Part shown: piece after piece, positions 1 to 63,852 of the stretch | Layout: the number at the start of each line of letters is the position of its first letter | How positions within the stretch are numbered: the first letter of the stretch is position 1 | IMG/VR virus record: IMGVR_UViG_3300043331_001014 | Span: 1-63,852 of that record | Origin: a virus | Length of the DNA: 63,852 nt | Direction: 5' to 3' (one strand) | Notes under the pieces: model-generated | The model's input: the letters and a program-made list of their open reading frames with translations, nothing else | Told to the model about the DNA's origin: nothing | Database searches by the model: none | Made by a program: the position numbers and the translations under genes

Positions 1-97
1 GGCAAGGCCGGGCATGGCGCGGCAAGGCCGGGCATGGCGCGGCGAAGCAATCCACGGAAATTACATGCGTATAGCGATCTCGATGTGCCGGCGTCAT
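1..97. repeat. Terminal direct repeat, left copy (genome closure)
   Basis: These 97 bases recur exactly at 63756-63852, so the contig closes on itself. The copy includes two 20-bp units of a GC-rich tandem repeat (1-40), of which three are visible at the right end, and the start codon of the glycosyltransferase gene. An exact 97-base overlap may be an assembler artefact of a circular or permuted genome rather than a true physical terminal repeat. Confidence 0.95.
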
Positions 98-820
98 CCG
101 GACAGCCAGCATCCCGATAACAAGAGGGCCTACGAGAATCTGCGCAAATTTGGCCTGCCGATCGGTGTCGATCACCATCTGATTTTCGAGTTCGTCGACG
201 GCATGTCGCTCTTGCCTTGGGCACGCAGCCTCAACATCGCTGCCTGTCTCGGGCAGGGAGCCGACTACATCTTCATCGTCGATGACGACGTATGGTTCCG
301 CCGCGAGGATATTGCCTCGGCGATCAAGTCGGACCTGCCGATCGTCGGCTTTCCGGTGTTCCTGAAGACCGAGGACATCAACTGCCGCACGCTGAACTAT
401 TCCGTGCTCCCCGGCGACAAATTCGTCGACCCGGACAAGGATTTCCGCCACGTCGCGCGCATCGGCACTGGCGCGATGCTGGTCAAGGCTGAGGTGTTCC
501 GCGCTCTGCAGAAGACCCGGCCTTTTTTCCTGTGCGAGGGCTTCCAGTCGATGCGGCCCGAGTTCAAGATTCAGGAAAACTGCTACGATTATTTCCCAAC
601 CGGCGTGCGCGACCTCGATGGCGCGCCGCGCTATATCGGCGAGGATTATGGGTTCTGCATGGAGGCGGCGAGCGTCGGCTATCCGGCCTTTGCCCATGGC
701 ACATCGGTTACGGCGCATATGATCGCCGGCCATGATGATGGTTTCCTGTGCGATATGAACCAGATGCGCTACCGGGCCTCGATTGGCGATCTGCCCGAGG
801 GCAAGGTTTTCAACATCTAG
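65..820 (+). CDS. Glycosyltransferase-like protein (GT-A fold)
   Basis: A 251-residue protein. The start at 65 (MRIAISM) is preferred over the ATG at 14, which lies in the repeat array. Residues about 70-85 hold a run ending in VDDDV, which fits the metal-binding DxD motif of GT-A enzymes, preceded by a hydrophobic strand (YIFIV). The spacing of LNIAAC, GAD and the DxD motif is typical of phage-encoded glycosyltransferases that modify DNA, virion proteins or host surface sugars. No signal peptide is visible. It is transcribed away from the pentamer array that closes the genome and is followed by a promoter-like site and a structured region. The substrate cannot be told. Confidence 0.7.
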   Translation: MRIAISMCRRHPDSQHPDNKRAYENLRKFGLPIGVDHHLIFEFVDGMSLLPWARSLNIAACLGQGADYIFIVDDDVWFRREDIASAIKSDLPIVGFPVFLKTEDINCRTLNYSVLPGDKFVDPDKDFRHVARIGTGAMLVKAEVFRALQKTRPFFLCEGFQSMRPEFKIQENCYDYFPTGVRDLDGAPRYIGEDYGFCMEAASVGYPAFAHGTSVTAHMIAGHDDGFLCDMNQMRYRASIGDLPEGKVFNI

Positions 821-824
821 TTGC

Positions 825-852
825 TTGACGGAGCGCTGTCGCGGCGTAAGCT
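825..852 (+). promoter_or_regulatory. Possible sigma70-type promoter
   Basis: TTGACG at 825-830, a 16-base spacer and TAAGCT at 847-852. It lies just after the glycosyltransferase stop codon and would start a transcript ending at the terminator at 1062-1082, with no convincing gene between. The -10 match is only moderate. Confidence 0.35.
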
Positions 853-1082
853 GGATGAGCGTATTGGCATGGTGCCGGCGCGAAACTTAGTCAGCCGCAA
901 GGGGAATCGGGACTCGAACGCCACAACGTTCATGCAATGCGGTTCGGGATGCATTCCTGGACTGGACTATGGGAAGGATTACTCAGGACCCTCTCGGCGG
1001 GTGAACCAGCTCGGACCACATGCCACTGGCGCCGAGAGGGGTTCATCCGGGCAAAAAAATAGGGCGCCAGAAGCGCCCTTTT
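853..1082 (+). ncRNA. Candidate structured RNA ending in a Rho-independent terminator
   Basis: No credible protein is encoded here; the 87-codon frame has no recognisable features. Stems visible in order are GAACG/CGTTC (916-920 with 927-931), AATGC/GCATT (936-940 with 951-955), TCCTG/CAGGA (955-959 with 974-978), and a perfect 11-bp stem 979-989 with 1030-1040 extended by CCAG/CTGG (996-999 with 1026-1029). The region ends in the terminator hairpin at 1062-1082. The order of nested stems plus promoter and terminator suggests a discrete RNA of about 220 nt. No known RNA family is recognised, and the strand could be the opposite one. Confidence 0.4.
1052..1082. terminator. Bidirectional Rho-independent terminator
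   Basis: Stem GGGCGC (1062-1067), loop CAGAA, stem GCGCCC (1073-1078), then TTTT on the + strand. Seven A residues upstream give a T-run on the - strand. It separates the rightward glycosyltransferase unit from the end of the leftward early operon. Confidence 0.8.
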
Positions 1083-1136
1083 GAGTTTGGTGTCATAGTC
1101 CGTTTGTTTCAATCCACGCCCCCGCTGGGAGGCGAC

Positions 1137-1253
1137 TTATAATCCGAATCGATCCGGGTCTATTAGCCCCAGAAGATAGCCGATGCCGATCAGGATGATA
1201 TATCCGACCGGCGTCAGGAACAGAAATGCGCTCAGCAGAGATAGCCAGTCCAT
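1137..1253 (-). CDS. Small membrane protein, 38 residues
   Basis: Last gene of the leftward early operon. The ATG follows a good ribosome site (AAGGAG, 6 bases before the start). After MDWLSLL the chain is almost wholly hydrophobic (about residues 4-30, with FLFLTPVGYIILIGIGYLL), ending in a short polar tail DPDRFGL. One membrane-spanning helix, possibly a tight hairpin, is predicted. It lies next to another membrane protein gene, so a holin-like or membrane-remodelling role is possible but not shown. Confidence 0.6.
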   Translation of the reverse strand: MDWLSLLSAFLFLTPVGYIILIGIGYLLGLIDPDRFGL

Positions 1254-1264
1254 AGGTTTCTCCT

Positions 1265-1618
1265 TTACGGTAGAAAATACGCCGCCAACGGTCCGCCAGC
1301 GACAATCAGCGAGATCAGGCCGAAAGTCACGGCAAGCTCGAATGCGTCTTTCTGCATGGCCCGGCCGACCTTATAGCCGGTGAACACCGAGATGGCGATC
1401 ACGTTGACCAGCGCCGACAGGAAGTAGATGCCTTCCCATTTGCCTCTGGTCAGCATGATGAGGAACAGCAGTATCGTCGGGATCGCCATGGTGAACATGA
1501 CGTTGATCAGCGTCTCCAAGGACTTGTTGCCCATGGACGGCTTGCCGCCCAGGTAATGAGCGCCCCAGAACACGCCGATCGTCATGGCGATATTAAACAA
1601 CTTCAGGGCTTGATCCAC
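1265..1618 (-). CDS. Four-helix membrane protein, unknown
   Basis: A 117-residue protein starting at GTG 1618, chosen because GGGAGAAG precedes it. Four hydrophobic segments (about residues 6-24, 36-56, 66-86 and 93-115) fit an integral inner-membrane protein. It overlaps the upstream 60-residue gene by 26 bases, so translation is probably coupled. No family is recognised. With its two small membrane neighbours it forms a membrane-active end to the early operon. Confidence 0.65.
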   Translation of the reverse strand: MDQALKLFNIAMTIGVFWGAHYLGGKPSMGNKSLETLINVMFTMAIPTILLFLIMLTRGKWEGIYFLSALVNVIAISVFTGYKVGRAMQKDAFELAVTFGLISLIVAGGPLAAYFLP

Positions 1619-1775
1619 TGGACTTCTCCCATTTTGCGAGTAACGCCTTGACGGTGGCGACATCCATCACCTTGCCCTGCCAGATGACCTTGCGGTCTTT
1701 CACGGCAATGGCGGCTTTATAGGCCGAGCTGAGCGAGCGGTAGGCTTTCGCGGTGGCCGGAATGTCCTGGGTCAT
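1593..1775 (-). CDS. Small soluble protein, 60 residues, unknown
   Basis: Starts MTQDIPATAKAY at 1775 with AAAGG 6 bases upstream. Its ATG overlaps the stop codon of the 36-residue gene before it (ATGA). The sequence is basic and helical with no zinc or catalytic motif. The phrase IWQGKVMDVATVKALLAKW suggests a small alpha/beta fold. Translational coupling on both sides supports its being a real gene. Confidence 0.6.
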   Translation of the reverse strand: MTQDIPATAKAYRSLSSAYKAAIAVKDRKVIWQGKVMDVATVKALLAKWEKSSGSSPEVV

Positions 1776-1882
1776 GTCAGCCTTTCCCAAAGTTTGGTGG
1801 CGAGCAGAGCTGCCGCCCACAGATAGATCAGATGTGGAACGGAATCGAGATTGATCACTGTCGCCGCGCAAAATACGGTCAT
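1772..1882 (-). CDS. Small membrane peptide, 36 residues
   Basis: Preceded by a strong Shine-Dalgarno site (GGAGGT, spacer 6) and a short GCTC/GAGC hairpin. The chain is MTVFCAATVINL followed by a hydrophobic stretch (HLIYLWAAALLATKLW) and a charged end, so one membrane helix is likely. It ends in an ATGA overlap with the next gene. Its first bases and leader resemble those of the 13-codon frame at 3861-3902. Confidence 0.55.
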   Translation of the reverse strand: MTVFCAATVINLDSVPHLIYLWAAALLATKLWERLT

Positions 1883-1918
1883 TGTTACACCTCCATTGAA
1901 TGCTCGGGAAATGAGCTA

Positions 1919-1946
1919 ACGCAGCGGGCCGAAGCCCGCCGCTGAC
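1919..1946 (-). promoter_or_regulatory. Post-stop hairpin with UUCG loop
   Basis: On the - strand the stop codon at 1949 is followed by a GC-rich stem closed by C(UUCG)G. There is no T-run, so it looks more like an mRNA-stabilising or processing element than a terminator. Similar elements follow several genes of this operon. Confidence 0.55.
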
Positions 1947-1948
1947 GA

Positions 1949-2416
1949 TTACTTGGAATTATGTGCGGCTTCGACCATTTCGGTCAGCCAATCATTGTAT
2001 TTAGCCCAGGCAGCAGCCCCGGTAGCATCCCAGGCAGCATCCCAGGCAGCAGCCCAGGCAGCAGCTCCGGCAGCATCCCTGGCAGCAGCTCCGGCAGCAG
2101 CTCCGGCAGCATCCAGAGCACACCGGCGAGCAAAATCGCGGAGAATCGGTTCGCCATCGATGCGCCAGAGAATGGTACGGTGAGCGCAGACGAATTTGTC
2201 GTTATGACGTTCGGCAATAGCTGAGCAGGAGACCCGGCAAATGGTGTTGCCGGGCGCATAGGTTAGTGCGTCTAGGATTTTTTCGGCAGCGTGAAGGCCG
2301 CGTTTGCAAATCGCAAGATCGCCGTCGATCGACAGCAATTCGCCGTCTGTTGGAATTGGCGAGCCGTCGCGCAAGGTCTCGCCGACGAAATGCCAAGCGA
2401 GTGTTGTGTCGTTCAT
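1949..2416 (-). CDS. DUF7666-like phage protein with alanine-rich repeats
   Basis: A 155-residue protein. The N-terminal part (AWHFVGETLRDGSPIP, LHAAEKILDALTYAPGNTIC, CAHRTILWRIDGE) matches a domain family common in phages and plasmids. After residue 100 comes a run of pentapeptides of the type A-A-(W/G)-(D/A)-A, encoded by imperfect 15-bp repeats (about 2005-2110). It ends in a WLTEMVEAAH tail. A strong ribosome site and a GGTC/GACC hairpin precede the start. Function is unknown; the repeats may form an extended amphipathic helix. Confidence 0.7.
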   Translation of the reverse strand: MNDTTLAWHFVGETLRDGSPIPTDGELLSIDGDLAICKRGLHAAEKILDALTYAPGNTICRVSCSAIAERHNDKFVCAHRTILWRIDGEPILRDFARRCALDAAGAAAGAAARDAAGAAAWAAAWDAAWDATGAAAWAKYNDWLTEMVEAAHNSK

Positions 2417-2457
2417 AATTCACCTCCATAGATTGTGGTCAGAAAGGACCTAATGAA

Positions 2458-2559
2458 ATGCCTCCAGGTAAAGGATATCCGGGTTTACAGGTCGAGAAAA
2501 AAGGTGGCAAGAAGGGCGGAAAAAATGGCGGTAAAAAGGGCATTAAAAGGGGCAAATGA
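2458..2559 (+). CDS. Possible 33-residue lysine/glycine-rich protein
   Basis: On the strand opposite to its neighbours. ATG 2458 has AGAAAGGA upstream at a 9-base spacing. The peptide MPPGKGYPGLQVEKKGG continues as repeats of GKKGGKN type and is strongly basic, as in nucleic-acid-binding tails. No promoter is visible. It could be a chance frame in purine-rich DNA. Confidence 0.4.
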   Translation: MPPGKGYPGLQVEKKGGKKGGKNGGKKGIKRGK

Positions 2560-2565
2560 GCGTAA

Positions 2566-2587
2566 TGGGTGGAGCCGAAGCTCCACC
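2566..2587 (-). promoter_or_regulatory. Strong intergenic hairpin with UUCG loop
   Basis: A 9-bp perfect stem (GGGTGGAGC/GCTCCACCC) with loop UUCG when read on the - strand. It lies 18 bases after the stop codon of the 121-residue gene. No T-tract follows, so it is probably a stability or processing element of the early mRNA. Confidence 0.55.
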
Positions 2588-2604
2588 CACCGCGCCGGAG
2601 GTGA

Positions 2605-2970
2605 CTATTGCGCTGCTGCCTCGCTCGCCCAGAAGCTGAAAAACTTCTCAGGGTCCTCTAGGGCTGCTCTTTGGATCTTGGCAGCTCGCACATCGAGCGG
2701 CAGCACCCTGATCCGCGACAGCGGCGCCGAGGTGCCATTGCGCAAATCTTGGATCAGCATCTTGCGATGCGGCACCAGGGCGACAGGGTGAAGGATCTTG
2801 GTGCCGGCCATACCGACCGGCTCTGCTCGAACGCAGAACGCAACAGTGGTCAAGCCGTCTACTTTCACAGGCATGGGCGTCAGTTGCAGGCGAGCGCCTG
2901 GGGTTATCAGCCCGGCCAGAAAGCCGGCGTCAACGATCTCCTCCTCGGAAATCTTGTCAAAACCTGACAT
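2605..2970 (-). CDS. Unknown early protein, 121 residues
   Basis: Starts MSGFDKISEEEIVDAGFLAG after a GGAGGTG ribosome site and a GGTC/GACC hairpin. The first 45 residues match the next gene upstream (3109-3276), so the two arose by duplication. The middle is rich in beta-type residues (LTTVAFCVRAEPVG) and the end is helical. No catalytic motif is seen. Confidence 0.6.
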   Translation of the reverse strand: MSGFDKISEEEIVDAGFLAGLITPGARLQLTPMPVKVDGLTTVAFCVRAEPVGMAGTKILHPVALVPHRKMLIQDLRNGTSAPLSRIRVLPLDVRAAKIQRAALEDPEKFFSFWASEAAAQ

Positions 2971-3108
2971 ATATTCTACACCTCCATATGGTCGTAATGA
3001 CCTAATGAATTGACGGAGTTGATGGTTTAACGGGATCAGTAGCTAACCTACCGCAGTCTCCGAACCATCTTCGCTCGCAAGCACGACGCTCCGCCCCGCC
3101 CCAAATAC

Positions 3109-3276
3109 TCATTTCTTCTTGCGGCATACCTTCTTCTTTGCATTGCGATAGAGGGCGATGCCATAGACCCTGACTGGCAGCGGCGTCAGACCCAGACGGG
3201 CGCTTGGCGTCAGCAGGCCGGCAAAGAATGCCGCATCGGCAATGCCATCGGATGAGATTTGATCAAATCCGCTCAT
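3109..3276 (-). CDS. Short paralogue of the 121-residue early protein
   Basis: A 55-residue protein (MSGFDQISSDGIADAAFFAG, then LLTPSARLGLTPLPVRVYGI). It aligns with the N-terminus of the product of 2605-2970 but ends in a basic tail (NAKKKVCRKKK). The ribosome site is GGAGGTG, and a perfect GGATGA/TCATCC hairpin stands 5 bases before it. The stop codon and new tail look like a truncation of a tandem duplicate. Confidence 0.6.
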   Translation of the reverse strand: MSGFDQISSDGIADAAFFAGLLTPSARLGLTPLPVRVYGIALYRNAKKKVCRKKK

Positions 3277-3347
3277 AATTTACACCTCCATTTCGGATGA
3301 CAGTCATCCGGCCCATGCGCCCGCAGCGGAGCGCATGAACGAGAGGA

Positions 3348-3803
3348 CTATTCGTCTTCGTCTTCGTCTTCGTCTTCGTCTAGGGGCAGGAACGCCGGCC
3401 AGTTGGCCTCGCCGGTGGCTTTTAAATGCTCCAGCACTTTGATGGCAATCTCAGAGCGTTCTTGTTCGGGGAGGGAGTCGAAGCGATTTCTATCGTATTC
3501 ACTGCCGTTCATGTAGAATAGCGACAGAGCGGTGCGCCGCTCAATGCCGAGCCACGCTGAGCCGATGTTGACGTATTCGTAAGGATCTTTGTTGAATTGC
3601 AGAGTCTTATCGGTAGCGCCAGCCTGACGTTGCAGGTGCTGATCGATCCAGCCAGCGAGGCAGAAGGCGGTATTGCAATATTCGTATTTCACGACGGTGG
3701 TCTCGGGCCTGTCGAGATAGGATGCCCAGTCGCCCATGATGAAATGCTTGCCTTGGTCGGTTTTAATCCATGCGATCAGTTGGTCAATATGCTCGATATT
3801 CAT
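3348..3803 (-). CDS. Unknown early protein with acidic DE-repeat tail
   Basis: A 151-residue protein. The start MNIEHIDQLIAW is chosen because GGAGGTATCG precedes it. The body contains WASYLDRPETT and CNTAFCLAGWIDQHL and looks like a small helical domain. The last 10 residues alternate Asp and Glu, encoded by a 6-bp tandem repeat at 3351-3380 that could vary by slippage. Acidic tails of this kind occur in DNA-mimic and chaperone-like proteins, but that is inference only. A GGC/GCC hairpin lies before the ribosome site. Confidence 0.6.
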   Translation of the reverse strand: MNIEHIDQLIAWIKTDQGKHFIMGDWASYLDRPETTVVKYEYCNTAFCLAGWIDQHLQRQAGATDKTLQFNKDPYEYVNIGSAWLGIERRTALSLFYMNGSEYDRNRFDSLPEQERSEIAIKVLEHLKATGEANWPAFLPLDEDEDEDEDE

Positions 3804-3860
3804 CGATACCTCCATTGGTTGTGGCAAATGGCCTAAGAAATATGCGGCTTGTGTTCGTGG

Positions 3861-3902
3861 CTATCGTCTATCATATTCTGTCTTTGCGCGCCGTACGGTC
3901 AT
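3861..3902 (-). CDS. Possible 13-codon leader peptide
   Basis: ATG 3902 has a GGAGGT site 8 bases upstream, as strong as any in this operon, but the frame (MTVRRAKTEYDRR) closes after 13 codons. A second 13-codon frame overlaps its end. It may be a leader peptide or a remnant of a gene like the 36-residue one at 1772-1882, with which it shares its first bases and leader. Confidence 0.35.
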   Translation of the reverse strand: MTVRRAKTEYDRR

Positions 3903-3985
3903 TGGCACACACCTCCATTGGATAGGATGGTGCGCATGGGCTGAGGGGAGCGGAATACGCCCGCTCCCCAAAGCCTTATTCTAGG

Positions 3986-4309
3986 TTATTCGGCGCCGTC
4001 ACCGCCGGACGATCCGCCGTCAGAGCCGCCAGCGCCGCCGATCGCGCCCTCAGGCGGATAGGCATTCACCGAACGGTTCCAGCAATAGGCCGCGATCTCG
4101 TAGGGAATGAAGTCGGCATTGCAGCCGCCCGCATCCCGAACGCCTTCCCAGGTGCTCAGAGCATGGGCTTCGGCCTCACGGTTGACATAGTCGATTGCCG
4201 GCTGCGACAGGGTCGGCTTGTAGGCCAGTCCTGCCGAGACATCGAAATCCTGCGCCTGTGCCGCGGAAATGCCGAAGATCAGTGCCAGAGTGATGATAGA
4301 GGTCTTCAT
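3986..4309 (-). CDS. Secreted (periplasmic) protein, unknown
   Basis: A 107-residue protein. The start MKTSIITLALIFGISAAQA is chosen because it begins a classical signal peptide with an AQA cleavage site and has GGAGAC upstream. The mature part has two cysteines (GGCNAD, AAYCWN) that could form a disulfide, and ends in a glycine/serine-rich acidic tail. It is likely exported to the periplasm by the host Sec system. A superinfection-exclusion or envelope role would be plausible but is not shown. Confidence 0.6.
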   Translation of the reverse strand: MKTSIITLALIFGISAAQAQDFDVSAGLAYKPTLSQPAIDYVNREAEAHALSTWEGVRDAGGCNADFIPYEIAAYCWNRSVNAYPPEGAIGGAGGSDGGSSGGDGAE

Positions 4310-4471
4310 ATTAATAGTCTCCATTTTGGCAAAATTGCCTAACAGCCAGCAGCTAAGCCACTGGCCAATATGATAAAATATAGATGGAGGAGGTGGCTTG
4401 TTTCTATCCACATCTCTAAGTAGAGATGACATTTTGAACCAATGCGCTCACAGACGCGGGCGCTGCTGTTG

Positions 4472-4855
4472 TTATTCGGATGGAGCGAGGTGAGATAGCA
4501 TCTCAATGATGGCTGGTTCGACGAACACCATCGGCAAATCGTCAGCGATGGGGACGTTGAAGATTTTGGCTGCCGCCTCGCGTTTAAGGTGTGCGATTTC
4601 CCCAGTGCGAAAGGCGCCGCTTGGCTTGATTGAGCCGTTCGGTTCTTTGTCAGACTTGGCTTCGTCGACGCCTACCAAGGCAATATAGCCGTTATCGTAA
4701 AGCTGGGTGTGCTCTTGGCACAGTCCCCAGCCGGTGACGGTGTAGCGCTCAAAGCTGTCGCGTAGTCTTCGGTCCATGATTATGGTGCCGGTATCATATT
4801 TGCGACCGCAGACCATGCAGGCTTTTTGCTCCATGGTTACATAAGATTTATCCAT
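4472..4855 (-). CDS. Zinc-ribbon-type phage protein
   Basis: A 127-residue protein. CMVCGRKYD (residues 13-21) and later WGLCQEH provide two Cys pairs/His that fit a zinc knuckle. The phrase RRLRDSFERYTVTGWGLC and the following YDNGYIALV are characteristic of a conserved phage and plasmid protein of unknown function. Ribosome site AAGGAG lies 10 bases before ATG 4855. Confidence 0.65.
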   Translation of the reverse strand: MDKSYVTMEQKACMVCGRKYDTGTIIMDRRLRDSFERYTVTGWGLCQEHTQLYDNGYIALVGVDEAKSDKEPNGSIKPSGAFRTGEIAHLKREAAAKIFNVPIADDLPMVFVEPAIIEMLSHLAPSE

Positions 4856-4963
4856 TGCTGTTGTTCTCCTTCGCGTGCGTGCGCAGATCTATAGCACGAG
4901 CGCCCGCGCGTGAGAGCACATTGGTTCAAGCTGCTTACGGCCTGCAAGGGTGCCCAAACTGGG

Positions 4964-5434
4964 CTAGAATTGGGGTGCCGGGTGATATTCCGGCCTGGAC
5001 ATATAGAGGATGGAAAGCTCGCCATCGCGATATTTGACCGGCATCAGCGCCAGCGATTTCAGCGCCTCTTCATAGTAGATGCCCCAGATCTTTTGCGCCA
5101 CGTCATGATCGAAGATCAGCGTGTCAGCCGAGGCAATCTCCTGCGGGATGTGATAGGGGAACCCATCGACCACCGTGTACTGGACAAAGGTCAGGTGATG
5201 GCCGATGATGACGCCGGAAACGGTGAACGCTTCCTTGATGATGCCGGTGTAAAGTTCAGCCCATTTGGCGTTTCTGTTGTTCTCGTCGTGGCCCAAATCC
5301 CGGACGTTGTCGCCGGGCTCGGGTGCGTCGAGAATACCGCGGATGCTGTTGAGTGCATGGGCCATGTCGACCGGCGCGCTGTTGGCGCTGACGGTGCCCA
5401 TGATCGTTGCGATTGCACGTTCGCGTTGAGACAT
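4964..5434 (-). CDS. Unknown early protein, 156 residues
   Basis: Starts MSQRERAIATIMGTVS with GGAGGT 6 bases upstream. The N-terminal half is helical; the C-terminal half (VIIGHHLTFVQYTVVDGFPY) is beta-rich. No motif of known function is seen. The coding region is followed by a GCCCA/TGGGC hairpin just after the stop codon. Confidence 0.6.
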   Translation of the reverse strand: MSQRERAIATIMGTVSANSAPVDMAHALNSIRGILDAPEPGDNVRDLGHDENNRNAKWAELYTGIIKEAFTVSGVIIGHHLTFVQYTVVDGFPYHIPQEIASADTLIFDHDVAQKIWGIYYEEALKSLALMPVKYRDGELSILYMSRPEYHPAPQF

Positions 5435-5545
5435 AATAAAACCTCCATGGTTGCATAAGCTGGGCACCCATGAAGGCCGTAAGCTCGACACCCATTCGCC
5501 TTGTGGCGGCACTCGCCCGCGCCTGAGCACGGGCAAGGCTACAAG

Positions 5546-5743
5546 CTATCTTGTCGTCACAAAATCCATTGTGACACTGAGGACGTTGTCGTAATCTCCT
5601 GCCATTGCTTTCTTGGTGTAGTCGGCAATGGCGTCATTATCCACTCCGGCGTCGCGCATGGCTTTGGCCGTGCGCCCGATGATGGCGCAGGCATTGCCAT
5701 CCTTGCCGGTAAGCTGGACTGTGACATGGGGAAATATCGGCAT
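5546..5743 (-). CDS. Conserved small phage protein, 65 residues
   Basis: MPIFPHVTVQLTGKDGNAC with AIIGRTAKAMRDAGV and a final AGDYDNVLSVTMDFV. This pattern recurs in many phage, plasmid and actinobacterial genomes as a short hypothetical protein. A very strong ribosome site, AGGAGG, lies 6 bases before the ATG, only a few bases after the previous stop codon, so the two genes are probably co-translated. Confidence 0.7.
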   Translation of the reverse strand: MPIFPHVTVQLTGKDGNACAIIGRTAKAMRDAGVDNDAIADYTKKAMAGDYDNVLSVTMDFVTTR

Positions 5744-5752
5744 TTTGTCCTC

Positions 5753-5959
5753 CTATTCGAATATGACCGTCAGACGGACCTTGCGTCCATCTTCCAGCCG
5801 CGCCGTGATCTGATGGCGCTGCCGGTCGACAATAACACTGCCGTAATGCACGTCGCCAACTTCGGGTATCAGCTCGGCAATCTCGCCGATGATCTCCTGA
5901 TCCGAAGCATAGCACTGGCCAGAGAGCGGGTGCCGGCACTGCTGTTGAAGCATGGTCAT
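5753..5959 (-). CDS. Unknown early protein, 68 residues
   Basis: Starts MTMLQQQCRHPLSGQC after GGAGGTGTACCT, itself preceded by a GCGGC/GCCGC hairpin. Two cysteines near the start could bind metal, and the rest (VIVDRQRHQITARLEDGRKV) is beta-rich. No family is recognised. The stop codon lies 9 bases before the next gene's ATG. Confidence 0.55.
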   Translation of the reverse strand: MTMLQQQCRHPLSGQCYASDQEIIGEIAELIPEVGDVHYGSVIVDRQRHQITARLEDGRKVRLTVIFE

Positions 5960-6045
5960 AGGTACACCTCCAAATGCGGCATGAGCGCCGCCAGAAGGCG
6001 AACAGGTGAGGGTTGCAATCGGCTCGAAGGGACGGCACACTGGCC

Positions 6046-6339
6046 TTAGTAGCTCATGCCGGCTCGCTTGAGGCAATGCGCATAGCGGGTGAGCACATTG
6101 CCGAAGCGAATCAGGTCGTCAGGATCTGATTTGTCGACGATTTCGGTTTCGTAGGCGTCGGGGTCGTTGGACGGCCCCAGCGGACTCGGCCTGAACTGCC
6201 AATCGCTGGGCGTCTCGACTCCATGGATAAACGTCAAGCTGTCAGCGATAGCAAACCACCAACCCATGGTTGAACCCCATGGGTCGCCAGGATCGAACAT
6301 AATCTTAAACTCGGATTTGATCTGAGCATAGTTGTACAT
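6046..6339 (-). CDS. Unknown early protein, 97 residues
   Basis: Starts MYNYAQIKSEFKIMFD with GGAGG 5 bases upstream and an ACCT/AGGT hairpin just before. It contains GSTMGWWFAIADSLTFIHG and ends helical with two cationic residues around a cysteine (AHCLKRAGMSY). Tryptophan-rich and acidic; no known motif. Confidence 0.55.
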   Translation of the reverse strand: MYNYAQIKSEFKIMFDPGDPWGSTMGWWFAIADSLTFIHGVETPSDWQFRPSPLGPSNDPDAYETEIVDKSDPDDLIRFGNVLTRYAHCLKRAGMSY

Positions 6340-6470
6340 GGGGGCCTCCAATACCTGTCAGGTGCCGCCCATTGGAGCCGATTGCATGTTCCATCACCCG
6401 AGCAGGTGAAGGAATCTATTCACGATGGTTGACATCATTCGATCATCTTCAAGGGCAGCCAATGGGCTGC

Positions 6471-6674
6471 TTATTCTTTTGGTAATTTGAAGCCTGCCAG
6501 CCACACAAGCCCGCGCGTATTGCGTAGGCGTTGGAGTATCGCGGCATCATCGTCAGATGCAGGGGCATATGATGACCGCTCCCAGCTATAGCGGAGCGAT
6601 GATTTCCAGGTGCGCCCAGCCCTGCGTGCGAAGCGGCGAATGGCTTCAAGTTCTCTTGTGTCGATTTCTGTCAT
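6471..6674 (-). CDS. Conserved small phage protein, 67 residues
   Basis: MTEIDTRELEAIRRFARRAG followed by TWKSSLRYSW and LQRLRNTRGLVWLAGFKL. This is a frequent small hypothetical protein of phages infecting many bacteria, predicted helical and basic. The AGGAGG site and an ATGG-GCAA-CCAT hairpin precede the start. A GCAGCC/GGCTGC hairpin follows the stop codon. Confidence 0.7.
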   Translation of the reverse strand: MTEIDTRELEAIRRFARRAGRTWKSSLRYSWERSSYAPASDDDAAILQRLRNTRGLVWLAGFKLPKE

Positions 6675-6792
6675 GGTTCCTCCTATGGTTGCCCATGGAG
6701 ATGATCGATACAGCAGCGATCGCAAGGTGGGAGCGCTGCTGTTGATCCCCGAGAGCTTGCAGAGGCAGAGCGCGAACGCTCTACCCCGACTG

Positions 6793-7098
6793 TTAGGCTT
6801 GCTGGCGCAGATCGATGTAAGCGCTTATGGTCTCGGCGGGTGCCGGCCTCGTCACATCGTCGCCATAAGGATTGAGGATACTGTCGCACCATTCGTGTAC
6901 ATCGGCAAAGCCTGACACCAGCATAGCAAATATCAGTGGGCGTAGCTTTTCAGGCACCATGGCCTCAACAGCCGCGCTCTCATAGCCCTTGGCATACCAG
7001 CCGGGGCAAGTGCGGGTGCCGGGCACATAGGACGCCTCACGAATGTCATGCGTGCGCTTGATGTGTTGCGCTAGCTCGATCATGGATCTGTCATCCAT
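6793..7098 (-). CDS. Unknown early protein, 101 residues
   Basis: MDDRSMIELAQHIKRTHDIR with GGAGGTG upstream and a perfect CGGGCA-TAA-TGCCCG hairpin. It contains a single CPGWYAKGYESAAVEAM segment and a DVHEWCDSIL motif. Predicted mostly helical. A 9-bp hairpin closed by UUCG follows the stop codon. Function is not recognised. Confidence 0.6.
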   Translation of the reverse strand: MDDRSMIELAQHIKRTHDIREASYVPGTRTCPGWYAKGYESAAVEAMVPEKLRPLIFAMLVSGFADVHEWCDSILNPYGDDVTRPAPAETISAYIDLRQQA

Positions 7099-7190
7099 AG
7101 CTCACACCTCCAATCGGGCATTATGCCCGTGGAAGCTCTCAGGGTGTGCAGATGGCCCACAAGGGCAGCCCGAAGACTGCCAAAGAGGGG

Positions 7191-7406
7191 TTAGATAATC
7201 CGCATGTATTCCCAATCGAGCGCCCAGATTTTCAGGCGCCGCTTGGCTTGCGGGTGATCCAGCTTGACAAGCACATAGGCACTGGTGCCGTTCTTGCCAT
7301 GCCGGAACGATGTCACCTCACCGAAGCGAGCGCCTCGCATCCACATGTCGTAGTGGACAGGAATTTCGACGCGCGCGCCAATCGGCGGATGGTTGATCAC
7401 AGTCAT
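7191..7406 (-). CDS. Conserved small phage protein, 71 residues
   Basis: MTVINHPPIGARVEIPVHYD then MWMRGARFGEVTSFRHGK and LDHPQAKRRLKIWALDW. This small beta-barrel-like protein is common in tailed phages and has no assigned function. GGAGG precedes the ATG, and a CAAGG-GCAA-CCTTG hairpin abuts the ribosome site. A C(UUCG)G-closed hairpin follows the stop codon. Confidence 0.7.
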   Translation of the reverse strand: MTVINHPPIGARVEIPVHYDMWMRGARFGEVTSFRHGKNGTSAYVLVKLDHPQAKRRLKIWALDWEYMRII

Positions 7407-7502
7407 GAGTTTTCCTCCAAGGTTGCCCTTGAAGGCCATCTGCACGGGTGCCGGTCATCCTCTCGGATGAGGCCCAAGTCAATCCTCGGGCCTCTGCCAA
7501 TC

Positions 7503-7952
7503 TCACGCCAGTGCGAGTTGCTTGAGCGTCTCGACAGTGGCAGTCGTCTTCGTCGCCTTGGCAGCAGCCTTGGCCTTGCGCGCATCAGCCGACGCTTTCG
7601 CACGAGCCTTGCGCTCTTCATTGATCTTGGCGAGAATAGCCCGTTCGTCGTCATCCAACTCACGGGTCGTCTCGTCATCGCCAAACATGGCTTCGAAGTT
7701 GATGAGCTGCGTATCGGCGACGCGGAGAGCGTGAAGCGCCTTAGTCTGTGTCTCGGAAAGCTCCTTGCCCGCGTCCACAGCCTTCTCAAGCTTCGAGAGC
7801 TTTTCCATCACTGCGAGGCGTGTAGCACGCCACACCAGCGACGGCTTGGCTTCCGGCTTGGCTTCCTGCACGCGTTTGATCACGGTGAGGATAGCACGAG
7901 CGCCGGCAACCTTCTCGATCACTGAGAACGGACGATTGGACAGATTGGTCAT
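7503..7952 (-). CDS. First gene of the early operon, helical basic protein
   Basis: A 149-residue protein. A GGAGGTG site and a perfect GATGGG/CCCATC hairpin precede the ATG. The N-terminal half is a mixed helical region (VIEKVAGARAILTVIKRV). From about residue 105 it becomes a charged coiled coil ending in an Ala/Lys-rich tail (KARAKASADARKAKAAAKAT), suggesting nucleic-acid or histone-like binding. As the promoter-proximal gene behind a perfect sigma70 promoter it should be the earliest and most expressed product. Function is unknown. Confidence 0.65.
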   Translation of the reverse strand: MTNLSNRPFSVIEKVAGARAILTVIKRVQEAKPEAKPSLVWRATRLAVMEKLSKLEKAVDAGKELSETQTKALHALRVADTQLINFEAMFGDDETTRELDDDERAILAKINEERKARAKASADARKAKAAAKATKTTATVETLKQLALA

Positions 7953-8038
7953 AGTACACCTCCATAGATGGGATGAGCCCCATCCGGGAAGATGACCGGC
8001 TTCACGATGTCAAAGAACGATATTCAATTGTAGCCACC

Positions 8039-8067
8039 ATTATAGCATAACGAAATAGCGTTGTCAA
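8039..8067 (-). promoter_or_regulatory. Perfect sigma70 consensus promoter of the early operon
   Basis: On the - strand TTGACA (8062-8067), a 17-base spacer and TATAAT (8039-8044) match the consensus at all 12 positions. Transcription would start near 8032 and run left into the early operon, leaving an 80-base leader. A palindrome, CAACC-TAA-GGTTG, at 8069-8081 adjoins the -35 box and may be an operator. Confidence 0.9.
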
Positions 8068-8087
8068 CCAACCTAAGGTTGTATCCC

Positions 8088-8582
8088 ATGTTTTCCGAAG
8101 ATCAGCCTCATCTTGCACGGGCTTCATACGCAGACCCAGAAGAGAAGGCGCAGATCATTGCTGCATGTTTCGAGAGCATGAGAGCAGGGGCAACACTGAA
8201 TATTGCCGCATTGGAGCATGGATACTCGCCAGCGACGATTTGGCGGTGGATTCATCAAGATGAGATGCTGATTGTTGAATATGAAAAACTCAAAGTGCAG
8301 CGTTCGAGAGCTTTAATAGAGCACGCATTGTATGAAATGCAGCAAGCGTCAACACTAGAGCAAGCAAAACTGGCCGATCGCAAAGCAATGCTCTATCTAC
8401 GTATGGCAGCTAAGCTTAATCCGAAGGAATTTAGTGACCGGATGCACTCACCAATACTTGGAAAGAACTCTGGATCAGGTCGCGTAAGCTTTACATTGAA
8501 CATTGGTGGCCCAACGAATACTTCAGCGCAATCTATGGGTGAGTTGCAGGTGATTGAGCAATCAGAGGATGGTGAAGAGTAG
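8088..8582 (+). CDS. Probable terminase small subunit (Sf6 gp1-like)
   Basis: A 164-residue protein from ATG 8088 (AAGG 9 bases upstream; a TTG at 8061 is a weaker alternative). Residues about 27-52 form a helix-turn-helix (TLNIAALEHGYSPATIWRWI). Residues about 100-125 (LADRKAMLYLRMAAKLNPKE followed by FSDR) match the typical oligomerisation end of Sf6-like small terminases. Its role would be recognition of the packaging site and loading of the large subunit. The large subunit gene is 6.5 kb downstream, which is unusual, so a DNA-binding regulator is an alternative. Confidence 0.55.
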   Translation: MFSEDQPHLARASYADPEEKAQIIAACFESMRAGATLNIAALEHGYSPATIWRWIHQDEMLIVEYEKLKVQRSRALIEHALYEMQQASTLEQAKLADRKAMLYLRMAAKLNPKEFSDRMHSPILGKNSGSGRVSFTLNIGGPTNTSAQSMGELQVIEQSEDGEE

Positions 8583-9015
8583 GTAATAGTGTACCAATTG
8601 CTCATAATAGAGCTTATGCGTATAGGCGTGTGGTACGTGCATACCTCAAACGCCTGCTAGGTAGACCCCCACCCCCTCATGCAAGATCGGGCCATAGCCA
8701 AGGATCGAGCGCGCGTGAGGCATAGGCGAGGCACCGGGGGCTTGTACTTAGCCTATGAACCACACTCGCGGATGAGGGCGCCTCGGTCCAGCTCGGGCTC
8801 CCATCCCTCTGAAGAGCTGGTTAGCCTCCCCGCGCAGGAGTCATTGCCACACACCAACCCCCTGCGCACGCGCGATCGCGCTACCCCGGCCGGGCTATGC
8901 GGGTTATCCAACCCTTGCCAAAGGTAGGATAGCCGGGCGATCGGCTGGCGGATGTGCCGGGGCGTGAACGTTAATTCTTGACATTCCTGTTCACGCTCGC
9001 CATTTTCTGTTCACT
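8583..9015. other. 433-base noncoding region after the terminase-like gene
   Basis: The only open frame here (8679-8927) has shadow-like composition and no ribosome site. The region has inverted repeats: CCAGCTC/GAGCTGG (8790-8822) and GGTTATCC/GGATAGCC around 8902-8934. It ends in the promoter and operator of the AT-hook gene. A packaging (pac/cos) site or origin is possible because it adjoins the putative small terminase gene, but nothing proves this. Confidence 0.4.
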
Positions 9016-9027
9016 ATGAACAGAAAA
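8964..9027 (+). promoter_or_regulatory. Promoter with TGTTCAC operators and start-codon palindrome
   Basis: TTGACA (8978-8983), 17 bases, then CATTTT (9001-9006). GTGAAC and GTTCAC half-sites flank the -35 box (8964-8969, 8989-8994). A perfect 12-bp-arm palindrome with a CTA spacer spans about 9002-9028 and includes the ATG at 9016. There is no Shine-Dalgarno site and the predicted start point is at or next to the ATG, so the message may be leaderless. Confidence 0.6.
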
Positions 9028-9525
9028 TTGACCTCACACGAGATATGGTCGCTCAAGATGCGTGAGCGTAATGAGAATGAACGCCAGGCAAAGCTGAGGG
9101 CGGCGGCTAAGGCGGCGGCGAAAAAGAAGCTGCCGCCGATGGAGCATCCTGAGGGTGAGCCCATCGTGGGCGCTATGATCGGAGTGGAGTGCGAACGCTG
9201 TCACGATAGCGGGTGGCTGCCGGCAATCGAGGGGCGCGACGGATCGTATATCACGAGCCGCCCGTGCTCGTGCTCTGCGGGGCGGAATGCTGGAGCGGCG
9301 GCGCTTCGAGTGCCGGATCACGTCCCATCGACCTACGGTCCCGGTGGTGAGGTGCCCATTGACTATGTGGCTTATCAGTCGAAGAAGACTGCCGAGGTGC
9401 AGGCTCAGGCCGATGTGGTGAAGAAGCGTGGCCGTCCCAAGTCGAAAACGGCTGAGGAGCGCAAGGCATACCGAGCGGAGTGGGCCCGCAAGCAGCGAGC
9501 GAAGGAGAGGAAGACCGGTGAGTAA
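9016..9525 (+). CDS. AT-hook protein with Cys cluster
   Basis: A 169-residue protein. A helical basic N-terminus (KLRAAAKAAAKKKLPPMEHP) leads to CERCHDSGW and RPCSCSAG, which fit a zinc-binding knuckle of DnaJ type. The C-terminus holds an AT-hook-like core (KKRGRPKSKT) and a basic helix. The last 45 residues and the KKKLPPME segment match the product of 10262-10597. It is probably a DNA-binding regulator. The start-codon palindrome and lack of a ribosome site suggest autoregulation on a leaderless message. Confidence 0.65.
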   Translation: MNRKLTSHEIWSLKMRERNENERQAKLRAAAKAAAKKKLPPMEHPEGEPIVGAMIGVECERCHDSGWLPAIEGRDGSYITSRPCSCSAGRNAGAAALRVPDHVPSTYGPGGEVPIDYVAYQSKKTAEVQAQADVVKKRGRPKSKTAEERKAYRAEWARKQRAKERKTGE

Positions 9526-9694
9526 GGAACAGTGGTTCACGAGTGATGAGTTGAAGCTGATGGGCGAGCGGCAGCGCCTGATCGACGATGTGCGGCGAAA
9601 GACTCAGGATGTTGCCGTGATCAAGCTGTGCGATCTGGCTTCGGAATTATGCGCCGAGCTGAATACCAGGAAGCGCGCGGAGGGGGCGAAGTGA
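9518..9694 (+). CDS. Small helical protein, 58 residues
   Basis: GTG start at 9518 overlapping the previous stop codon, with GAGGAAG upstream. The sequence SKEQWFTSDELKLMGERQRL continues as two predicted helices. No known motif. Overlapping start and stop codons on both sides suggest translational coupling. Confidence 0.55.
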   Translation: MSKEQWFTSDELKLMGERQRLIDDVRRKTQDVAVIKLCDLASELCAELNTRKRAEGAK

Positions 9695-9792
9695 AATTCA
9701 CCAACATCACGCTCGATGAACCACTCTCGCGGCCACGCCACTCCTATGTGTCTGGCCCTCCTCACTCGCGCTCCAGCCCCCTCCCATGCTAG
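9691..9792 (+). CDS. Possible 33-residue protein
   Basis: GTG 9691 overlaps the preceding TGA and has GGAGGGGG upstream. The peptide (MKFTNITLDEPLSRPRHSYV, then SGPPHSRSSPLPC) is proline-rich without recognised features. The good ribosome site supports translation; the composition does not. Confidence 0.4.
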   Translation: MKFTNITLDEPLSRPRHSYVSGPPHSRSSPLPC

Positions 9793-10079
9793 AGTGCCCC
9801 ATGCTCTTCCCCCTCTCCACGTTCTCCTCGGCCTGCAGCGCCTTCGAGCAGGCTCGCGCTCAGGCCCGGCAATCGCGGCAGATGGTCGAGTGGGCCAAGC
9901 AGGGCCTTGCCAAGGCGGTGACGCTTGCCGAGATGGCCGAGGCCAGGGCGAGGGCTGAGACGACCGGGCTGCGCGTTGTAGGGCCGCTGCTATTGACGGA
10001 TCAAAGCCATGCCAGACTATCGGGAGAAGGTGATCAGCCTGTGGGTGAAGCGCCAGGAGCGCCTGCGGGAGGCCGATGA
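9786..10079 (+). CDS. Possible helical protein, uncertain
   Basis: A 97-codon frame whose residues 15-60 form an alanine-rich helix (AFEQARAQARQSRQMVEWAK). No ribosome site is evident, and the last 24 codons overlap the next gene in another frame. It may be real only from its first two-thirds or may be a chance frame in GC-rich DNA. Confidence 0.35.
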   Translation: MLECPMLFPLSTFSSACSAFEQARAQARQSRQMVEWAKQGLAKAVTLAEMAEARARAETTGLRVVGPLLLTDQSHARLSGEGDQPVGEAPGAPAGGR

Positions 10080-10194
10080 GGAGCGGCTGATCTGGATCTG
10101 CGCTTGCGGGTGCCGGTCCTACTATCTTTACCGGGATCATGGGTTGCGCTGCTGCCGGTGTGACCGGCAGGCGGATGTGCCAGACCGGCAGTGA
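10009..10194 (+). CDS. Small zinc-ribbon protein, 61 residues
   Basis: MPDYREKVISLWVKRQERLR followed by a Cys-rich half, CACGC and CCRC, giving two Cys pairs able to bind one zinc. Typical of small phage regulators. It ends just before the GCGAACA repeat region. Confidence 0.6.
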   Translation: MPDYREKVISLWVKRQERLREADEERLIWICACGCRSYYLYRDHGLRCCRCDRQADVPDRQ

Positions 10195-10263
10195 ATTTCG
10201 CGAACAATTTTGCGAACACAGCCCTCTTGCAATTTCGCGAACACGAACTAATTTTGCGAACAT
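10195..10263 (+). promoter_or_regulatory. Four GCGAACA repeats forming a promoter/operator region
   Basis: GCGAACA occurs four times in 69 bases, each preceded by TTTC or TTTT, and the last runs into the ATG at 10262. A promoter-like TTGCAA (10227-10232), 17 bases and AATTTT (10250-10255) overlaps them. The layout copies that at 8964-9027: same spacing class, no ribosome site, and a GAACA motif at the start codon. Both genes may be controlled by the same protein. Confidence 0.55.
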
Positions 10264-10597
10264 GAGCAAGGACAACACACCTCTCGGAATGTGCCCGACC
10301 TGCGGCATCAACCGAGACATTCCTGGCATCGGGTTGGCGCATAATTGTCGTCCGAGGCCCGTGAAGAAGAAGCTGCCGCCGATGGAGCCTCTCGATGAGG
10401 AGGCTGTCGCACGAATTGAGTATGATGTGTCTCTCATGGCGACGAGTATGATGCAAAAGGCATCGAACAAAACTCGCGCGGCCGAGGTGCAAGCGCAGGC
10501 CGATGCGGTGAAGAAGCGTGGGCGGCCGGCGACCAAGACTCCGGAGGAGCGTAAGGCAGCAGCGCGCGAGCGGATGCGCAAGCGGAGAGCGAAGTGA
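10262..10597 (+). CDS. AT-hook protein, paralogue of the 9016 product
   Basis: A 111-residue protein. CPTCGINRD near the start and an H/C later may bind zinc. The C-terminal half repeats the pattern KKKLPPMEP, AEVQAQADAVKKRGRP and a basic helical tail seen in 9016-9525. RGRP is the AT-hook core, implying minor-groove DNA binding. No Shine-Dalgarno site precedes the ATG. Confidence 0.65.
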   Translation: MSKDNTPLGMCPTCGINRDIPGIGLAHNCRPRPVKKKLPPMEPLDEEAVARIEYDVSLMATSMMQKASNKTRAAEVQAQADAVKKRGRPATKTPEERKAAARERMRKRRAK

Positions 10598-10625
10598 GCA
10601 GCTCCCTGGGAGAAAGAGGGCGGTG

Positions 10626-10841
10626 ATGGCGCATCCTCTGGACAAAAAGGACGAGGTCTTCGTGGTCGATCTGGTGAGCACGGACGGCGAGCGAATGATC
10701 TCTGGCCGACGCAGCGACGACGGTACGCGGGTCGAGCTGGTGCTGGAGCATTGCAAGCTTGGGAAGTCCGGCATTGTCGTGCCATACGATAAATGGCTGG
10801 AGTGGGTTGCGTGGATTAATGAAGGGCACGTCACATCATGA
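10626..10841 (+). CDS. Unknown small protein, 71 residues
   Basis: MAHPLDKKDEVFVVDLVSTD leading to a beta-rich domain (TRVELVLEHCKLGKSGIVVP) and a final WLEWVAWINEGH helix. GAGGG lies before the ATG. No catalytic residues are identifiable. Its stop codon overlaps the next ATG. Confidence 0.55.
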   Translation: MAHPLDKKDEVFVVDLVSTDGERMISGRRSDDGTRVELVLEHCKLGKSGIVVPYDKWLEWVAWINEGHVTS

Positions 10842-11176
10842 TGATGCAGCCGGCTGGGGTCAAGCATAGCCCTAACCATCATCATGTCGTTCTGATGAAC
10901 TGGGCAAGATGCAAGGGTCTGGACCTCGGGCGCGAAGGCTATGAGGGGATTGCCTTGTTTGTCGGTGTGCGCGACGGGCTTCATGCCTTCGTCGTCGAGG
11001 GCAGAGGGCCGGGTACGCATCCAGTCCATTGCACCTACCCATATCTGAACGGAGGCCGCTGGCGGAGATCGCAACACAGTCGAACGCGGGCTTTTGCCAT
11101 GGCGCTCGACCTGTTCCTTCGGTTGACGGATCAGGCATCGCCCAGGGCGAGCCAGCATTTGCGATCCACGCGTTGA
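10838..11176 (+). CDS. Unknown protein, 112 residues
   Basis: Starts MMMQPAGVKHSPNHHHVVLM by ATGA overlap with the previous gene. The first 75 residues look like a folded domain (ARCKGLDLGREGYEGIALFV). The last 30 are basic and low in structure, so the true end may differ in function. No family is recognised. Confidence 0.45.
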   Translation: MMMQPAGVKHSPNHHHVVLMNWARCKGLDLGREGYEGIALFVGVRDGLHAFVVEGRGPGTHPVHCTYPYLNGGRWRRSQHSRTRAFAMALDLFLRLTDQASPRASQHLRSTR

Positions 11177-11202
11177 AGTGGCTTGAAAGGCTGATGCCCG
11201 CT

Positions 11203-11249
11203 CATGTTAAACAAAGCGCGATTCTCTAACATGAGAAGCTGACATGTTA
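11203..11249. promoter_or_regulatory. Three CATGTTA repeats (two inverted)
   Basis: CATGTTA at 11203-11209, TAACATG at 11227-11233 and CATGTTA at 11243-11249 give a 7-bp inverted pair plus one direct copy. They sit between the ends of convergent genes, so they may be a weak hairpin or an operator. Confidence 0.35.
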
Positions 11250-11513
11250 AAGTGACTGCGGTGCAGTCGGCGCTGCAAGAGCGCGCTTCTTGCGTCCAGC
11301 CCAGCGGTGATGAGCTGCGTATGTGGCGCAGCTCATGGACTTTCCGGCACGCAGAGTTCGTCCATAGATCTTGCGTACGGCTCCGCAGGAGCACCGACAG
11401 CGCCAGAGGGCCTGTGTCTCGTCTGGGTTTCCGTTTGGTGGCGCCCGCTCGATCACGGTCCACTCGCCGAAGGTCTGGCCGGTCAGGTCGATCAGCTTGT
11501 TGTTCCACGTCAT
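11247..11513 (-). CDS. Zinc beta-ribbon protein (homing-endonuclease-associated type)
   Basis: An 88-residue protein. LIDLTGQTFGEWTVIERAPP followed by LWRCRCSCGAVRKI and a late Cys (MSCATY) matches the small zinc ribbon found at the start of phage AP2/HNH proteins and also as a stand-alone protein. It overlaps the upstream gene by ATGA and forms a two-gene leftward unit divergent from the HTH regulator. Confidence 0.65.
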   Translation of the reverse strand: MTWNNKLIDLTGQTFGEWTVIERAPPNGNPDETQALWRCRCSCGAVRKIYGRTLRAGKSMSCATYAAHHRWAGRKKRALAAPTAPQSL

Positions 11514-11755
11514 TCAGCAGGCGCCTTTCTGTCTTCGTCGTAATGAATTGCTCGCGATGGTGCCGGCACTCCCTCCCGCTCTGGCGGGGCACGGTGGCAC
11601 CAGCATAGCGGTCTATTATTGCCGGCTGTTGGATAGAGCTGGGTTTCGAAATATTCGACATACTTATTGCACGGTGCCCAGGCGGTGTAAGAGCCGCGTG
11701 GATGCACCTGTTGCCCATTTGCCAGAATGCAGGTGATGACGATTAGCAGTTTCAT
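11510..11755 (-). CDS. Small protein with signal-like N-terminus, 81 residues
   Basis: MKLLIVITCILANGQQVHPR begins with a short hydrophobic segment, perhaps a signal or membrane anchor, followed by a Tyr/Cys-containing region and a charged tail. AAGGA lies 7 bases upstream. Divergent from the HTH gene, so the shared spacer at 11756-11801 may control both. Function unknown. Confidence 0.5.
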   Translation of the reverse strand: MKLLIVITCILANGQQVHPRGSYTAWAPCNKYVEYFETQLYPTAGNNRPLCWCHRAPPEREGVPAPSRAIHYDEDRKAPAE

Positions 11756-11763
11756 CGCAGCGT

Positions 11764-11792
11764 CCTTGACGGTTAACCAAAAAGTGATATAT
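11764..11792 (+). promoter_or_regulatory. Promoter/operator, first copy of a 29-bp repeat
   Basis: TTGACG (11766-11771), 16-17 bases, then TATATG, with GTTAAC inside the spacer as a palindromic operator core. The 29 bases 11764-11792 recur exactly, inverted, at 51920-51948. It drives the HTH gene, whose ATG is only about 9 bases beyond the repeat. Confidence 0.75.
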
Positions 11793-11801
11793 GCCTAAAT
11801 C

Positions 11802-12026
11802 ATGGCAGATGCAACATCCAAACTTTATACCGTCGAGGAAGTCCGCGAGCGACTGAAAAGGGCGGTCGAGAAAGCCGGCAAGCAAAGCGCCTTTGCTGAC
11901 GGGGCCTGTGTTTCCCAAAATCTCGTCTCTATGGTTCTTTCCGGCAAAAAGCCGCCGAGGCACAGGATCTTGAAAGCACTCGGCCTGCGCAAGGTGACGA
12001 TGTACGAGGACATTCCCAATCCTTGA
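11802..12026 (+). CDS. Small helix-turn-helix regulator
   Basis: A 74-residue protein. Residues 12-60 hold an HTH of the Cro/C1 class (ERLKRAVEKAGKQSAFADGA, then VSQNLVSMVLSGKKPPRHRI). It is very close to the operator-bearing promoter at 11764-11792, so autoregulation is likely. The identical promoter before the recombination operon at 51.9 kb suggests the same protein controls that operon. No repressor dimerisation or cleavage domain is present, so it is more like Cro than CI. Confidence 0.75.
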   Translation: MADATSKLYTVEEVRERLKRAVEKAGKQSAFADGACVSQNLVSMVLSGKKPPRHRILKALGLRKVTMYEDIPNP

Positions 12027-12072
12027 TTTCCCATGAACAAGAGACAAAGGCTGATAGCAATGGCGCACCGCA

Positions 12073-12381
12073 ATGGATCAGAACATCTGGCCGCTTCTCG
12101 ACCGAATGGAGCGCATCCGGGAAACGCAAATGGAGCATGGGGACATCCTCCGCAGACTCCTGAGTGGCCAGGACGCCATCAAGGCGGAAGCAACGGCAGC
12201 GATTTCCACGATAGCTTCGGGCTCTGGGATGGCAAAGAAGGCCGGCCTCTTCGCGCTAAGATTGGCTCTCAGCAAGTCTATGCAGTGGATGGTCATAGCG
12301 CTGACGGTTCCGGCCCTGATGAAAGGGCACGATATTTACGAGATCCTCAAGCTGTTGGCAGATATATTGCCGAAACTGTAG
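12073..12381 (+). CDS. Coiled-coil/membrane protein, 102 residues
   Basis: MDQNIWPLLDRMERIRETQM, a short helical segment, then a hydrophobic stretch (WMVIALTVPALM, about residues 72-83) and a helical end. One membrane helix is likely. The other frame over the same DNA (12033-12455) is glycine/proline-rich and looks like a shadow. The ribosome site is weak. A 19-codon hydrophobic frame (12403-12462) follows and could be a tiny partner. Confidence 0.5.
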   Translation: MDQNIWPLLDRMERIRETQMEHGDILRRLLSGQDAIKAEATAAISTIASGSGMAKKAGLFALRLALSKSMQWMVIALTVPALMKGHDIYEILKLLADILPKL

Positions 12382-12455
12382 ACCAGCTCCGGCCAATGCT
12401 GTTCTGGTTCTGCATATTGGCATGGCTATCCTTTACAATCTTCAATAATCTGTAG

Positions 12456-12495
12456 GTTGCAGTCATTGCAACTTAAGGTTGAGTAAGTACAACCA
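12456..12495 (+). promoter_or_regulatory. Inverted repeats before the GcrA-like gene
   Basis: GTTGCA-GTCAT-TGCAAC (12456-12472) is a perfect palindrome, followed by TTAAGGTTG and GGTTG/CAACC (12478-12495). The TAAGGTTG element also lies at 8074-8081 next to the early promoter, so a shared regulator is possible. The ATG at 12496 follows closely. Confidence 0.45.
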
Positions 12496-13152
12496 ATGAA
12501 TTATGCCGAGCGTTTCCGGACCTGCCGCAAATGCAATACGGATTTTCACATTTCGATGTTTCGCTTTCATGCAAATATCAAACGCCATTCCAGGGTTTGT
12601 AATTTATGTATTTCTTCTGCCAGTCGGGAGCGTTCGGCCAAATATGCCGGCATGGCCTCGAATAGAGATCCTTCGGCTTACTGGTGGCATTACGAGAGGA
12701 TCATGGAGCTTGGAAGCGCTGGCGCCTCTCCAATGGAGATCTGGACCGCCATTGGCAAGGTCGGCTCTATAAGCGGTTTCAGGAACTGGATTGCCTTCCA
12801 CAAAATTCCGCGCGGAAGGTGGAAGCCAGAAATCTCGAATGTGCGCAAGGTTTCGGATGAGCTGCTAGAAGCTATCCGCGAACGCCTGCACCGCAAGTTG
12901 ACTTATGGCCAGATTGCCCGGCAGCTCGACATTAGCCGCAACCGGGTCGCCGGCTATGTGCATAATTACGGCCTGCGCCAATTGAAGCAGCGACCGGAGA
13001 CATTTACTGCGATGAAGGACAAGAGATGGGCTGCGCCGTCCCCCGTCGCGCAGCCTGGGGATCGGGCGCCAGCAATGCCCTCTACTGTCCGGTCCGACTT
13101 GCCATCGGATGCGGGCGCTCGATCCCCCCCCACCTTATCGAGATGTTCATGA
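12496..13152 (+). CDS. GcrA-like zinc-finger/HTH regulator
   Basis: A 218-residue protein. CRKC and CNLC (residues 10-38) form a zinc finger. Residues about 135-160 (LTYGQIARQLDISRNRVAGY then VHNYGL) match the GcrA DNA-binding helices, an alphaproteobacterial cell-cycle regulator type often carried by phages. From about residue 175 the sequence becomes low-complexity. In another frame the same DNA gives a Cys-containing tail (ALYCPVRLAIGCGRS) like the GcrA C-terminal zinc motif, so the end may be frameshifted near the run of eight C at 13124-13131. Confidence 0.6.
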   Translation: MNYAERFRTCRKCNTDFHISMFRFHANIKRHSRVCNLCISSASRERSAKYAGMASNRDPSAYWWHYERIMELGSAGASPMEIWTAIGKVGSISGFRNWIAFHKIPRGRWKPEISNVRKVSDELLEAIRERLHRKLTYGQIARQLDISRNRVAGYVHNYGLRQLKQRPETFTAMKDKRWAAPSPVAQPGDRAPAMPSTVRSDLPSDAGARSPPTLSRCS

Positions 13153-13472
13153 AAAGAGATCTGGCCAAAGATCTGAATGAGCTTCGTTGCACATTCAGAG
13201 CTGATCCTGGCGAAAAATGTGAAGATTGCAAGAGCGAGATTCTGGAGGGCGGCGAAGTGTTTTTTTCGCCAGATGGCACTTATCGATGCTATTCATGTAT
13301 GATTTTCATCCTAACGGGTGGCCATGCAGAGACGCAATCGACGCAAGTCCTATTTCGACAAGCACGAAGAGATGATGCGCCAGATGGTGTGGGCGGAAGT
13401 CGAGATGGATGCGAAGGAGCAGATGACATGGGCCGACAAGCTGCCCCCGAAGCTCGGCGCTGCGATCGGTGA
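13149..13472 (+). CDS. Zinc-ribbon protein
   Basis: A 107-residue frame. MKRDLAKDLNELRCTFRADP, then CEDC and CYSC give four Cys for one zinc. From about residue 58 the sequence is of shadow type and overlaps the next gene in another frame by about 150 bases, so only the first half is well supported. ATGA overlap with the previous gene. Confidence 0.5.
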   Translation: MKRDLAKDLNELRCTFRADPGEKCEDCKSEILEGGEVFFSPDGTYRCYSCMIFILTGGHAETQSTQVLFRQARRDDAPDGVGGSRDGCEGADDMGRQAAPEARRCDR

Positions 13473-13668
13473 TTGCGGCGCCGATTGTCAGGTCGCCATG
13501 AACTGGTATCGGCATTTCCTGCGGACCAATCCGCCTGAAACCGCTGACCGACTCGCCGCCGAGACTGTTAGGAAGCTGGCTCGAGAATATGAGCAGGCAG
13601 AAATGGAGCAAGCTGGCCGCGAACTTCAGGCCGCAGGGCGAGCGCTTGCACGGCGCCTTCGAAGGTGA
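13324..13668 (+). CDS. Helical protein, 114 residues, unknown
   Basis: MQRRNRRKSYFDKHEEMMRQ followed by amphipathic helices (WAEVEMDAKEQMTW) and a C-terminal coiled coil (LAREYEQAEMEQAGRELQAA). Basic start and long helices suggest an oligomeric nucleic-acid-associated protein. Its end converges on and overlaps the leftward gene 13568-13858 by about 100 bases. Confidence 0.5.
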   Translation: MQRRNRRKSYFDKHEEMMRQMVWAEVEMDAKEQMTWADKLPPKLGAAIGDCGADCQVAMNWYRHFLRTNPPETADRLAAETVRKLAREYEQAEMEQAGRELQAAGRALARRLRR

Positions 13669-13858
13669 ACGAGGTGTCCTCGATCCAGTCGCGCAGACGT
13701 GAGATGGCCGGAGTGCCGATGAAGATCCCGTTGGCGAGAAGCCGGAAGCCGTTGCGATCGGACACGAACCAGCTCCCATCATTCTGCCGTATCAGCCGGA
13801 TCTGGCAGTTAAATTCATAGACGGTGCCGAACTTGGCGAGCACGCTTGGGTCAATCAT
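13568..13858 (-). CDS. Unknown protein, leftward pair, 96 residues
   Basis: Starts MIDPSVLAKFGTVYEFNCQI at 13858, overlapping the HicB-like stop codon by 8 bases, which suggests coupling. Beta-rich start (IRLIRQNDGSWFVSDRNG) and helical end. The two leftward genes form a unit inside rightward DNA, like a moron. No family is recognised. Confidence 0.45.
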   Translation of the reverse strand: MIDPSVLAKFGTVYEFNCQIRLIRQNDGSWFVSDRNGFRLLANGIFIGTPAISRLRDWIEDTSFTFEGAVQALALRPEVRGQLAPFLPAHILEPAS

Positions 13859-14054
13859 TGGATGGATATCCGGCGTTGATGAGGCAACCTTCAAGATTTT
13901 TAATCGCCTCCGAAAAACTCGGTCCATTGCCGACGACGCCCTGAACAGTCGTTGCTGAAGCGATCCAGCATTGGAGGTCTGAACTCCACCATGCGACGAC
14001 ACAGAGGATTTGACGAGTTTCAGGTTTTTCGGTTTCAAGGTCGCCGCTTTCCAT
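13851..14054 (-). CDS. HicB-like small protein
   Basis: A 67-residue protein. CWIASATTVQGVVGNGPSFS EAIKNL fits the partial RNase-H fold of HicB antitoxins (strand, G-V-x-G-x-G turn, helix). The toxin partner HicA is not evident; the partner here (13568-13858) is not of HicA type. The ribosome site is weak. HicB-like folds also occur as lone phage regulators. Confidence 0.45.
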   Translation of the reverse strand: MESGDLETEKPETRQILCVVAWWSSDLQCWIASATTVQGVVGNGPSFSEAIKNLEGCLINAGYPSND

Positions 14055-14069
14055 GACAGGAATATAGCG

Positions 14070-14300
14070 ATGGCAACGATCGCAAGCAAGATCGACAGGC
14101 AGATCCTAGACCTTATACGGATGAATGGTGGGTTTATTTTTCGTGAGCTGGATGGCGAGGGGACATTTCAGTCTGGCGCTGGTATCAGCAAGGTGAAATT
14201 CGACAGGCTGATACAGCTTGGTCTGCTCGAAGAAACGGGGGACGCACTCTTCGGGGTGCCATCACAAACCTGGAAAATCAAGGAACTGGAAAATGTTTAG
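14070..14300 (+). CDS. Small winged-helix-like protein, 76 residues
   Basis: MATIASKIDRQILDLIRMNG, then ISKVKFDRLIQLGLLEE, fits a winged helix with a wing around GDALFGVPSQTWK. CAGGA lies 8-9 bases before the ATG. Divergent from the HicB-like gene. A DNA-binding role is inferred. Confidence 0.5.
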   Translation: MATIASKIDRQILDLIRMNGGFIFRELDGEGTFQSGAGISKVKFDRLIQLGLLEETGDALFGVPSQTWKIKELENV

Positions 14301-14712
14301 AATGACGAAGACAGGCTACAACATCCCGGAACCGGGGGCAGTCGAATATCTCGAAGTCAAGCCGGCCACGCGCGGCGGCGGCTGGTTCGTTCATATGGTG
14401 GTCGGCGGCAAGACCGATACCATGGTGTTCGCCGATGTGACGATCTTGACACAGACACTGATGGCGATGCTAAATGGCGCCGCGCTGATGCAGATGCGCG
14501 AGGCTGCAGCAGCCAAGGCCGAAACCCCGCCCGCCGATGTCTCGGTCCGGGTGAAGGGCACCAAGCCGGCGATGAAGCCTGCGCAGGTCAAGCAGGCTGA
14601 GCCTGCAGCGCCGAAGAAAAGGGGCCGGCCGAAGATGACCGAGGAGCAGAAGGCTGCCGCCAGGGCAGCAAAGGCGAACAGTGCCAATATTCCGCAGCAA
14701 AAGGCGGCGTAA
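14293..14712 (+). CDS. AT-hook protein, third copy of the type
   Basis: A 139-residue protein. Beta-rich N-terminal domain (WFVHMVVGGKTDTMVFADVT), an alanine-rich linker and a C-terminal AT-hook (KKRGRPKMTEEQKAAARAAK) as in 9016 and 10262. AAGGA precedes the ATG, which overlaps the previous stop codon. The N-terminal domain differs from the other two, suggesting domain shuffling. Confidence 0.6.
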   Translation: MFRMTKTGYNIPEPGAVEYLEVKPATRGGGWFVHMVVGGKTDTMVFADVTILTQTLMAMLNGAALMQMREAAAAKAETPPADVSVRVKGTKPAMKPAQVKQAEPAAPKKRGRPKMTEEQKAAARAAKANSANIPQQKAA

Positions 14713-14953
14713 GGGGGAAGACCCCTATCCGCGGGCGGGGACGCCTGAGGGCGACGCCACCATCGGTCCATGCGACGGGACGGGGTGTGAGCGCATCCTG
14801 AAGCGTCACGACATGTTCTTCACGCTGCTGAACGGTCAAACGCTCTGTCTCGACTGCTACGAGCGGACGGGTGCCGACCTTTCTAAGGCAATTCCCGCCG
14901 ACCCTCCCAAACAGCCAGAGCCATTGACTTTCGACGGCGAATTGCCATTCTAA
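14681..14953 (+). CDS. Zinc-ribbon protein, 90 residues
   Basis: GTG start at 14681 with AAGGCG upstream, overlapping the AT-hook gene by 32 bases. CDGTGCERIL and LCLDCYERTG give two Cys pairs for a zinc site. The end is acidic/proline-rich. It directly precedes the large terminase gene. Confidence 0.6.
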   Translation: MPIFRSKRRRKGEDPYPRAGTPEGDATIGPCDGTGCERILKRHDMFFTLLNGQTLCLDCYERTGADLSKAIPADPPKQPEPLTFDGELPF

Positions 14954-15050
14954 CGGTTCTCGCAGTCTGAGGTTTGGTGCTGGCCGGGCTACAGCAACTT
15001 GTCTCAACTCCCCTCGGCTCACGTCGTTCCGGCGAGCTGCGAGATCCTCC

Positions 15051-16550
15051 ATGTTCTCCGATGCCCATTTCGAATACACCCCATCGGGCAAGACGATGGA
15101 CCGTTTCCATGCGAGCGAGATGTTCGTTCGCGTGGCGCTCGGTCCGTTGGGCTCGGGGAAGACCACCGGCTGCTGCTATGAGGTGCTGCGTCGGGCGCTC
15201 GAACAGGCGCCTGACGCGGCCGGTGTGAGGCGCACACGCTGGCTTGTCTGCCGCGAGACCGTACCCCAGCTCGAAACCACGACACTGCCCTCCTGGCGGC
15301 AGCATTTCGGCAGTGAGCTGGGTTCCTGGAAGATGTCGGTGCCGATCACCCACGCTTGGCGCTTCGAGGTCGGCGACGGTACCCGCGTCGAGGCCGACAT
15401 CTACTTCATGGGGCTCGATGGCGATGACGCGGTCGACAAGATCCGCGGCATGGAGCTGACCGGGGCCTGGGTCAACGAGTGCAAGGACGTTCCGAAATCG
15501 GTGATCGATATGCTCACCGGCCGCGTCGGTCGGTTCCCGTCCAAGAACATGGGCGGGCCGACCTGGGCCGGGATCATTGCCGATACCAACATGCCCGAAG
15601 ACGATCATTGGTTATATACGCTCGCCGAGGTCTCGCAGCCGCGGGACTGGGAATTCTTCCGTCAGCCCGGCGGCGTGATCAAGGTCGGCGACCAGTGGGT
15701 GCTCAATCCGCTCGCCGAAAATCTCCAGCACCTGCCGGAGAAGTATTACGAGCGCCAGCTCGGCGGCAAGGCTGATGAGTGGATCAGGGTCTTCCTCGCC
15801 GCCGAATATGGCTACGTCTCCGACGGGCGGCCGGTCTACCCGGAATATTCCGACGTGCATCACGTCGCTGAGTTCGACTTCGTTCCAGGCGTCGAGATCC
15901 TGGTTGGCTGCGACTTTGGCCTAGTGCCGGCTGCAGTGTTCTGTCAGCAGGATGCTTGGGGGCGACTCTGGGTGCTCGATGAGCTGCTGCCCGAGGATAT
16001 TGGCGCCAAGGCATTCGCGATCGAGGTGAAGAAGTTCATTGCCTCTCATTACCCCAATGCCACAATCGGCGGTGCCTGGGGCGATCCGATCGGCGAGAAG
16101 CGCCAGCAGGGCAATGAAGATATCATGACCACTTTCCAGATCATGGCGGTCAACGGCTTCAAATGCAAGCCGGCACCAGGGAATAACGAGCTGGTGCTGC
16201 GCCGCGAGGCCGTGGTCGGAATGCTGACCCGCTTCGTCGACGGCAAGCCGGGGCTGATCATCAATCGGCGCTGTGTCCGGCTTCGCGCCGGTATGAGCGG
16301 AAAATACTGCTTCAAAAGAGTGCAGCAGAAAGGCGAGGTATTCGCCGACAAGCCGAATAAAAACACGGGTCACGCGGATATTTGCGAGAGTCTGCAATAT
16401 TTGTGCCTGGGTCTTGGCGAGGGCCGACAGGTTATCAAAGACAAACAGAATATGCGCGGTGGCAAGCTCAACGTCATTACCGGCACCAAATTTTCTCATC
16501 ACAAGGTCGGCCAGCGCCGGAGGCCGCCCAGATTTGGAGCACGTCAATGA
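15051..16550 (+). CDS. terL: Terminase large subunit
   Basis: A 499-residue protein. Walker A GPLGSGKT lies at residues 31-38. The Walker B-like segment GAWVNE at about 137-142 carries the catalytic Glu. The C-terminal nuclease domain begins with VGCDFG near 285 and has later acidic residues (HADICES). It packages DNA into the prohead as an ATP-driven motor and cuts the concatemer. It is followed by a small gene overlapping its stop codon and then the portal. Confidence 0.93.
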   Translation: MFSDAHFEYTPSGKTMDRFHASEMFVRVALGPLGSGKTTGCCYEVLRRALEQAPDAAGVRRTRWLVCRETVPQLETTTLPSWRQHFGSELGSWKMSVPITHAWRFEVGDGTRVEADIYFMGLDGDDAVDKIRGMELTGAWVNECKDVPKSVIDMLTGRVGRFPSKNMGGPTWAGIIADTNMPEDDHWLYTLAEVSQPRDWEFFRQPGGVIKVGDQWVLNPLAENLQHLPEKYYERQLGGKADEWIRVFLAAEYGYVSDGRPVYPEYSDVHHVAEFDFVPGVEILVGCDFGLVPAAVFCQQDAWGRLWVLDELLPEDIGAKAFAIEVKKFIASHYPNATIGGAWGDPIGEKRQQGNEDIMTTFQIMAVNGFKCKPAPGNNELVLRREAVVGMLTRFVDGKPGLIINRRCVRLRAGMSGKYCFKRVQQKGEVFADKPNKNTGHADICESLQYLCLGLGEGRQVIKDKQNMRGGKLNVITGTKFSHHKVGQRRRPPRFGARQ

Positions 16551-16765
16551 AATCCAAAACTCCAAAGGCGCCTAAGGTTGCCGATCCGATTCCGGTTCCG
16601 CAGCCGGACGATCCGGCGCTGATCGACACCCGCCGCACTGTACGCCGAGCTGCCGAAGACCGCGAAGGCACCTCGGCCTCGCTGCTGACCCCTGGCCGCG
16701 CTCGTGGTGTCACAGGCAGTGGCGGCACGCAGCGTCGCCGTCTGGGCTACGGCGCGGCTGCGTAA
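16547..16765 (+). CDS. Small conserved packaging-region protein, 72 residues
   Basis: MKSKTPKAPKVADPIPVPQP leading to a basic helix and an end rich in Gly/Arg (GSGGTQRRRLGYG). Small proteins with ASLLTPG and a glycine-rich tail are common between terL and the portal gene of T7-like phages. Its ATG overlaps the terL stop codon. Probably a minor structural or linker protein. Confidence 0.6.
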   Translation: MKSKTPKAPKVADPIPVPQPDDPALIDTRRTVRRAAEDREGTSASLLTPGRARGVTGSGGTQRRRLGYGAAA

Positions 16766-16781
16766 CCGGGAGGGATGTGTG

Positions 16782-18452
16782 ATGCCGATGAGAACCTCCG
16801 ACAGCCTTTCCGGCATCGTGCGTCGGGCCGACAAAGCCAGAGACCAGATGCGCCAGTACTTCAATCTGTTTGAGGAGCTGGCGCACTATTTTTTTAATGA
16901 TCGCCAGGGCTTCATGACCGAGATCACCCCCGGTCAGGAGTTCGACATCGACATCTGGGACTCATCTCCTGAGGGGCATCGCCAGCGCCTGTCGCAATCC
17001 TTTGTCGAGGCGATGTGCCCGAAGGACCGGTTCTGGGTCGGATTGGAGCCGGCGCGAAAGGAGCTGATGCAGGTCGAGGAGGTGCGGCTTTGGTGCCAGA
17101 TGGCGGCCTACTACCTCTACCTGATCATCCATGATCCGAAGGCCAATTTCTCTGAGGCTATCGCCGAGCTGGCCGATGATAGCTGTACCTTCGGCACTGC
17201 CGTCATGCTGGTCGATCATGACCGCGGTAAGCGGCATCTGATCTTCCAGGTCAAGCATCTGAAGAACGTTGCCGTCGAGGTCGACGCTTCCGGACGCGTC
17301 ACGCGCTTCTACTGCTTCTGGCCGATGTCGATCGAGGATATGGTCGGCGAGTTCGGCATCGACGCACTGCCGGAGGAGATGCAGAACGAGTACCTGAAAT
17401 CCGATGATGGCGGCAACTGCTCCGACAAGAAATTCGAGGTCGTGCACTGCATGATCCCGTCGGAGGACTATGCCCGTTTCGGCCGCGGCATCCGGCGCAA
17501 GGCATTCCGTTCGCTGTGGATTTTGCGTCAAGGAAGCCACCTGCTCGATGAGGGGCAGCTCGACGAGATCCCTTACGTTATGGTGCGCTGGTACCGCAAG
17601 ACCGGCGAGGCGCTCGGACGCTGCGATGCAATGCGGGCGCTCGCCGATGCGCGGCTGATGCAATCGGTCGCCGGCTCGCTCTTGGAGATTACCGAGAAGC
17701 AGGCCAATCCGCCGATGCAAATGCCGATTGACATCCTGCGCGGCGATCTGGAGCTGTGGCCGGGCGGTGCCAATTTCTTCGAGGCGTCCGGCTTCCAGTA
17801 TCAGGGGGACCCGATCCGTCCGATCGAGATCGGCTCTAACCCGGCGATGAACGCCGAGTACCTGCAATATATCGACAAAAAGATCGGCAAGATCTTTTTC
17901 GCCAATCTGCTCAACCTGCCCGACGAGGGCGGCGATCCCGAGCAGCATATGGCGATGGAGATGATGAAGGCGGTGATCCTCGCCCCGCTGTGGAGCCGCA
18001 CCGAAGCCGAGACCATGCCGCCGATTCTCGACCGGGTGTTCAACATTGCGCTCAAGGCCAGGGCGCTGCCGCCGATCCCGGAGATTCTGCTCGGCGAGCA
18101 GCTCATCTGGAAGCTCGACAACAAGATCTCCGACATGCGCGAGATGGCCAAGGCCAAACAGAGCTTCGATGCGCTGGCGATGCCGCTCACCCTGGAGCAT
18201 CCCGAGATCGTCGAGACCGCGGTCGAGAACATCAACTGGGATGAGGCCATGCGCGGCCTGTGGACCATGATGAAGGTGCCGCAGAATTACATTCGGCCGA
18301 TGGCGGAAGTTGAGGCTTCTCGGCAACAGCGTGCGCAGGAAGCGCAGATGATGAAAATGGCGGAGTTGGCGAAGGCTGGTGGTCCCGGCATAAAATCAGC
18401 TATCGAGGGGGCAACCCAGGCGAGGGACCAAGGGCTACTCCCCGTACAATGA
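16782..18452 (+). CDS. Portal (head-tail connector) protein, T7 gp8 type
   Basis: A 556-residue protein. The ATG at 16782 follows GGGAGGG. The start (ARDQMRQYFNLFEELAHYFF) and middle (WDSSPEGHRQRLSQSFVEAM) match the T7-like connector family. The body has the typical length, and the end is helical and Gln/Ala-rich. It forms the 12-fold ring through which DNA enters and leaves. The stop codon lies in the first pentamer array. Confidence 0.9.
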   Translation: MPMRTSDSLSGIVRRADKARDQMRQYFNLFEELAHYFFNDRQGFMTEITPGQEFDIDIWDSSPEGHRQRLSQSFVEAMCPKDRFWVGLEPARKELMQVEEVRLWCQMAAYYLYLIIHDPKANFSEAIAELADDSCTFGTAVMLVDHDRGKRHLIFQVKHLKNVAVEVDASGRVTRFYCFWPMSIEDMVGEFGIDALPEEMQNEYLKSDDGGNCSDKKFEVVHCMIPSEDYARFGRGIRRKAFRSLWILRQGSHLLDEGQLDEIPYVMVRWYRKTGEALGRCDAMRALADARLMQSVAGSLLEITEKQANPPMQMPIDILRGDLELWPGGANFFEASGFQYQGDPIRPIEIGSNPAMNAEYLQYIDKKIGKIFFANLLNLPDEGGDPEQHMAMEMMKAVILAPLWSRTEAETMPPILDRVFNIALKARALPPIPEILLGEQLIWKLDNKISDMREMAKAKQSFDALAMPLTLEHPEIVETAVENINWDEAMRGLWTMMKVPQNYIRPMAEVEASRQQRAQEAQMMKMAELAKAGGPGIKSAIEGATQARDQGLLPVQ

Positions 18453-18520
18453 GTTGAGCTGAGTTGCGGCGCAAGGAGTCGAGGCGCGATGCGTGGAGGC
18501 GAGATGCGTGGCGATGAGTT
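18451..18520 (+). repeat. Degenerate 5-bp repeat array (GAGNN/GCGNN)
   Basis: Fourteen consecutive 5-base units. Eight are GAGNN, five are GCGNN and one is GCAAG. It fills the spacer between the portal stop codon and the next gene. Positions 1 and 3 of each unit are almost always G while 4 and 5 vary freely. Confidence 0.85.
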
Positions 18521-18547
18521 GGCTCAACCAAATATAGGGGAATATCT

Positions 18548-18841
18548 GTGAACGACAAGATCGACGCCAATCAGGAGGCGCTGCGCTCGCTCGCCGCCGA
18601 TTATCAAAATGTCTTCAGCACCCCGCAGGGCCAGCGTGTCCTGCGCGACATCTTCGGCCGGGTCCTGCATATGGACGCCAAGCTGACCAGCAGGCCGATT
18701 GACTGGGCGCCCTATCTCTGCGCCATGCACGACGCCGCCACCGACATTTCGAAAATGCTCAATCTCGATTTCGAGCAGGTCAGGCCGAAGCTCGCCCCGA
18801 GGCCGCAATCGCGCTTCACCTCGCGCTCGCTGGTCGCATAA
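18548..18841 (+). CDS. Bbp19-like small head protein
   Basis: A 97-residue protein with a GTG start after AGGGGAATATCT. The core STPQGQRVLRDIFGRVLHM is the hallmark of a small protein family found between portal and scaffold genes of podoviruses. Helical; the role is probably structural or in assembly. Confidence 0.6.
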   Translation: MNDKIDANQEALRSLAADYQNVFSTPQGQRVLRDIFGRVLHMDAKLTSRPIDWAPYLCAMHDAATDISKMLNLDFEQVRPKLAPRPQSRFTSRSLVA

Positions 18842-18853
18842 AAGGAAACTTAC

Positions 18854-19813
18854 ATGTTTGGGAAGCACTGGAATTATATCTTTTTTGCGCCGGAAGATGG
18901 CGCCGGAGGCGGGGATGGAGACGCTGGAGGTGATAATCCTGGTGGTGATCCTGGCGATAATGGCGGCGGCGGTCGGGAGTCGTCACTTCGAGCCCGGCTT
19001 GCCGCAACCCTCCCTGAAGCTGAGCGCGGAGCCTGGAGCAAATGGGCCGACGGCTATGCCACCGATGGGGAGTTCGCCAAAGCCGCAGTGAACATGCGCT
19101 CGGCGTTCGATAACCGGGTGCCGATCCCCAAGCCCGACGACAAGCCGGAGAAGCACGACGAGTTCTGGCAGAAGGTCGGTAAGCCGAAAGAAGCCAAGGA
19201 ATACACCTTCGACTGGGGCAAGACCGAGGACGGCAAGCCGCGCGAGCTGGACGATGAGGAGGCGGTGTTCTTCGAGGGCTTCCGCGAGCACTCCTACAAG
19301 GTCCACAAGACCAAGGCACAGTTCGAGCAGGACCTGAAATTCTACAATGAGTTTCAGGCCAAGCAGGAGGCCGCCTTCCAGGCCAAGATCGGCAAGCACC
19401 AGAAGGAGTCCGAGGCGCGGCTGAAGCAGGAATGGGGGCCGGATTTTGACGACAATCTCGCCTTCGCCGAGGATGCCGGTGCCGAGTTCTGCCACAACCT
19501 CGATGAATGGAGCGCCTTCGTCAATATGCCGATGGCGAACGGAATGCGCGTCGGCGACCACCCGACCCTGATGCGGTTGATGGCCAATGTCGGCCGTGCC
19601 AATGCGCAGGATATGCGCGTCCGGCGCCTGCATGAGTCCGGCGAGGCCGAGGACATCAAGACCAAAATTGCCGAGCTGGAGCAGGAGGCCCTTGACAAGA
19701 ATATGTCGACCTCTCAGGAGCCCTATCACTCCAGGCTCAATGCGCTTTACCAGAAGCTCTATCCGAAGAAGCACTCCGGTGCCGGCACCGGAGTGGGCTT
19801 CGGCGGCAACTGA
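18854..19813 (+). CDS. Scaffolding protein
   Basis: A 319-residue protein. A glycine/aspartate-rich start (residues 13-40) leads to a highly charged helical body with coiled coil (KAQFEQDLKFYNEFQAKQEA) and a Lys-rich end. Position between portal and capsid genes, acidic composition and size fit the internal scaffold that guides prohead assembly and then leaves. AAAGGA precedes the ATG. Confidence 0.75.
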   Translation: MFGKHWNYIFFAPEDGAGGGDGDAGGDNPGGDPGDNGGGGRESSLRARLAATLPEAERGAWSKWADGYATDGEFAKAAVNMRSAFDNRVPIPKPDDKPEKHDEFWQKVGKPKEAKEYTFDWGKTEDGKPRELDDEEAVFFEGFREHSYKVHKTKAQFEQDLKFYNEFQAKQEAAFQAKIGKHQKESEARLKQEWGPDFDDNLAFAEDAGAEFCHNLDEWSAFVNMPMANGMRVGDHPTLMRLMANVGRANAQDMRVRRLHESGEAEDIKTKIAELEQEALDKNMSTSQEPYHSRLNALYQKLYPKKHSGAGTGVGFGGN

Positions 19814-20053
19814 TACCCGCCGGCAGCACGCTGCCGGTACTGGCGCCAATCGTGCGCCAGCTTCAATTCGGCCGGGGACCCCAGCAATGGACCCGGCCGT
19901 GTCTCGCCCTTAAGGGGCACCCAACCTCCCCCTCTCCAAACCCTCACCTGTCGCTTCCGCTCGTCACCGGACCTTAACGGGCACCCCGGCCGAGGCTGCG
20001 CGCGAGGCACTTTTGGAAGGTCGCCTACACCCCTCATCAAGGGAGTTTGACCG
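19814..20053 (+). promoter_or_regulatory. Spacer before the capsid gene with strong hairpin
   Basis: CCGGCAG-CACG-CTGCCGG (19817-19834) is a perfect 7-bp stem just after the scaffold stop codon. A CTTAA-G/GGGCACCC element occurs twice (19910-19922 and 19975-19987). No open frame. It may tune scaffold versus capsid expression or protect the capsid mRNA. Confidence 0.5.
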
Positions 20054-20899
20054 ATGCCCGGTCCGACAATTGATGACGCCTTTATCCAGAAATTCAATCG
20101 TGACGTGCATCTGGCCTATCAGCGCGAGCGCTCCCTGCTCCGCTCGATGGTCCGCACCGATCCTGATGTTTCTGCCGAGGGCGTCCGCTTCCAGAAACTT
20201 GGGACGATGACGGTGAGCGGCAAGGCCCGCAACGCATCGATCCCGATCCAGAATCCGGCCCATAGCCACGTCGATGTTGATCTGCTCGACCGCTACGGCG
20301 CCGTTCTGATCGACAAGCTCGACCTGACCAAGCTGAATACCCCGGTCAGGGAGGGCTATATCTATAACATGTCTGCCGCTTTCGGGCGGGAGACCGACGT
20401 GCAGATCACGGACGCGCTGCAGGCCGGGGCGACCCAGACCATCGGCTCGTTCTCCGGGTCGATCACCCGAAACAATGCGTTGCTGGGCCGTGAGGCCCTT
20501 GACCGTGGTGATGTCCCCAGCGATGGGCGCATCTACTGGGCGGTGACGCCGCGCATGTGGTCGCATCTGATGACTATTGACGAGTTCTCGAACTCCGACT
20601 TCATCGGCTACGACAACCTGCCCTGGAAGAACATGGGCCTCCAGATGAAAGTCTGGAACCGCTCGATGGTGTTCCAGTTCAACGGTCTGCCCGGCGTCGG
20701 GACGGCCACAGCTAGGTCCTATATGTGGCATTGGCGCTCCGTCGGTCATGCGATCGGCACCGAGGTCGATGTGACTTGGGCCTGGGAAAATCTGATGAAG
20801 GGCTGGTCTGGTGCCGGCTCCATGTCGATGAACGCGGTCGTGATCGATGCCACTGGCGTGATCGAGTTCCGCGTCGACGACACTGCGGCATTGCCGTGA
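20054..20899 (+). CDS. Major capsid protein
   Basis: A 281-residue protein. GGGAG precedes the ATG. The gene lies directly after the scaffold gene. The sequence starts MPGPTIDDAFIQKFNRDVHL and includes SIPIQNPAHSHVDVDLLDRY and WHWRSVGHAIGTEVDVTWAW, matching the HK97-fold capsid proteins of many podoviruses. No protease domain or delta domain is visible. Copy number should make it the main virion protein. Confidence 0.85.
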   Translation: MPGPTIDDAFIQKFNRDVHLAYQRERSLLRSMVRTDPDVSAEGVRFQKLGTMTVSGKARNASIPIQNPAHSHVDVDLLDRYGAVLIDKLDLTKLNTPVREGYIYNMSAAFGRETDVQITDALQAGATQTIGSFSGSITRNNALLGREALDRGDVPSDGRIYWAVTPRMWSHLMTIDEFSNSDFIGYDNLPWKNMGLQMKVWNRSMVFQFNGLPGVGTATARSYMWHWRSVGHAIGTEVDVTWAWENLMKGWSGAGSMSMNAVVIDATGVIEFRVDDTAALP

Positions 20900-20913
20900 T
20901 CGGGAGGTGAGCG

Positions 20914-21717
20914 ATGGCTTATAACACTGCTTACCTTGGCGGCCCCTTCTACTTAGCAGGGAAGGGCGCTGGCAGCGTCTGGATGTATGACACGACCGAC
21001 CTCGTCGCGACTGTCATCGGGTCCGGTCACATCTCCGATGGTTTCCTTCGGGGCATGGAGCAGGGCGATATCGTGTTTATCCGTAAATACGACAGTCTCT
21101 CGGCCAAGACCAATCCGACCGTCTCGATGCACTATGTCACCGTTTGCACCGATGCCGAGGACACCACCCTCTCGGCGGCGATCGGCGACACGTCCGGCCT
21201 GACGGTTCCCGTTGTCTCCGCATCCGGCACGCCGGGCGTTGGCGACGATATTGCCGACGGCTATGGGCTCGGCTCGCTCTGGGTCGAGACCGATCAGGAC
21301 GAGGTCTATGCCTCGGTCGACAATGCGACCGGCGCGGCGATCTGGTATCCGCTGACCGATCACTTCGTGCTGTCGGTCAACCTGTCCGACTTCGCCACTC
21401 CGACCGTGACGGTGCCGATCCCGGTGCCGGCACCGGCAACACTCGTCAGCGCCTATACGGTGATGAGCGGCGTTGGTGCGACGGCGGCTCTGGCGGCGAC
21501 TGCAACGGTCACATTATCGCGCAATGCCACCGCGATCACCAATGGTGTCATTACCATTGCCAACGCGGCCACGGCCGGCGATGTCGATAGCTGTACGCCG
21601 ACGGCCCTGAATCTGTTCGCGGCTGGCGATGTGCTGAACGCCAAGGTCGACACGACCGCGGTGCTGACCGGCAACAACGCCAACCTCGTTGCCTATTTCA
21701 AGCGAGCTGCGGCGTGA
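20914..21717 (+). CDS. Head decoration or minor structural protein
   Basis: A 267-residue protein. Beta-rich throughout, with a Thr/Ala/Val-rich C-terminal half (TATVTLSRNATAITNGVITI) like an immunoglobulin-type domain. Follows the capsid gene with a GGGAGG ribosome site, the usual place of a capsid-decorating protein. No catalytic motif. Confidence 0.55.
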   Translation: MAYNTAYLGGPFYLAGKGAGSVWMYDTTDLVATVIGSGHISDGFLRGMEQGDIVFIRKYDSLSAKTNPTVSMHYVTVCTDAEDTTLSAAIGDTSGLTVPVVSASGTPGVGDDIADGYGLGSLWVETDQDEVYASVDNATGAAIWYPLTDHFVLSVNLSDFATPTVTVPIPVPAPATLVSAYTVMSGVGATAALAATATVTLSRNATAITNGVITIANAATAGDVDSCTPTALNLFAAGDVLNAKVDTTAVLTGNNANLVAYFKRAAA

Positions 21718-21770
21718 TATAAGGGTGGGGGCCTCGGCTCCCATCCTTTCTCTCATTCAAGGAACTTAAT

Positions 21771-22295
21771 ATGTCCGTTGTCCTTCGCGCGCTGCGCAAT
21801 GATCTGACTCTATGGTCCGGTGCCTCTGCCAAGCGCGGGCGCTATGACCTGGATTGCAAAGATCATAGGCTCTCCGAGATCCTCACCGATGATTTTCTGG
21901 GGGATGTCGATTTTCTGCAACCCGGCGATTACATTACGATCACAGATTGCGAAGATCAGATAGTCACTGTTCGAGTTGATCTGATGGATAAGCAGGCGCG
22001 CAAATGTTATCTGTCGCGCATCGATCGTCTTTATGCGATGCCTGTGGTCGAGCTGAAAACCGACCTCCCCGACGACCCTGGCCTCACTTACAGATATAGG
22101 GCGCCAAGGGCTGGGGGGCATTCCGTGGTAACTGCCGATGGAGAGGTTTTCGCCATCAACTTCGCCAATCGAACAGAGGCTGAGAGAGCGATCTCGAACG
22201 CTTACGAGACGAAGGTTTTTATAGCTCCGGCAGGGCACGAGCCGGCGGAGCCGTTTATCAGTCGAAATGCGAAGGTTTATAAGCCTCGGGTTTAA
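21771..22295 (+). CDS. Minor structural protein, 174 residues
   Basis: MSVVLRALRNDLTLWSGASA and a beta-rich centre (YITITDCEDQIVTVRVDL). AAGGAA precedes the ATG. The region between decoration and tail-tube genes usually encodes head completion or structural proteins, but the sequence itself is not recognised. Confidence 0.5.
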   Translation: MSVVLRALRNDLTLWSGASAKRGRYDLDCKDHRLSEILTDDFLGDVDFLQPGDYITITDCEDQIVTVRVDLMDKQARKCYLSRIDRLYAMPVVELKTDLPDDPGLTYRYRAPRAGGHSVVTADGEVFAINFANRTEAERAISNAYETKVFIAPAGHEPAEPFISRNAKVYKPRV

Positions 22296-22459
22296 TCCAG
22301 CCAGCCCCAGTCCTCTCTGGCCATTAGGGTGGAACGGGCTGGGGCGGCCTGTACTCCCCCAGCTTTATTCTCCGAAGCGTTACGGCCTGAGCCGAGAGGC
22401 TTTCGGTAGGCCATCTCCCGCGCGGTTGAGCCGTTCCAATCAGCAATATAGGTGATCCC

Positions 22460-23086
22460 ATGGCTTATACCAAGACCCTCGTTGCGCGTTTGGCCTGTGG
22501 CCATCTCGGCGATCGCGACATTGGCGATATCGACGATCAATACGATCAGGACGCTGTCGCTCTGAAGCTTCGTTATGAGCATGCCCGCGACGTGATCTAC
22601 ACCGCAACGGATTGGAAATGGGCTCGGCGATCGGCCGAGCTGCAGCGACTTCCATCCACGCCTGCGGTCAGATTCCAATATGCCTATGCCCTACCGCCGA
22701 ACTTCGCCCGCATCGCCAATGTCGCCAAATACTCCGATATGTCCGGCGTGCTCGATGATGGCGATTGGACCATTTCCGAAGGTCAGCTTTGGACCGATGA
22801 GGAATATGTCTTTGTTGACTACGTTGCTAAGGATTGGTCGGAGGCGCAGTGGCCGTCCTATTTCGTCGATGCGGTGGCGCTGAAGTTGGCCGAGGTCACC
22901 TGCCTGAAAATCACCCATGACCGCGGTCTGAAGGGCCAGCTCGCCAAAGAATTGCAGCAGCAGGTGCTGCCGCTGGCGCGCTCGACTGACTCCCTCGCCC
23001 AGCCGGCCAAGCGGCGTCTGGTGCGCTCGCCCTGGCAAGAGGCGCGGTTCGGAAGGTCGGGGTTTTCGAATTTGCGGAGACCTTAG
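22460..23086 (+). CDS. Tail tube protein A (T7 gp11-like)
   Basis: A 208-residue protein. DQDAVALKLRYEHARDVIYT, DWKWARR and the later YALPPNFARI match the T7-like tail tubular protein A (adaptor) family, as does its length. It binds beneath the portal and joins the nozzle. The 164-base spacer before it has a CCAGCCC/GGGCTGG inverted repeat. Confidence 0.85.
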   Translation: MAYTKTLVARLACGHLGDRDIGDIDDQYDQDAVALKLRYEHARDVIYTATDWKWARRSAELQRLPSTPAVRFQYAYALPPNFARIANVAKYSDMSGVLDDGDWTISEGQLWTDEEYVFVDYVAKDWSEAQWPSYFVDAVALKLAEVTCLKITHDRGLKGQLAKELQQQVLPLARSTDSLAQPAKRRLVRSPWQEARFGRSGFSNLRRP

Positions 23087-23147
23087 ATCTTCTGGATCTC
23101 CCAGTTGGTGACGCAATAGCGTCCATATGGACCCTTACGAGTGCAAA

Positions 23148-26100
23148 ATGTCGAACGTCAATAGTTACATTCAAACTTTCAGTGGAGGTGAATTTGGGGG
23201 CGCGATGAGCGCCCGTGTCGCCATCGACAGCTATCAGGCAAGCTGCGAGCTGATGGAGAACTGGATCATGGCGGCCCAGGGGCCGATGACGCGCCGGCCA
23301 AGCCTCGAATTCATCGACGGTTTCATCGATAACGACCTGACGGGAGTGATGAAGGGTTTCGAATTCGACGTTGGCCAGAACTATTTGTTATTGCTGCAAG
23401 ATATCAACATCTGCTTTTATTTGAATGACGGCATCCTCGACATCGACAACGTCACCAGCCAGATCTCCAATGGCAGCTTCGCTAACTTCACCGGCTGGAC
23501 CGACAATTCTGAGAGCGGCGCATCGGCCACCGCAGCAAACGGACAGTTGAATCTAACATCTAACGGAGCTGCGGCAGCAAAGGCAAGAACAACTTTCACT
23601 GTCAACGAGGCAAACTCGACTCACATCTTGAGCTTCGATGTAAGAAATGGTCCAGTTGCTTTGAAGATCGGCACATCTGCTGGTGATGACGGCTTGCTAA
23701 AGGCAACAGAGCTTAGAACCGGACACCATAGACTGGAATTTACTCCAACGTCAACTGGAACTACCCATTTAGAGATCTCTCACGACGACACCCAAGCGGT
23801 GAAGCTGGTCGACAATGTTCAGATCATCACCGGCGAGACGGTGTTCACCATGCCGGCGCCCTGGATCACCGCCGATTTGCGCGGCATCTTCACCGCTCAG
23901 GACGGCGACCGGCTCTACATGTTTCACCGCAACTATCCGTCGCGGGTGCTGGAGCGGCGCGGCCACCGCTCCTGGTCGCTGATCTATTTCGAGCCAGATG
24001 ACGGGCCGTTCGATCCAGGTCCATTCTCGACCAGAATCACGCCATCGGCGAAGAACGGCACCTGTACCCTGACAGCGAACGAGGACGCCTTCGACGCCAA
24101 TGATGCCCGCCGGCTGATCCGGCTTACCCATCAGGGCCAGTACAAGCGCAAGGTCACTAACCATGCCGGCTCTTTCTCCGATCCGATCAAGGTCTCCGGC
24201 ATTGGCGCCAACCGTGCCTTCACCGCTGCCGTAACCCTAACCGGCTCGGCAACCGTGACCTTGCAGCGCTCGGTCGGCAACCAGAACGACTACGCCAAGG
24301 TGATCACCGTCACCGCCACCACCTCAAATGTCTACAATGACAGCTATGCATTGGCCTTTGCCACCACGGCCGGTGGCGGCGCCACAAACGATGCGGTCTA
24401 TAACGCCTCCGGCAAGACCGAGGGGCATATGGATAACCAGACGGTGTTCTACCGATGGGCGGTCAACACCTCCGACTATGCCTCCGGCACCGTTACCATG
24501 GAGCTGTCCTCGAATTCCGGCTCGCAGACCGGCATCGCCCGCATCCTGTCGGTGACGAACGCCACCACCGCTCCGGCCGAAGTGCTGCAGAATTTCGCCC
24601 AGGCCGGCGAGACCGATGTCTGGGACAAAGGCTCCTGGGCCGATGATGACGAATGGCCCAATGTTGTCGCCTTCGCCCATGGCCGATTGTGGCCGTTTCG
24701 GCGGCGCCGGGTCTGGTCCTCGGTCTCAGACGATCATTTCTCCTTCGACGACGGGGTCCCCTCCGGCACCAGCAGCAATGCCGATCGCTCAATCCAATTC
24801 ACCTTGCGCTCCAAGAGCGCTGAGGGCGTACGCTGGGCGCGCGAGCTGGATTTCCTGTGTATCGGCACTCGCAATGAGGAGTACGTCGTACGCTCAACCA
24901 GCGCCGCCGAGCCAGTCGGTCCCTCGACGGCCGAGCCATCGCTTCAAGGTGAGGAGGGGGGTGCCGGCATTGAGGCGGTGATTGGCGGCGATTCAATCAT
25001 TTACATTCATCGCAATGAACGCCGCGTTATGCAGTTCGCACATAATCCGCGCGCGTTGTCAGAGGACAGCTTCATCAGTGTCGACCTGACCCGCCTCAAT
25101 CCTGAGGCTTGCGAGGACAAGATCGTCAATGCAGCGGTGCAGGGCGAGCCAGAGCGCCGCATCTTCGCAGTCACCAAGTCCGGCATCGTCAAGCCCGCCC
25201 TGTTCCGCCGCGAGGAGGAGATCATGGGGTGGGGCACCATGCGGACGCAAGGGATAATCGAAGATGTTCATGTGCTGCGCGAAGCCTCCGAGGACGTGGT
25301 TTATTTTATCGTTCGCCGACAGGTGAACGGGTCCTGGGTACGGATGATCGAGCGGCTGCGGTCCGAGGTCGTCCTCAATGACGAGGATCTGGTCCATCTC
25401 GATTCCATGCTGGAGACCGAGATTGTGCGGCCGGCAACAGCCATCGAAGTCTCATCGATCGATGTCGGTCCGGTGACGATCACCGCGACCGATGATGTGT
25501 TCGAGGTGGCCGATGAGGGCAAGATCCTATGGCAGAATGGTGGCCAAATCAGGATCGACACTTTCACCGATGCGCGCACCCTCGAAGGCACTATTCTCTA
25601 CCCCTTGCGAGGCCGGCTCAATTACATCGCCGAGCAGGTCGATGGCCGGCCGGTCTATGAGCCGAGCCTGATCCCGGAGGGGCGTTGGGGGCTGGCGCAG
25701 CCGACCTCGACCGTCACCGGGCTCGATCATCTGGAGGGCGAAACCGTCAGCATCTGGGCGGATATGGCCTATCGCGGCACCGCAGTGGTCTCCGGCGGCG
25801 CCATCACCTTGCCCGGCACCTTCAGCCGGATCTTCGTCGGTCTGAACTTCACCTCGATCTGGAAGAGCCTGAAGCTCGCTTATGGCGCCACCAAGGGCAC
25901 TGCCGTCACCCAGCCGAAAATGGTGACGACCATGGGGCTGGTGCTCGACCGTACTGCTGATACCGTTTTGTTTGGCGACACTCCTGGCAAGCTGAAGCGG
26001 CTGGTGGTGTCGACGCCGGAATCGCTGCTCGGGGTGCCGCGCTATTTCTCCGGTGAAGCTTATGAGAAGTTTAATGGAACCACCGACATGGACCCCCGCA

Positions 26101-26177
26101 TTATTATCGCGACGGCTAACCCAGGCCCTGCAACCATCAAAGCTCTTATCCCCAACGTCCAGGTCAACGAGCGCTGA
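23148..26177 (+). CDS. Tail tube protein B / nozzle (T7 gp12-like) with inserted domain
   Basis: About 1009 residues. The start MSNVNSYIQTFSGGEFGG is preferred to the ATG at 23127 because a GAG site lies near it. The SGGEFG...YQASCELMENWIMAAQ and QGPMTRRPS segments are the nozzle signature. Residues about 110-235 (23480-23800) form a jelly-roll-like insertion (SNGSFANFTGWTDN) with more A/T at wobble positions than its surroundings, suggesting late acquisition. It closes the tail and is likely involved in surface contact. Confidence 0.85.
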   Translation: MSNVNSYIQTFSGGEFGGAMSARVAIDSYQASCELMENWIMAAQGPMTRRPSLEFIDGFIDNDLTGVMKGFEFDVGQNYLLLLQDINICFYLNDGILDIDNVTSQISNGSFANFTGWTDNSESGASATAANGQLNLTSNGAAAAKARTTFTVNEANSTHILSFDVRNGPVALKIGTSAGDDGLLKATELRTGHHRLEFTPTSTGTTHLEISHDDTQAVKLVDNVQIITGETVFTMPAPWITADLRGIFTAQDGDRLYMFHRNYPSRVLERRGHRSWSLIYFEPDDGPFDPGPFSTRITPSAKNGTCTLTANEDAFDANDARRLIRLTHQGQYKRKVTNHAGSFSDPIKVSGIGANRAFTAAVTLTGSATVTLQRSVGNQNDYAKVITVTATTSNVYNDSYALAFATTAGGGATNDAVYNASGKTEGHMDNQTVFYRWAVNTSDYASGTVTMELSSNSGSQTGIARILSVTNATTAPAEVLQNFAQAGETDVWDKGSWADDDEWPNVVAFAHGRLWPFRRRRVWSSVSDDHFSFDDGVPSGTSSNADRSIQFTLRSKSAEGVRWARELDFLCIGTRNEEYVVRSTSAAEPVGPSTAEPSLQGEEGGAGIEAVIGGDSIIYIHRNERRVMQFAHNPRALSEDSFISVDLTRLNPEACEDKIVNAAVQGEPERRIFAVTKSGIVKPALFRREEEIMGWGTMRTQGIIEDVHVLREASEDVVYFIVRRQVNGSWVRMIERLRSEVVLNDEDLVHLDSMLETEIVRPATAIEVSSIDVGPVTITATDDVFEVADEGKILWQNGGQIRIDTFTDARTLEGTILYPLRGRLNYIAEQVDGRPVYEPSLIPEGRWGLAQPTSTVTGLDHLEGETVSIWADMAYRGTAVVSGGAITLPGTFSRIFVGLNFTSIWKSLKLAYGATKGTAVTQPKMVTTMGLVLDRTADTVLFGDTPGKLKRLVVSTPESLLGVPRYFSGEAYEKFNGTTDMDPRIIIATANPGPATIKALIPNVQVNER

Positions 26178-26613
26178 TGCCCAGATCGTCAATCTGGAGC
26201 CTTGGCATTTCGATGTGCTGATGACGCCGGAGGAAGCCGCCTCGCTCTCCGGCCGGGCTGTTGGCAAGACGCTGATCTCGGCGAGCGGGAAGCCACTCGG
26301 CTTCGGCGGGGTTTATTTCGACGAGAACGGCGAAGGCCAATGCGTGGTCATCGCCTATTTCTATGGCGGGCCCAACAACTTTTTCATGCGGAAATATCTG
26401 CCGCTGGCGCTACGCGGCTTTCGTGACACCTGCCAGATTCTGATCGGCATGGGCATTGAGAAGGTCTACGCCATCGCCGACAGCAATATCCCTGAGGCCG
26501 ATAAATTCATCAAATGGATGAACGGGGTCCAGGTCGGCGAGGAAGAGAACGGCCCGATTTACGTCCTTCCGCTCGCCAAGCTGCCGATCATCAGTCGAAC
26601 CACATCCGTCTAG
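26074..26613 (+). CDS. Internal virion protein A-like (GNAT fold)
   Basis: About 179 residues. The start is uncertain: an ATG at 26074 overlaps the nozzle gene by 104 bases, while a non-ATG start near 26200 is possible. The core MTPEEAASLSGRAVGKTLIS, then GVYFDENGEGQCVVIAYFYG and the later IEKVYAIADSNIPEADKFIK, resembles an acetyltransferase-type fold like the T7 gp13 position proteins. Probably a minor virion or assembly protein. Confidence 0.6.
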   Translation: MEPPTWTPALLSRRLTQALQPSKLLSPTSRSTSADAQIVNLEPWHFDVLMTPEEAASLSGRAVGKTLISASGKPLGFGGVYFDENGEGQCVVIAYFYGGPNNFFMRKYLPLALRGFRDTCQILIGMGIEKVYAIADSNIPEADKFIKWMNGVQVGEEENGPIYVLPLAKLPIISRTTSV

Positions 26614-26806
26614 CGCACCAAACTCCGAGCCACATCGCGCCTTGTGCCGTCAGCGCGATCATCCACGGCTCGACGATGAAGTCCGCGGTCCTGGCCAGGA
26701 TCGGCGCCAGCCCGTGATAGACGAAATTGGCATAGAACAGCGAGCTGAGCGATCCAACCAGTGGAACGCGATAGTGCCGCCACGTCCAAATCCGCTTCGG
26801 TTTCAA
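26591..26806 (-). CDS. Leftward membrane protein, 71 residues
   Basis: Second gene of a two-gene unit pointing against the structural operon. MKPKRIWTWRHYRV leads to two hydrophobic segments (about residues 15-38 and 45-64). ATGA overlap with the 61-residue gene upstream. It runs into the end of the gp13-like gene for 23 bases. Holin-like topology (two helices, basic start) is possible. Confidence 0.55.
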   Translation of the reverse strand: MKPKRIWTWRHYRVPLVGSLSSLFYANFVYHGLAPILARTADFIVEPWMIALTAQGAMWLGVWCARRMWFD

Positions 26807-26988
26807 GGGGTTACGATAGGACCGAATATGTCTTCATTATTCATGCCGATTTCAGCGTCAATACGCCGCTCGAATTGATCAACGCGCTCTTTCGCGCGGA
26901 CCATGTGGCCGATCCGGTTCTGCGGATCGCCGGCAATTCGCTTTTCTTCATCAGTCCAGTCTTTTGTCCACCAGAATAATTCACTCAT
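26803..26988 (-). CDS. Leftward small protein, 61 residues
   Basis: MSELFWWTKDWTDEEKRIAG then GHMVRAKERVDQFERRID, a charged helical protein with a GGAGAC ribosome site 6 bases from the ATG. First gene of the opposing unit. Its site is only 11 bases from the start codon of the next rightward gene. Possible moron or lysis-associated function. Confidence 0.55.
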   Translation of the reverse strand: MSELFWWTKDWTDEEKRIAGDPQNRIGHMVRAKERVDQFERRIDAEIGMNNEDIFGPIVTP

Positions 26989-26998
26989 AGGTGTCTCC

Positions 26999-27478
26999 AT
27001 GGCTATGGCTGCGATGGCGATCAGTGCCGTTGTCGGACTGGTCGGCTCATTTGCGCAGGCGTCGGCTCTCAATGCTCAAGCCAAGGCTCAGGAGCAGATC
27101 GCCGAATTCAACGCGCGTCAACAGGAAATTGAAGCCTCTCGGCGCCAGGCCGAGGGGCAGCTTCGTGGTGCGCTCGAAGAGAGAGAGGCCCAGAGCCTGT
27201 CCGCACGCGTGCGCGCCGGCTTCGCCCAGATGGGCGTCGACACCTCACAGGGCTCGCCGCTGCTTTTGGAGCAGGAGCTGGTCTCTGAGGGGCAGTTCCG
27301 CAAGAATCTGGAGATCGCCTCGGCGCAGAACGAGCAGCGCAGCCTCCAGGAATCAGCCAAGGGCGAGCGGTTCGAGGGAAAGATCCGGGCGATGTCCTCA
27401 CGTGCCCAGGCTAGGGCTAGCCTTCTCGGCGGCATTGGCTCCGCCTTCGGCTCCCTCGCCAAAATGAACTTCGGCTAA
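26999..27478 (+). CDS. Internal virion protein B (gp14-like)
   Basis: A 159-residue protein. A hydrophobic start (MAMAAMAISAVVGLVGSFAQ) precedes a long amphipathic helix (EQIAEFNARQQEIEASRRQA). This pattern fits the gp14-type ejection protein that forms the outer-membrane channel. AGGTG precedes the ATG. The end overlaps the leftward RHH gene by 81 bases. Confidence 0.75.
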   Translation: MAMAAMAISAVVGLVGSFAQASALNAQAKAQEQIAEFNARQQEIEASRRQAEGQLRGALEEREAQSLSARVRAGFAQMGVDTSQGSPLLLEQELVSEGQFRKNLEIASAQNEQRSLQESAKGERFEGKIRAMSSRAQARASLLGGIGSAFGSLAKMNFG

Positions 27479-27634
27479 CGCTTTCACCGCCCTGTCGACC
27501 ACGGTGCCGAGCGCAATGTGGCTATCGGCCTCATCGCTGAATTTAGCGGCTAGATCGTCAATCAGGGTGCGGGTCTCAGGCTTGATGCGGCACGTAAAAT
27601 TCTGCCGGGAGAAACTCTTCCGGTTGATGGTCAT
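27398..27634 (-). CDS. Ribbon-helix-helix-type DNA-binding protein, leftward
   Basis: A 78-residue protein. NFTCRIKPETRTLIDDLAAK then VVDRAVKALAEVHF fits a strand-helix-helix fold of the Arc/MetJ class. AAGGGGAC lies before ATG 27634, and a promoter (27662-27689) overlaps the start of the next rightward gene. It ends inside the gp14-like gene. Likely an independently expressed moron regulator. Confidence 0.6.
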   Translation of the reverse strand: MTINRKSFSRQNFTCRIKPETRTLIDDLAAKFSDEADSHIALGTVVDRAVKALAEVHFGEGAEGGANAAEKASPSLGT

Positions 27635-27661
27635 CCATGTCCCCTTATTGCACTTTGCCTT

Positions 27662-27689
27662 AATATAGACATTCTTCTGAAAGTTGCAA
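27662..27689 (-). promoter_or_regulatory. Promoter of the RHH gene
   Basis: On the - strand TTGCAA (27684-27689), 16 bases and TATATT (27662-27667), ending at the start codon of the opposing gene. A good sigma70-like match in an otherwise compact structural cluster. Confidence 0.6.
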
Positions 27690-27690
27690 G

Positions 27691-30600
27691 ATGGTCCAGA
27701 TCCCAACCCGAGAGAATCTTGGTCAGGTCCGCATCAATGGGCGGGCGACTCCGGCCCAGATTAATCCGGCCGTGGCCTACGATATCGGTCGCGCGGGTGC
27801 CGCCATGGACCGGGCGATGAGCGAGGTCGCCGCTGCGTTCGCCGGTCTTGGCGCGAAACAGCAGGCACAGGAAGACGCAACGTGGCTCGCCGATGCCAAG
27901 ATCAAGACGCTGGAGGCCGATGACGCCATTCGCCGCGACACCGAGCTGAATGCCGGCGAGGATGGCACCGGCTTCGAGCGGGCGCCACAGGGCCTGAAAA
28001 GCTCGATCGAGGAGGTGAAGAAGAAGCCCGGTGGTTCACCGGCGGCTAGGGCGAGCTATGATCTGTGGGCAGCAGAAAGGACCTACGAGACCGGACGCTG
28101 GGCCGCTCATTCTGCGCAGGACCGCCTCAAGACCTCGACGCTCAGCCGGCTGGACAAACGGCTAGACACCCTCTCCGGGCTCGCATCCTCCAATCCTGAG
28201 CGTGCCGAAGAATATCTGGGCGCCTATGAGGAGGAGATCAAGGGCTATGTCGGCTCGGCAATCACTGCCGAAGATGCCGCCAAGCGCATCGAGCAGGCCC
28301 GCGCGACCATTGGTTATGAATCGCTGAAGACGCGCGCCATCGACAAGCCGGGCGATTTCGGCAAGGCGCTGAAGGCGATCGAAGGCGCCGGCAGGCCGGA
28401 TATTGTCGACACCGAGACTCGCGAACTGCGTGCCTATGAGCCGCCGCCAAAAGCAGAAGGACTGATCGAGCCTGGCAATATCGATCTCGACAAACGCAAG
28501 GTCCTCCGTATGCCGGATGGGTCGATCAAGACTGAAGAGTCAATGTCGATCGGCACCGATCGCGGTGAGGTGCTGATCCCGACTGTTGTTGACGGCAAAA
28601 AGCTTTCCGAGAAAGAAGCCATCGCGCATTTCGACAAGACCGGTCAGCATCTCGGCATTTTTAAGACGGCGGAAGATGCCGATAAGTATGCCCAGGCATT
28701 GCATGAGCGGCAAGGACGGTTTTATGGAGCCGGGGGCAGCCCCGAGCCAACATCTGGAGTTTCCGATGGGACGAAGTCGACCGGTCCGGTCGAGGGCGCC
28801 TACACAGTGCCGGGGCTGGACATCATCAACAAATCCTCGGCGACGGCAACCTATGGCAAGGGCGCGACCCGCAACGCCAAGCCGTTCAGTGCCATCGTGC
28901 TGCACCACACCGGCGCGGGCACGGTGGAGAACCTGATCAAATATGGCCAGACCACGGATAGGGCGCGCGGCGGCTCCTTCGGCTACCACTTCTACATCGA
29001 TCGGGACGGCACCGTCTATCAGGGTGCTCCGATGGACAAGCGCACCAATCACGTCAAGGACCCGCGCAATTTGATGCGCGTCGGTGGCGGCGACATTTCG
29101 AACTCGAACGCGATCGGCATCTCACTGGTCGCCACTCATGGCGGCAAGGAGACGCCCGAGCAGGTGGCGGCGGCCACCAAGTTGGTCCAGTCGCTGAAGC
29201 AGTCTTACAAGATCGGTGAGGGCCGCATTGTCGGTCATGGTGAGCTGCAAAAGGACCGCGAGCACAGCGAAGGAGCGGCCGTCCTGCGCGCGATGCGCGG
29301 CGGCCAGCCGGTGTTGGTCGAGAAGCGTACAGTGCCGGCCGCAGTCGATCCCGACAAGCTGCCCAAGGTCGCCGGCACCATTCAGCCCTCCGAGTTGCTG
29401 AAGCTGCCGCCGGAAGCCTTCAACAAGCTGAAGGCCGGATTGGCGCCATTCCTGCAAACTGAATTGAAGTCCAGAATGGACAAGGCCGTTGCGTCGCTGG
29501 CGGCAAAGGGCTCGCAGGACATTATCACGCCGCAGGAGCTGGACGATGCCGCTCCGCTGATCGGGGCGAAGACCGTCTCCGAATGGAAGGAATCCCTGAC
29601 AGAAAACAAAATGCTCTTCGATGTCAAAACCGAGATGAAGAGCATGACCAAGAGGGAGCGCGAGCTTCGGTTCAACGACATGGTGCCGACTGGCAATGTA
29701 GAGGATCTTGCCGGTGAGGAGCGGACCCGGTTCAATCTGTGGGTCAAGGCCAGCCAAGATATCGATACGGCGATCAAGAAAGATCCGCTTGGCTATGTCT
29801 CGCGCGAGACCGAGAGCGGCCGGCAGGCGATCAGGCTGATTGCCGGGGCGCCGGATGGCGAGAAGGGCACCGAGGTCCGCGAGCGTGCTTACAACACGCT
29901 GATCAATCTTCAGCGCGGCGAGGGCGTCGCCGACAATGATATCGCCATCGTTGGCCCGCGCGAGGTCAACACCATCGTCAATGCCTATAAGAGCAACAAG
30001 ACTGGCCCGGCCCGCGAGCAATTCATCAAGAGCTTGCGCTCCGTCTACGGCGCCCATACCGACCGGGTCTGGACCGAGCTGGCCAGGAACGGCCTGCCGA
30101 CGGCGTTGCAGGCCATGGCAACGGCCAATGAGCGCGGGCAGGATTCCTTGGTGCAGGCTTTCGCCCTCCAGGAAGCGATCAACGAAGGTGCCGGCAAGGA
30201 TGCCGATGCTCATGGCGCGCTGCGCAAACGGGCCGGCATCGACAAGAATTTCGATCGCAACATCACTGATACAGTGGCGCCGTTCTCCGAGGCGTTGACA
30301 TTCTCCTCGAACGATCTGCGCGTTGCTTACCGCAACGCCGTCGAGATGACGGCGCTCTATTACATGACCCAGGGCCAGTCGCAGTCCGACGCCATTAGCC
30401 AAGCCTATAAAGACCTGATCGGCGACCGGGCCGAAGTTTATCGCGGTGCGATCATTCCGGCTGAAGAAAACGATACCGATCTGAGGGTGGCATTGCGCGG
30501 TGCCTACCAAGCGCTTCTGGAGCGCGACGAAGGCCGAATCATTTCCAACCTGAAGGTCGACCGCTCCAAGGACTACATCACCGAACGTAATAGCTATTTA

Positions 30601-30795
30601 AGCCTTTTGAGAAGTAGTGCGAAATTTCGCACCAGCAATGATGGCACCGGCTTCTTCGTTCTCGATAATACCGGGCAGCGCGTCATGACCAGCTCCGACG
30701 AGGGCGGCATCGCACCGCTTTTTTACACCATTGAAGAAATGCGGAATTCGGTTGCCTTGACCGAAAAGAAAACCCTCGAACGATATCGCCGGTAA
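27691..30795 (+). CDS. Ejected virion protein with amidase domain (gp15-like)
   Basis: A 1034-residue protein. N-terminal helical region with coiled-coil features. Residues about 295-345 (GREVLIP-like LIPTVVDGKKLSEKEAIAHF...DKYAQALHE) form a small domain common in phage virion enzymes. Residues about 395-530 form an N-acetylmuramoyl-L-alanine amidase: AIVLHHTGAG, YHFYIDRDGTVYQGAP and IVGHGELQ provide the zinc histidines and fold elements. The rest is helical. It would open peptidoglycan during DNA ejection. The start codon overlaps the RHH promoter. Confidence 0.8.
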   Translation: MVQIPTRENLGQVRINGRATPAQINPAVAYDIGRAGAAMDRAMSEVAAAFAGLGAKQQAQEDATWLADAKIKTLEADDAIRRDTELNAGEDGTGFERAPQGLKSSIEEVKKKPGGSPAARASYDLWAAERTYETGRWAAHSAQDRLKTSTLSRLDKRLDTLSGLASSNPERAEEYLGAYEEEIKGYVGSAITAEDAAKRIEQARATIGYESLKTRAIDKPGDFGKALKAIEGAGRPDIVDTETRELRAYEPPPKAEGLIEPGNIDLDKRKVLRMPDGSIKTEESMSIGTDRGEVLIPTVVDGKKLSEKEAIAHFDKTGQHLGIFKTAEDADKYAQALHERQGRFYGAGGSPEPTSGVSDGTKSTGPVEGAYTVPGLDIINKSSATATYGKGATRNAKPFSAIVLHHTGAGTVENLIKYGQTTDRARGGSFGYHFYIDRDGTVYQGAPMDKRTNHVKDPRNLMRVGGGDISNSNAIGISLVATHGGKETPEQVAAATKLVQSLKQSYKIGEGRIVGHGELQKDREHSEGAAVLRAMRGGQPVLVEKRTVPAAVDPDKLPKVAGTIQPSELLKLPPEAFNKLKAGLAPFLQTELKSRMDKAVASLAAKGSQDIITPQELDDAAPLIGAKTVSEWKESLTENKMLFDVKTEMKSMTKRERELRFNDMVPTGNVEDLAGEERTRFNLWVKASQDIDTAIKKDPLGYVSRETESGRQAIRLIAGAPDGEKGTEVRERAYNTLINLQRGEGVADNDIAIVGPREVNTIVNAYKSNKTGPAREQFIKSLRSVYGAHTDRVWTELARNGLPTALQAMATANERGQDSLVQAFALQEAINEGAGKDADAHGALRKRAGIDKNFDRNITDTVAPFSEALTFSSNDLRVAYRNAVEMTALYYMTQGQSQSDAISQAYKDLIGDRAEVYRGAIIPAEENDTDLRVALRGAYQALLERDEGRIISNLKVDRSKDYITERNSYLSLLRSSAKFRTSNDGTGFFVLDNTGQRVMTSSDEGGIAPLFYTIEEMRNSVALTEKKTLERYRR

Positions 30796-30800
30796 TTTCC

Positions 30801-33800
30801 ATGCCCCTATTTCTCCCCCAGGACTGGTCCTATGAGGACCGGAACCAACCGATTTCGCTCGACCGTACGCCGGTGAGCTTTGGCGATTATGCCTCAGCCT
30901 CCTTCCAGGAGGCCAAAGAGCTGAATCCGATGGATCAGCTCAGCCGGATTTACGAACTGCGCAGCCTTGGCGTCAGCGAGCGGGAAACCACAACGGACGA
31001 ATTCGGTAATACCAGGGAGTTCCAAACCCTGGGCTTGCCGGCCGATGATCCGCGCGCCAGGCGGCTGACCCTGGAGGAGGCCAACAAGGCTGGCGAGGAA
31101 ATGGGGCTGCGGTTCTCCGAGCCGCCAACGCAGGGCCAGTTCGATTATCTCGCCGACCTGAAACGAAAGGAAAATTCTCGCGCTCGTATCCTATCCAACT
31201 CGCCGAGCTACGGCGCCAGCGCCACAGGGTTCCTGGCAGGACTGGCTGCAACTGCCATCGACCCGCTCAACATTGCCGTCGGCTTCGTTCCGGTCGTTGG
31301 TGAGGCGCGCTACGCTCGTTTGGTGGCTCAGCTCGGTCGTGGCGGCGGACGGTTGGTGAAGGGCGCCATCGAAGGCGGCGTCGGCACCGCCGCTATCGTC
31401 CCGATCACGGCCTATCAAGCCAGCATCCTGCAGCAGCACTATGGCACAGAAGAAGCCTTCATGGATCTGGTGATGGGCACGGCGCTCGGCTCCGGCCTGC
31501 ACTGGGCGGGGGGTGCCGTCAATGACGTGCTGCGTGGGCGTTTCAACGAAAGCCTGAATGAGACTTTGCGGCGTCTCGACCCTGGCGAGCGCTGGGCGAC
31601 GCGGGTGCGCGAGGACCGCCGGACGACACGGGTGCAGGAGGGGGACAACGCCGCCCGCCATGACTCTCTCTCGCACAAGGAGAAAGCACAAGTCCTGAAC
31701 ACGGCGGTGAAGGCGGTCGAGAGCGACCAGTCGCCGAAGATCGATGAGCTGTTCTCGACCTCGCCGAAGATGGCCGATTTGGCGATCCCGGACCGGCGGT
31801 TCCAGGCGACGGTGAAGCTGCGCTCCTATCTGGCCGCCTCCGACTATGCCACCGATAGCCGCGCCGCCTCGATCATCACCATGAGCACCCAGCGGCTGCT
31901 GGAGGCGGCCAAGAAGCCGGCGACGCCGCAGGGCGTGTTCGACTATTTCGCCAAGCGTTTCAAGAAGCTGAACGACTACTCGCTGAAGACGGTGCCGCCT
32001 GCCGAGTTCGGGCAGCGAGTGGGCAACATTCTGGAGCATCCGGAGCAGCGCGTCGCGATCGAGGAGGGCTCGAAGACCATTCTGGTGACGGAGGGCGCCT
32101 CACTTGGCGCCGTTCGCCATGCCGTCGAGGAAGCGCTCGACAATGTCCAGAATGTGAGGGGCGACCGTGCCGGCGGCTACCGTTACCGCAAGACCGATGT
32201 CGATGGCATGAACGCGCACCGCGCCGCCATTGCCGAGCTGATGGATGAAGCGCCTGACCGCCTGCCACAGGCCAGCGATCCGCGAGCGATGCTCGATTCC
32301 GTCGCCAACAAGCCGGAACCGATCATGGGCGGCGAGGGGCCAAAATCCTCAGCTCAGATTGACGAGGTGGTCAATCGTGACAAGGATGTGAAGCTCGAAA
32401 CGCTGGTCAAGGATGAGGAGGTCGGCGCAATCGAGAGTCTGATTGCAGCCAATGAAGGCCGGGTCAAAGATCTCGGGATCATGGACAAGGTGATCCCGGC
32501 CGAAGATCGCCAGATCATGCTGGAGGACGCGGCGCGCTCCGGCCATCAGGCTCAGGTCAAGAGCCTGTTTTCCCTCGCAAACCAGATTGCCGAGGAGGGG
32601 CAGGCCGGCAAATCGGTCTCTGGCGCCGAGCTGTTGATGCGTGCCGGACCGAAAAGGCTTGGTGAGATGGTCACGGGCGAGAAGTCGGCCGAGGTCGTGA
32701 TCAAGGAGGTCGAGGATACCGGCCTCGTCACGCGTGTTAATGCGGCGAAGGACATTCAGCTCTATCTGAAGCGCTCTAAATTGGAGCTGAGCGGCGAGGC
32801 GCTTGAGCGCGCCATCAAGGCGGTGCAGGTCGGCGATGATATCGATGCCGCGGTCAATGTGGCGCTCAGGGGCAATGAGCTGCTGGCGAAGGCCGATGAG
32901 GCTGCCGCTTCGCCAGCGCCGGAAGTCGCCGAGCTGCGGGCGCCCGGCGAGGAAAATGCCGATGATGAATTTGGCGATTCCTTCAATCTCGAAGATAGTG
33001 TTTCCGAGCTGGCTGAAGAATTTGTCGAGACGCTCAAACTCTATGACAAGCGGGATCTCGTCAAGGGCGAGGCGGCAATCGTCAAGGAGGAGCATGACGC
33101 ACTTGAAGCCAATGCGAAAACCCGCGATCTTGCTTCCAGCGTAGAAAGGGACGAATTCGATGAGGCGGACCGCAACCGAGCATTACGACAGGGCGATGGA
33201 GCTGCTCCAAGCGTCCAGGGAGAAGGAGCGGGGGGTGGAGGCGCGGGGGTTGCTGCTCCAGCTCAGCTACAAGCGGCTCTTACTGGCCGAGACGGCAAGG
33301 ATCTTGGAGGCGCAGAGCCTGCCATCGAGCGTGAGAGAACGGCACCAGGAGGTGAGCGACCAGCTCCAGAAACGACTCTCTCCTACGGAGGATGGGCTGT
33401 CCCCAGACGGGTCATCACTCCCGATTCCTCCATCGAAGTCTCAATCACGCCCAGGGTCGTCGAACTCCGCGACCTCGTCCACGCCGAAGGCGACCTCCAG
33501 GTAAGGGACCGTTCGCGCAAGGAATCAAAAATAGAGGCACTTAATCGGGCGAACAAACTCGATCCCGAACAGCTTCTGCCGAACCGCGTGGCTGATGCTG
33601 GCGCACCAATCGTAGTTGAGCGAGGGGATGGAACCTACCTCATCATCTCCGGGAATGGGCGGGTGCAGTCGCTGCGTCAGGTCTACACAAACGAAGCGCT
33701 TGGCTTCAAGGCTCAAGCCTATCGAGAGCGCATTGGGCCTGCGGCCGACGGCTATCGATCCCCCATTCTCGTTTCCCTGATTACGGACAAACTCAGCCAT

Positions 33801-36800
33801 GACGAGCTGGTCCGTTTTGCCGAGCGTGCGAATCGCTCCCGCATCGCGGAAATGAGCGTGACTGAAAAAGCTCAGCGTGACGCAGATATCGCTGGTCCGG
33901 AGGTGATGGGTCTTTATCAAGGTGGCGATTTCTCCAAGAAGGAAAATCAGCCCTTCCTCCGGGCGTTTATGTCGAAAGTAGTCACGGCTCAAGAACGCGG
34001 TGACATGTCGAAAAACGGCGTCCTGACCAAGCCAGGACTGGACCGGCTCAACGCCGCCGTCCTCGCAGCGGCTTATGACGATACCGGCGGGCTCAGCTTG
34101 ATGTTGGAGAGTGCCGACATAAATACAAAATCGATCGCCAATGGCTATCGTGATGTCGCCCCATCGTTTATGAAGCTCCGTAGCGAAATCGCTCAGGGGC
34201 TGGTTCGCGAGGACATGGATATCACCTCCCAGATGATGGAGGCGATCCATTTCGTGGAGAAGGCACGACAGGAGGGCACGAAGATCGCCAATGCGCTGGC
34301 CCAGATCGACGCCCTCAATCCGATTGATCCCGTTGTCGACAGATTGATCCGGCAATTCTACAATCCTCAATTGACACGCGCGAATTCGTCCCTGCGCATC
34401 GCTCAGATGCTGCAATCGATTGTCGATGCAGCGCGAGAGAAACGCACTGGCGGTTTTCTCGAAGATAGCACATCTATTGCCGATGTCATTGATACAGCCG
34501 AAAGGAGATTTGCCCGTGAGGCAGATGAAGAGGTCCTCGCCACTGCTGATGAAAACCGTGGGGGAAGCGATGGTGTCGGAAGGCAAGAAGCATCGCAACC
34601 AGCACCAGATCAATCTCGGCCAGTCGCTGATCTCGGAGGCGCGCGTCGAGGCGCGGAAGCGCCAGCTCGACCGGCTGCTGAGGAGCGCGCTGGAGCAGCC
34701 CCTGCCGTAAGTGCGAAGGTCGACCAGATCTTCGAACAGTTCAAGGCCGATGTGGCGAAGATCGCTCAGCCGACGCCGGAGCCGGTCGCGCCGTCCGAGC
34801 TGCGCACCCAGCTCGAAGGCATGAAGGTGCCGGAGATCAGGGCCAAGGCCAAGGCCGAGGGTGTTGCCGCCAAAGGTCGCAGTAAAGAGCAGATCATCGA
34901 CAGCTATATGAAGTCGGTCGAGGCCAAGGCGGCGGAACCCAAGCCGGAATTGCCGGCAGCCAAGCCCGTTCCCTCGACCCTCTCCGACTTCGCCAAATCC
35001 TCCGGCTGGGCAAGCGCTGCCGACCGGATGGATGCGCTCAAAGACGATGGTGCTTCGCTGCTGAAGCGCGGCGCCTTCCTTGGCAAGGCCAAGGTGATCG
35101 CCGAGCGACTGGTGAAGAAAGCCGACATGCTCCAGAGCGAGATCCTGGCGCGGGATCTGGAGGGTGCCGGCGATACCCTTAGAGACATGGTCGACGACGC
35201 CGCCCGCCTTACAGAGCTTGATCCGCGCCCGGAAGCCAACGTCATCACGCAATGGGTGCGTTCAGCCGCGCGCGAGGTCAACATCGCCAATCGGGAGGCC
35301 GAGGCGCTGAAGGATGTGCTGGCGGTGCCGGAGCGGCCGAGAACGGTCGAGACGCCCGAGGGTGCCGTGCGGACCGCGTTCTACGATCTTCTCGAAGGCG
35401 GCAAGCCGCTGAAAGGCTCGGCACAGCTCGCCAAGGAGCTGGGCATCGATCCCAATCAGGCTTACCTGCTGCTCGATGAGGCTGAGAACCTGGGCTGGAT
35501 CAAGCTGAAAGATAATGGCGTCTATGTCCGGGTACCGCGCGAGCGCCGGCCACCACGCCCGGATGCGAAGTTCGATGACGGCGAGGCGATGGCACTGCGC
35601 GCCTTCCATAGTTCGCCATACGATATCGACCGATTGTCCATTGATTATGCCAACCAGAGCTTAACGTACCCTCAAGGGCTGCATTTCATGCGCAATGCAC
35701 AGGACACGGTTCAGTACGGTGACAAGCTTTATGAAGTGGAAATTGATGTTGATCCAGGCCAGATAGTGCAATGGTGGAAGCCTTTCAGCGACCAGCCGAT
35801 GCTGGCGGCCCTGGAAGCTTCCGGATTAAAGAGGCGGGAATTAAACCGCTTTGAGAAGGCGTTAGATGTCGGGGAACTTTTCGCGGCATGGGGCGATCTA
35901 AGGGATAATTCTGGGGTGTCCGATAGGGATATTTCAACATCTCTGTTGGCCAATGGCGTTAAGGGCGTGGAATACCAGGATGGCCATATCGTCATCTTCG
36001 ACGACAGCCTTGTGACCATCACCCATAAGAATGGCGAGCCGGTGACAGCGACCGAACGTGCCGATGTACTGAAGAAAATGCATGGCGAGGCAGCCGGTGA
36101 GGTTCCGCGCGGCTGGGGTCAAGTCGATGGCCTGACCGAGGCCGAGCGCTTCGAGCGTGACCTGCAATCCTCGCTCGCCATTCAGCGCGCTGTCACCGAT
36201 GGGCTGAAGCGGGTGCCGGCTGCGGTGCGGATCGAGGTAATCGACCGGATGGAGATCGAGGGGTTCGGGCCGGCCCGTGGTGGTATGTTTGCCTACACCA
36301 TGCCGAGTGGCATTCGCGGCGCTCTGATCCAAGTGTTGCGCGGGGTGCCGGATGCAGTCAATGTCGTCAACCACGAGATCTTCCACTCGATGCGGGCGCT
36401 GGGGCTGTTCTCGAAGCTGGAATGGCGCATCGTCAGGGAAGCGGCGGCCGAGGCTGGCGGCCTGAAAAAGGGTAGCATGGCTCGCTACGAGCCATATATG
36501 CGGATGCGGGCGGAGAGGATGGACCTGCATCCGGGTCTAGACCGACACTTCATCGACGACAAGCTCGCCGAAGAATGGGCGGCGATCGATTTCGGCCGCT
36601 GGTCCGAGAAGCGCGGCAGCGAGCGTGAGACCGCCATCGGCCGGCTTTGGGGCCGGGTCAAGGACTTTATAGAGGATCTTCGCCAAGCCTTCACCAACAT
36701 TGGCCGGCGGGCGCGCGGCCTCCAGGAAAAGCCGAGCCTGGAGCAGATCTATCGCGCGATTGAAGACGGCAGTTTTGCCCGTCGCTATCAGGAATGGGGC

Positions 36801-36977
36801 CTCGATCGGGTTGGTATCGATAATCCGCTGAGCGTCAATCGGCAGGCGGGCAATGAATTCGCCGCCTTCATCAATGACGATATGCGGGCACTCGCTCATG
36901 ACGACAGTGAATCGGTAGCCAAGGCAGTAGAAACGGCGCTCACCCATATGAGTCCCTGTGCGGCTTATCATCTCTAG
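30801..36977 (+). CDS. Giant polyvalent ejected protein (ParB-like, ART-like, HExxH)
   Basis: A 2058-residue protein in the place of T7 gp16. Residues about 134-240 are hydrophobic/glycine-rich and may insert into membranes. About 870-1195 matches the DdrB-type ParB-like domain (VVERGDGTYLIISGNGRVQS). About 1332-1372 resembles a SAP/Rho-N fold. About 1597-1745 resembles an ADP-ribosyltransferase (LRAFHSSPYDIDRL, KGVEYQDG). About 1840-1950 holds a zincin with NHEIFH (HExxH at residues 1858-1862). This is the pattern of phage polyvalent proteins injected with the DNA to act early in the host. Linkers near 33160-33500 and 34520-34710 contain nested frames. Confidence 0.75.
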   Translation: MPLFLPQDWSYEDRNQPISLDRTPVSFGDYASASFQEAKELNPMDQLSRIYELRSLGVSERETTTDEFGNTREFQTLGLPADDPRARRLTLEEANKAGEEMGLRFSEPPTQGQFDYLADLKRKENSRARILSNSPSYGASATGFLAGLAATAIDPLNIAVGFVPVVGEARYARLVAQLGRGGGRLVKGAIEGGVGTAAIVPITAYQASILQQHYGTEEAFMDLVMGTALGSGLHWAGGAVNDVLRGRFNESLNETLRRLDPGERWATRVREDRRTTRVQEGDNAARHDSLSHKEKAQVLNTAVKAVESDQSPKIDELFSTSPKMADLAIPDRRFQATVKLRSYLAASDYATDSRAASIITMSTQRLLEAAKKPATPQGVFDYFAKRFKKLNDYSLKTVPPAEFGQRVGNILEHPEQRVAIEEGSKTILVTEGASLGAVRHAVEEALDNVQNVRGDRAGGYRYRKTDVDGMNAHRAAIAELMDEAPDRLPQASDPRAMLDSVANKPEPIMGGEGPKSSAQIDEVVNRDKDVKLETLVKDEEVGAIESLIAANEGRVKDLGIMDKVIPAEDRQIMLEDAARSGHQAQVKSLFSLANQIAEEGQAGKSVSGAELLMRAGPKRLGEMVTGEKSAEVVIKEVEDTGLVTRVNAAKDIQLYLKRSKLELSGEALERAIKAVQVGDDIDAAVNVALRGNELLAKADEAAASPAPEVAELRAPGEENADDEFGDSFNLEDSVSELAEEFVETLKLYDKRDLVKGEAAIVKEEHDALEANAKTRDLASSVERDEFDEADRNRALRQGDGAAPSVQGEGAGGGGAGVAAPAQLQAALTGRDGKDLGGAEPAIERERTAPGGERPAPETTLSYGGWAVPRRVITPDSSIEVSITPRVVELRDLVHAEGDLQVRDRSRKESKIEALNRANKLDPEQLLPNRVADAGAPIVVERGDGTYLIISGNGRVQSLRQVYTNEALGFKAQAYRERIGPAADGYRSPILVSLITDKLSHDELVRFAERANRSRIAEMSVTEKAQRDADIAGPEVMGLYQGGDFSKKENQPFLRAFMSKVVTAQERGDMSKNGVLTKPGLDRLNAAVLAAAYDDTGGLSLMLESADINTKSIANGYRDVAPSFMKLRSEIAQGLVREDMDITSQMMEAIHFVEKARQEGTKIANALAQIDALNPIDPVVDRLIRQFYNPQLTRANSSLRIAQMLQSIVDAAREKRTGGFLEDSTSIADVIDTAERRFAREADEEVLATADENRGGSDGVGRQEASQPAPDQSRPVADLGGARRGAEAPARPAAEERAGAAPAVSAKVDQIFEQFKADVAKIAQPTPEPVAPSELRTQLEGMKVPEIRAKAKAEGVAAKGRSKEQIIDSYMKSVEAKAAEPKPELPAAKPVPSTLSDFAKSSGWASAADRMDALKDDGASLLKRGAFLGKAKVIAERLVKKADMLQSEILARDLEGAGDTLRDMVDDAARLTELDPRPEANVITQWVRSAAREVNIANREAEALKDVLAVPERPRTVETPEGAVRTAFYDLLEGGKPLKGSAQLAKELGIDPNQAYLLLDEAENLGWIKLKDNGVYVRVPRERRPPRPDAKFDDGEAMALRAFHSSPYDIDRLSIDYANQSLTYPQGLHFMRNAQDTVQYGDKLYEVEIDVDPGQIVQWWKPFSDQPMLAALEASGLKRRELNRFEKALDVGELFAAWGDLRDNSGVSDRDISTSLLANGVKGVEYQDGHIVIFDDSLVTITHKNGEPVTATERADVLKKMHGEAAGEVPRGWGQVDGLTEAERFERDLQSSLAIQRAVTDGLKRVPAAVRIEVIDRMEIEGFGPARGGMFAYTMPSGIRGALIQVLRGVPDAVNVVNHEIFHSMRALGLFSKLEWRIVREAAAEAGGLKKGSMARYEPYMRMRAERMDLHPGLDRHFIDDKLAEEWAAIDFGRWSEKRGSERETAIGRLWGRVKDFIEDLRQAFTNIGRRARGLQEKPSLEQIYRAIEDGSFARRYQEWGLDRVGIDNPLSVNRQAGNEFAAFINDDMRALAHDDSESVAKAVETALTHMSPCAAYHL
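33160..33504 (+). CDS. Nested reading frame 1 inside the polyvalent gene
   Basis: A 114-residue frame with ATG 33160 and AAAGGG 9 bases upstream. MRRTATEHYDRAMELLQASR and the following LLLQLSYKRLLLAETARILE have good amphipathic helices, while the main frame here is Gly/Ala/Pro linker. The first 70 residues look protein-like; the rest is Ser/Pro-rich. An overprinted gene is plausible, either as a separate product or as a regulator of the parent. Confidence 0.5.
   Translation: MRRTATEHYDRAMELLQASREKERGVEARGLLLQLSYKRLLLAETARILEAQSLPSSVRERHQEVSDQLQKRLSPTEDGLSPDGSSLPIPPSKSQSRPGSSNSATSSTPKATSR
34516..34710 (+). CDS. Nested reading frame 2 inside the polyvalent gene
   Basis: A 64-residue frame with GTG 34516 and AAAGGAG 8 bases upstream, a near-ideal ribosome site. 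The product is basic and helical (VGEAMVSEGKKHRNQHQINL, then ARVEARKRQLDRLLRSALEQ). The main frame over the same bases is a low-complexity linker. Strong internal initiation and sensible composition support a real overlapping gene. Confidence 0.55.
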   Translation: MRQMKRSSPLLMKTVGEAMVSEGKKHRNQHQINLGQSLISEARVEARKRQLDRLLRSALEQPLP

Positions 36978-36987
36978 AATGAGCAAA

Positions 36988-37074
36988 ACCCGACCCCAGC
37001 TATGCGCGACTGGGATCGGGTCTCGTGGGTACTAGAGAGGTCACTTGAAGGGTATGCCGTCATCGGGCTGACGG
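36988..37074 (+). terminator. Pair of strong hairpins after the polyvalent gene
   Basis: Arm 36988-36999 pairs with 37010-37021 (11 of 12 bases), followed by CCGTCA/TGACGG (37057-37062 with 37069-37074). No long T-run follows, so the effect may be partial termination or mRNA protection before the next structural gene. Confidence 0.45.
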
Positions 37075-37154
37075 TATGGGGGGTAACCGTCAGTTGCGTC
37101 CCCTAGACACTCTCTTCATACCCAATCCCCCTTTCCATAGTCAAAGGCATTCCG

Positions 37155-39842
37155 ATGGCAAGAGGCCCTCGTTCCGTCCAATTTCATCGGTGTATGGCAA
37201 AAATACGCCAGATGATCAGCCAGGAAAAGCTCAGCGACAGCGAGCTTGAGGAGCTGGCCGAGAAGCTGATGGCCAGAGCCCGACAGATTCGCGCCGAGCG
37301 CGGCGGCATGACCGCCGATGAGGCAGTAAATGCCGCGCTGAAGGAAATGAGCGAGGAGGCCGCAACTCTCAATCAACTCAAGCGTCGCAGCGTCTGGCTC
37401 GGCAACAAGGCGTTCTCCGATGAGCTGGGGCGCATTCAGAGCGCCTGGGGCGACCGGCCGCAAGACGGGTTGGCGGCCTCCTATGTCGGCTCCAATGAGC
37501 TGCGGCGCGGCGCGCAGCGCTCAGTCGATGCCGATCAGAAGGGACTGGCGCGCGACTGGCGCAACGGTCTCGATGCCGATATTGAGCGCGACGGCAAGGG
37601 CGACCTCTACCGCACCGGCGACCTCGACGAGGACAGCTATGTCGCGCTCGATGAGATGTACAAAGACAATCCGAATATGGAAGGTGTCGACAAGGACGCG
37701 CGCAGTCTTGCCGCTATCATCTACAAATATCAGGAGATGTACCGGATCGCCGCCAATCATGCCGGCGCCTACATCAAGCGGCTCGCCGACTATATCACCC
37801 ACCAGAATCACGACATGCTCAAAGTCCGGGACGCCATGAAAGTCCTCGGCAAGGTGAATAAGCTTCGTCCGACTTTTAAATATAATGAGGAAGGAAATTA
37901 CAGGGCTTGGCGCGATTTCGTGATGCCGCTGCTCGACCAGGTGAAGACCTTCGGCAGTCACGCCGATCCGGAGAAATGGCTGCGGCATTTCTGGCAGAAT
38001 ATCGCTACTGGAGAGCATTTGCAGGCCGGCACCACCACATCGACCGGCTTCATCGCCGATGGCTCGCTGGCCAACCGGCTCAGTGCGCCGCGCCTGCTGC
38101 ATTTCAAGGACGGCAAGTCACGATACCAATATGACAAGCTGTTCGGCCGAGGCGGCACGCTACTGGAGCGCGTCAGCCTGGGGCTGGAGACCGGGGCGCA
38201 TAATGTCGCCTTGATGCAGCGGATGGGGCCGAACCCGGCTGCCACCCACACCAAGCTGAAGACCGCGGTGCAACTGCTGATGCCGCAGACCGTCATGGCG
38301 CGCGATGCGGGGAAATGGAGAGAGACGGAGCGCTTTCTCGATGCCTATTTCGACGAGCTGACCGGCGAGGCCAACATGCCTGGATTATCGCCGTTCTCCT
38401 ATGCCCTGCGCATGGGGCGTCTCATCCAAACAGTCTCCAAGCTTGGCAGCGCCGCCATCTCCTCCATCACCGACACCGCGGTGGCGGCGTCCGAGCTGCA
38501 ATATCAGGGCATGACCGCGACCGAGGCGTGGAAAACCCAGCTCGACGGCGTGTTCATGGGCCGCGGCTCCAGAGGTATGGTGCGGGCCGAGCGGATGCGG
38601 CTTGCCTCAGAGCTAGGCGTCGCCATCGATGTCATCCGCTCCGCGACATGGTCGCGCTTCTCGGCGCAGGATGCGCTCTCCGGCTGGGCGGCGCGAGGGC
38701 AACATCTGTTCTTTAAATATAACGGCCTGATGTGGTGGACCGACACGCTGCGAATGGCCAATGCCATGGCGATGTCGCACCGCTTCGGCATGATGTCAAA
38801 ACTGTCACTCCGCGAGCTGGATGCCGGCGCCCAGCGGATCATGACCTTGTTCGACATTACATCGGATGAATGGGATCTGATGCGCTCGCGCTCGGTCGAT
38901 GCGGTCGAGGGCAAGGAATATTTCTCGCCAAAAGGCGCCAAGCGCATCACCGATGTCGAGATCGCCAGCCTTCTGGAGAAGGAAGGCGTCAAGGCCACCG
39001 ACCGGGCCATCGCTTCACGACGCGATCTGATCCAGACAAAGTTCCGCGACATCTTCGCTGCCCGTTCCGACTATGCCGTGGTCACGCCAGGGCCGCGGAC
39101 CACGATGCGGATGCGCGGTGCCAATATCGGCATCGTGCCCGGCTCCTTTGCCTCGGAGGCGGCGCGCTCTTTCTTTCAGTTTAAGGGCTTCCCGCTGGCG
39201 ATCCTGGAGAAAGTCTATGGCCGCGAGCTGTTCGGCTATGGCGACACCGGCCTTGCCCGCAACGTCAATAAGACCGGCATGGGCAAGATGGCGCAGTTCA
39301 TGGTCTATTCGACCTTCCTCGGCTTTACCGCGCTCTACCTGAAAGCCTATTTCTCCGGCCGGCGGCTCGAATCCCCCGAAGATGCCCAGGACGCCGCCAA
39401 ACTATTCATCGCTTCCTTTGTTCAGGGTGGTGGTGCCGGCCTCTATGGCGATTTCCTGTTCGGCAATGCTCGCGACCGCTTTGGCCATTCGGCGCTATCC
39501 AGCTTCCTCGGTCCGACCGCAGGGGTGGTCGAGGACCTTTACTCCGGCACCCGGCTCGATTCACTATTCGAGAAGGCCAAGTCCGGCGATGTCAATGCCT
39601 TCTCGATGTTCATGTCGCTGAAGAATAATGCGCCGTTCATCAATCTGTTTTACACCAGGATGGCGCTCGATTACATGTTCCTCTACCGGATGCAGGAGTA
39701 TTTGAAACCGGGTTCCTTAAAAAGAATGGAAGAAAACGTCAAGAAGAACCTCAATCAAACATTTGCCCTACCCCCAAGCAACAACTACAGAGTCGAGGAT
39801 TTATCTACGGAAGACCTCGGAAAGCTGTTGAACCCGTTCTAG
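37155..39842 (+). CDS. Large internal virion protein, C-terminal part of gp16-like set
   Basis: An 895-residue protein. AAAGG precedes the ATG at 37155. A helical start is followed by long mixed domains. Near residues 690-790 the pattern [20 protein letters not shown], then [20 protein letters not shown] and [17 protein letters not shown] is typical of the last domain of phage internal core proteins, with hydrophobic stretches. Together with the polyvalent protein it probably forms the ejectosome that spans the envelope. No lysozyme motif is seen. Confidence 0.7.
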
Positions 39843-39852
39843 GATACCTGAG

Positions 39853-41247
39853 ATGACCCATTCGGCCCTCGGCGCGGTTGCTGTTTACACCGGCTCTGGC
39901 TCGCCAGGGCCATTTTCGCTCGTGGATCTGGACGCCAACCCGATCCTTTTCGAAGACGACAGCGACCTACTGGTGCGTGTCTTCGACCCCGACGACATTC
40001 TCAACCCGACGACCCTGACGCTCGGCGTCGGCTATACGCTGGCGGGCGCGGGCGGCACCGTTGCCGGCTCGATCACTCTCAGCGCCAATCTGACCTCCGG
40101 TCTGGTGCTAACGGTGCTGCGCCGTGAGCCGCTGACCCAGACGCTGGATATGGAGTTCGGCGGCGCCCTGTCGCTCGACCAGCTCGAAGCCGTGCTCGAC
40201 AAGCACACCCGCCAGCTCCAGGAGATGCGCGAGCAGGCCGACCGCTCGTTCCGGTTCTCGACCGCCGATGTCGCAAACAAGGCGCACAGCTACGTTCCGA
40301 CCCCGGAGGCTGGCAAGGTCTGGCGCTGGAACGACGATCTCGACATCGAGTTCGCTACCATCACCATTCTGCTGAGCGGCGAGGGGGTGCCGGGCGATGA
40401 TCTTGGCAACAATGGCGACATCTATCTCGACACTCTGACTGCCGATCTTTACGTCAAGGCGACCGGCGAATGGGAGCTGTCGATCTCCCTGATTGGTCCG
40501 GCTGGCCCGATTGGCGCCACAGGTCCAACCGGCCCGACGGGGCCAACTGGTGCTACTGGCCCGACCGGGGGAACCGGGGCAACCGGTGCCACCGGGGCGA
40601 CCGGCTCCGATGCTGCCTTCGTCGGCCCGACCGGGGCTACAGGGGCCACGGGCGCAACTGGCGCGACGGGGGCGACGGGGGCAACCGGAGCGACTGGTGC
40701 AACTGGAGCGACAGGCCCTACAGGCGCCACAGGCGCTACAGGCGCTACAGGCGCTACAGGGGCGACAGGCGCTACAGGGGCGACAGGGGCGACAGGCGCC
40801 ACAGGAGCAACAGGGGCAACAGGGGCAACCGGAGCGACAGGGGCTACGGGAGCAACAGGAGCTACCGGGGCGACCGGCGCAACGGGAGCGGCGTCGAGCA
40901 AATCCTTCGTCATTGCCTGCTCTGATGAAACCACTCCCATTACTGCCGGGACCAACAAGGTCACCTTCCGGATGCCGTTCGCCATGACGCTGTCGGCTGT
41001 ACGGGGGTCGCTGACCACGGCGCAAACTTCCGGCAACATCTTCACCGTCGACATCAATGAGAGCGGCACGAGCATCCTCTCCACCAAGCTAACCATCGAT
41101 AATGGCGAGGAAATCTCGACCACGGCTGCGACGACCGTGGTGATTTCCGACAGCTCGCTTGCCGACAACGCCGAGATCACCATCGATGTTGATCAGGTGG
41201 GTGACGGCACTGCTAAAGGCCTCAAGGTCGTTCTGATCGGGACATAG
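39853..41247 (+). CDS. Tail fibre with gp17-like anchor and collagen-like shaft
   Basis: A 464-residue protein. The N-terminal 145 residues ([45 protein letters not shown]) match the T7 gp17-type anchor. Residues about 215-347 are an almost unbroken Gly-X-Y collagen-like run, mostly GAT. The C-terminal 118 residues form a beta-rich trimerisation/receptor domain ([15 protein letters not shown]). The GGNGCNACN DNA repeats (about 40495-40893) also leave other frames open. Confidence 0.8.
40495..40893 (+). repeat. Collagen-like 9-bp coding repeats
   Basis: Tandem codons of Gly-Ala-Thr and Gly-Pro-Thr type over about 400 bases. The array creates long open frames on the - strand (VAPVAP repeats), which are not genes. 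Repeat number can change by slippage, so fibre length may vary between isolates. Confidence 0.85.
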
Positions 41248-41251
41248 GGCC

Positions 41252-42019
41252 ATGACTAATATTATCATCAATCCTTATCGATTTGCATCCTATGCCCCAG
41301 CTTCAATGGTGTTCAATGGCACCGATGAAGTACTAAGCAGGACGAATGCGACTACCTCGCCAAGTACGATTGCCTTTACCATCTCGATATGGGCGAAAGG
41401 CGCATTAACCTCGACGAATATTTTGCATATGATTGTCGCGCGAGCCGATGGATCGAATTTTACACGATTCCTTGGGGCGGGACCGTCAAGCAATGCCATT
41501 CTCGCCTATAATAATGTCGTGGCCGGTTCCAGCACAGGCTCGGAGAATTCAGACAGCAACGGCTTCAGCAACGATAGTGCATGGCATCATTACGTCTTCC
41601 GCTATGATAGCGCAAATGGAACGGTCGATAATCGGGCGATTTTTGAGCGGGATGGCTCTGTAGTAAATGATACAGCAGGTGCCCCCATCGGGGCTTCGGA
41701 AGCCTGCGATATACTAGCTAATGGCAGAGTTCTCGCGGTAGGCAGTCATCCGACAGTATTTGCCGCAGCCTCGTTCAAGATCGCCTTCGTCGATTTTGTC
41801 GACGGCCAGGCGCTTGCCGCGTCATCGTTTGGCTTCGACAATGCCGGCACCTGGACCAGGAAAAAATATGCCGGCTTTTACGGAACTTATGGGTTTTCGC
41901 TCGACGGGTCCACGGGCATTCTCGGTGACGATGTTTCTCCGAACGGTCTCGATTTCACCGGCACGAACATGGACAGCTCCAACCTTGATACCGGCGATTT
42001 GCCGCCCTACACCAACTGA
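41252..42019 (+). CDS. LamG/concanavalin-like virion protein
   Basis: A 255-residue protein. FTISIWAKGALTSTNILHMI, the WHHYVFRYDSANGTVD motif and VAVGSHPTVFAAASFKIAFV fit a laminin-G-like carbohydrate-binding domain. Position between two fibre genes suggests a receptor-binding or fibre-tip protein. The A/T richer stretch at 41.3-41.7 kb differs from its neighbours. Ribosome site is weak. Confidence 0.65.
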   Translation: MTNIIINPYRFASYAPASMVFNGTDEVLSRTNATTSPSTIAFTISIWAKGALTSTNILHMIVARADGSNFTRFLGAGPSSNAILAYNNVVAGSSTGSENSDSNGFSNDSAWHHYVFRYDSANGTVDNRAIFERDGSVVNDTAGAPIGASEACDILANGRVLAVGSHPTVFAAASFKIAFVDFVDGQALAASSFGFDNAGTWTRKKYAGFYGTYGFSLDGSTGILGDDVSPNGLDFTGTNMDSSNLDTGDLPPYTN

Positions 42020-42031
42020 TCGGTTAAACCC

Positions 42032-43678
42032 ATGACCCAATCTGCTCTCGGCGTCATTGCTCTGTATACCGGCTCCGGTTCATCCGGCCCGTTCGCACTG
42101 ACTGATGTGCGAGATTCCAGCCCGATTCTGTTCAAGGAAAACAACGATATCACCGTGCGAATTTACGATCCAGATGATGAGGATTTTCCGTTCGCGCCGT
42201 CAACCCTGGTCGAGGCGACCGATTATACGATCTCCGGCGCCGGCGGCACGGTTGCGGGGTCGGTCACGCTAATGAATGCGCTGACCACCGGCTGGACCTT
42301 GATGATGATCCGGCGCGAGGAGCGCACCCAGACCCTCGATATGGAGTTCGGCGGCGCCCTGTCGTTGGAAACGTTGGAGGCGGCGCTCGATAAGCTGACC
42401 CGGCTGGGGCAGGAGGTGGCCGAGGAGGTAGAGCGCGCCTTTCGTCTCGACGCCGGCATTGCCCAGTACCGCACAACGGCTGTGGTGCCGACCCCGGTTG
42501 CTAGAGGCTTTTGGCAATGGGATGACGATCTCCGCTTGCAATTCACCAATGTCAACCTGCTCAGATCCGGCACAGCGACGCCGGATGCCAATCTCGGCAT
42601 TGACGGCGATTTCTACCTCGACACCGACGATGCGCTGCTCTATGGCCCGAAGGATGATGGCTCCTGGGGCGCGCCGATCTCGATCGAGGGGCCGCAGGGC
42701 GAGCAGGGCGAGCAGGGGCCGACCGGGACGCAGATCCTCAATGGCACCGGAGCCCCTTCTCCGGCAACGGGCAGCGACGGAGACTTCTACATCGACACCA
42801 CTGGTTTCGATATTTACGGACCAAAAGCGGCGGGAGTGTGGGGCGGCGGCACCTCGCTGATCGGACCCTCCGGCCCCGGCACCGGCGATATGAACGGCCC
42901 GTCAGGCGCCACTGACAATGCCATCGTGCGATTCGATTCAACCACCGGCAAGTTGACGCAGAACTCCTCGGTCACGATCTCCGATACCGGCACCGTGGCC
43001 GGGGCGCAATTCACCTCAACCGGGCTTAAGATCGGCGATGCCGACAGCTCGCACCTGCTGACCTTGCAGAACAACTCCAGCATGAACGCTGCGCGCACGC
43101 TCGGCCTCGACATCGGCAATGCCGACCGCACCTTCACCATCAGCGCCGATTCGGCAATCGGCGGCACCGCCTATGTCGTCGGCGGCACCAATGTCGCCAT
43201 CGGCGATGGCGGCACCGGGGCGGATTCGGCCGCGGCAGCGTTCGAAGCCCTGAAGCAGGCGGCGACCACCACCGTCAGCGGCGTGCTGACGACCGCGAAC
43301 GCGACCGAGATCCGCGCCAGCACGGCGGGCGCCAAGGCCATCACGCCGGCCGATCTCGATGCCGCCTGCGCTGAGGTCTCGCTCACCGATGCTGCCACCA
43401 TCGCCTGGGACTGGAGCCTTGGCATCTCCTTCCATGTTACCCTTGCCGGCAACCACACTCTCGGTCTCCCGACCAACGGTAAGCAGGGAACCTGGCGCAC
43501 GCTGCGCGTGGTCGGCGATGGCGTCACCACCCGCACCTTGAACTTTGCCGCCTATCGCGGCGGGCAAGGGGCTCTGGAAGACGTTGGCGCATCCTCTAAG
43601 GAGTATATCCTCTCGGCTTATTGTGTCAGCTCCAGCGCCAGCGCATACATCCTCAAAGCGACGCAGGCCAACCCATGA
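42032..43678 (+). CDS. Second tail fibre with gp17-like anchor
   Basis: A 548-residue protein whose first 145 residues repeat the anchor of the first fibre ([40 protein letters not shown]). A short GPQGEQGEQGPTG collagen-like part (about residues 224-236) follows. The C-terminal part is beta-rich with repeated G-D-x-x motifs. The same anchor implies both fibres use the same attachment sites on the tail, which allows branching or alternate receptor use. Confidence 0.8.
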   Translation: MTQSALGVIALYTGSGSSGPFALTDVRDSSPILFKENNDITVRIYDPDDEDFPFAPSTLVEATDYTISGAGGTVAGSVTLMNALTTGWTLMMIRREERTQTLDMEFGGALSLETLEAALDKLTRLGQEVAEEVERAFRLDAGIAQYRTTAVVPTPVARGFWQWDDDLRLQFTNVNLLRSGTATPDANLGIDGDFYLDTDDALLYGPKDDGSWGAPISIEGPQGEQGEQGPTGTQILNGTGAPSPATGSDGDFYIDTTGFDIYGPKAAGVWGGGTSLIGPSGPGTGDMNGPSGATDNAIVRFDSTTGKLTQNSSVTISDTGTVAGAQFTSTGLKIGDADSSHLLTLQNNSSMNAARTLGLDIGNADRTFTISADSAIGGTAYVVGGTNVAIGDGGTGADSAAAAFEALKQAATTTVSGVLTTANATEIRASTAGAKAITPADLDAACAEVSLTDAATIAWDWSLGISFHVTLAGNHTLGLPTNGKQGTWRTLRVVGDGVTTRTLNFAAYRGGQGALEDVGASSKEYILSAYCVSSSASAYILKATQANP

Positions 43679-44394
43679 GCTTCCCTCAGCTTTTCCCATC
43701 CGGCACGCTGTTCGAAAGTCGCCGTCCTGGCGGTCTCACCTTCCTCACCAATCAAAAGGACGAAACCAACCAGACCGTCTACACTTTCTCTGATGTCGAT
43801 ATCGGGCAGGCGCAGGATGATCGCCGCATTATTGTCGCCATTCACAGCATTCAAACTTCGGAAAGCTCCATCAGCAGCGTCACCATTGGCGGCGTCTCTG
43901 CGACCATTCATGTCAATGTCAATTCGGTAAGCACCACAAACGATACCGATGTGGCCATTGCCTCTGCTGTGGTTCCGGACGGGACAACTGCTGATATTGT
44001 CATTACCCATTCCGCATCCAGGGATATGTGCTTTGTCGGAGTTTGGTCGCTCTATGGCGAAACCGGATCGTCTCCACACGCCACAGCCAGTGACACCTCT
44101 CTTACCGGACTTACCCTGGAGGCCTCTATCGACATCCCGGAAGGCGGAGCCCTGATCGCTGCAACGATGGCTGCCAACCTCGATGGCAGAGTGACATGGT
44201 CAGCCACCATCAGTGAAAATTACGATACGAACGAGACGCCTGACGGTGGCGACTGGGCCGTTGTTGCCTCCGGCGCCTCTCGCGATGGCTTGGGCGTTCA
44301 GACAGGGCGCACGGTACAGGCTGTTCACAATGGCCCACTCGGTCCGTCGGCCAATTCAGCGGTATTGGCCACAATCTCCTGGCAGTATGCCTGA
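43675..44394 (+). CDS. Minor tail/virion protein, 239 residues
   Basis: Starts MSFPQLFPSGTLFESRRPGG by overlap with the previous stop codon. Mostly beta-strands (VTIGGVSATIHVNVNSVSTT), probably a small adhesin-like or fibre-tip domain. No catalytic motif. Position between fibres and lysis genes fits a receptor-binding accessory. Confidence 0.55.
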   Translation: MSFPQLFPSGTLFESRRPGGLTFLTNQKDETNQTVYTFSDVDIGQAQDDRRIIVAIHSIQTSESSISSVTIGGVSATIHVNVNSVSTTNDTDVAIASAVVPDGTTADIVITHSASRDMCFVGVWSLYGETGSSPHATASDTSLTGLTLEASIDIPEGGALIAATMAANLDGRVTWSATISENYDTNETPDGGDWAVVASGASRDGLGVQTGRTVQAVHNGPLGPSANSAVLATISWQYA

Positions 44395-44466
44395 GTTGTG
44401 TCCTGCCGGGCACAGCCCGTGGCCGATCGGCATGATATTGTCGGGCGATTCATAAAGGGGAACTCC

Positions 44467-45645
44467 ATGGCGATTATCGGCAAGGCGAGCCCGCGCACCG
44501 ATGGCATCATCGGGCGTGTGGCTGAGAAGGTCGGCTGCGAGCCGGCCGTGATCGATGCAATCCTGCGCACCGAAACCCGCGAGATGGCTTTCGATCCATC
44601 CGGGCGTCTGGTGGTGCGCCCAGAAGCACACAAGCTCGCTGTCTGTCCGCTGCTCAATGCGGCCGACAAGAAGAAGGCCGCCAAGCTCGGTCTGCTCAAG
44701 CAGCCAAAGCTGGTCGCCTATGAGTACGATGCGATCAAAGCCGGCAACGTCGCCTGGGCTTGGGTCGACAAGGTCGCATTCGAATTTGGCGAAGAAGCGG
44801 CATTCTGGTCGACCTCGTTCGGCTCACCGCAGATCATGGGCTTCAATTTCACGGTCTGCAAATTCGCCTCGCCCGGCGCCATGGTGCGCGCCTTCGCCGA
44901 CGGCGAGGATGCACAGCTCCTGGCGATGGGCGATTTCATCGTCGGTTCCGGACTGAAGGATGCGTGCCGGCAACGCAAATGGAAGATGATCGCCCGCGCC
45001 TATAATGGCCAGGACTACGCCAAGAACAATTATGACCAGAAGCTGGAAGCCGCCTATGACGAGTCCGGCGAGGAGAAAGCCGCCGGCTTCGTCTATCCGG
45101 ATGACGATGTGCTGGAGATGGGAGAAAAAGGCAGTGACATCAAGGCGTTGCAGGTTCAGCTTACTGCCCTCGGCTTCCATGTCCATGCTGATGGCGATTT
45201 TGGCATTGAAACGCGGGACGCGGTTCGCGCCGCGCAATTTCGTCTGGGCCTGCCCGTGGACGGTAAGGTCGGGGCCGAGACCCGTCGTGCTCTGGCTACT
45301 GCCGCTCCGAAGGCCCCGCCTGCGACACCAGTTACTCAGGTTATCGCAAATTCCGCGACGGCGAAATCGGCCCTCGCTCAGATCGTCATCGGCGCCACAG
45401 CAACCGCTGTCGCAGGAGCCAACGCAACAGTCGCCACTGTACCTCCAACGCCCGTGGCTCCCCCAACGCTGACCGACATCGAGGGCGCCATCAAGCTCTC
45501 CGAGCAGGGCCTCGGGCTTGCTAGCAAGATCCTCGCCATCGGCGTCGACAAGCTGCTGATTGCGGTCGGTGCCGGCGCACTGATCTTCGGCGTTATAACG
45601 TTATACCGCCGTGTGCAGGCGCACTATGCAAGGAAGATCGGATAA
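44467..45645 (+). CDS. Endolysin: N-acetylmuramidase with peptidoglycan-binding domain and membrane anchor
   Basis: A 392-residue protein; ATG 44467 follows AAAGGGG. Residues about 10-205 match the phage N-acetylmuramidase family (ILRTETREMAFDP, FGSPQIMGFNFT, IARAYNGQDYAKNNYDQKLE). Residues about 215-280 form a peptidoglycan-binding domain (MGEKGSDIKALQVQLTALGF). A final hydrophobic helix (about residues 360-380) and a basic end suggest a membrane-tethered form. No start signal peptide. A holin is not obvious nearby. Confidence 0.8.
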   Translation: MAIIGKASPRTDGIIGRVAEKVGCEPAVIDAILRTETREMAFDPSGRLVVRPEAHKLAVCPLLNAADKKKAAKLGLLKQPKLVAYEYDAIKAGNVAWAWVDKVAFEFGEEAAFWSTSFGSPQIMGFNFTVCKFASPGAMVRAFADGEDAQLLAMGDFIVGSGLKDACRQRKWKMIARAYNGQDYAKNNYDQKLEAAYDESGEEKAAGFVYPDDDVLEMGEKGSDIKALQVQLTALGFHVHADGDFGIETRDAVRAAQFRLGLPVDGKVGAETRRALATAAPKAPPATPVTQVIANSATAKSALAQIVIGATATAVAGANATVATVPPTPVAPPTLTDIEGAIKLSEQGLGLASKILAIGVDKLLIAVGAGALIFGVITLYRRVQAHYARKIG

Positions 45646-46013
45646 TGGGCGCAATTCTTTCATGGGTCATGGGCAACCCGATGATCATCCTGGCGATGAT
45701 CGGGGTTTTCACCTTCACCTCCATCGCCTCCGATGTGAAGGCGTGGTGGAGCGAGCGTCAGGCGGTCGCCGTCGCGGTGCAGCCCTGGCAGAAGGCCGTC
45801 GCCGAACGGGATGAGGCGGCGCAGATCAAAGAGGGCATTCTGGAGCTGACAAGAGAGGCAAAACTCAATGCTGAACAGCAGATCGCCGAACTCACGGCGC
45901 ATTTCGAGGAACAGGAAATCAAGCGCAAGCTGGCCGGCCTTGCTGAGTGCAGTTGGTCTGATGACGATATCAAGCTGCTCAACGCTGCCGCCGCCCGAAA
46001 AGGTCGCCCCTAA
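45645..46013 (+). CDS. Inner-membrane spanin (Rz-like)
   Basis: A 122-residue protein. N-terminal membrane helix (PMIILAMIGVFTFTSIASDV), then a long coiled coil (QAVAVAVQPWQKAVAERDEA). This is the i-spanin layout. The ATG overlaps the endolysin stop codon and the o-spanin gene begins inside it, the classic Rz/Rz1 nesting. Confidence 0.8.
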   Translation: MGAILSWVMGNPMIILAMIGVFTFTSIASDVKAWWSERQAVAVAVQPWQKAVAERDEAAQIKEGILELTREAKLNAEQQIAELTAHFEEQEIKRKLAGLAECSWSDDDIKLLNAAAARKGRP

Positions 46014-46287
46014 GCCGGTCAGCTTTGCCGACTACTGCCCGCCGCCGCAAGCCTTCGCCTCCTGGGACGACTTCACCCATACGACCCCGGTGGCGAAGGG
46101 CGACACCGCCATCAAGACGGCGAAGAAGTTCCGCATCGCCGAGCTGAAGAAGAACGCGGCGGGCCAGCGCCTTTGGATGGGGCTGAAGCGCTGCCGCGCC
46201 AAGGAAGTCGAGGTCGAGCCCGAGCGCAAACCCGAGCCCGCCAAGAAGAAGGCCGTCACCGAGATCTTGGCTGGCGGCCTCCAGTGA
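45868..46287 (+). CDS. Outer-membrane spanin lipoprotein (Rz1-like)
   Basis: A 139-residue protein overlapping the i-spanin gene by 146 bases. The hydrophobic signal ends in TISSCSTLPPP, where ISSC is a lipobox for lipid attachment. The proline-rich mature start fits o-spanins. It is longer than typical Rz1, with a charged helical end. It bridges with the i-spanin to fuse membranes at lysis. Confidence 0.75.
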   Translation: MLNSRSPNSRRISRNRKSSASWPALLSAVGLMTISSCSTLPPPEKVAPKPVSFADYCPPPQAFASWDDFTHTTPVAKGDTAIKTAKKFRIAELKKNAAGQRLWMGLKRCRAKEVEVEPERKPEPAKKKAVTEILAGGLQ

Positions 46288-46588
46288 AGTCGATCTGAAC
46301 GAATCGACTGCTCGGAACTCGCCAACGAATGGCAGGTTCCCGCAAGTTCCAGACCGAGCGACGATGCTGGGCCTGGATCATCTCCGTCAGGGATGGCGCT
46401 AAGGGTCGAAACTTCGGCGTCATCTCCTGATCTTCATGCAGCAATTCCCCATTGCTGCGGACATAGAGCGAACCGCATTTGCGCTCGACCCGCTCTAGAA
46501 TATCCTCCCCCCACACCCTGGCATGATAGTGCTTGGACAAGATCCAGGACACGATAGCGACGTAGATGCACAGCATCACTATGCTCAT
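46256..46588 (-). CDS. Last gene of the leftward recombination operon, membrane protein
   Basis: A 110-residue protein with an N-terminal hydrophobic segment (MSIVMLCIYVAIVSWILSKH) followed by a soluble basic part. ATGA overlap with the DUF7167-like gene. Its 3' end runs tail-to-tail 32 bases into the o-spanin gene. Function unknown. Confidence 0.55.
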   Translation of the reverse strand: MSIVMLCIYVAIVSWILSKHYHARVWGEDILERVERKCGSLYVRSNGELLHEDQEMTPKFRPLAPSLTEMIQAQHRRSVWNLREPAIRWRVPSSRFVQIDFTGGRQPRSR

Positions 46589-46740
46589 TGGATTTTCTCA
46601 AAGCTATATTCTATGTAATTGTGAGCCCAATCTCTCAATTCTTCTTCGATCTGTTCGTCGGTGAACTCATCCGGCAACTCAACTTCGTCTTCGTGGTCTG
46701 CGCCGGCAAACCCAATCGTCAGGTGAAATTTAACCTTCAT
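46585..46740 (-). CDS. DUF7167-like acidic small protein
   Basis: A 51-residue protein. MKVKFHLTIGFAGADHEDEV followed by EEELRDWAHNYIEYSFE is characteristic of a short conserved phage protein. GGGAG lies 10 bases upstream. Function unknown. Confidence 0.65.
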   Translation of the reverse strand: MKVKFHLTIGFAGADHEDEVELPDEFTDEQIEEELRDWAHNYIEYSFEKIQ

Positions 46741-46975
46741 CGTGCCCGATCTCCCAAGATTGGACTGGCGGATAGGCGCGAGCATCGTTAATCGCCTTCT
46801 CGACCGTTGCTGCGACCTCATCAGCCGTACTTTTAACGAATCGGGCCTGCACCCAGCCATACGCCTTCACCCCCTCCTTACCATCCACCCAATAGACCTT
46901 GGCGAGATGGACACCTTCCTCGAAGCCGTCGCCATTCTCCACTCGCTCATGGACAAATCTGTAGCTCCAGGTCAT
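46730..46975 (-). CDS. Unknown small protein, 81 residues
   Basis: MTWSYRFVHERVENGDGFEE and a beta-rich middle (HLAKVYWVDGKEGVKAYGWV). Coupled to the ParB-like gene by ATGA overlap. No known motif; could be a small modulator of the operon. Confidence 0.55.
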   Translation of the reverse strand: MTWSYRFVHERVENGDGFEEGVHLAKVYWVDGKEGVKAYGWVQARFVKSTADEVAATVEKAINDARAYPPVQSWEIGHDEG

Positions 46976-47853
46976 CGCCGCACCCCGTGCACGCCCTGAT
47001 ATTCGCGCAGATAGATGTTGGCCAGCACATGATGTTGCATCATGCCGCGAGCGATGGCTTCGCCACTCATCTCCTTCATCACGAGGTTGTTATTGAGGCC
47101 GCGCAGCACTGAGCGCATGTTGTTGAGATTGACCAGCTTGGCATAGGGCGGATCGAACATCAGCATCTCCATCGCCTTTAAATGCACATTGCGGATCGGC
47201 GCGATGGCGACCCCGGTCAGGATCTTCATGATCCTGGTCAGCGCCAGGGAGCCGTGCTTCTCCAGCAGGTAGCGCATCGTGGCGATCGACAGCACGTCGT
47301 CAGGCAAACCAACGCCGGGATTGAGCGCGATCTGGAAGCCGACATTCCTTGCGATCTCCATTAACTCGACAGCCCACGGCTCCTGGGCCACCAACGCCGT
47401 CTTGAAACGCTGAAAGGTGGTCGGCGGAATGCGCCGATAGTTGCGCACGCCGAACGCCACAGCCGCCTGCTTGGCACTCTCCAGGCTCTCATGTAGGTCG
47501 CATGGGATCTGGGTGATGTCACCGCGGGTCTCGGCGGCGATCAGCGTGTGCTGGCCATCATAGGCGATCTCTACGCTGCGCGCCTGATCGAAATAGATCG
47601 CTGGCGGCATGAAGGCCGACCAATCCCATTTATGCACCATTTCCCAGATCAGGCGCTTGCCACGCTCGGTAATGGTACGCTGAAACTCGGGGTCGATCTG
47701 GATTTGATTCGGCACTCTCATTACCCGCTTCGGCGGCGCATAGAGTGCCGGAAGCTGCTCTGGCGACTTCTCCATCGGCCGGATCGACACCAGCTTCCCC
47801 AGATCCCGATGCCCGAATTCCCCTTTCACAACTTTCAGTTTGGCATTTGCCAT
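46972..47853 (-). CDS. ParB-like domain protein (DUF6551 type)
   Basis: A 293-residue protein. IQIDPEFQRTITERGKRLIW, then DWSAFMPPAIYFD and VEIAYDGQHTLIAAETRGD match the ParB/sulfiredoxin-like fold, where the DGQH motif replaces the usual GxxR/H. Phage members act as nucleases or regulators. Helical C-terminus. It sits with an HNH nuclease and recombination genes. Confidence 0.7.
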   Translation of the reverse strand: MANAKLKVVKGEFGHRDLGKLVSIRPMEKSPEQLPALYAPPKRVMRVPNQIQIDPEFQRTITERGKRLIWEMVHKWDWSAFMPPAIYFDQARSVEIAYDGQHTLIAAETRGDITQIPCDLHESLESAKQAAVAFGVRNYRRIPPTTFQRFKTALVAQEPWAVELMEIARNVGFQIALNPGVGLPDDVLSIATMRYLLEKHGSLALTRIMKILTGVAIAPIRNVHLKAMEMLMFDPPYAKLVNLNNMRSVLRGLNNNLVMKEMSGEAIARGMMQHHVLANIYLREYQGVHGVRR

Positions 47854-48231
47854 TTATTTTCTCCATACGATCGTGCCGTCGAACTTACGATGGCCACGAA
47901 ATCCATTTTTCTTTTTCGATTTAATTCCAAGAACCTGCTTTTCGAAGGCGCGTTCGCCCTTGGCGCGCTCAGTCGCCTCACGGCTGGTCTTATCTTTGGC
48001 GCAGGGCTTGCAATACAGTGCCCGGTTTGCCAGATCGTTCGACCCCCCGATGCTCAGGGATATGACATGCTCGTCGATGAACTGGACCGGCAGAAAACCC
48101 TTGACCTGCAACGGCTGGCCACACTCCGGGCACGAGCCGTCCTGTCTCAGAAAAAGCTCCTTGATCTGCTTCTTGGTTAGCCGGTCGCGCTCCTCTGGGA
48201 TGATCCATTTGCGTTCCTCCTTATCCGGCAC
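47854..48231 (-). CDS. HNH endonuclease
   Basis: A 125-residue protein. GTG start with AAGGAG upstream. CPECGQPL, then IDEHVISLSIGGSNDLANRA and LYCKPCAKDKT form the HNH zinc-bound fold (E-H first, N in the centre, CxxC pairs). Possibly a resolvase, a packaging nuclease partner or a stand-alone homing-type enzyme. It begins just after the DUF1367-like gene ends. Confidence 0.75.
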   Translation of the reverse strand: MPDKEERKWIIPEERDRLTKKQIKELFLRQDGSCPECGQPLQVKGFLPVQFIDEHVISLSIGGSNDLANRALYCKPCAKDKTSREATERAKGERAFEKQVLGIKSKKKNGFRGHRKFDGTIVWRK

Positions 48232-48802
48232 CGCGGACGCTCCTTTTCGGCTCGACCTTCAGCTTCGGATTGTTTTGCAGATAAATCCGATAATGCTCCT
48301 CGACATCGAGCCCTGTCTCTTCATAAATCACATCGAAGACCCGGCTCGTAGTTTCCCTGAACTCCTCCTCGTCCATTTTGCTGAAGGCAATAGATTTCGC
48401 CCACATCACCTCGATCAGACCATCATGGGTGTCGATCGCGAACCACACTGGCTTGCCGGTCAGCATCCCGGTGATCCGCTTCAGCATCCCGATCATGATC
48501 ATCGGATTGCTGGCGCCCACGGCCTCCCAGGCTATGGTGGCGCTCTCTTTCACCCCAGCCTTGACTAAGAGCCACGCTCGCAGCCACTCCGCATCTGGCG
48601 GACGGATTTTGTGGTCTTCGGGCCAGTTCTCCCAAACCTCGCGAAGAAACGCGAAGAAGAACCGATTGTGAGGCGCAGATCTTTCCTGGGTGATCTTCAC
48701 CCTCAGCACAGCATCTTTCGGATATTTACTCAGTACATCATACCCTTCATCGTTCACTGGAACGAGAGCGCCATTGCGATTACTGAGAAATACTTCCTTC
48801 AT
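48221..48802 (-). CDS. DUF1367-like (NinB-type) recombination-associated protein
   Basis: A 193-residue protein. LRVKITQERSAPHNRFFFAF then LREVWENWPED is the conserved start of a phage protein family linked to recombination functions. Helical, without catalytic motifs. It sits in the recombination operon between HNH and small zinc proteins. Confidence 0.6.
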   Translation of the reverse strand: MKEVFLSNRNGALVPVNDEGYDVLSKYPKDAVLRVKITQERSAPHNRFFFAFLREVWENWPEDHKIRPPDAEWLRAWLLVKAGVKESATIAWEAVGASNPMIMIGMLKRITGMLTGKPVWFAIDTHDGLIEVMWAKSIAFSKMDEEEFRETTSRVFDVIYEETGLDVEEHYRIYLQNNPKLKVEPKRSVRGAG

Positions 48803-49035
48803 TTCTTAATTTCGAATCGCATGGTGTCGAATTTGTCGATAACACCTTGAAACCCCTCTCGGATCTCGGCTTCTGATGCGTTGCAGCCAAGTAGCGTCTT
48901 GTTCGGATGCGGCCAGATGGCCAAGGCCCAGGGGACTTTGCGCCCCAAAATCTGTGAAATAGCGATATCAAGCCGTTTGGTCAGATCACCAGCTCCAGCA
49001 AACCAATTTGCTTCATCTTCCTGCTCAGGTGTCAT
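48799..49035 (-). CDS. Unknown small protein, 78 residues
   Basis: MTPEQEDEANWFAGAGDLTK, ending FDTMRFEIKK. ATGA overlaps join it to genes on both sides, so it is expressed in a coupled chain. No known motif. Confidence 0.55.
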   Translation of the reverse strand: MTPEQEDEANWFAGAGDLTKRLDIAISQILGRKVPWALAIWPHPNKTLLGCNASEAEIREGFQGVIDKFDTMRFEIKK

Positions 49036-49253
49036 CCGTCGAAGCTTCCATAAACGCAGCTTGTGCTGGTGCAGTGGTACATGAAGGACTTGCCCCGCAC
49101 GAGCCACTGCAAGTTTCCGGCACCGCACACGGGACAGTCGATGGAGCCGGCGACGGGGTCTCCGCCCTCGGCCTTGACGGCCTCCATGTGTCGATGGATG
49201 GAGGCGAGGGCTTTCTTCGTTGCCTCCATGATCTCATTCTGTGACTGGCTCAT
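49032..49253 (-). CDS. Zinc-ribbon protein, 73 residues
   Basis: Helical start (NEIMEATKKALASIHRHMEA) followed by CPVCGAGNLQW and a late HCTSTSCVYG, giving Cys pairs for a zinc ribbon. Coupled by overlap to its neighbours. Probably nucleic-acid binding. Confidence 0.6.
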   Translation of the reverse strand: MSQSQNEIMEATKKALASIHRHMEAVKAEGGDPVAGSIDCPVCGAGNLQWLVRGKSFMYHCTSTSCVYGSFDG

Positions 49254-49452
49254 CGGCTTTCTCCACGCGGTCGGCCGAGGCGATCAAAGCGGCGGCGATG
49301 AAGCGGGCTTCTTCGGGGTCCATGTAGACAGCAGTCTTACCGTATGGCCCTTCAATACAAATTCCGACCTTGATATAGCCATCGTTAACCGTCACCGCTT
49401 TATCATTGTCGTCACCGGTCCTTCGCACACCATGGACCTCCATCATCGACAT
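49234..49452 (-). CDS. Unknown protein, 72 residues
   Basis: Starts MSMMEVHGVRRTGDDNDKAV (internal ATGs 49446-49443 are alternatives). Beta-rich with a helix (PEEARFIAAALIASADRVEK). Overlaps both neighbours. Function not recognised. Confidence 0.5.
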   Translation of the reverse strand: MSMMEVHGVRRTGDDNDKAVTVNDGYIKVGICIEGPYGKTAVYMDPEEARFIAAALIASADRVEKADEPVTE

Positions 49453-50066
49453 GGCATCCCACGCGCGCTGCATTCGAATCTGACCGTGCAATTGGCACAG
49501 GCCGGCTCGCAATCGACAGCCTTCTCCTGAGCTTTGTCCCAATTAACGTATTTGTTTCCATAACGATCGCTGACCTGGGTGCGCCAAGCTGCGATTGCAG
49601 CCCTGGTTGCCCACCACGTCGTCGTTTTGATGCCGCCCTTCACCGCGATCAGCTCGCCGCATTGGCCAAGCTCGGCGCGGTCGCTGGGGCGGTCGTAGTC
49701 ACGACGGTTGCGCTCTGGCTTGTACTCATCCGCCGCTGGCGTCTCAGGCCGCTCATGGCGGCCGAACAGCGCCTCCAGAGTGTCTGACCCCACCAGACCG
49801 TCATCTGGCAGCCCTACTAGGCGCTGGAACCGCGCTACGGCCTCCCTGGTGCCGGGCCCATAGATGCAGTCGATCTCGCCGTCATAGAGGCCTTTCTGGG
49901 CCAAAGTGCGCTGCACCTCGCAGGTGTCGCGCGGATCAGCCTTAGCCGGCTCACCGTAGCCCAGATAGGCCATGGCGATGATCCAGAGGATGATCAGGAC
50001 GATTGCCCAGATCAGGGCCTTGATCACCGGATGCAGATCTTCCCAAAAATAGAGGAAATTTTTCAT
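49443..50066 (-). CDS. Membrane protein with peptidoglycan-binding domain
   Basis: A 207-residue protein. MKNFLYFWEDLHPVIKALIW leads into an inner-membrane helix (about residues 14-35). Residues about 48-100 form a PG_binding_1-like domain (VQRTLAQKGLYDGEIDCIYG). The end is charged with several Cys (CEPACANC). It is oriented outward from the inner membrane and lies among recombination genes, far from the lysis cassette. It may be an envelope-modifying or exclusion factor. Confidence 0.65.
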   Translation of the reverse strand: MKNFLYFWEDLHPVIKALIWAIVLIILWIIAMAYLGYGEPAKADPRDTCEVQRTLAQKGLYDGEIDCIYGPGTREAVARFQRLVGLPDDGLVGSDTLEALFGRHERPETPAADEYKPERNRRDYDRPSDRAELGQCGELIAVKGGIKTTTWWATRAAIAAWRTQVSDRYGNKYVNWDKAQEKAVDCEPACANCTVRFECSARGMPCR

Positions 50067-50100
50067 AACAGCCTCGCTGTTTGTGGTTCCACGAAAAACA

Positions 50101-50304
50101 TTACGTATTTGCCCGAGGTCGATTGTAACGCGCCTCCGGATGCTTCTTATGGTAGAGTCGGCGGTCGTTCTCCCGCCGGCACTCGTAGCACCAGCGATGC
50201 CCCTTGGCGTGCGTGCGCTCCCTGCAGCGCGAGCAGCGGTGCCGGCAGGTCAGGCACTCACCATCGACGACGGCCTGCGCAACCCTGCATTTGTGGCAGA
50301 TCAT
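50101..50304 (-). CDS. Cys-rich zinc-finger protein, 67 residues
   Basis: MICHKC, CLTCRHRCSRC and CYECRR give eight or more cysteines, enough for two zincs. Basic tail. Resembles the zinc-finger segment of the protein at 59035. Likely a small nucleic-acid-binding regulator. Confidence 0.6.
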   Translation of the reverse strand: MICHKCRVAQAVVDGECLTCRHRCSRCRERTHAKGHRWCYECRRENDRRLYHKKHPEARYNRPRANT

Positions 50305-50340
50305 TCAACGCCCCATCGCTTCGCAGTTGCGAGCAGCCAC

Positions 50341-50940
50341 TCAAAAGGGCGGCAACTCGTCCCCATGCAGCTCATTGAGCGGCTTGGTGATGGGGGTGCC
50401 CGCTTGAATGGCCTGATACTCAGGCGACGCCTCGATGATCTTCTTCAGCCCGTCCGACAGGCTGTCGAACATCGCCTTGTCGAACTCCTCGGTCGACAGG
50501 ATCAGAATCTGCTTCGGATTGACCAGCGGCTTTAGCGGGGTGCCGGACGGCAGCTTCGAGATCGCGGTGATGTTGGTGTACTTTTCGTCTTTGCTCTCGG
50601 TCAGAGTGAGCATGGCCGGCACCCCGACGACCCTGGTAAAGTCGACCTCGGCGAACTCGTCATCGGTGTAAGCCTTGGCCCGCCAGCCCTCCATGGCCTT
50701 GCGGAGCTGGGAGTTGGCGAAACCAGACAGGGTGTAGCGGTTGTTGACGGTGAAGGGGCGGCCATCCTCCATCAGCTCGTTGATCAGCTCGAAACCGAGC
50801 ATGATCTTGTGCTGCTGCTTGGTCTCACCATTCCACGTCACCTTCTGCGTCCCAAGATCGAGCATCCGGTAGCAGATCGCGATGTGTGATCCGGCCGGCG
50901 CCTTCTCGAAGTTCTCGGATTTCGGTGCAAAGAGTCCCAC
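50341..50940 (-). CDS. Single-stranded DNA-binding-like protein
   Basis: A 199-residue protein. GTG start at 50940 after GGAGAA. The opening MGLFAPKSENFEKAPAGSHI and the acidic C-terminus ending DELPPF resemble phage SSB-type proteins that use a DxxPF tail to recruit partners. It partly overlaps the exonuclease gene in another frame. Its role would be to coat ssDNA during recombination/replication. Confidence 0.6.
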   Translation of the reverse strand: MGLFAPKSENFEKAPAGSHIAICYRMLDLGTQKVTWNGETKQQHKIMLGFELINELMEDGRPFTVNNRYTLSGFANSQLRKAMEGWRAKAYTDDEFAEVDFTRVVGVPAMLTLTESKDEKYTNITAISKLPSGTPLKPLVNPKQILILSTEEFDKAMFDSLSDGLKKIIEASPEYQAIQAGTPITKPLNELHGDELPPF

Positions 50941-51706
50941 AGCTTGTTCTCCATTGGTTGATAATCTTCAGTGCTTCTACTTTCAGTTGCGGCTTCCACA
51001 TGAAGTGGTCGCCATTCATTGGCAGCATCGCCAGCGCATGGCCGGGACTTTGCGCCGTCAGCAGCATGGTCTCTAGGCTCATCGCCTCGAAACAGAGCTG
51101 GTCCAGCGCCTCCTTCAGCTCGGCGCCGGTCGGCTCGTAGACCGCCGACTTCTTCGGGGTGACATAGATGATGATCGGATGTTGCGCCCGCACACGGGCA
51201 TCGAGCGCCAGCGCAGCCATGTCGCGCGGCTCGATCTTCGACGGCAGCCGCTTGCCGGTCTTCACCTTGACTTGGGTGTGCTCGAACACAAAGTCCGCAA
51301 CCGAAAGGAGAGGCGTCTCGATGCCGGCAACCAGAAGTGAGGAGGCGATGCGGAACGCCAGCGGCATTTTAAAGCAGCCGACCTGTTGAAATTCCTTGAC
51401 GCAACCGTCCAGCAGGGGTAAAAGGGTATCCTCGTCGGAACGTGCGGCTTCAGAAGCCGGGTCAATCCCCCACTCAATCAACCTATTCGTGTACGTGCGG
51501 ATCAGCACGTCATCGCCGGCTTTGTCGTCCTGATGGTGCAGACAGGCCCGGAGCGCATCGCGCACCGCCATGTGGCGGGCAACCGCTGGCACCTTGAAGT
51601 CCCGCTTCCCGAACAGAGATCCGAGCACCCACGTTGCAGGGCACACGCTCCATTGTTGCACTGCACTCGCGGTTAGGTATCGAAGGCCGATCTCGGTCAG
51701 GTCCAT
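50825..51706 (-). CDS. RecB/Cas4-type nuclease (PD-(D/E)xK-like)
   Basis: A 293-residue protein. The central segment SVADFVFEHTQVKVKTGKRL, then ALALDAR, fits the D...(D/E)xK and following Gln/Tyr pattern of phage exonucleases, although the central residues here are atypical (VKVKTGKR). The final 38 residues overlap the SSB gene out of frame. With SSB it would make a recombination pair. Nuclease activity is inferred. Confidence 0.55.
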   Translation of the reverse strand: MDLTEIGLRYLTASAVQQWSVCPATWVLGSLFGKRDFKVPAVARHMAVRDALRACLHHQDDKAGDDVLIRTYTNRLIEWGIDPASEAARSDEDTLLPLLDGCVKEFQQVGCFKMPLAFRIASSLLVAGIETPLLSVADFVFEHTQVKVKTGKRLPSKIEPRDMAALALDARVRAQHPIIIYVTPKKSAVYEPTGAELKEALDQLCFEAMSLETMLLTAQSPGHALAMLPMNGDHFMWKPQLKVEALKIINQWRTSCGTLCTEIRELREGAGRITHRDLLPDARSWDAEGDVEW

Positions 51707-51708
51707 AC

Positions 51709-51891
51709 CTACCGCCTGCCATATAGATTTTTGAGTGCAAAAAGCGCATTCCGCACATTTACATCGGTGATCTTGCCAAGGGCATCTTCGAACTCGGCTT
51801 CCCAGGCCCGACGAACATAGTCAAACACGCCTTCGTCCTCCCGACGCGGGCCGCAAAGCTGTTCTGTTCTAGGTGGAAGATTAATCATCAT
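51709..51891 (-). CDS. Small protein, first gene of the recombination operon
   Basis: A 60-residue protein. MMINLPPRTEQLCGPRREDE and a helical end (VNVRNALFALKNLYGRR). AAGG lies 8 bases before the ATG; the 29-bp shared promoter lies only about 30 bases upstream. Function unknown. Confidence 0.55.
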   Translation of the reverse strand: MMINLPPRTEQLCGPRREDEGVFDYVRRAWEAEFEDALGKITDVNVRNALFALKNLYGRR

Positions 51892-51919
51892 CGAACTTGC
51901 CTTATTGTTGCCATAGGCT

Positions 51920-51948
51920 ATATATCACTTTTTGGTTAACCGTCAAGG
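51920..51948 (-). promoter_or_regulatory. Promoter/operator, second copy of the 29-bp repeat
   Basis: On the - strand identical over 29 bases to 11764-11792, including the GTTAAC core, and followed by a TATATA -10 box. It drives the leftward recombination operon and lies back-to-back with the rusA start codon. Exact repetition 40 kb apart indicates control by the same regulator. Confidence 0.75.
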
Positions 51949-51957
51949 GTATCCGTA

Positions 51958-52461
51958 ATGCTCAAGGCCACTGCTCAGGAACAGCGCTTCTGGCTGCCGA
52001 ACCCTCCGAGCGTGAACTGCTTGTTCCGCAACTCCGTCCCTGGCGATCGGCGGGGCGGACGCATTCCGACAGAAGAATATGAACAATGGCGTCGGCAGGC
52101 CAGACAAGAGCTGATGATCCAAAAACCAAAGCGTTACGAATCTCCTGTAGTATTGTCGATGTTCTTCGGTGAGCGATCTGTTCTTGCCGATGTATCCAAC
52201 TTCATCAAACCAATCGAAGACATGATGGTGGAGTTCGGAATACTTGCCGGTGACAATTCGAAGTTCGTCAAGGGGTTCGACAAAGTCTGCTGGGTTCCTA
52301 AATATCATGGGTGCGTTACTCATGTTCGTCTATGGAGGGAATCAGAACCTTTGCACGACGGTTTCGATTTTAATGTACTCGGAAACCAACAAGCCACTTC
52401 CGTTACCTTTGGAATGCACAGCAGTGCCATTGGTCGCTTTAAAAAATTGAAATTAAAATAG
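51958..52461 (+). CDS. rusA: RusA-type Holliday-junction resolvase
   Basis: A 167-residue protein. LPNPPSVNCLFRN, then LADVSNFIKPIEDMMVEFGI and a following DNSKFVKG match the RusA motif in which Asp residues hold magnesium and Lys completes the site. AAGGG precedes the ATG. It resolves four-way junctions from phage recombination before packaging. Divergent from the recombination operon. Confidence 0.8.
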   Translation: MLKATAQEQRFWLPNPPSVNCLFRNSVPGDRRGGRIPTEEYEQWRRQARQELMIQKPKRYESPVVLSMFFGERSVLADVSNFIKPIEDMMVEFGILAGDNSKFVKGFDKVCWVPKYHGCVTHVRLWRESEPLHDGFDFNVLGNQQATSVTFGMHSSAIGRFKKLKLK

Positions 52462-52466
52462 AAGTT

Positions 52467-52541
52467 GAGTTGAGCTGAGCTGCGTCGAGCCGAGGCGAGC
52501 CGAGGCGAGTTGAGCGGAGAAGAGAGGAGCCGAGTTGAGAA
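52467..52541 (+). repeat. GAGNN pentamer array, 15 units
   Basis: Fourteen exact GAGNN units and one GCGNN in 75 bases, directly after the rusA stop codon. NN varies among at least eight pairs. Confidence 0.9.
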
Positions 52542-52564
52542 GAAATCATCATAATATACTCGTT

Positions 52565-52619
52565 GAGTTGAGTCGAGGAGAGCTGAGACGAGGGGAGCAG
52601 AGCGGAGTTGAGGGGAGCC
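52565..52619 (+). repeat. GAGNN pentamer array, 11 units
   Basis: Eleven consecutive exact GAGNN units, starting 23 bases after the previous array and ending one base from the stop codon of the leftward gene. Confidence 0.9.
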
Positions 52620-52620
52620 G

Positions 52621-53208
52621 TTACTTTCTCGCGATTTCGATCAACTCGCGATTATCTTCCCATTTAATACTTTCGATAGCGAATCTACCGTTCTGACCAC
52701 CCTTCTCCGGTCGCCAACGGCCGATGCCGCGATATTTACCAGCAACCTCTAGATGGCGAACGAAAACATCTTCGGTGATCTCAGGGTCAAGCACGGTCAC
52801 TGAAAACTTCGCCGACCATGGCGCCATGATCGGGAACCGCCGATACACACGCTTGCCAGAACCCCTGACGCCATCGGCATTCGAATAGATATCCTCGTAG
52901 GTCACATCCTTGACCTGAATGTTGGTGATTGCTGGTTCAAACATGGCGATGCCGCCTTCGAAGTGCTTGGTCCATGTGGCCATGCCCTTTTTCTTCTCGC
53001 CAAGATAACGGACGCCGGAGTGAATACACTGTATAATTGCGGTCTCTGGAATAATGACTATGCCATCTTTGGTGTGCAGATGCTCTTTCCAAGTTCTTTT
53101 GTCGTAGTCTTCATGACTTTCTCCATTTTTCTTTGGCGCCTCATGGGCGCGAGACTGGCTGTAGATGCCAAGTCCAAGTATGTTTACTTGCGCGACGGAC
53201 GATTTCAT
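52621..53208 (-). CDS. Conserved phage protein flanked by pentamer arrays
   Basis: A 195-residue protein. MKSSVAQVNILGLGIYSQSR, then SHEDYDKRTWKEHLHT and VRGSGKRVYRRFPIMAPWSA match a conserved phage protein of unknown function often near recombination genes. The repeated RTW.EHLHT/YLGEKKKG pattern suggests a nucleic-acid or Cas7-like RAMP fold, but that is guesswork. AGGA precedes the ATG. It is the only gene with GAGNN arrays on both sides. Confidence 0.55.
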   Translation of the reverse strand: MKSSVAQVNILGLGIYSQSRAHEAPKKNGESHEDYDKRTWKEHLHTKDGIVIIPETAIIQCIHSGVRYLGEKKKGMATWTKHFEGGIAMFEPAITNIQVKDVTYEDIYSNADGVRGSGKRVYRRFPIMAPWSAKFSVTVLDPEITEDVFVRHLEVAGKYRGIGRWRPEKGGQNGRFAIESIKWEDNRELIEIARK

Positions 53209-53226
53209 TTGAGTTTCCTAGACGTT

Positions 53227-53301
53227 GAGTTGAGAGGAGGTGAGCAGAGCAGAGGCGAGTTGAGTGGAGCCGAGGCGAGTTGAGTGGAGCCGAGACGAGA
53301 C
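53227..53301 (+). repeat. GAGNN pentamer array, 15 exact units
   Basis: Fifteen consecutive GAGNN units. Within it a 20-base block (GAGGC GAGTT GAGTG GAGCC) occurs twice in tandem (53252-53271, 53272-53291), suggesting growth by block duplication. On the transcribed - strand it reads as CTC repeats in the leader of the gene at 52621-53208. Confidence 0.9.
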
Positions 53302-53303
53302 GT

Positions 53304-53705
53304 TTATTCTTGACAGAACTCAATCGCCAGTCCCAGTCTATTTAATTCTTGCGTTAATTTTACCTTGTCCTGCGCCAGCATAAGACCTTCGTTTGTCCGA
53401 ACGACACCAACGATTTGGGTCTGCGCGCGGCCAAGGCCGCGGCGCGCTTTTTGCCGCGCCCGCTGACCAACCAGATTGGCATCGGCCGGATCAAGTTTCT
53501 TGATGCCATGGCCAACGATTGTTGCAAAAATGCAACCCTGCTCTTCCTCAACAAGCCGACGCGCCCGATTGAGCAAGTGCATCTTACCCGACAATAAGTT
53601 GTCGAGACGTGATTTTGGGAGCAGCTCGCCAATTTTAACCTCGCGCAAGACCGAGGCCAGATTGGAGAGAATGGCCAAATTTTCTGGACTGCTAATGTAT
53701 GGCAT
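53304..53705 (-). CDS. Unknown protein, 133 residues
   Basis: MPYISSPENLAILSNLASVL with helical, basic middle (RQKARRGLGRAQTQIVGVVR). Possibly nucleic-acid binding, but no clear domain. The stop codon is 2 bases from a pentamer array. No strong ribosome site is seen. Confidence 0.45.
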   Translation of the reverse strand: MPYISSPENLAILSNLASVLREVKIGELLPKSRLDNLLSGKMHLLNRARRLVEEEQGCIFATIVGHGIKKLDPADANLVGQRARQKARRGLGRAQTQIVGVVRTNEGLMLAQDKVKLTQELNRLGLAIEFCQE

Positions 53706-53772
53706 TTTTATGTGGATCCGTGTCGTACGACGCCTATTTATGTAAGACTGACATGAATGTCAAGGGATGTCG

Positions 53773-54786
53773 CTAGCCGACAACTTCCAGTTTCATTGAT
53801 TTGGGTCGCAACCCAATCCATCGCTTCTTTCCGCTGGGCTCCTTACTATATCCTAGGTTGCGAAGGGCAATTCCCATTGCCGTAATGGTCATCGCCTTCT
53901 CTCCATGAGCGTTCGCCCATCGGTTGTAGTCTGCCGCCAGCTCGGTCGTACCTGCCAAACCCGTCTCACACCTGCCGGAAACCCAGTCGCGAACGTGTCG
54001 GAGCCCATCAGAACATTCCATGATCACCGGCAGGTTGGCGGCAGGTTGGATTCGTTGCTGGCTCTCACTTTGGCAGGTTTTGGCAGGTTTGGCGGCAGGT
54101 TGCGGCAGGTTGCGGCGAGTCAGCGAAGTGATCGCCGCCGGACCCAGATCGGCCCCCAGCTCCAAGAGCAGTGCCCAGGCAGCGCTGAGTAATGCGCCCA
54201 TGAATCGTTCATTCAACTTGACGTTGAACAGAGCTACAACCAGAACGATTAGATTGTCGATACCCGGATCGGTTGAGGCCGGCACCGGCTCGGTTGTAGC
54301 CGACCAGCCATCGAGTTGTGATTGCAACTCGGCAATGCTACGTGCAGTTGCAAGCCTCTCATTGGCCTGATCCCAGCGCTTGCCCTTCAGCCGGCGCATT
54401 TCGGCCCGGATCATGTCGGGTGTCGAAGCATCCTTGGCTAGCGCTCTCAGCTCCACGAGACGCTTCTCCAGATCCTTTCGGCTGGCGTCCTGCTGCTGCA
54501 AGAATGCCCGGCGATCGGACGCCGCCTCCCGGATGCCGGACACTCCGGACAGCGCGATAATGGCGTTCATGGTAATGAAGATCGCGGCAATAGTGCCCCA
54601 GAGGGTGCCGGCCACAACATTCCAACGCTGGAAGCTGCGGATGCTGGCCGTGGTGAACACCGAGGCTAGAACGGCGAAGCCGATGACGGCGACGATCCAG
54701 CTCCAGCCAGCGCCCAGGCGCCATTGTGCTTCAGCATTCACCCAGGCGCTCGGGATGACGCAGATAACCGTCCAAACGAATAGCAT
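53773..54786 (-). CDS. Membrane protein with coiled coil and primase-type winged-helix tail
   Basis: A 337-residue protein; ATG 54786 with GAGGG upstream (TTG 54792 possible). Membrane segments lie at about residues 1-20, 28-48 and 60-82, and another hydrophobic pair at about 178-225. A coiled coil (QDASRKDLEKRLVELRALAK) links them. Residues about 280-325 (LAADYNRWANAHGEKAMTIT AMGIALRNLGY) resemble the C-terminal winged helix of phage D5-type primases. A membrane-anchored DNA-binding protein is unusual; it may tether replication to the membrane. Confidence 0.6.
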   Translation of the reverse strand: MLFVWTVICVIPSAWVNAEAQWRLGAGWSWIVAVIGFAVLASVFTTASIRSFQRWNVVAGTLWGTIAAIFITMNAIIALSGVSGIREAASDRRAFLQQQDASRKDLEKRLVELRALAKDASTPDMIRAEMRRLKGKRWDQANERLATARSIAELQSQLDGWSATTEPVPASTDPGIDNLIVLVVALFNVKLNERFMGALLSAAWALLLELGADLGPAAITSLTRRNLPQPAAKPAKTCQSESQQRIQPAANLPVIMECSDGLRHVRDWVSGRCETGLAGTTELAADYNRWANAHGEKAMTITAMGIALRNLGYSKEPSGKKRWIGLRPKSMKLEVVG

Positions 54787-54861
54787 TGCCAATGCCCTCA
54801 GACGGTCAACCTATCACGGCCGGCACCGGGGCATGGTTGCAAGAGAGCAACGGTAAGATAC

Positions 54862-55010
54862 TTGACTTCGGATTGCGAGATGGCCTAAACGAGAAAGGCC
54901 CCCGAGAGTTGGGGGCCTTGAAACTTCAGCATCCTGTGCTCCGACCAAGGTGCAGGATGCAGACGCAGAAAGCAACGTCCGCTTTCTGTGTAACTACAGA
55001 GAGCGCGTCA
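54862..55010 (+). promoter_or_regulatory. Promoter-like site and three-hairpin leader
   Basis: TTGACT (54862-54867), 17 bases, then CTAAAC. Three perfect stems follow: 54895-54903 with 54911-54919 (9 bp, GC-rich), 54929-54936 with 54953-54960 (8 bp), and 54966-54973 with 54981-54988 (8 bp). The first could act as an attenuator. This leader precedes the CTC array and the replication operon. Confidence 0.5.
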
Positions 55011-55031
55011 TGCAAGCAAAATCTTCATCAC

Positions 55032-55116
55032 CTCGGCTCCTCTCACCTCTGCTCGGCTCGATTCATCTCGTCTCGGCTCGCCTCATCTCGGCTCCGTTCC
55101 ACTCAACTCAACTCAA
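55032..55116 (-). repeat. GAGNN pentamer array in inverted orientation, 17 units
   Basis: On the + strand 17 units of CTCNN type (15 CTC, two TTC) fill the leader of the next gene; this is GAGNN read on the - strand. A 41-codon frame (55012-55132) runs through it and ends in an ATGA overlap with the following gene. Confidence 0.9.
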
Positions 55117-55128
55117 CGAATCCCTGTC

Positions 55129-55761
55129 ATGAGCAAGGTCAAGACCTTCCTCGCCTCCCCGGCGGGAGCGAAATTTTCCAAATTAATCGGAATGTTGGGC
55201 AGCGATGGTGAGGGCGAGCGTTCAAACGCTGCCGCTCTGGCCACGCGCCTTCTCAAAGAGAACGGCCTGACATGGTCGGAAACCGTGAGTGGTGCCGGCA
55301 CCGTCCAGGCGCCCCAGCAGCGCTGGAATGGCGACGCAGCGCGGGTCTCGATCCTGGAGGGTCAGCTCCGCATGGCCCACCAGACCATTGCCAGCAACAG
55401 TTGCGAGATTCGCCGCCTGAAGGACCAGATCGCCAGCCTACAAATGAAGTTGACGACAGCCGAGGGAGAGGTGCTGGCGGCATGGCGGGCGTTCAAGCAG
55501 GCCGATCCCGAGGTGAAGATGCACTCGCCGGACAAGGACAATGACGGCACCCGCAAATTCGCCTCGAAGATGCAGGCGATCCTGAACTGGTCGATCGACC
55601 AGATCGAGGACGCCATCGAGCTCAGCGAATGGGAGCAGGGCTTCCTGAAATCGATGCGCGAGCTGAAATGGAAAATCTCGCCGAAGCAGTTCGCGAAGCT
55701 GGTAGATATGGCCGATCGGGCGGGGGTCGACCTGTCGGAGCTAGCGGCCGAGATTGGATAA
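55129..55761 (+). CDS. DUF2786-like phage protein
   Basis: A 210-residue protein. KLIGMLGSDGEGERSNAAAL then ATRLLKENGLTW is typical of the DUF2786 domain common in phage replication regions. A central coiled coil follows, and the end (LSEWEQGFLKSMRELKWKIS) is another frequent helical motif. No enzyme motif. First gene of the replication operon. Confidence 0.65.
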   Translation: MSKVKTFLASPAGAKFSKLIGMLGSDGEGERSNAAALATRLLKENGLTWSETVSGAGTVQAPQQRWNGDAARVSILEGQLRMAHQTIASNSCEIRRLKDQIASLQMKLTTAEGEVLAAWRAFKQADPEVKMHSPDKDNDGTRKFASKMQAILNWSIDQIEDAIELSEWEQGFLKSMRELKWKISPKQFAKLVDMADRAGVDLSELAAEIG

Positions 55762-55766
55762 AGAAA

Positions 55767-55942
55767 ACCCCTGGCGCACGGGAGCGTGCCAGGGGCCTAC
55801 GCGTTACAACTGACATTCCAAATGATGCACGAAGGAGAATAATCCAATGACGGCACTCTTGCAAGCAAAATTCTGGACATCTGATCGCCCGATCAGATAG
55901 GCTTCTCAACGCAAACGGGGAGCCGGTTGACGCCAGCTCCCC
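55767..55942 (+). promoter_or_regulatory. Hairpin-rich leader before the replication protein gene
   Basis: Stem CCCCTGGC/GCCAGGGG (55767-55774 with 55787-55794), CTGATC-GCCC-GATCAG (55881-55896) and GGGGAGC/GCTCCCC (55917-55923 with 55936-55942). A 17-codon frame lies across them. The set resembles an attenuator. Confidence 0.5.
55847..55900 (+). CDS. Possible 17-residue leader peptide
   Basis: ATG 55847 with a near-ideal AAGGAG site 9 bases upstream; peptide MTALLQAKFWTSDRPIR. Its stop codon lies just after a perfect GATC hairpin, so its translation would disrupt it. Leader peptide control of the replication gene is inferred. Confidence 0.45.
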   Translation: MTALLQAKFWTSDRPIR

Positions 55943-55969
55943 CTAAACTCTAACCGTGGAATTCCCGCT

Positions 55970-56986
55970 ATGAATATAGCCACCCCTGCGGCTGACCGCA
56001 AGCCCGATTTTCAATTCTCCAAGAATTCTACGCCGATAATGCCGGTGCACGTTGATTCCCAGCTCCGTGAGCTGGCCGGATTGACGCTGGCGCAGATCGG
56101 CGCGCTGAGTAAGTTCGAGCTGATCGCCTTCACACGAGGCGGCACCCTGCCGAACGACGACAAGCAGCTTGCGACCATCCTCGGCACCACCAAGGCAGCA
56201 TGGCTGAAGATCAAGCCGGCACTGCTCAGATTCTTCCGGATCGTCGGCGACACTATCCTCATCCCAAGGTTGCTGAAAGAGCTGTCGCACATCTTCGACG
56301 TGCGGGCGAAGCGCGTTGATGCAGCCAAGGCAAAGCATCAAAAAATGACACTAGGTGTGGGTACAAAAAAAGAATCAGACGCAGCTAAAAAGTCCAATAA
56401 AATCAACGACGATCCTCTGCATATGCAGAGCAAAAGCACTGCTAACTGTAACCATAGAACTGATAGTAGTGAGTCTTCACCTTCAAGAGAAGGTTCAGAC
56501 TCTCGCACTTCGGAGGCGAAGTGCCAGCCGGATGACGACTGGAAGACCGTCGATGAAATCCTCGCAGAGCAAGCTACTGGTGCCGGATCTTCCCAATCGT
56601 CCGATTCGCCGCAATCACCCCCTGGTGCCGACAAATCAAGTTCCGCCCGCCGCGAACCGAAGGTTGCAAGGCGTAAGGAGTACAGTCCTGAGTTTAGTGC
56701 ATTTTGGTCGGCTTGGAGTTTGGCTACCAATCGCTCTCCGGGCACCAAGGAGAAGGCGGCGACGCAGTTCGGAAGACTTTCCGCTGTTGATCGTGACGCA
56801 GCCCTGAGGCAGATCGACGCCTACATGGCGGATTGTGCTAGGGATTTCGATGGCCGAGGTCGACCGGCAAAGGATGCAGAACGCTATCTCAAATATCGGC
56901 TATTTGAGCAGGTGGCCGAGGAGGCCGTGCCCCGCAAGCAGGCCGACGATGCTTACAATCGCTTTTTCGAGGAGATGCCGGCGTGA
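55970..56986 (+). CDS. DUF1376-type replication protein
   Basis: A 338-residue protein. After a short lead, VHVDSQLRELAGLTLAQIGA to TLPNDDKQLATILGTTKAAW is the DUF1376/YdaU-like winged-helix domain (about residues 24-110). The middle is Ser/Lys-rich linker. The end (FWSAWSLATNRSPGTKEKAA TQFGRLS) resembles helicase-loader C-termini. It probably recognises the origin and loads the helicase encoded next. Confidence 0.7.
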   Translation: MNIATPAADRKPDFQFSKNSTPIMPVHVDSQLRELAGLTLAQIGALSKFELIAFTRGGTLPNDDKQLATILGTTKAAWLKIKPALLRFFRIVGDTILIPRLLKELSHIFDVRAKRVDAAKAKHQKMTLGVGTKKESDAAKKSNKINDDPLHMQSKSTANCNHRTDSSESSPSREGSDSRTSEAKCQPDDDWKTVDEILAEQATGAGSSQSSDSPQSPPGADKSSSARREPKVARRKEYSPEFSAFWSAWSLATNRSPGTKEKAATQFGRLSAVDRDAALRQIDAYMADCARDFDGRGRPAKDAERYLKYRLFEQVAEEAVPRKQADDAYNRFFEEMPA

Positions 56987-58035
56987 CCAAAATGTTCATT
57001 GGCGACGCCGAGTGGGGCAACGTAACCCCCAGCCAAGTGGATCAGGCCAGCGAGCTGATATTTACCGGGCCGAAGGCGCGGGATCGGATGAAAGAGGCTC
57101 GCGAGTTAGGGGTGCCGGCAGAAAAGCTCAGTTGGCAGGATGGCGATAAAGTCCGTGATTTTATGTGGGAGGGGTATCGTTGGGCGGATGATTTGCCCGA
57201 TACTCCTGAAGATAAATACCTCATCTGTGGCATTGACGGGCTTGGCAAGCGGGTGAACTGGCGTCTGCCGGAGTTGGTGATCGTTGCAGGTCCTGCCGGG
57301 CACGGCAAATCGCTTTTTTGTCAGGTCCTGGCTCAGGATTTTGTTTGCAGAAACGATCAATGGGCGTCGCTGACATGCTGGGAGGATCAGGCTGAGGAGA
57401 TCAGGGATGGGCTGAAGCTCTACCGAGATTCGACGATCGTGCCGGCGCATCGTAAGGGAGATTTCACCAGTAGGTTCAGAATTACCATTCCCGAAGATGA
57501 TTCTGAGAGGGAGATTTCGAAGCATTTCGAGAGGATCGAATATGAGGCGAAGCGTTTCGGAATTAAGTTCTTTGTGCTCGATCCATGGAATGAGTTCGAT
57601 CATCGAAAGCATTCTCAGCAGACGCAGGCAGATTATGTGATACGTGTTCTTACGGATGGGGCGATATTAGCGAACAAGTTGAAAATCATCATCTTGATCA
57701 CCACTCATGTTTCTGCTGAGTTCATTTCCCAAAGCGATGAGTTCAAGCCATTCAGATTGGCGAATGCATTCGGTACATCTCAATTTGGTAACAAGGCTCA
57801 TCGTGGGTTCTGCGTGGTGCGGACGAAGCAATGGAGCCCGGCGAGCCATATGGTGGTGCGGCAAGATAAGGTTAAACTCGAAAATAAGCTAGCCTTTGAC
57901 CATGACGGAGCGCCGACGTTACTCAAGCGCCGCATGGGGTACACCGATACTATGGCGTTCACTTTCGATCCGAAATCTAATACGCTTCATTACGATGAGG
58001 CATGGAGCGTGGAAGCAAGAAAGAAATGGAAATGA
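56983..58035 (+). CDS. DnaB-type replicative helicase
   Basis: A 350-residue protein. Walker A GPAGHGKS at residues about 104-111; Walker B-like FFVLDPWNEFD near 200-210; later QFGNKAHRG and KQWSPASHMVVRQDK fit the RecA-like hexameric helicase core without the N-terminal primase. The start overlaps the previous stop codon. It unwinds DNA at the fork together with the Prim-Pol encoded two genes on. Confidence 0.8.
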   Translation: MTKMFIGDAEWGNVTPSQVDQASELIFTGPKARDRMKEARELGVPAEKLSWQDGDKVRDFMWEGYRWADDLPDTPEDKYLICGIDGLGKRVNWRLPELVIVAGPAGHGKSLFCQVLAQDFVCRNDQWASLTCWEDQAEEIRDGLKLYRDSTIVPAHRKGDFTSRFRITIPEDDSEREISKHFERIEYEAKRFGIKFFVLDPWNEFDHRKHSQQTQADYVIRVLTDGAILANKLKIIILITTHVSAEFISQSDEFKPFRLANAFGTSQFGNKAHRGFCVVRTKQWSPASHMVVRQDKVKLENKLAFDHDGAPTLLKRRMGYTDTMAFTFDPKSNTLHYDEAWSVEARKKWK

Positions 58036-58244
58036 GTGATTTTATCAAGGTAACAGGAAAAGAATTAGGGAAATTTGAACTTAAAACCTTCTACCTAAGA
58101 AGGTCGGAGATATCCCATGCTGCCATTGATGAATATAAATCTATTGTAGTGACGATGAAAAATGATGATGCGATCTGTTTGAGAGACGGAGATCTTAATT
58201 ATTCCTTGCTGAAGGATTGGTTAGCAGGTCAATCGAGTGATTGA
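58032..58244 (+). CDS. Small protein, 70 residues, unknown
   Basis: ATGA overlap with the helicase. MSDFIKVTGKELGKFELKTF, then ISHAAIDEYKSIVVTMKNDD, a beta-rich small fold. No family recognised. Lies between helicase and primase genes. Confidence 0.55.
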   Translation: MSDFIKVTGKELGKFELKTFYLRRSEISHAAIDEYKSIVVTMKNDDAICLRDGDLNYSLLKDWLAGQSSD

Positions 58245-59035
58245 TGGACTTCCTCGAAGCAGCATTTGATCTGTGCTCCTTCGGCTGGCTGGTGTTCCCT
58301 TGTGCGCCGGGCCGGAAAGAACCGGCAATTCCAAAAAAGGATGGTGGCCGGGGATGCCTCGACGCCACCGATGATGAGGAGATAATCTGTGACTGGGCAG
58401 CGAAATATCCGCTCGCGAATATCGGCGTCGCTTGCGGCGACCGGTCGAATTTACTGGTGGTTGACATTGACGCGGGCAATGATGGGCTCAAGTCGATTGC
58501 TGACCTTCGCGCACGCGGCCTCAAGCTTCCGCCAACTGTTTCGGTCCGCACCCCGTCGGGTGGGTGGCACCTCTACTATTCCTACAGCGCTGGTCCCAAG
58601 AACTCCAAATCCCTTCTTGCCAAGGGCATCGATATTCGAACAACGGGCGGGTATGTCGTCGCGCCTCCTTCTCGGCTGGACAACGGACGGAATTATTCCT
58701 GGCACGTCCGACCGCTCGGCTCCGATCTGCCCAAGCTCCCCGGATGGGCTCTCGACAAATTGCGACCTCGAGAGGAAACCCCCTTCTACACTGAACGGCG
58801 GGAAGCTGGCGATATCGAGGCGCTGGTGATTTGGATGGAGAATGCCCCGCCCGGCGAGCGCAATTCGTGTCTGCACTGGGCCTCGATGCGTGCCGGCGAG
58901 GCGGTGCGCCGAGGCGAGATCGGCGAGCTGGAGGCGTTCACCGACATGCTCAATGCCGGGATGCGGGTCGGGCTCGACCGCGCCGAGGCGACAAAGACGG
59001 CGCGGTCTGGGATCAAACGAGGACTGAGACGGTAA
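58244..59035 (+). CDS. Bifunctional primase/polymerase (Prim-Pol, AEP)
   Basis: A 263-residue protein; ATG 58244. The archaeo-eukaryotic primase motifs are visible: LVVDIDAG (about residues 70-80, catalytic DxD), RTPSGGWHLYY (about 106-116) and a later GGYVVAPPS. The length covers the Prim-Pol domain plus a helical end. It makes primers, and perhaps extends them. It is the only polymerase-like enzyme in the window. Confidence 0.8.
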   Translation: MDFLEAAFDLCSFGWLVFPCAPGRKEPAIPKKDGGRGCLDATDDEEIICDWAAKYPLANIGVACGDRSNLLVVDIDAGNDGLKSIADLRARGLKLPPTVSVRTPSGGWHLYYSYSAGPKNSKSLLAKGIDIRTTGGYVVAPPSRLDNGRNYSWHVRPLGSDLPKLPGWALDKLRPREETPFYTERREAGDIEALVIWMENAPPGERNSCLHWASMRAGEAVRRGEIGELEAFTDMLNAGMRVGLDRAEATKTARSGIKRGLRR

Positions 59036-59604
59036 TGGCCTACGGTATTTGCATTTTGTGCTTCGGCGACACTCGGAAGCGCAAGCGCTATTGCGAGAGG
59101 TGCTCGAAGCTGTGTGTGCGCTGCCGCGAGCAGCCGAAAGAGGGCGCGCAGCAATATTGCAAATCCTGCCGCGCCGATAAGAACGCCTATATGCGCTCGC
59201 TGATGCGCGGCACCGATGCCTATCGCCGCCACATGATGCAGAACGCCATCAACCGGCAGATCCGGCGAGGCTATATCGATCGGGATGCCTGTCGGGTGCC
59301 GGGCTGCGGCAAGGCGCCGGGCAGGGTCTATGTTGTCGACATCGACAAGGGCAGTTTCACATTTCTGTGTCAGGAGCATTCCGATCTGGCCACCGATCGC
59401 TATGGCCGCGCGGAAAGGAAGGCCGATAGTGCAAAAATACGTCGTAACCTGCATCGAGAGATTGCCCTCGGGCAATTGGAGAGTTTCTACCGGAACGGGT
59501 CGTCCGTTCGTGCTGGTCGAGCGCATGGGAAGGTGGCAAACGCCGGCTGTCATCTGGCTGGCAGATCCAAAGCCAGGGCGAACGGTCTCGATCATGGTGC
59601 CTGA
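59035..59604 (+). CDS. Multi-zinc-finger protein
   Basis: A 189-residue frame. CILCFGD, CERCSKLCVRC and CKSCRAD in the first 60 residues and CRVPGCGK with a late FLCQEHS make several zinc sites, HNH-like in layout. The last 50 residues overlap the next gene in another frame and look less protein-like. ATG overlaps the Prim-Pol stop codon. Possibly a nuclease or nucleic-acid-binding factor. Confidence 0.55.
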   Translation: MAYGICILCFGDTRKRKRYCERCSKLCVRCREQPKEGAQQYCKSCRADKNAYMRSLMRGTDAYRRHMMQNAINRQIRRGYIDRDACRVPGCGKAPGRVYVVDIDKGSFTFLCQEHSDLATDRYGRAERKADSAKIRRNLHREIALGQLESFYRNGSSVRAGRAHGKVANAGCHLAGRSKARANGLDHGA

Positions 59605-60007
59605 CTGGCGGGCAATGCGGCACCGTCAGCTCGTCGGCGATGCGCTGTACGAGGCCAATTTGAAACGCAAGCGTGATCTGCGTGAGCGCCGCAAGACTGA
59701 TGCCGATCCGCAACTATGGGATCGCCGATACAAAACCTCGCGCGGTTCGCTCTCGACAGCCGAGCAGACTTTGGCGAAATTCAGCGTAACCGATGGCGAG
59801 AAGGCGGCAATGACGAGGGCAGCCATCGAGGCGCGCGGCGGCAAGGTGGTCATGAGCGCCGTCGGGGTGCCGGTGGCGTTTGAGCGCGGCCGATGGAGGG
59901 GGCGGGTGTATGGCGAAGCTGCTGGCGAAATCAGAGATGGTCAAGCATCATCGTCTGCTTGTGCGCCAGAAACGGATTCTAGCCGCGCTGACGGGCGAAA
60001 GGCCTAG
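59429..60007 (+). CDS. Unknown protein, overlapping the zinc-finger gene
   Basis: A 192-residue protein from GTG 59429 with GGAAGG upstream. CIERLPSGNWRVSTGTGRPF and the following FVLVERMGRW have beta character. The end is basic. It overlaps its predecessor by 176 bases, so either end may be mis-set. No known family. Confidence 0.45.
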   Translation: MQKYVVTCIERLPSGNWRVSTGTGRPFVLVERMGRWQTPAVIWLADPKPGRTVSIMVPDWRAMRHRQLVGDALYEANLKRKRDLRERRKTDADPQLWDRRYKTSRGSLSTAEQTLAKFSVTDGEKAAMTRAAIEARGGKVVMSAVGVPVAFERGRWRGRVYGEAAGEIRDGQASSSACAPETDSSRADGRKA

Positions 60008-60596
60008 CCGGGGTGTTCCAGTTCCAGTTCCAGTTCCAGCCGCCAGCGGCCAACGTCGGGCTCCTGAGGCCCTATCTGGCGAGCCGACCCCAGAGCGCGC
60101 CGTCCATGCTGCCGGCATTGCCAAGGCGCTGGCGCCGCCTTTCAACAGCCGCGTTCTCGACGTGCCGCAGAAGTTCGCCAGGGCGCTGGGGCCGGAGCTG
60201 ATGATCGTGCTGGAGCGGCTGTACGAGGTGGCGATGATCGGCATGACCTCGCGCGGCCTGACCCAATCTTTCGAGCCGCGCATCGACGGCTCGGCCGGCG
60301 GCTACGAGCACCTGTCGGCGGTCAGCCGCGATGCTCATGAGCAGTTCCACAGCGTCATGGACAGGATGCCGGCTGAGCTGCGGCCCCTGGTCCGGGAGCT
60401 GGTGCTGGAGGATATCGGCATCGAGATCAATTCAGCGCGCGGCGCCCCGCCCCGGCGGGCGCGCAGCGTCAAGGAGATAGGCCAGGAGCTATCCGGCTAT
60501 GAGGGCGAGCAGCGGGCTATGGGTGCCGTCGTGGCGGCGCTGCGCATCATCGCTTGGCACGCCAGGGCCGAGCTGGGATTCAAGCGGAGGAAGTGA
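59910..60596 (+). CDS. Unknown protein with VP repeats, 228 residues
   Basis: ATG 59910 with GGAGG further upstream. Basic start, a VPVPVPVPA repeat (about residues 36-44), then a helical domain (FARALGPELMIVLERLYEVA) and ending in a long helix. It may be a regulator or an origin-binding factor; no confident family. Confidence 0.5.
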   Translation: MAKLLAKSEMVKHHRLLVRQKRILAALTGERPSRGVPVPVPVPAASGQRRAPEALSGEPTPERAVHAAGIAKALAPPFNSRVLDVPQKFARALGPELMIVLERLYEVAMIGMTSRGLTQSFEPRIDGSAGGYEHLSAVSRDAHEQFHSVMDRMPAELRPLVRELVLEDIGIEINSARGAPPRRARSVKEIGQELSGYEGEQRAMGAVVAALRIIAWHARAELGFKRRK

Positions 60597-60985
60597 TGCG
60601 GTGCCCATGCTGCGGCCATGAGATGCCGGGCGGCGACGAGGTGCGCTACAGCGGCAGCACCTTGCAGGTCATCCGTGGCAATATGGCGGTGAAGCTCTCG
60701 ACAACTCAGTTTCTGATCTTCAAGCGGCTGTTCGAGGCAAGTGAGATGATGTTATCGAATGACGACATGATCTCGGCGATCTGGAGGCCGCATCAGGAGC
60801 CGGAATTTCCACTGGCAGCGATCGGTGTTCACATTTATTACCTCCGCAGATTGTTGGCTCCGCTCGGTATCGTGATTCACCGGCCGCGCGGATATAAATC
60901 GAGGTGTGGCGACAACATGATCAGCCTGATCGTTGGGGCGATGTTTGAGAAAGAGGAGCAGCATAATGGCAGCGCCGCCGCCTGA
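60596..60985 (+). CDS. Zinc-ribbon plus winged-helix regulator A
   Basis: A 129-residue protein; ATG overlaps the previous stop codon, with GGAGGAAG. MRCPCCGHEMPGGDEVRYSG holds a CPCCG zinc knuckle. Residues about 42-110 (LSTTQFLIFKRLFEASEMML then IGVHIYYLRRLLAPLGIVIH) fit the OmpR-type winged helix. Probably a late-gene transcription regulator. A related protein is encoded at 61685. Confidence 0.65.
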   Translation: MRCPCCGHEMPGGDEVRYSGSTLQVIRGNMAVKLSTTQFLIFKRLFEASEMMLSNDDMISAIWRPHQEPEFPLAAIGVHIYYLRRLLAPLGIVIHRPRGYKSRCGDNMISLIVGAMFEKEEQHNGSAAA

Positions 60986-61202
60986 AGACACCCGTAAGTT
61001 CGTTGCGATCGCCATCCTGGTCAGCGTCGAGGATGGCCGCGAGGGCACGGTTATCAGCATGATTCCGAAGCAGCTCGGGCTGGAGACCAGGATCTCGCCG
61101 ACGATCTTCGAGAAGACTCCGACCGAGGAGGAGCTGCGGCTGACCTTCTACAGCGCCGGGGAAAGCCTCTCAAAGGGGCTGAAAGCGATGGTGTGGAAAT
61201 GA
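60966..61202 (+). CDS. Unknown small protein, 78 residues
   Basis: MAAPPPEDTRKFVAIAILVS with GAGGAG upstream, overlapping the winged-helix gene by 20 bases. Beta strand start, helical end. No family recognised. Confidence 0.5.
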   Translation: MAAPPPEDTRKFVAIAILVSVEDGREGTVISMIPKQLGLETRISPTIFEKTPTEEELRLTFYSAGESLSKGLKAMVWK

Positions 61203-61375
61203 GTAATTTTACTCGCGTCTCCTGGCATCCGGTGGAGCGTGTCGCTCGCGCGGCGGACTGGATCGATGATCATTTCGGGCGTCATCGTTATGGCGTCCGC
61301 TTCCATGGTGACGATCATGTCTACAAGCCGGAAGAAGTAGAAATCCCACTTGATCTGATCCTGGTGCCGAAATGA
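61199..61375 (+). CDS. Conserved small phage protein, 58 residues
   Basis: MSNFTRVSWHPVERVARAAD, then DDHFGRHRYGVRFHGDDHVY; small phage proteins with this HRYGV pattern are widespread. ATGA overlap with its predecessor. Function unknown. Confidence 0.6.
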   Translation: MSNFTRVSWHPVERVARAADWIDDHFGRHRYGVRFHGDDHVYKPEEVEIPLDLILVPK

Positions 61376-61548
61376 GCGCGCCGCGTGTTTTCATCTGCCC
61401 GATGTGCTCCAAGCGCTTCAACTCGGTGTCGTCGCTGAACATGCATCTGAACTCGATGCGTAACCGGAAAGATCATGTGGCAGCAAAGCCACAGAAACGC
61501 CAAGGTTTCTTCATCTGGTTGCTGAAGAAGATTTTTTTCGGCAAGTGA
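61372..61548 (+). CDS. C2H2-type zinc-finger protein, 58 residues
   Basis: CPMCSKRFNSVSSLNMHLNS with a later RKDH gives the C-x2-C-x12-H-x-H pattern of a C2H2 finger, unusual in bacteria but known in alphaproteobacterial Ros-like proteins and phages. The tail is basic and hydrophobic (GFFIWLLKKIFFGK), possibly membrane-binding. ATGA overlap. Confidence 0.6.
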   Translation: MSAPRVFICPMCSKRFNSVSSLNMHLNSMRNRKDHVAAKPQKRQGFFIWLLKKIFFGK

Positions 61549-61558
61549 AGATTGGCTG

Positions 61559-61672
61559 TTGACAAGGGATCAACAGGATGATACACAAATCCTCGATTGT
61601 GAGAACTGTGCCTGAATTTTGGTTTGTTTTGCGTACCGGAAAGCCGTCGCCCCATGAAGGCGGCGGTTTTTT
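61559..61672 (+). ncRNA. Promoter-terminator unit with no gene: possible small RNA
   Basis: TTGACA (61559-61564), 17 bases, TACACA (61582-61587), then a transcript of about 80 nt ending in the terminator at 61643-61672. The frames within are short. The GTTGA/TCAAC inverted pair around the -35 box may be an operator. A small RNA or an interrupted leader of the next gene are the alternatives. Confidence 0.4.
61643..61672 (+). terminator. Rho-independent terminator
   Basis: Stem 61643-61651 with 61659-61667 (9 pairs including G-U), 7-base loop, then six T. It separates the replication operon from the second winged-helix gene. Confidence 0.85.
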
Positions 61673-61684
61673 GCTGTGGCGGCT

Positions 61685-62110
61685 ATGACACAGTCATACC
61701 GGACACGGCGCCGCCAACCGCCGGCCGATTGCTGCCCGACCTGCGGGCGCAAGGCTGAATTGCCGGAGCAGATCTTCCTCGACATGGACCGGATGGTGGT
61801 GACCCGCTGCGGGTTGCACGCTTTCCTGCGCCGGGCCGAGATTGTGATGCTGAAGGAGCTGCTAGATGCTTGGCCACGACAGGTCGGCTATGAGCGGCTG
61901 GCTTATGTCGGCTGGGGCGATGATCCGCCGCGATGGGCTTCTGGCGAGGTTGAGATGCGGCCCTACAATCTGATCCAGGTGAAGATCTCGCAGATGCGTC
62001 CGAAGATTGCGCCGCTCGGCCTGTCGATCCCGCGCTCGCCGCGCTTCGTTTCGGCCTACACGGTCGAGATCGATCCGCTGCCGAAGCCGAAGCTCGTTGT
62101 ATCCTCTTAG
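61685..62110 (+). CDS. Zinc-ribbon plus winged-helix regulator B
   Basis: A 141-residue protein (GTG 61676 is an alternative start). CCPTCGRKAELPE is a zinc knuckle, followed by strand-helix elements VTRCGLHAFLRRAEIVMLKE and a C-terminal winged helix. Its layout repeats that of 60596-60985. Terminators on both sides make it a single-gene unit. Confidence 0.6.
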   Translation: MTQSYRTRRRQPPADCCPTCGRKAELPEQIFLDMDRMVVTRCGLHAFLRRAEIVMLKELLDAWPRQVGYERLAYVGWGDDPPRWASGEVEMRPYNLIQVKISQMRPKIAPLGLSIPRSPRFVSAYTVEIDPLPKPKLVVSS

Positions 62111-62140
62111 CGACCGGTGGGACCTGGGCGCTTCGTTGCG

Positions 62141-62185
62141 ATCGGCCGGTGGCCTCCTCCTCCCCCATCGGCCGATTGCTTTTTT
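62141..62185 (+). terminator. Strong Rho-independent terminator
   Basis: A 12-bp stem (62141-62152 with 62165-62176, one G-U pair), a 12-base C/T loop and six T at 62180-62185. Isolates the outer-membrane protein gene from upstream transcription. Confidence 0.85.
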
Positions 62186-62290
62186 GCCACAGTGAGGTTT
62201 CCAACGGCAGACGGAATGTCGGAGTTTCCTTGCGTGTGCAGAGCTGGTCGTTTCAGATCAGCCCCATCGCAACACGAACGGAGAACACCC

Positions 62291-63313
62291 GTGACCAAAT
62301 TTTTGATCGCCCTGGCGCTGAGCACGGCACTGACGGGCGGCGCATATGCCGGCGACCTGAACCAGCGTGGCGGGTTGAAGGACCCGGTCGAGCGGCAGGG
62401 CCGTCTGCCTGAGCCAGAGGTGCAGCAGGAGCGCGCCATCTCGTGGACCGGCTTCTACATTGGCGGACGGCTCGGTTACGGCAACGCCAATCATGATCTG
62501 ACGGTGCAGCAGTACAACGGTGATTACTGTTGGGATGTAGACGGTGATGGGGTTAATCCTCACGCTCCTCTTTTTGCTGATAATCCGTGGCTTGGTAGCG
62601 AAGATTCCATAAAGACCGAGGGGCATGTAGATAATCGTCAGGAGGATGGAAGCTGCAATGGGTTTGCTGATGGTGGCTTAACTGGGCCATACAGCACGCA
62701 TGATCCAGTCCCGCATGGCAACGGCACCAATTGGGATGAGGATGACCACGCGGAAGTCGCGGCCTCTTCACGCAATGTCGCCCACCTCGATGGGCTGAAC
62801 AGCCGCGGCATCATCGGTGGCGCGCAGATCGGTGCCGATTACCAGATGGGCCGCTTCGTGGCAGGCGTCTTCGGCAGCTATGATTTTGCCAGCATGGAGA
62901 GCGAGGGGAGCATCGCAGATTTCGCCTCCTTCAAGGTCGAGAAGGGCGATGAATGGTCGCTCGGCGCTCGCATCGGTTTCCTCGCCACGCCGCGCACCAT
63001 GGTCTATGCGCTCGCCGCCTACACCCAGACCGATTATAAGTTCAGCGCCATTGTCGGCGAGGACAGTGGATCGAAATCGGTTGATTTCGATGGCGTCTCT
63101 GTCGGTGGCGGTATCGAAGTTGCGCTCACTCACAACGTTTTCATCGGTGCCGAGTACGTTCACACCTTCTACGACGAAGAGGTGATCTTCGACACCGGCG
63201 CATCAACAGTCGGTGGCTTCGGCACGCGCGTCGTCGACGAACTCGACGAAGACAAGATCATGGCCACGCTGAAGGTCAAGCTCAATTCCGACCTCAGCAA
63301 GGTCCTCGACTGA
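62291..63313 (+). CDS. Outer-membrane beta-barrel protein (Omp25/31-like)
   Basis: A 340-residue protein. GTG 62291 with GGAGAAC upstream begins a signal peptide (MTKFLIALALSTALTGGAYA). The mature start has WTGFYIGGRLGYG, the signature of the alphaproteobacterial Omp25/31 porin-like family. Alternating beta strands follow (GARIGFLATPRTMVYALAAY), with an acidic Asn/Asp/Gly-rich loop at about residues 70-165. It ends in a strand with Leu/Lys. A phage may use it to alter the host surface or block superinfection, like lambda Lom. Confidence 0.8.
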   Translation: MTKFLIALALSTALTGGAYAGDLNQRGGLKDPVERQGRLPEPEVQQERAISWTGFYIGGRLGYGNANHDLTVQQYNGDYCWDVDGDGVNPHAPLFADNPWLGSEDSIKTEGHVDNRQEDGSCNGFADGGLTGPYSTHDPVPHGNGTNWDEDDHAEVAASSRNVAHLDGLNSRGIIGGAQIGADYQMGRFVAGVFGSYDFASMESEGSIADFASFKVEKGDEWSLGARIGFLATPRTMVYALAAYTQTDYKFSAIVGEDSGSKSVDFDGVSVGGGIEVALTHNVFIGAEYVHTFYDEEVIFDTGASTVGGFGTRVVDELDEDKIMATLKVKLNSDLSKVLD

Positions 63314-63534
63314 TGTACCCGACCATCGGTCGCATCGTTCATTTCGCCGGCACTCCGGGTGATCCCTGGGTGCCGGCCATCATCACCAAAATCTCCGGTC
63401 CGGCTTGTGTCGATCTCTGCGTCTTCGACTCCGCAAACGAGAAGACTGAGTGGCATCATGGCGTATTGTCTGCGGATTGCGGCAATGCGACCGGTCCGCG
63501 CTGGTGCTTCCCGCCTCGCGGCGAAACTGATTAA
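63313..63534 (+). CDS. Conserved small phage protein, 73 residues
   Basis: MYPTIGRIVHFAGTPGDPWV, PAIITKIS, then VDLCVFDSANEKTEW and a W-rich end match a small beta-barrel protein seen in many phages. ATGA overlap with the outer-membrane gene. Function unknown. Confidence 0.65.
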   Translation: MYPTIGRIVHFAGTPGDPWVPAIITKISGPACVDLCVFDSANEKTEWHHGVLSADCGNATGPRWCFPPRGETD

Positions 63535-63548
63535 ATGGGGCGTACCGG

Positions 63549-63612
63549 AGGAGGAGCGTGACATTGCCAAGCTCCTCCTGCCTCGCCTGCCGGCCTGCAA
63601 GCGCTTTTTTTA
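63549..63612 (+). terminator. Hairpin with downstream T-tract
   Basis: A 9-bp stem 63549-63557 with 63571-63579, then a second GC-rich element and seven T at 63605-63611. Likely ends transcription of the outer-membrane unit before the closing array. Confidence 0.6.
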
Positions 63613-63695
63613 TTATTATAGGTTAATCAGATATGCTGGTTTTTCTAGGCGCATAGCGGTGCATCGGGCTTTATTCTGGACTTTATAAGTTTCTA

Positions 63696-63805
63696 TGCCG
63701 TGCATGGCAGGGCCGAGCTAGGCTAGGCTAAGCCCGGCAAGGCCGGGCATGGCGCGGCAAGGCCGGGCATGGCGCGGCAAGGCCGGGCATGGCGCGGCGA
63801 AGCAA
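63696..63805 (+). repeat. Pentamer array of GCNNG type at the genome closure
   Basis: About 22 units with GC at two fixed positions. The last 12 form three tandem 20-base blocks (63736-63795) of four pentamers each. On closing the circle it lies directly upstream of the glycosyltransferase gene. The copy number may be collapsed in the assembly. Confidence 0.9.
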
Positions 63806-63852
63806 TCCACGGAAATTACATGCGTATAGCGATCTCGATGTGCCGGCGTCAT
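63756..63852. repeat. Terminal direct repeat, right copy
   Basis: Identical to 1-97 over 97 bases, including the start of the glycosyltransferase gene. The circle therefore has about 63755 unique bases. Confidence 0.95.

Follow-up and report, generated by a model that had tools for sequence, protein, structure and literature searches.

Predicted paired hairpins at most gene junctions of a presumed early operon in an unclassified phage

The window, by which we mean the whole stretch of DNA analyzed, is 63,852 nucleotides of IMG/VR virus record IMGVR_UViG_3300043331_001014 (positions 1 to 63,852). It contains a leftward operon of an unclassified phage, with 18 starts on the minus strand, from 7952 to 1253, each led by a Shine–Dalgarno (SD) sequence; we name genes by these start positions. 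One further ORF has no SD and was excluded from all start counts. The whole run of genes has one consensus sigma-70 promoter and one U-tract terminator.

1137 to 7952, minus strand: the operon, 18 small ORFs with an SD and one without (1593–1775)
8039 to 8067, minus strand: promoter of the operon, of sigma-70 type and matching the consensus at 12 of 12 positions, with a spacer of 17 and a TG ahead of the second hexamer
1061 to 1079, minus strand: U-tract terminator at the operon end

Same-strand gaps have a median of 92 nt in the operon versus 13 nt elsewhere in the genome. The SDs are strong, GGAGG and frequently GGAGGTG, and GGAGG precedes 12 of the 17 called starts here as against 7 of 65 elsewhere. 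The operon transcript is probably early in timing. A solitary type I-C-like CRISPR repeat sits at the operon end; it may be an RNA anti-CRISPR.

The initial annotation described about a dozen junctions of the same layout, each with a stable stem behind the stop codon and a short one just ahead of the next SD. That observation of junctions fenced by hairpins is partly confirmed here and was mostly right. The post-stop hairpins of the operon averaged -14.65, compared with -10.57 in shuffled sequences (z -6.1), and structure after the stops of 64 genes elsewhere in the genome was weaker (z -2.6). Taken individually, 8 of the 18 operon stops stood at 3% or less of 60 shuffles; the other 10 had no outstanding hairpin.

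7469 to 7494, minus strand: post-stop hairpin of gene 7503–7952
7164 to 7181, minus strand: post-stop C(UUCG)G hairpin of gene 7191–7406, equally strong in 7% of shuffles
6762 to 6787, minus strand: post-stop hairpin of gene 6793–7098, UUCG loop with a G-C closing pair
6455 to 6470, minus strand: post-stop hairpin of gene 6471–6674
5513 to 5535 (approximate ends), minus strand: post-stop hairpin of gene 5546–5743
3945 to 3969, minus strand: post-stop hairpin of gene 3986–4309
3314 to 3337, minus strand: post-stop hairpin of gene 3348–3803
2564 to 2591, minus strand: post-stop C(UUCG)G hairpin of 12 pairs, gene 2605–2970
1921 to 1942, minus strand: post-stop C(UUCG)G hairpin of 9 pairs, gene 1949–2416

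Three of the four UUCG hairpins that had been pointed out are C(UUCG)G hairpins in the places given. The fourth, near 6765, does carry a UUCG loop, but its G-C closure means that it is not of the extra-stable C(UUCG)G type. None of the listed junction hairpins has a U-tract, the only one being that at 1079–1061; they are therefore not terminators, and an intrinsic terminator at each junction was rejected. Hairpins of this kind, with a second hairpin following the stable post-stop one at many junctions, might mark processing sites, where an RNase would cut between or within the pair and leave each cistron with a protective 3' and 5' hairpin. A/U-rich single-stranded hexamers are present in 8 of the 15 intergenic regions; because the remaining 7 contain none, and so offer no obvious RNase E-type site, processing of that type is not generally supported by the sequence, and we consider processing sites quite unlikely.

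The other half of the layout is the stem ahead of the SD. We counted a 5' stem where at least three pairs of negative energy placed their 3' arm 0–9 nt before the SD. Fifteen of the 18 operon starts have one and three (5743, 3902 and 1253) do not. All four stems singled out in the initial annotation (GGTC/GACC, CGGGCA/TGCCCG, GATGGG/CCCATC and CAAGG-GCAA-CCTTG) are present.

7967 to 7984, minus strand: 5' stem of gene 7952, GATGGG/CCCATC closing a GCTCAT loop
7414 to 7435, minus strand: hairpin CCUUCAAGG-GCAA-CCUUGGAGG, which includes the CAAGG/CCTTG stem 7418–7431 and in which the SD of gene 7406 is paired
7115 to 7129, minus strand: 5' stem of gene 7098, CGGGCA/TGCCCG
6685 to 6696, minus strand: 5' stem of gene 6674, ATGG/CCAT closing a GCAA loop
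6353 to 6363, minus strand: 5' stem of gene 6339, ACCT/AGGT, weak (probability of pairing 0.07)
5976 to 5991, minus strand: 5' stem of gene 5959, GCGGC/GCCGC closing a GCTCAT loop, a homolog of 7967–7984
5442 to 5476, minus strand: hairpin with arms CCUUCAUGG and CCAUGGAGG, pairing the SD of gene 5434
4328 to 4339, minus strand: 5' stem of gene 4309, GGCA/TGCC
3823 to 3833, minus strand: 5' stem of gene 3803, GGC/GCC, weak (probability of pairing 0.37)
3294 to 3310, minus strand: 5' stem of gene 3276, CGGATGA/TCATCCG
2990 to 3002, minus strand: 5' stem of gene 2970, GGTC/GACC
2437 to 2450, minus strand: 5' stem of gene 2416, GGTC/GACC
1902 to 1916, minus strand: 5' stem of gene 1882, GCTC/GAGC (probability of pairing 0.10)

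As a set, these stems exceed chance. Their summed energy over the 18 starts is -66.9, while 1000 dinucleotide shuffles give -32.9 (sd 9.4), a z of -3.6, and 12 of the 18 starts have a stem at -2 kcal/mol or better where 6.3 would be expected, the largest count in 1000 shuffles being 13. The excess is confined to the operon: a set of 18 SD starts from elsewhere in this genome shows none (z +0.6), and 229 GGAGG starts in 86 other, related loci have weaker 5' stems (Mann–Whitney p = 0.0019). Most single stems are unexceptional, just 7 of the 18 reaching p ≤ 0.1, so that the shared layout holds for the group but is loose from junction to junction. The sliding profile puts the strongest structure about 20 nt upstream of the SD and not at it. 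In predicted folds the 5' stem is frequently part of a larger helix rather than free-standing, and in-context pairing probability is low for the stems of 6339, 1882 and 3803.

What such structure would mean for ribosomes seems to depend on where a gene lies. The predicted cost of opening the SD is above expectation at seven promoter-proximal starts (7952, 7406, 7098, 6674, 6339, 5959 and 5434; z +3.7) and is not raised at seven distal junctions (z -1.4), a split chosen after the data were seen and leaving starts 5743, 4855, 1618 and 1253 in neither group. Against 117 GC-matched starts the promoter-proximal seven give p = 0.0008; for all 14 GGAGG starts, the comparison with GC-matched starts gives p = 0.046. 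The predicted probability that the SD is unpaired is about zero at 7952, 7406, 7098, 5959, 5434 and 3902, and the predicted folds sequester the SD in a stable helix at several promoter-proximal starts and not at distal ones. The initial annotation had suggested mRNA processing, stability or standby ribosome binding as roles of the hairpins. Several promoter-proximal stems would be better described as hairpins burying the SD than as free standby hairpins, a description that the distal junctions would fit.

Buried SDs and a high opening cost are what one would expect of translational locks, hairpins that shut the SDs nearest the promoter until a ribosome, a helicase or a phage protein opens them, as at T4 gene e and others. 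Yet the grouping is post hoc, the distal seven show no such cost, and the 14 GGAGG starts together give only the weaker p value above. Silencing the first genes after a consensus promoter would also be odd, and a scan covering sigma-70-type promoters found no minus-strand site inside the junction hairpins that might yield an open transcript in the T4 manner. We think locks unlikely. Nor do the starts look like RNA thermometers: at most of the 18, the predicted probability of an unpaired SD hardly changes between 20 and 42 °C, the largest rise being from 0.21 to 0.44 at 5743. N4-type hairpin promoters were considered and set aside, the loops and arms here having no common sequence, and positions 1–9000 gave just two sub-threshold snoRNA-like hits in Rfam.

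We found no relative carrying the operon among phages, in IMG/VR scans or among loci selected by TerL. Against phages, megablast of 1100–8100 returned no relative and tblastn with early proteins 7952, 5434 and 2416 no match; early protein 3803 matched three records at 26–29%, none of them close. In IMG/VR, scans found no match to early proteins 7952, 2970 and 5434, and no relative when the portal and the 8106–8582 protein served as queries. TerL matched one 5.8-kb fragment at 86%, which lacks the early region, and one other at 40%; in a wider search its best 80 loci lay at 39–48%, and of 397 genomes of one bacterial order 28 had a match, the best at 41% identity. With 18 early proteins (a 13-residue one omitted), tblastn at E 0.01 gave no hit in the 86 loci (L002–L087).

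The operon does allow its own junctions to be compared. Junctions 7952 and 5959 are homologous: their loop and SD are identical, and the six-pair stem differs by three compensatory pairs. Covariation between 7098 and 2970 is not above chance, and a three-way alignment of 7406, 6674 and 5434 was too ragged for pair counts. Stem arms differ in sequence from junction to junction; across 12 aligned junctions the GGAG of the SD and the ATG alone are invariant, in an alignment where MAFFT misaligned the stems of several. The initial annotation had proposed selection on structure. Three compensatory changes around a conserved loop, together with non-random stems confined to the operon, fit that proposal and lend it limited support, the pair 7098/2970 adding nothing beyond chance.

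Dispersed junction repeats (D3, D5, D6, D7, D8 and D10) occur within the operon, and proteins 2605–2970 and 3109–3276 start alike (MSGFDKISEEEI, MSGFDQISSDGI), which suggests that a gene was copied along with its leader. The junctions might descend from a few such duplicated cassettes, in which case their palindromes would be seams left by recombination, sites that work at the DNA level, or relics, and would have no regulatory role as RNA. Relics, however, would be expected to lose pairing, and the stems of 7952 and 5959 changed yet stayed paired; a DNA site would be expected to retain its sequence. To this explanation we attach a low probability.

The reading we prefer, and hold at roughly even confidence, is post-transcriptional punctuation, in which paired hairpins would make the cistrons separately folded units. 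A single transcript running from the promoter (8067–8039) to the terminator (1079–1061) would bear 18 or 19 small genes, and at most junctions its RNA would form two local domains. The stable post-stop hairpin would act as a 3' stabilizer or exonuclease roadblock, and the second hairpin, adjoining or containing a strong SD, would set how easily ribosomes bind. Between them, translation and stability would be set locally, cistron by cistron. The sequence shows the predicted hairpins themselves, their excess over chance and restriction to this operon, some compensatory change and strong SDs; the single promoter and terminator and the wide gaps also speak for this reading. Formation of the hairpins inside the cell, and any action on decay or translation, we infer. 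A strong SD is said, after de Smit and van Duin, to be able to offset local structure, and the long SDs paired with hairpins here fit that rule. Counted against punctuation are the three starts with no 5' stem, the ten stops lacking an outstanding hairpin, the low in-context pairing at 6339, 1882 and 3803, the peak of structure upstream of the SD, the opposite SD-opening effects in the two halves of the operon, the chance-level covariation of 7098/2970 and the reliance on one genome. A bolder version, which we regard as very unlikely, would have hairpins conserved in structure but not in sequence closing ribosome-binding sites gene by gene along the operon, most strongly near the promoter, with one phage or host RNA-binding factor opening them all and timing set post-transcriptionally.

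The junction hairpins are best read as variations on known phage RNA devices. Intercistronic 3' stabilizing hairpins, the RNase III sites of T7 and the CUUCGG hairpins of T4 are all stable hairpins between genes of one transcript. The hairpins here share with them an intergenic position, some UUCG loops and the lack of a U-tract; they stand apart in having a second hairpin at the next SD. In cluster K mycobacteriophages, many non-structural genes begin with SAS, a conserved 13-bp sequence that includes bases not pairing with 16S rRNA, or carry ESAS, an inverted repeat of 17 bp, also conserved, in which the departures from consensus give no support to pairing as RNA (PMC3203893). The likeness lies in repeated start elements, part of which is conserved at the SD, with inverted repeats close upstream (PMC3203893). 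Unlike these, our junctions share the SD alone, with neither a 13-bp start sequence nor a 17-bp repeat in common; the stem arms vary, and one pair of junctions shows compensation. T4 genes e, soc, 49 and I-TevI have inhibitory start structures that hold the SD in a helix on the longer transcript (PMC3014915), as is predicted here for several promoter-proximal starts and not for distal ones; there, a few genes each have a late promoter, within the 5' strand of the helix, giving an open transcript (PMC3014915), whereas here many junctions lie in one operon with no internal sigma-70-like promoter.

Structured ribosome-binding sites are already well known from individual phage genes. If our reading is true, a whole operon with paired hairpins, alike in position, at most of its junctions would be a case of structure kept without sequence, and it would offer a natural series for measuring, gene by gene, the effect of RNA structure on translation and decay.

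Running leftward from 7952 to 1137, the operon holds 18 ORFs with a Shine-Dalgarno sequence (SD) and one without. Three features mark its ends:

8067-8039, minus strand: sigma-70 promoter, a perfect 12/12 site with TG present
1106-1136, minus strand: solitary type I-C-like CRISPR repeat of 31 nt, lying between the last stop codon, which it directly follows, and the terminator
1079-1061, minus strand: U-tract terminator at the end of the operon

Because the promoter is of host type and the proteins are small and mostly unknown, we infer that the operon is early. Its genes are widely spaced for those of a phage (median same-strand gap 92 nt, against 13 elsewhere). Its SDs are strong: of 17 called starts, 12 have GGAGG in front, compared with 7 of 65 elsewhere, in calls made by a gene caller that itself rewards an SD. 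At 2003-2111, a 12-bp tandem repeat codes for the Ala-rich stretch that ends the DUF7666 protein (1949-2416), and the 188-nt gap before that gene carries an antisense ORF on the plus strand (2458-2559; 33 aa, Lys/Gly-rich), the possible SD of which overlaps a GGTC/GACC stem. Elsewhere, 16 of 17 bases of the leader of gene 5434 (5443-5459; genes are named by start position) reappear at 4829-4845 within the opening codons of gene 4472-4855; a junction might have been copied into the gene, or the gene's true start might lie further in.

The hairpins noted between the operon's genes form a real, non-random arrangement in comparisons with shuffles and controls. For the best local fold within 60 nt after each stop, the mean is -14.7 in the operon and -10.6 in its shuffles (z -6.1); for 64 genes elsewhere, the corresponding means are -10.8 and -10.0 (z -2.6). 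At 8 of 18 stops, the hairpin is equalled by no more than 3% of 60 shuffles. Three post-stop hairpins have C(UUCG)G loops, and none of the listed junction hairpins is followed by a U-tract. On the other side of each junction, we scored the best perfect stem in the 40 nt before the SD, its 3' arm ending 0-9 nt away. Summed over 18 starts, these 5' stems reach -66.9 kcal/mol against -32.9 (sd 9.4) in dinucleotide shuffles, which also predict 6.3 stems reaching -2 where 12 of the 18 starts have one. The excess is absent at 18 SD starts elsewhere in the genome (z +0.6), and the stems are stronger than those at 229 GGAGG starts of 86 other loci (p 0.0019), controls that are mechanically found ORFs, some of them not genes. 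Start by start, 7 of 18 stems reach p 0.1 and three starts have none. When the anchor is slid along, the profile has a local maximum at the SD (-3.7), exceeded by another some 20 nt before it (-5.7).

The initial annotation had placed a short 5' stem just before the SD. In predicted folds of each junction, several of these stems form the core of a longer helix in which the SD is included. The 7406 junction is predicted to fold as CCUUCAAGG-GCAA-CCUUGGAGG, and at the 5434 junction CCUUCAUGG is predicted to pair with CCAUGGAGG, each helix taking in the SD. Across all 18 starts, the cost of opening the SD has z +2.3, against +0.8 for 18 controls. It stands at +3.7 for the seven promoter-proximal starts (7952, 7406, 7098, 6674, 6339, 5959 and 5434) and at -1.4 for seven distal starts, a split made with the data already in view; in a comparison with 117 GC-matched starts, p is 0.0008 for the proximal group and 0.046 for all 14 GGAGG starts. 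Because proximal and distal costs differ, the junctions need not all share one mechanism. Helices over SDs might act as RNA thermometers, but at most starts the probability that the SD is unpaired is nearly constant between 20 and 42 C, which counts against this. A general RNase E cut is likewise disfavoured, since 7 of 15 intergenic regions lack a single-stranded A/U-rich hexamer.

Do the differing sequences in the same place point to selection on structure, as had been proposed? The junctions of this genome are loosely related to one another, as members of a repeat family. Those of 7952 and 5959 align without gaps from hairpin through SD, with identical loops; of seven mismatches within the 18-nt hairpin, six make up three compensatory pairs (P 0.0007 under random substitution, 0.013 with changes confined to the stem). 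Shifting the partner by 1-3 columns leaves 0 pairs changed on both sides; a letter shuffle, a weak test with two sequences, gave 71/500. The 7098 and 2970 junctions do no better than chance, with one compensatory pair and two broken (P 0.35). The compensatory changes thus lend thin support to the proposal; found post hoc, they would fit selection at the RNA or DNA level alike.

Phage and IMG/VR searches found no relative carrying the operon. The 63,852-base record has phage-family matches to terminase, portal, tail and head proteins; the nearest terminase (86% match) sits on a 5.8-kb fragment, and every other match is below 50%. Its last 97 bases (63756-63852) repeat its first (1-97), so the record probably represents a complete circular genome. 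Three short arrays of 20-bp units in the replication-gene region (52575-52618, 53247-53299 and 55032-55109) are possibly iterons.

The CRISPR repeat at the operon's end matches, in its 31-nt length and at all but 2 of 31 positions, the repeats of two Rhizobiaceae arrays (L140 and L094), both differences lying in the hairpin loop. Adjoining the L140 array are Cas2 and a partial Cas1, the best family of which is type I-C Cas1. No exact copy occurs in genome_contigs, none with the two loop positions free in IMG/VR, and none with at most one mismatch in 397 genomes of one order; 0 of 1302 array spacers match the window over their full length. Solitary phage repeats can work as RNA anti-CRISPRs, and a proven type I-C example lies 11 nt downstream of an acr gene within one operon (PMC10651486). 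The 1106-1136 repeat is a candidate RNA anti-CRISPR, and these observations together suggest that the host may be rhizobial and that part of the operon may serve in counter-defence.

Each part of the junction arrangement is already known in kind. Cluster K mycobacteriophages carry start-associated sequences plus inverted repeats upstream of gene starts, as the operon carries stems, but those elements are sequence-conserved and departures come without support for pairing (PMC3203893). In T4, helices hide the SDs of a few genes (PMC3014915), whereas here hairpins stand at most junctions. A narrow search of open-licence titles and abstracts returned no comparable operon-wide arrangement. On the best reading, the predicted hairpins would punctuate a single transcript at the post-transcriptional level, and what is unusual is that they recur at most junctions of a single operon with differing sequences.

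Follow-up and report, generated by a model that had tools for sequence, protein, structure and literature searches.

The closest described counterpart of this locus is VIPR, a phage system consisting of a RAMP protein, Vipr, and of vrRNAs in which a fixed GGY triplet alternates with two free bases, NN (PMC13142463, bioRxiv 2026.04.26.720920). The free dinucleotides of a vrRNA read DNA, with one target base skipped per unit, and in the guides of phage SUSP1 the skipped base is aligned with the wobble position. Vipr is a single-RRM RAMP protein of about 20 kD that binds the array RNA; the pentamer arrays are intergenic, hold 9–16 units and flank vipr, an accessory vap gene is present, and the repeats are followed by an invariable structured 3′ tail. 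The fixed triplet is given as GGY "or a related consensus", and VIPR, so far described in one 2026 preprint, is proposed to be an ancestor of CRISPR effectors (PMC13142463).

The window analysed here is the whole of a 63,852 nt stretch of viral DNA (IMG/VR record IMGVR_UViG_3300043331_001014). In a preliminary description, three arrays of 15, 11 and 15 pentamers were reported on either side of a gene at 52621–53208, and these are present at their reported positions. No named element of this form was given there, but VIPR and vrRNA are the names introduced in the 2026 preprint (PMC13142463). The locus is best read as a phage-encoded VIPR system with the arrays as its vrRNA genes (probability about 0.94). 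This reading is backed by the gene families, by the predicted fold, by the anatomy of the arrays and their co-occurrence with vipr, by the hypervariability of the guides and by the motif match of one of them (v2). That the arrays are transcribed and the RNA is bound, that the skip is a physical one and that the target is repressed would be expected from the published SUSP1 work. The features of the locus are:

51958–52461, RusA-like resolvase gene, adjoining the arrays
52467–52539, minus strand, array v1, 15 CTCNN units (14 GAG and one GCG on the plus strand, i.e., one CGC unit), 3′ of v2
52565–52617, minus strand, array v2, 11 CTCNN units (11/11 GAG on the plus strand), directly 3′ of vipr
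52621–53208, minus strand, vipr, predicted single-RRM RAMP (Cas7-like) protein of 195 aa
53227–53299, minus strand, array v3, 15 CTCNN units (15/15 GAG on the plus strand), between vap and vipr, holding a doubled 20-base block
53304–53705, minus strand, vap, Vap1-like accessory protein of 133 aa, 5′ of vipr and on the same strand
55032–55114, plus strand, array v4, 17 CTCNN units (15 exact, two TTC units), 5′ of a gene at 55129

Array v4, on the opposite strand, was absent from the preliminary description. Each of v1, v2 and v3 contains eight different NN pairs, while v4 contains 11 (17 units, 15 exact). Five consecutive GAGNN units have 29 matches in the window, overlapping placements included, against none in 100 dinucleotide-preserving shuffles. 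The doubling of a 20-base block, reported earlier, was confirmed by Tandem Repeats Finder, which placed it at 53247–53299. Unit counts of 11, 15, 15 and 17, with a fixed triplet and hypervariable NN, are the format of VIPR arrays; a search of the window and seven relatives against Rfam at the gathering threshold gave no match.

Other repeats were also seen in the window. A GGCNN array (GGC fixed, 20-base tandem unit) runs across the contig ends (63706–63798 and 1–43), and an exact terminal repeat of 97 bases (1–97 = 63756–63852) is expected if a circular assembly was closed inside this array. A second Vipr to go with the GGC array was sought in the window and none was found; the array may be served by the Vipr of another element, or may be a plain repeat. 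Its triplet is compatible with the GGY of PMC13142463. In the tail-gene region (40624–40890) there is a long 9-base repeat, consensus GGCGCGACA, which is probably collagen-like coding sequence.

By profile comparison and predicted structure, the product of the flanked gene is a RAMP protein homologous to Vipr of phage SUSP1. It matches phrog_4652 at 1.9e-11, and SUSP1 Vipr matches the same family at 1.4e-96; an HMM built on the family of the window protein gives SUSP1 Vipr 51 bits. Searches of NCBIfam, PADLOC and Pfam returned no name for the gene, and tblastn of the protein against named phages found no match. The AlphaFold model (pLDDT 90.7, pTM 0.84) was compared with the PDB by Foldseek, where the best matches listed were CRISPR Cas7-type subunits (E 2.6e-07), and it aligns with the Cas7-type structure 8yhe_F across nearly its full length (Z 13.7). 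The likeness to the Cas7 subunits of Class 1 CRISPR systems (type VII Cas7, Csm3) is one of predicted fold over nearly the whole of Vipr, with Z up to 13.7, whereas sequence identity is 8–17%; and, unlike Class 1 CRISPR loci, the two-gene locus beside the arrays has no repeat-spacer array, and no other cas gene was seen there. The vap product matches SUSP1 Vap1 (ALH47068) at 64 bits, and its profile family adjoins vipr in nearly all relatives.

The unit was originally described as GAG followed by two free bases. The fixed triplet and the eight different NN per array agree with this, but the functional strand is probably the coding strand of vipr, on which the unit reads CTCNN and GAG is the complement. 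Two features point to this strand: it is the minus strand that codes vipr, as for GGTNN in SUSP1 (where vipr, at 28474–29061, has GGTNN arrays to either side, on its own strand), and the ends of the arrays are conserved on the CTC side. All four window arrays end CTCAACTCAAC on the CTC strand, the sole end sequence that they share. Arrays of relatives end XYZ-AA-XYZ-AACG or similar on the gene strand, followed by conserved sequence and hairpins; the conserved sequence was seen 3′ of the arrays at loci L178, L189 and L046, and the hairpins at L178 and L046. At the window arrays, folding of the 3′ sequence was no better than that of shuffles, and promoter-like sites occurred at chance level, with no clear promoter. 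Transcription of the CTC strand would be expected by analogy with SUSP1.

When viral contigs were scanned for eight exact GAGNN units, most hits were microsatellites with one to three different NN. A minority had GAG fixed and NN free, and these are the class to which the window arrays belong. With a profile of the window gene, homologues were found in six of the free-NN loci (L031, L046, L056, L060, L102 and L116) and a more distant one in L103, while no homologue was found in the microsatellite loci. The check that had been proposed, whether arrays accompany homologues of the 52621 gene, was answered by a search with the protein only, which gave 285 relatives. In 63 of the best 80 of these 285, vipr has period-5 arrays beside it in which the triplet is fixed and NN is free, and the remainder of the best 80 have mostly shorter or degenerate arrays. 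Nearly all of the arrays (154/156) are within 1 kb upstream to 2 kb downstream of vipr. No period-5 array occurs in 340,860 bases of control loci, which are stretches collected for another purpose. The triplet on the gene strand is most often CGC, then CAC, CTC, GGC, GAC and CGA.

Some relatives carry more extensive sets. At L046 and L122 (contig IMGVR_UViG_3300042561_001378) at least 10 CTC arrays follow one another in tandem. Between them lie a hairpin that is conserved (AACCCCG...CGGGGTT) and a −10-like GGCATAAT, an arrangement that would suit guides with a terminator and a promoter each. No guide set seen was larger than that of L178 (8986–11548), where fourteen CGC arrays with a conserved hairpin tail surround a single vipr. 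Two further loci (L079, 4463–4909; L114, 7010–7456) have three GAG/CTC arrays with free NN and no Vipr homologue within the stretch examined; their vipr may lie outside it.

Among close relatives, the triplet is kept while the free bases change. In pairs whose Vipr proteins are 93–95% identical (L169/L171, L171/L178 and L207/L213) the triplet is the same, and the best-matching arrays share only 14–36% of their NN units, as expected of reprogrammable guides. A sister phage of the window (L140, Vipr 79% identical) has CTC arrays in the same places on both sides of vipr, with other NN. Over a tree of 63 Vipr proteins, the triplet changed at least 11 times. The residue following GxG in the G-loop (R164 in the window protein) is Arg in every Vipr read whose triplet has a middle G (CGC, GGC or CGA), Gln in six of the seven with a middle A (CAC), and Arg, Thr or Ala in those with CTC. 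Pairing of Arg with G and of Gln with A is the classical recognition preference. When residue 164 was compared with the triplet over independent pairs, the supported pairs were too few to give the test enough power, and the association is a lead only.

One of the guides could be decoded. The guide of v2 is CC AA CG TG CC GT AG TC GA, and its antisense translation, in which the skipped base takes the wobble position, reads S-[DE]-L-T-G-[HQ]-R-[FL]-G over nine consecutive units, none wrong. This is the familiar N-terminal motif of the HNH/AP2 homing endonucleases of phages, whose genes are selfish and form a widespread class. A first scan of viral contigs with an eight-unit core of v2, allowing a one-base skip, gave 10 matching stretches, about the number expected by chance. 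Several of these lay antisense, had the skipped base in the wobble position and gave readings like SDLTGQRFG. For a second scan the poorly conserved serine unit was dropped and the glycine kept, and a sharp rise was predicted beforehand. At least 120 stretches were found, nearly all reading DLTGQRFG, against 16, 8 and 1 for the eight-unit cores of the other guides. Because the motif reading was noticed after the first scan, it is the second that was a real test of it. Among the matches listed, the antisense wobble frame is open for at least 60 codons in 119/124, e.g., MGRLIDLTGQRFGRLTV.

Full matches to all nine units (18/18) within the motif were found only at L226 and L256, from unrelated organisms. 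The gene at L226 encodes an HNH endonuclease (phrog_374, 2.1e-67); the v2 site lies four codons after the start, and the match stops exactly at the guide's own ends. A second example protein that was checked (L263) has an HNH_3 match and a weak AP2 match. The probable target of v2 is the 5′ end of genes for HNH/AP2 homing endonucleases, and since the skipped base falls on the wobble position of the codon, one guide can fit many members of this family. Matches of v2 outside the motif (L222, L224, L225, L229, L257, L258 and others) look like chance.

The same scan of viral contigs with the eight-unit cores of v1, v3 and v4 gave 16, 1 and 8 stretches, about the chance level, with no convincing extension past the searched core, and no targets were found for these guides. 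The readings of v1 and v4, used as short and therefore weak peptide queries, found nothing. In a local search of 2.35 Mb of phage DNA with skips of 0–3, there was no enrichment over shuffled guides. Self-targeting was considered and rejected, the best self matches (v2 14/18, v1 and v3 19/26, v4 18/28) being unconvincing.

The format of the arrays recalls a different RNA-binding protein. TRAP (MtrB) is a ring-shaped protein whose RNA targets have 11 GAG or UAG triplets, two or three bases apart, and the window arrays have a fixed GAG, two free bases in between and 11 to 17 units. However, GAG lies opposite the gene strand and the triplet varies by lineage, those on the gene strand of relatives including CGC, CAC, GGC, GAC and CGA, which TRAP would not bind. 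The arrays track a Cas7-like protein rather than a TRAP gene, and no PF02081 match was found in the phage record, in a search whose control detects Bacillus subtilis, although the host may carry a copy. The chance that they are the binding sites of a TRAP-like protein is close to nil. Functionless slippage microsatellites, or an assembly artefact, are no more credible. One-unit microsatellites do make up most (GAGNN)x8 runs of viral contigs, and a 20-base block is doubled in v3, yet the triplet stays fixed while NN is free, and the arrays sit beside one gene in 63 of the best 80 relatives and in none of the control loci; separate contigs from many samples agree with each other, against an artefact. 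The strict period of 5 and the adjoining RusA-like resolvase gene would suit a repeat acting as DNA, i.e., a nucleoid or recombination element or an origin, bound by a DNA-binding protein at half-helical-turn spacing. Nucleoid, helical-face and recombination-hotspot roles had been raised in the preliminary description and found no support here: near-identical relatives keep the triplet although their NN turn over fast; v2, read at codon spacing, spells a protein motif, as a structural repeat would not; and the flanked protein has the predicted fold of RNA-binding Cas7 subunits. We consider such a role very improbable. The suggestion that the flanked protein binds the arrays fared better, given their association in relatives, but the bound form is likely an RNA guide transcript and not a DNA structure; published Vipr binds array RNA (PMC13142463).

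A narrower alternative accepts the VIPR system and takes the fit of v2 to HNH/AP2 genes as coincidental, the real target being another. The motif is very abundant, so that matches are easily found, it was noticed only after the first scan, and all nine units are matched within it only by two sequences from unrelated organisms. Set against this are the unbroken run of nine units spelling the motif, the predicted rise from 10 to at least 120 matches, almost all in the motif frame, and the same wobble alignment of the skip in the SUSP1 guides (PMC13142463). Coincidence is unlikely, though it keeps some weight.

With the VIPR reading, the locus is an additional example of a kind already described (PMC13142463), to which it adds a CTC class; this triplet may or may not fall inside the authors' "related consensus". 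In common with the SUSP1 (type II) system it is phage encoded and has a RAMP protein of about 195 aa with an adjoining Vap1 homologue, fixed-triplet/free-NN arrays upstream and downstream on the vipr strand, and a guide that reads coding sequence with the skip at the wobble position. It differs in its triplet (CTC, not GGT/GGY), in arrays for which no folded tail like that of SUSP1 was seen, in having vap upstream of vipr, in a fourth array on the opposite strand, some 1.8 kb away from vipr, and in a decoded guide that points to homing endonucleases instead of satellites or prophage regulators.

By analogy with SUSP1, RNAs in which CTC alternates with two free bases would be made from the minus strand along vap, v3, vipr, v2 and v1, and at v4 from the plus strand. 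Vipr would coat the array RNA, presumably with one subunit per five bases, so that the triplets are held and the NN pairs exposed. These would pair with double-stranded DNA, each pair being followed by one target base that is passed over, and a target gene with the Vipr–RNA complex bound to it would no longer be transcribed; in the case of v2 the complex would probably sit at the 5′ end of an HNH/AP2 homing-endonuclease gene.

From sequence data only, and in an uncultivated phage, the locus supports the main points of VIPR, namely the RAMP gene, the pentamers as guides and a code that skips one base, aligned with the wobble position. Besides the CTC-triplet class, it adds a triplet that switches from lineage to lineage, with guides that turn over, it suggests a residue that may set the triplet, and it provides one natural guide that could be decoded, against HNH/AP2 homing endonucleases. 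More tentatively, and with somewhat less than even odds, the triplets may form an evolving recognition code, partly set by the G-loop of Vipr; guides such as v2, aimed at conserved protein motifs through the wobble skip, would in addition allow a single RNA to act against every member of a gene family in rival selfish elements.
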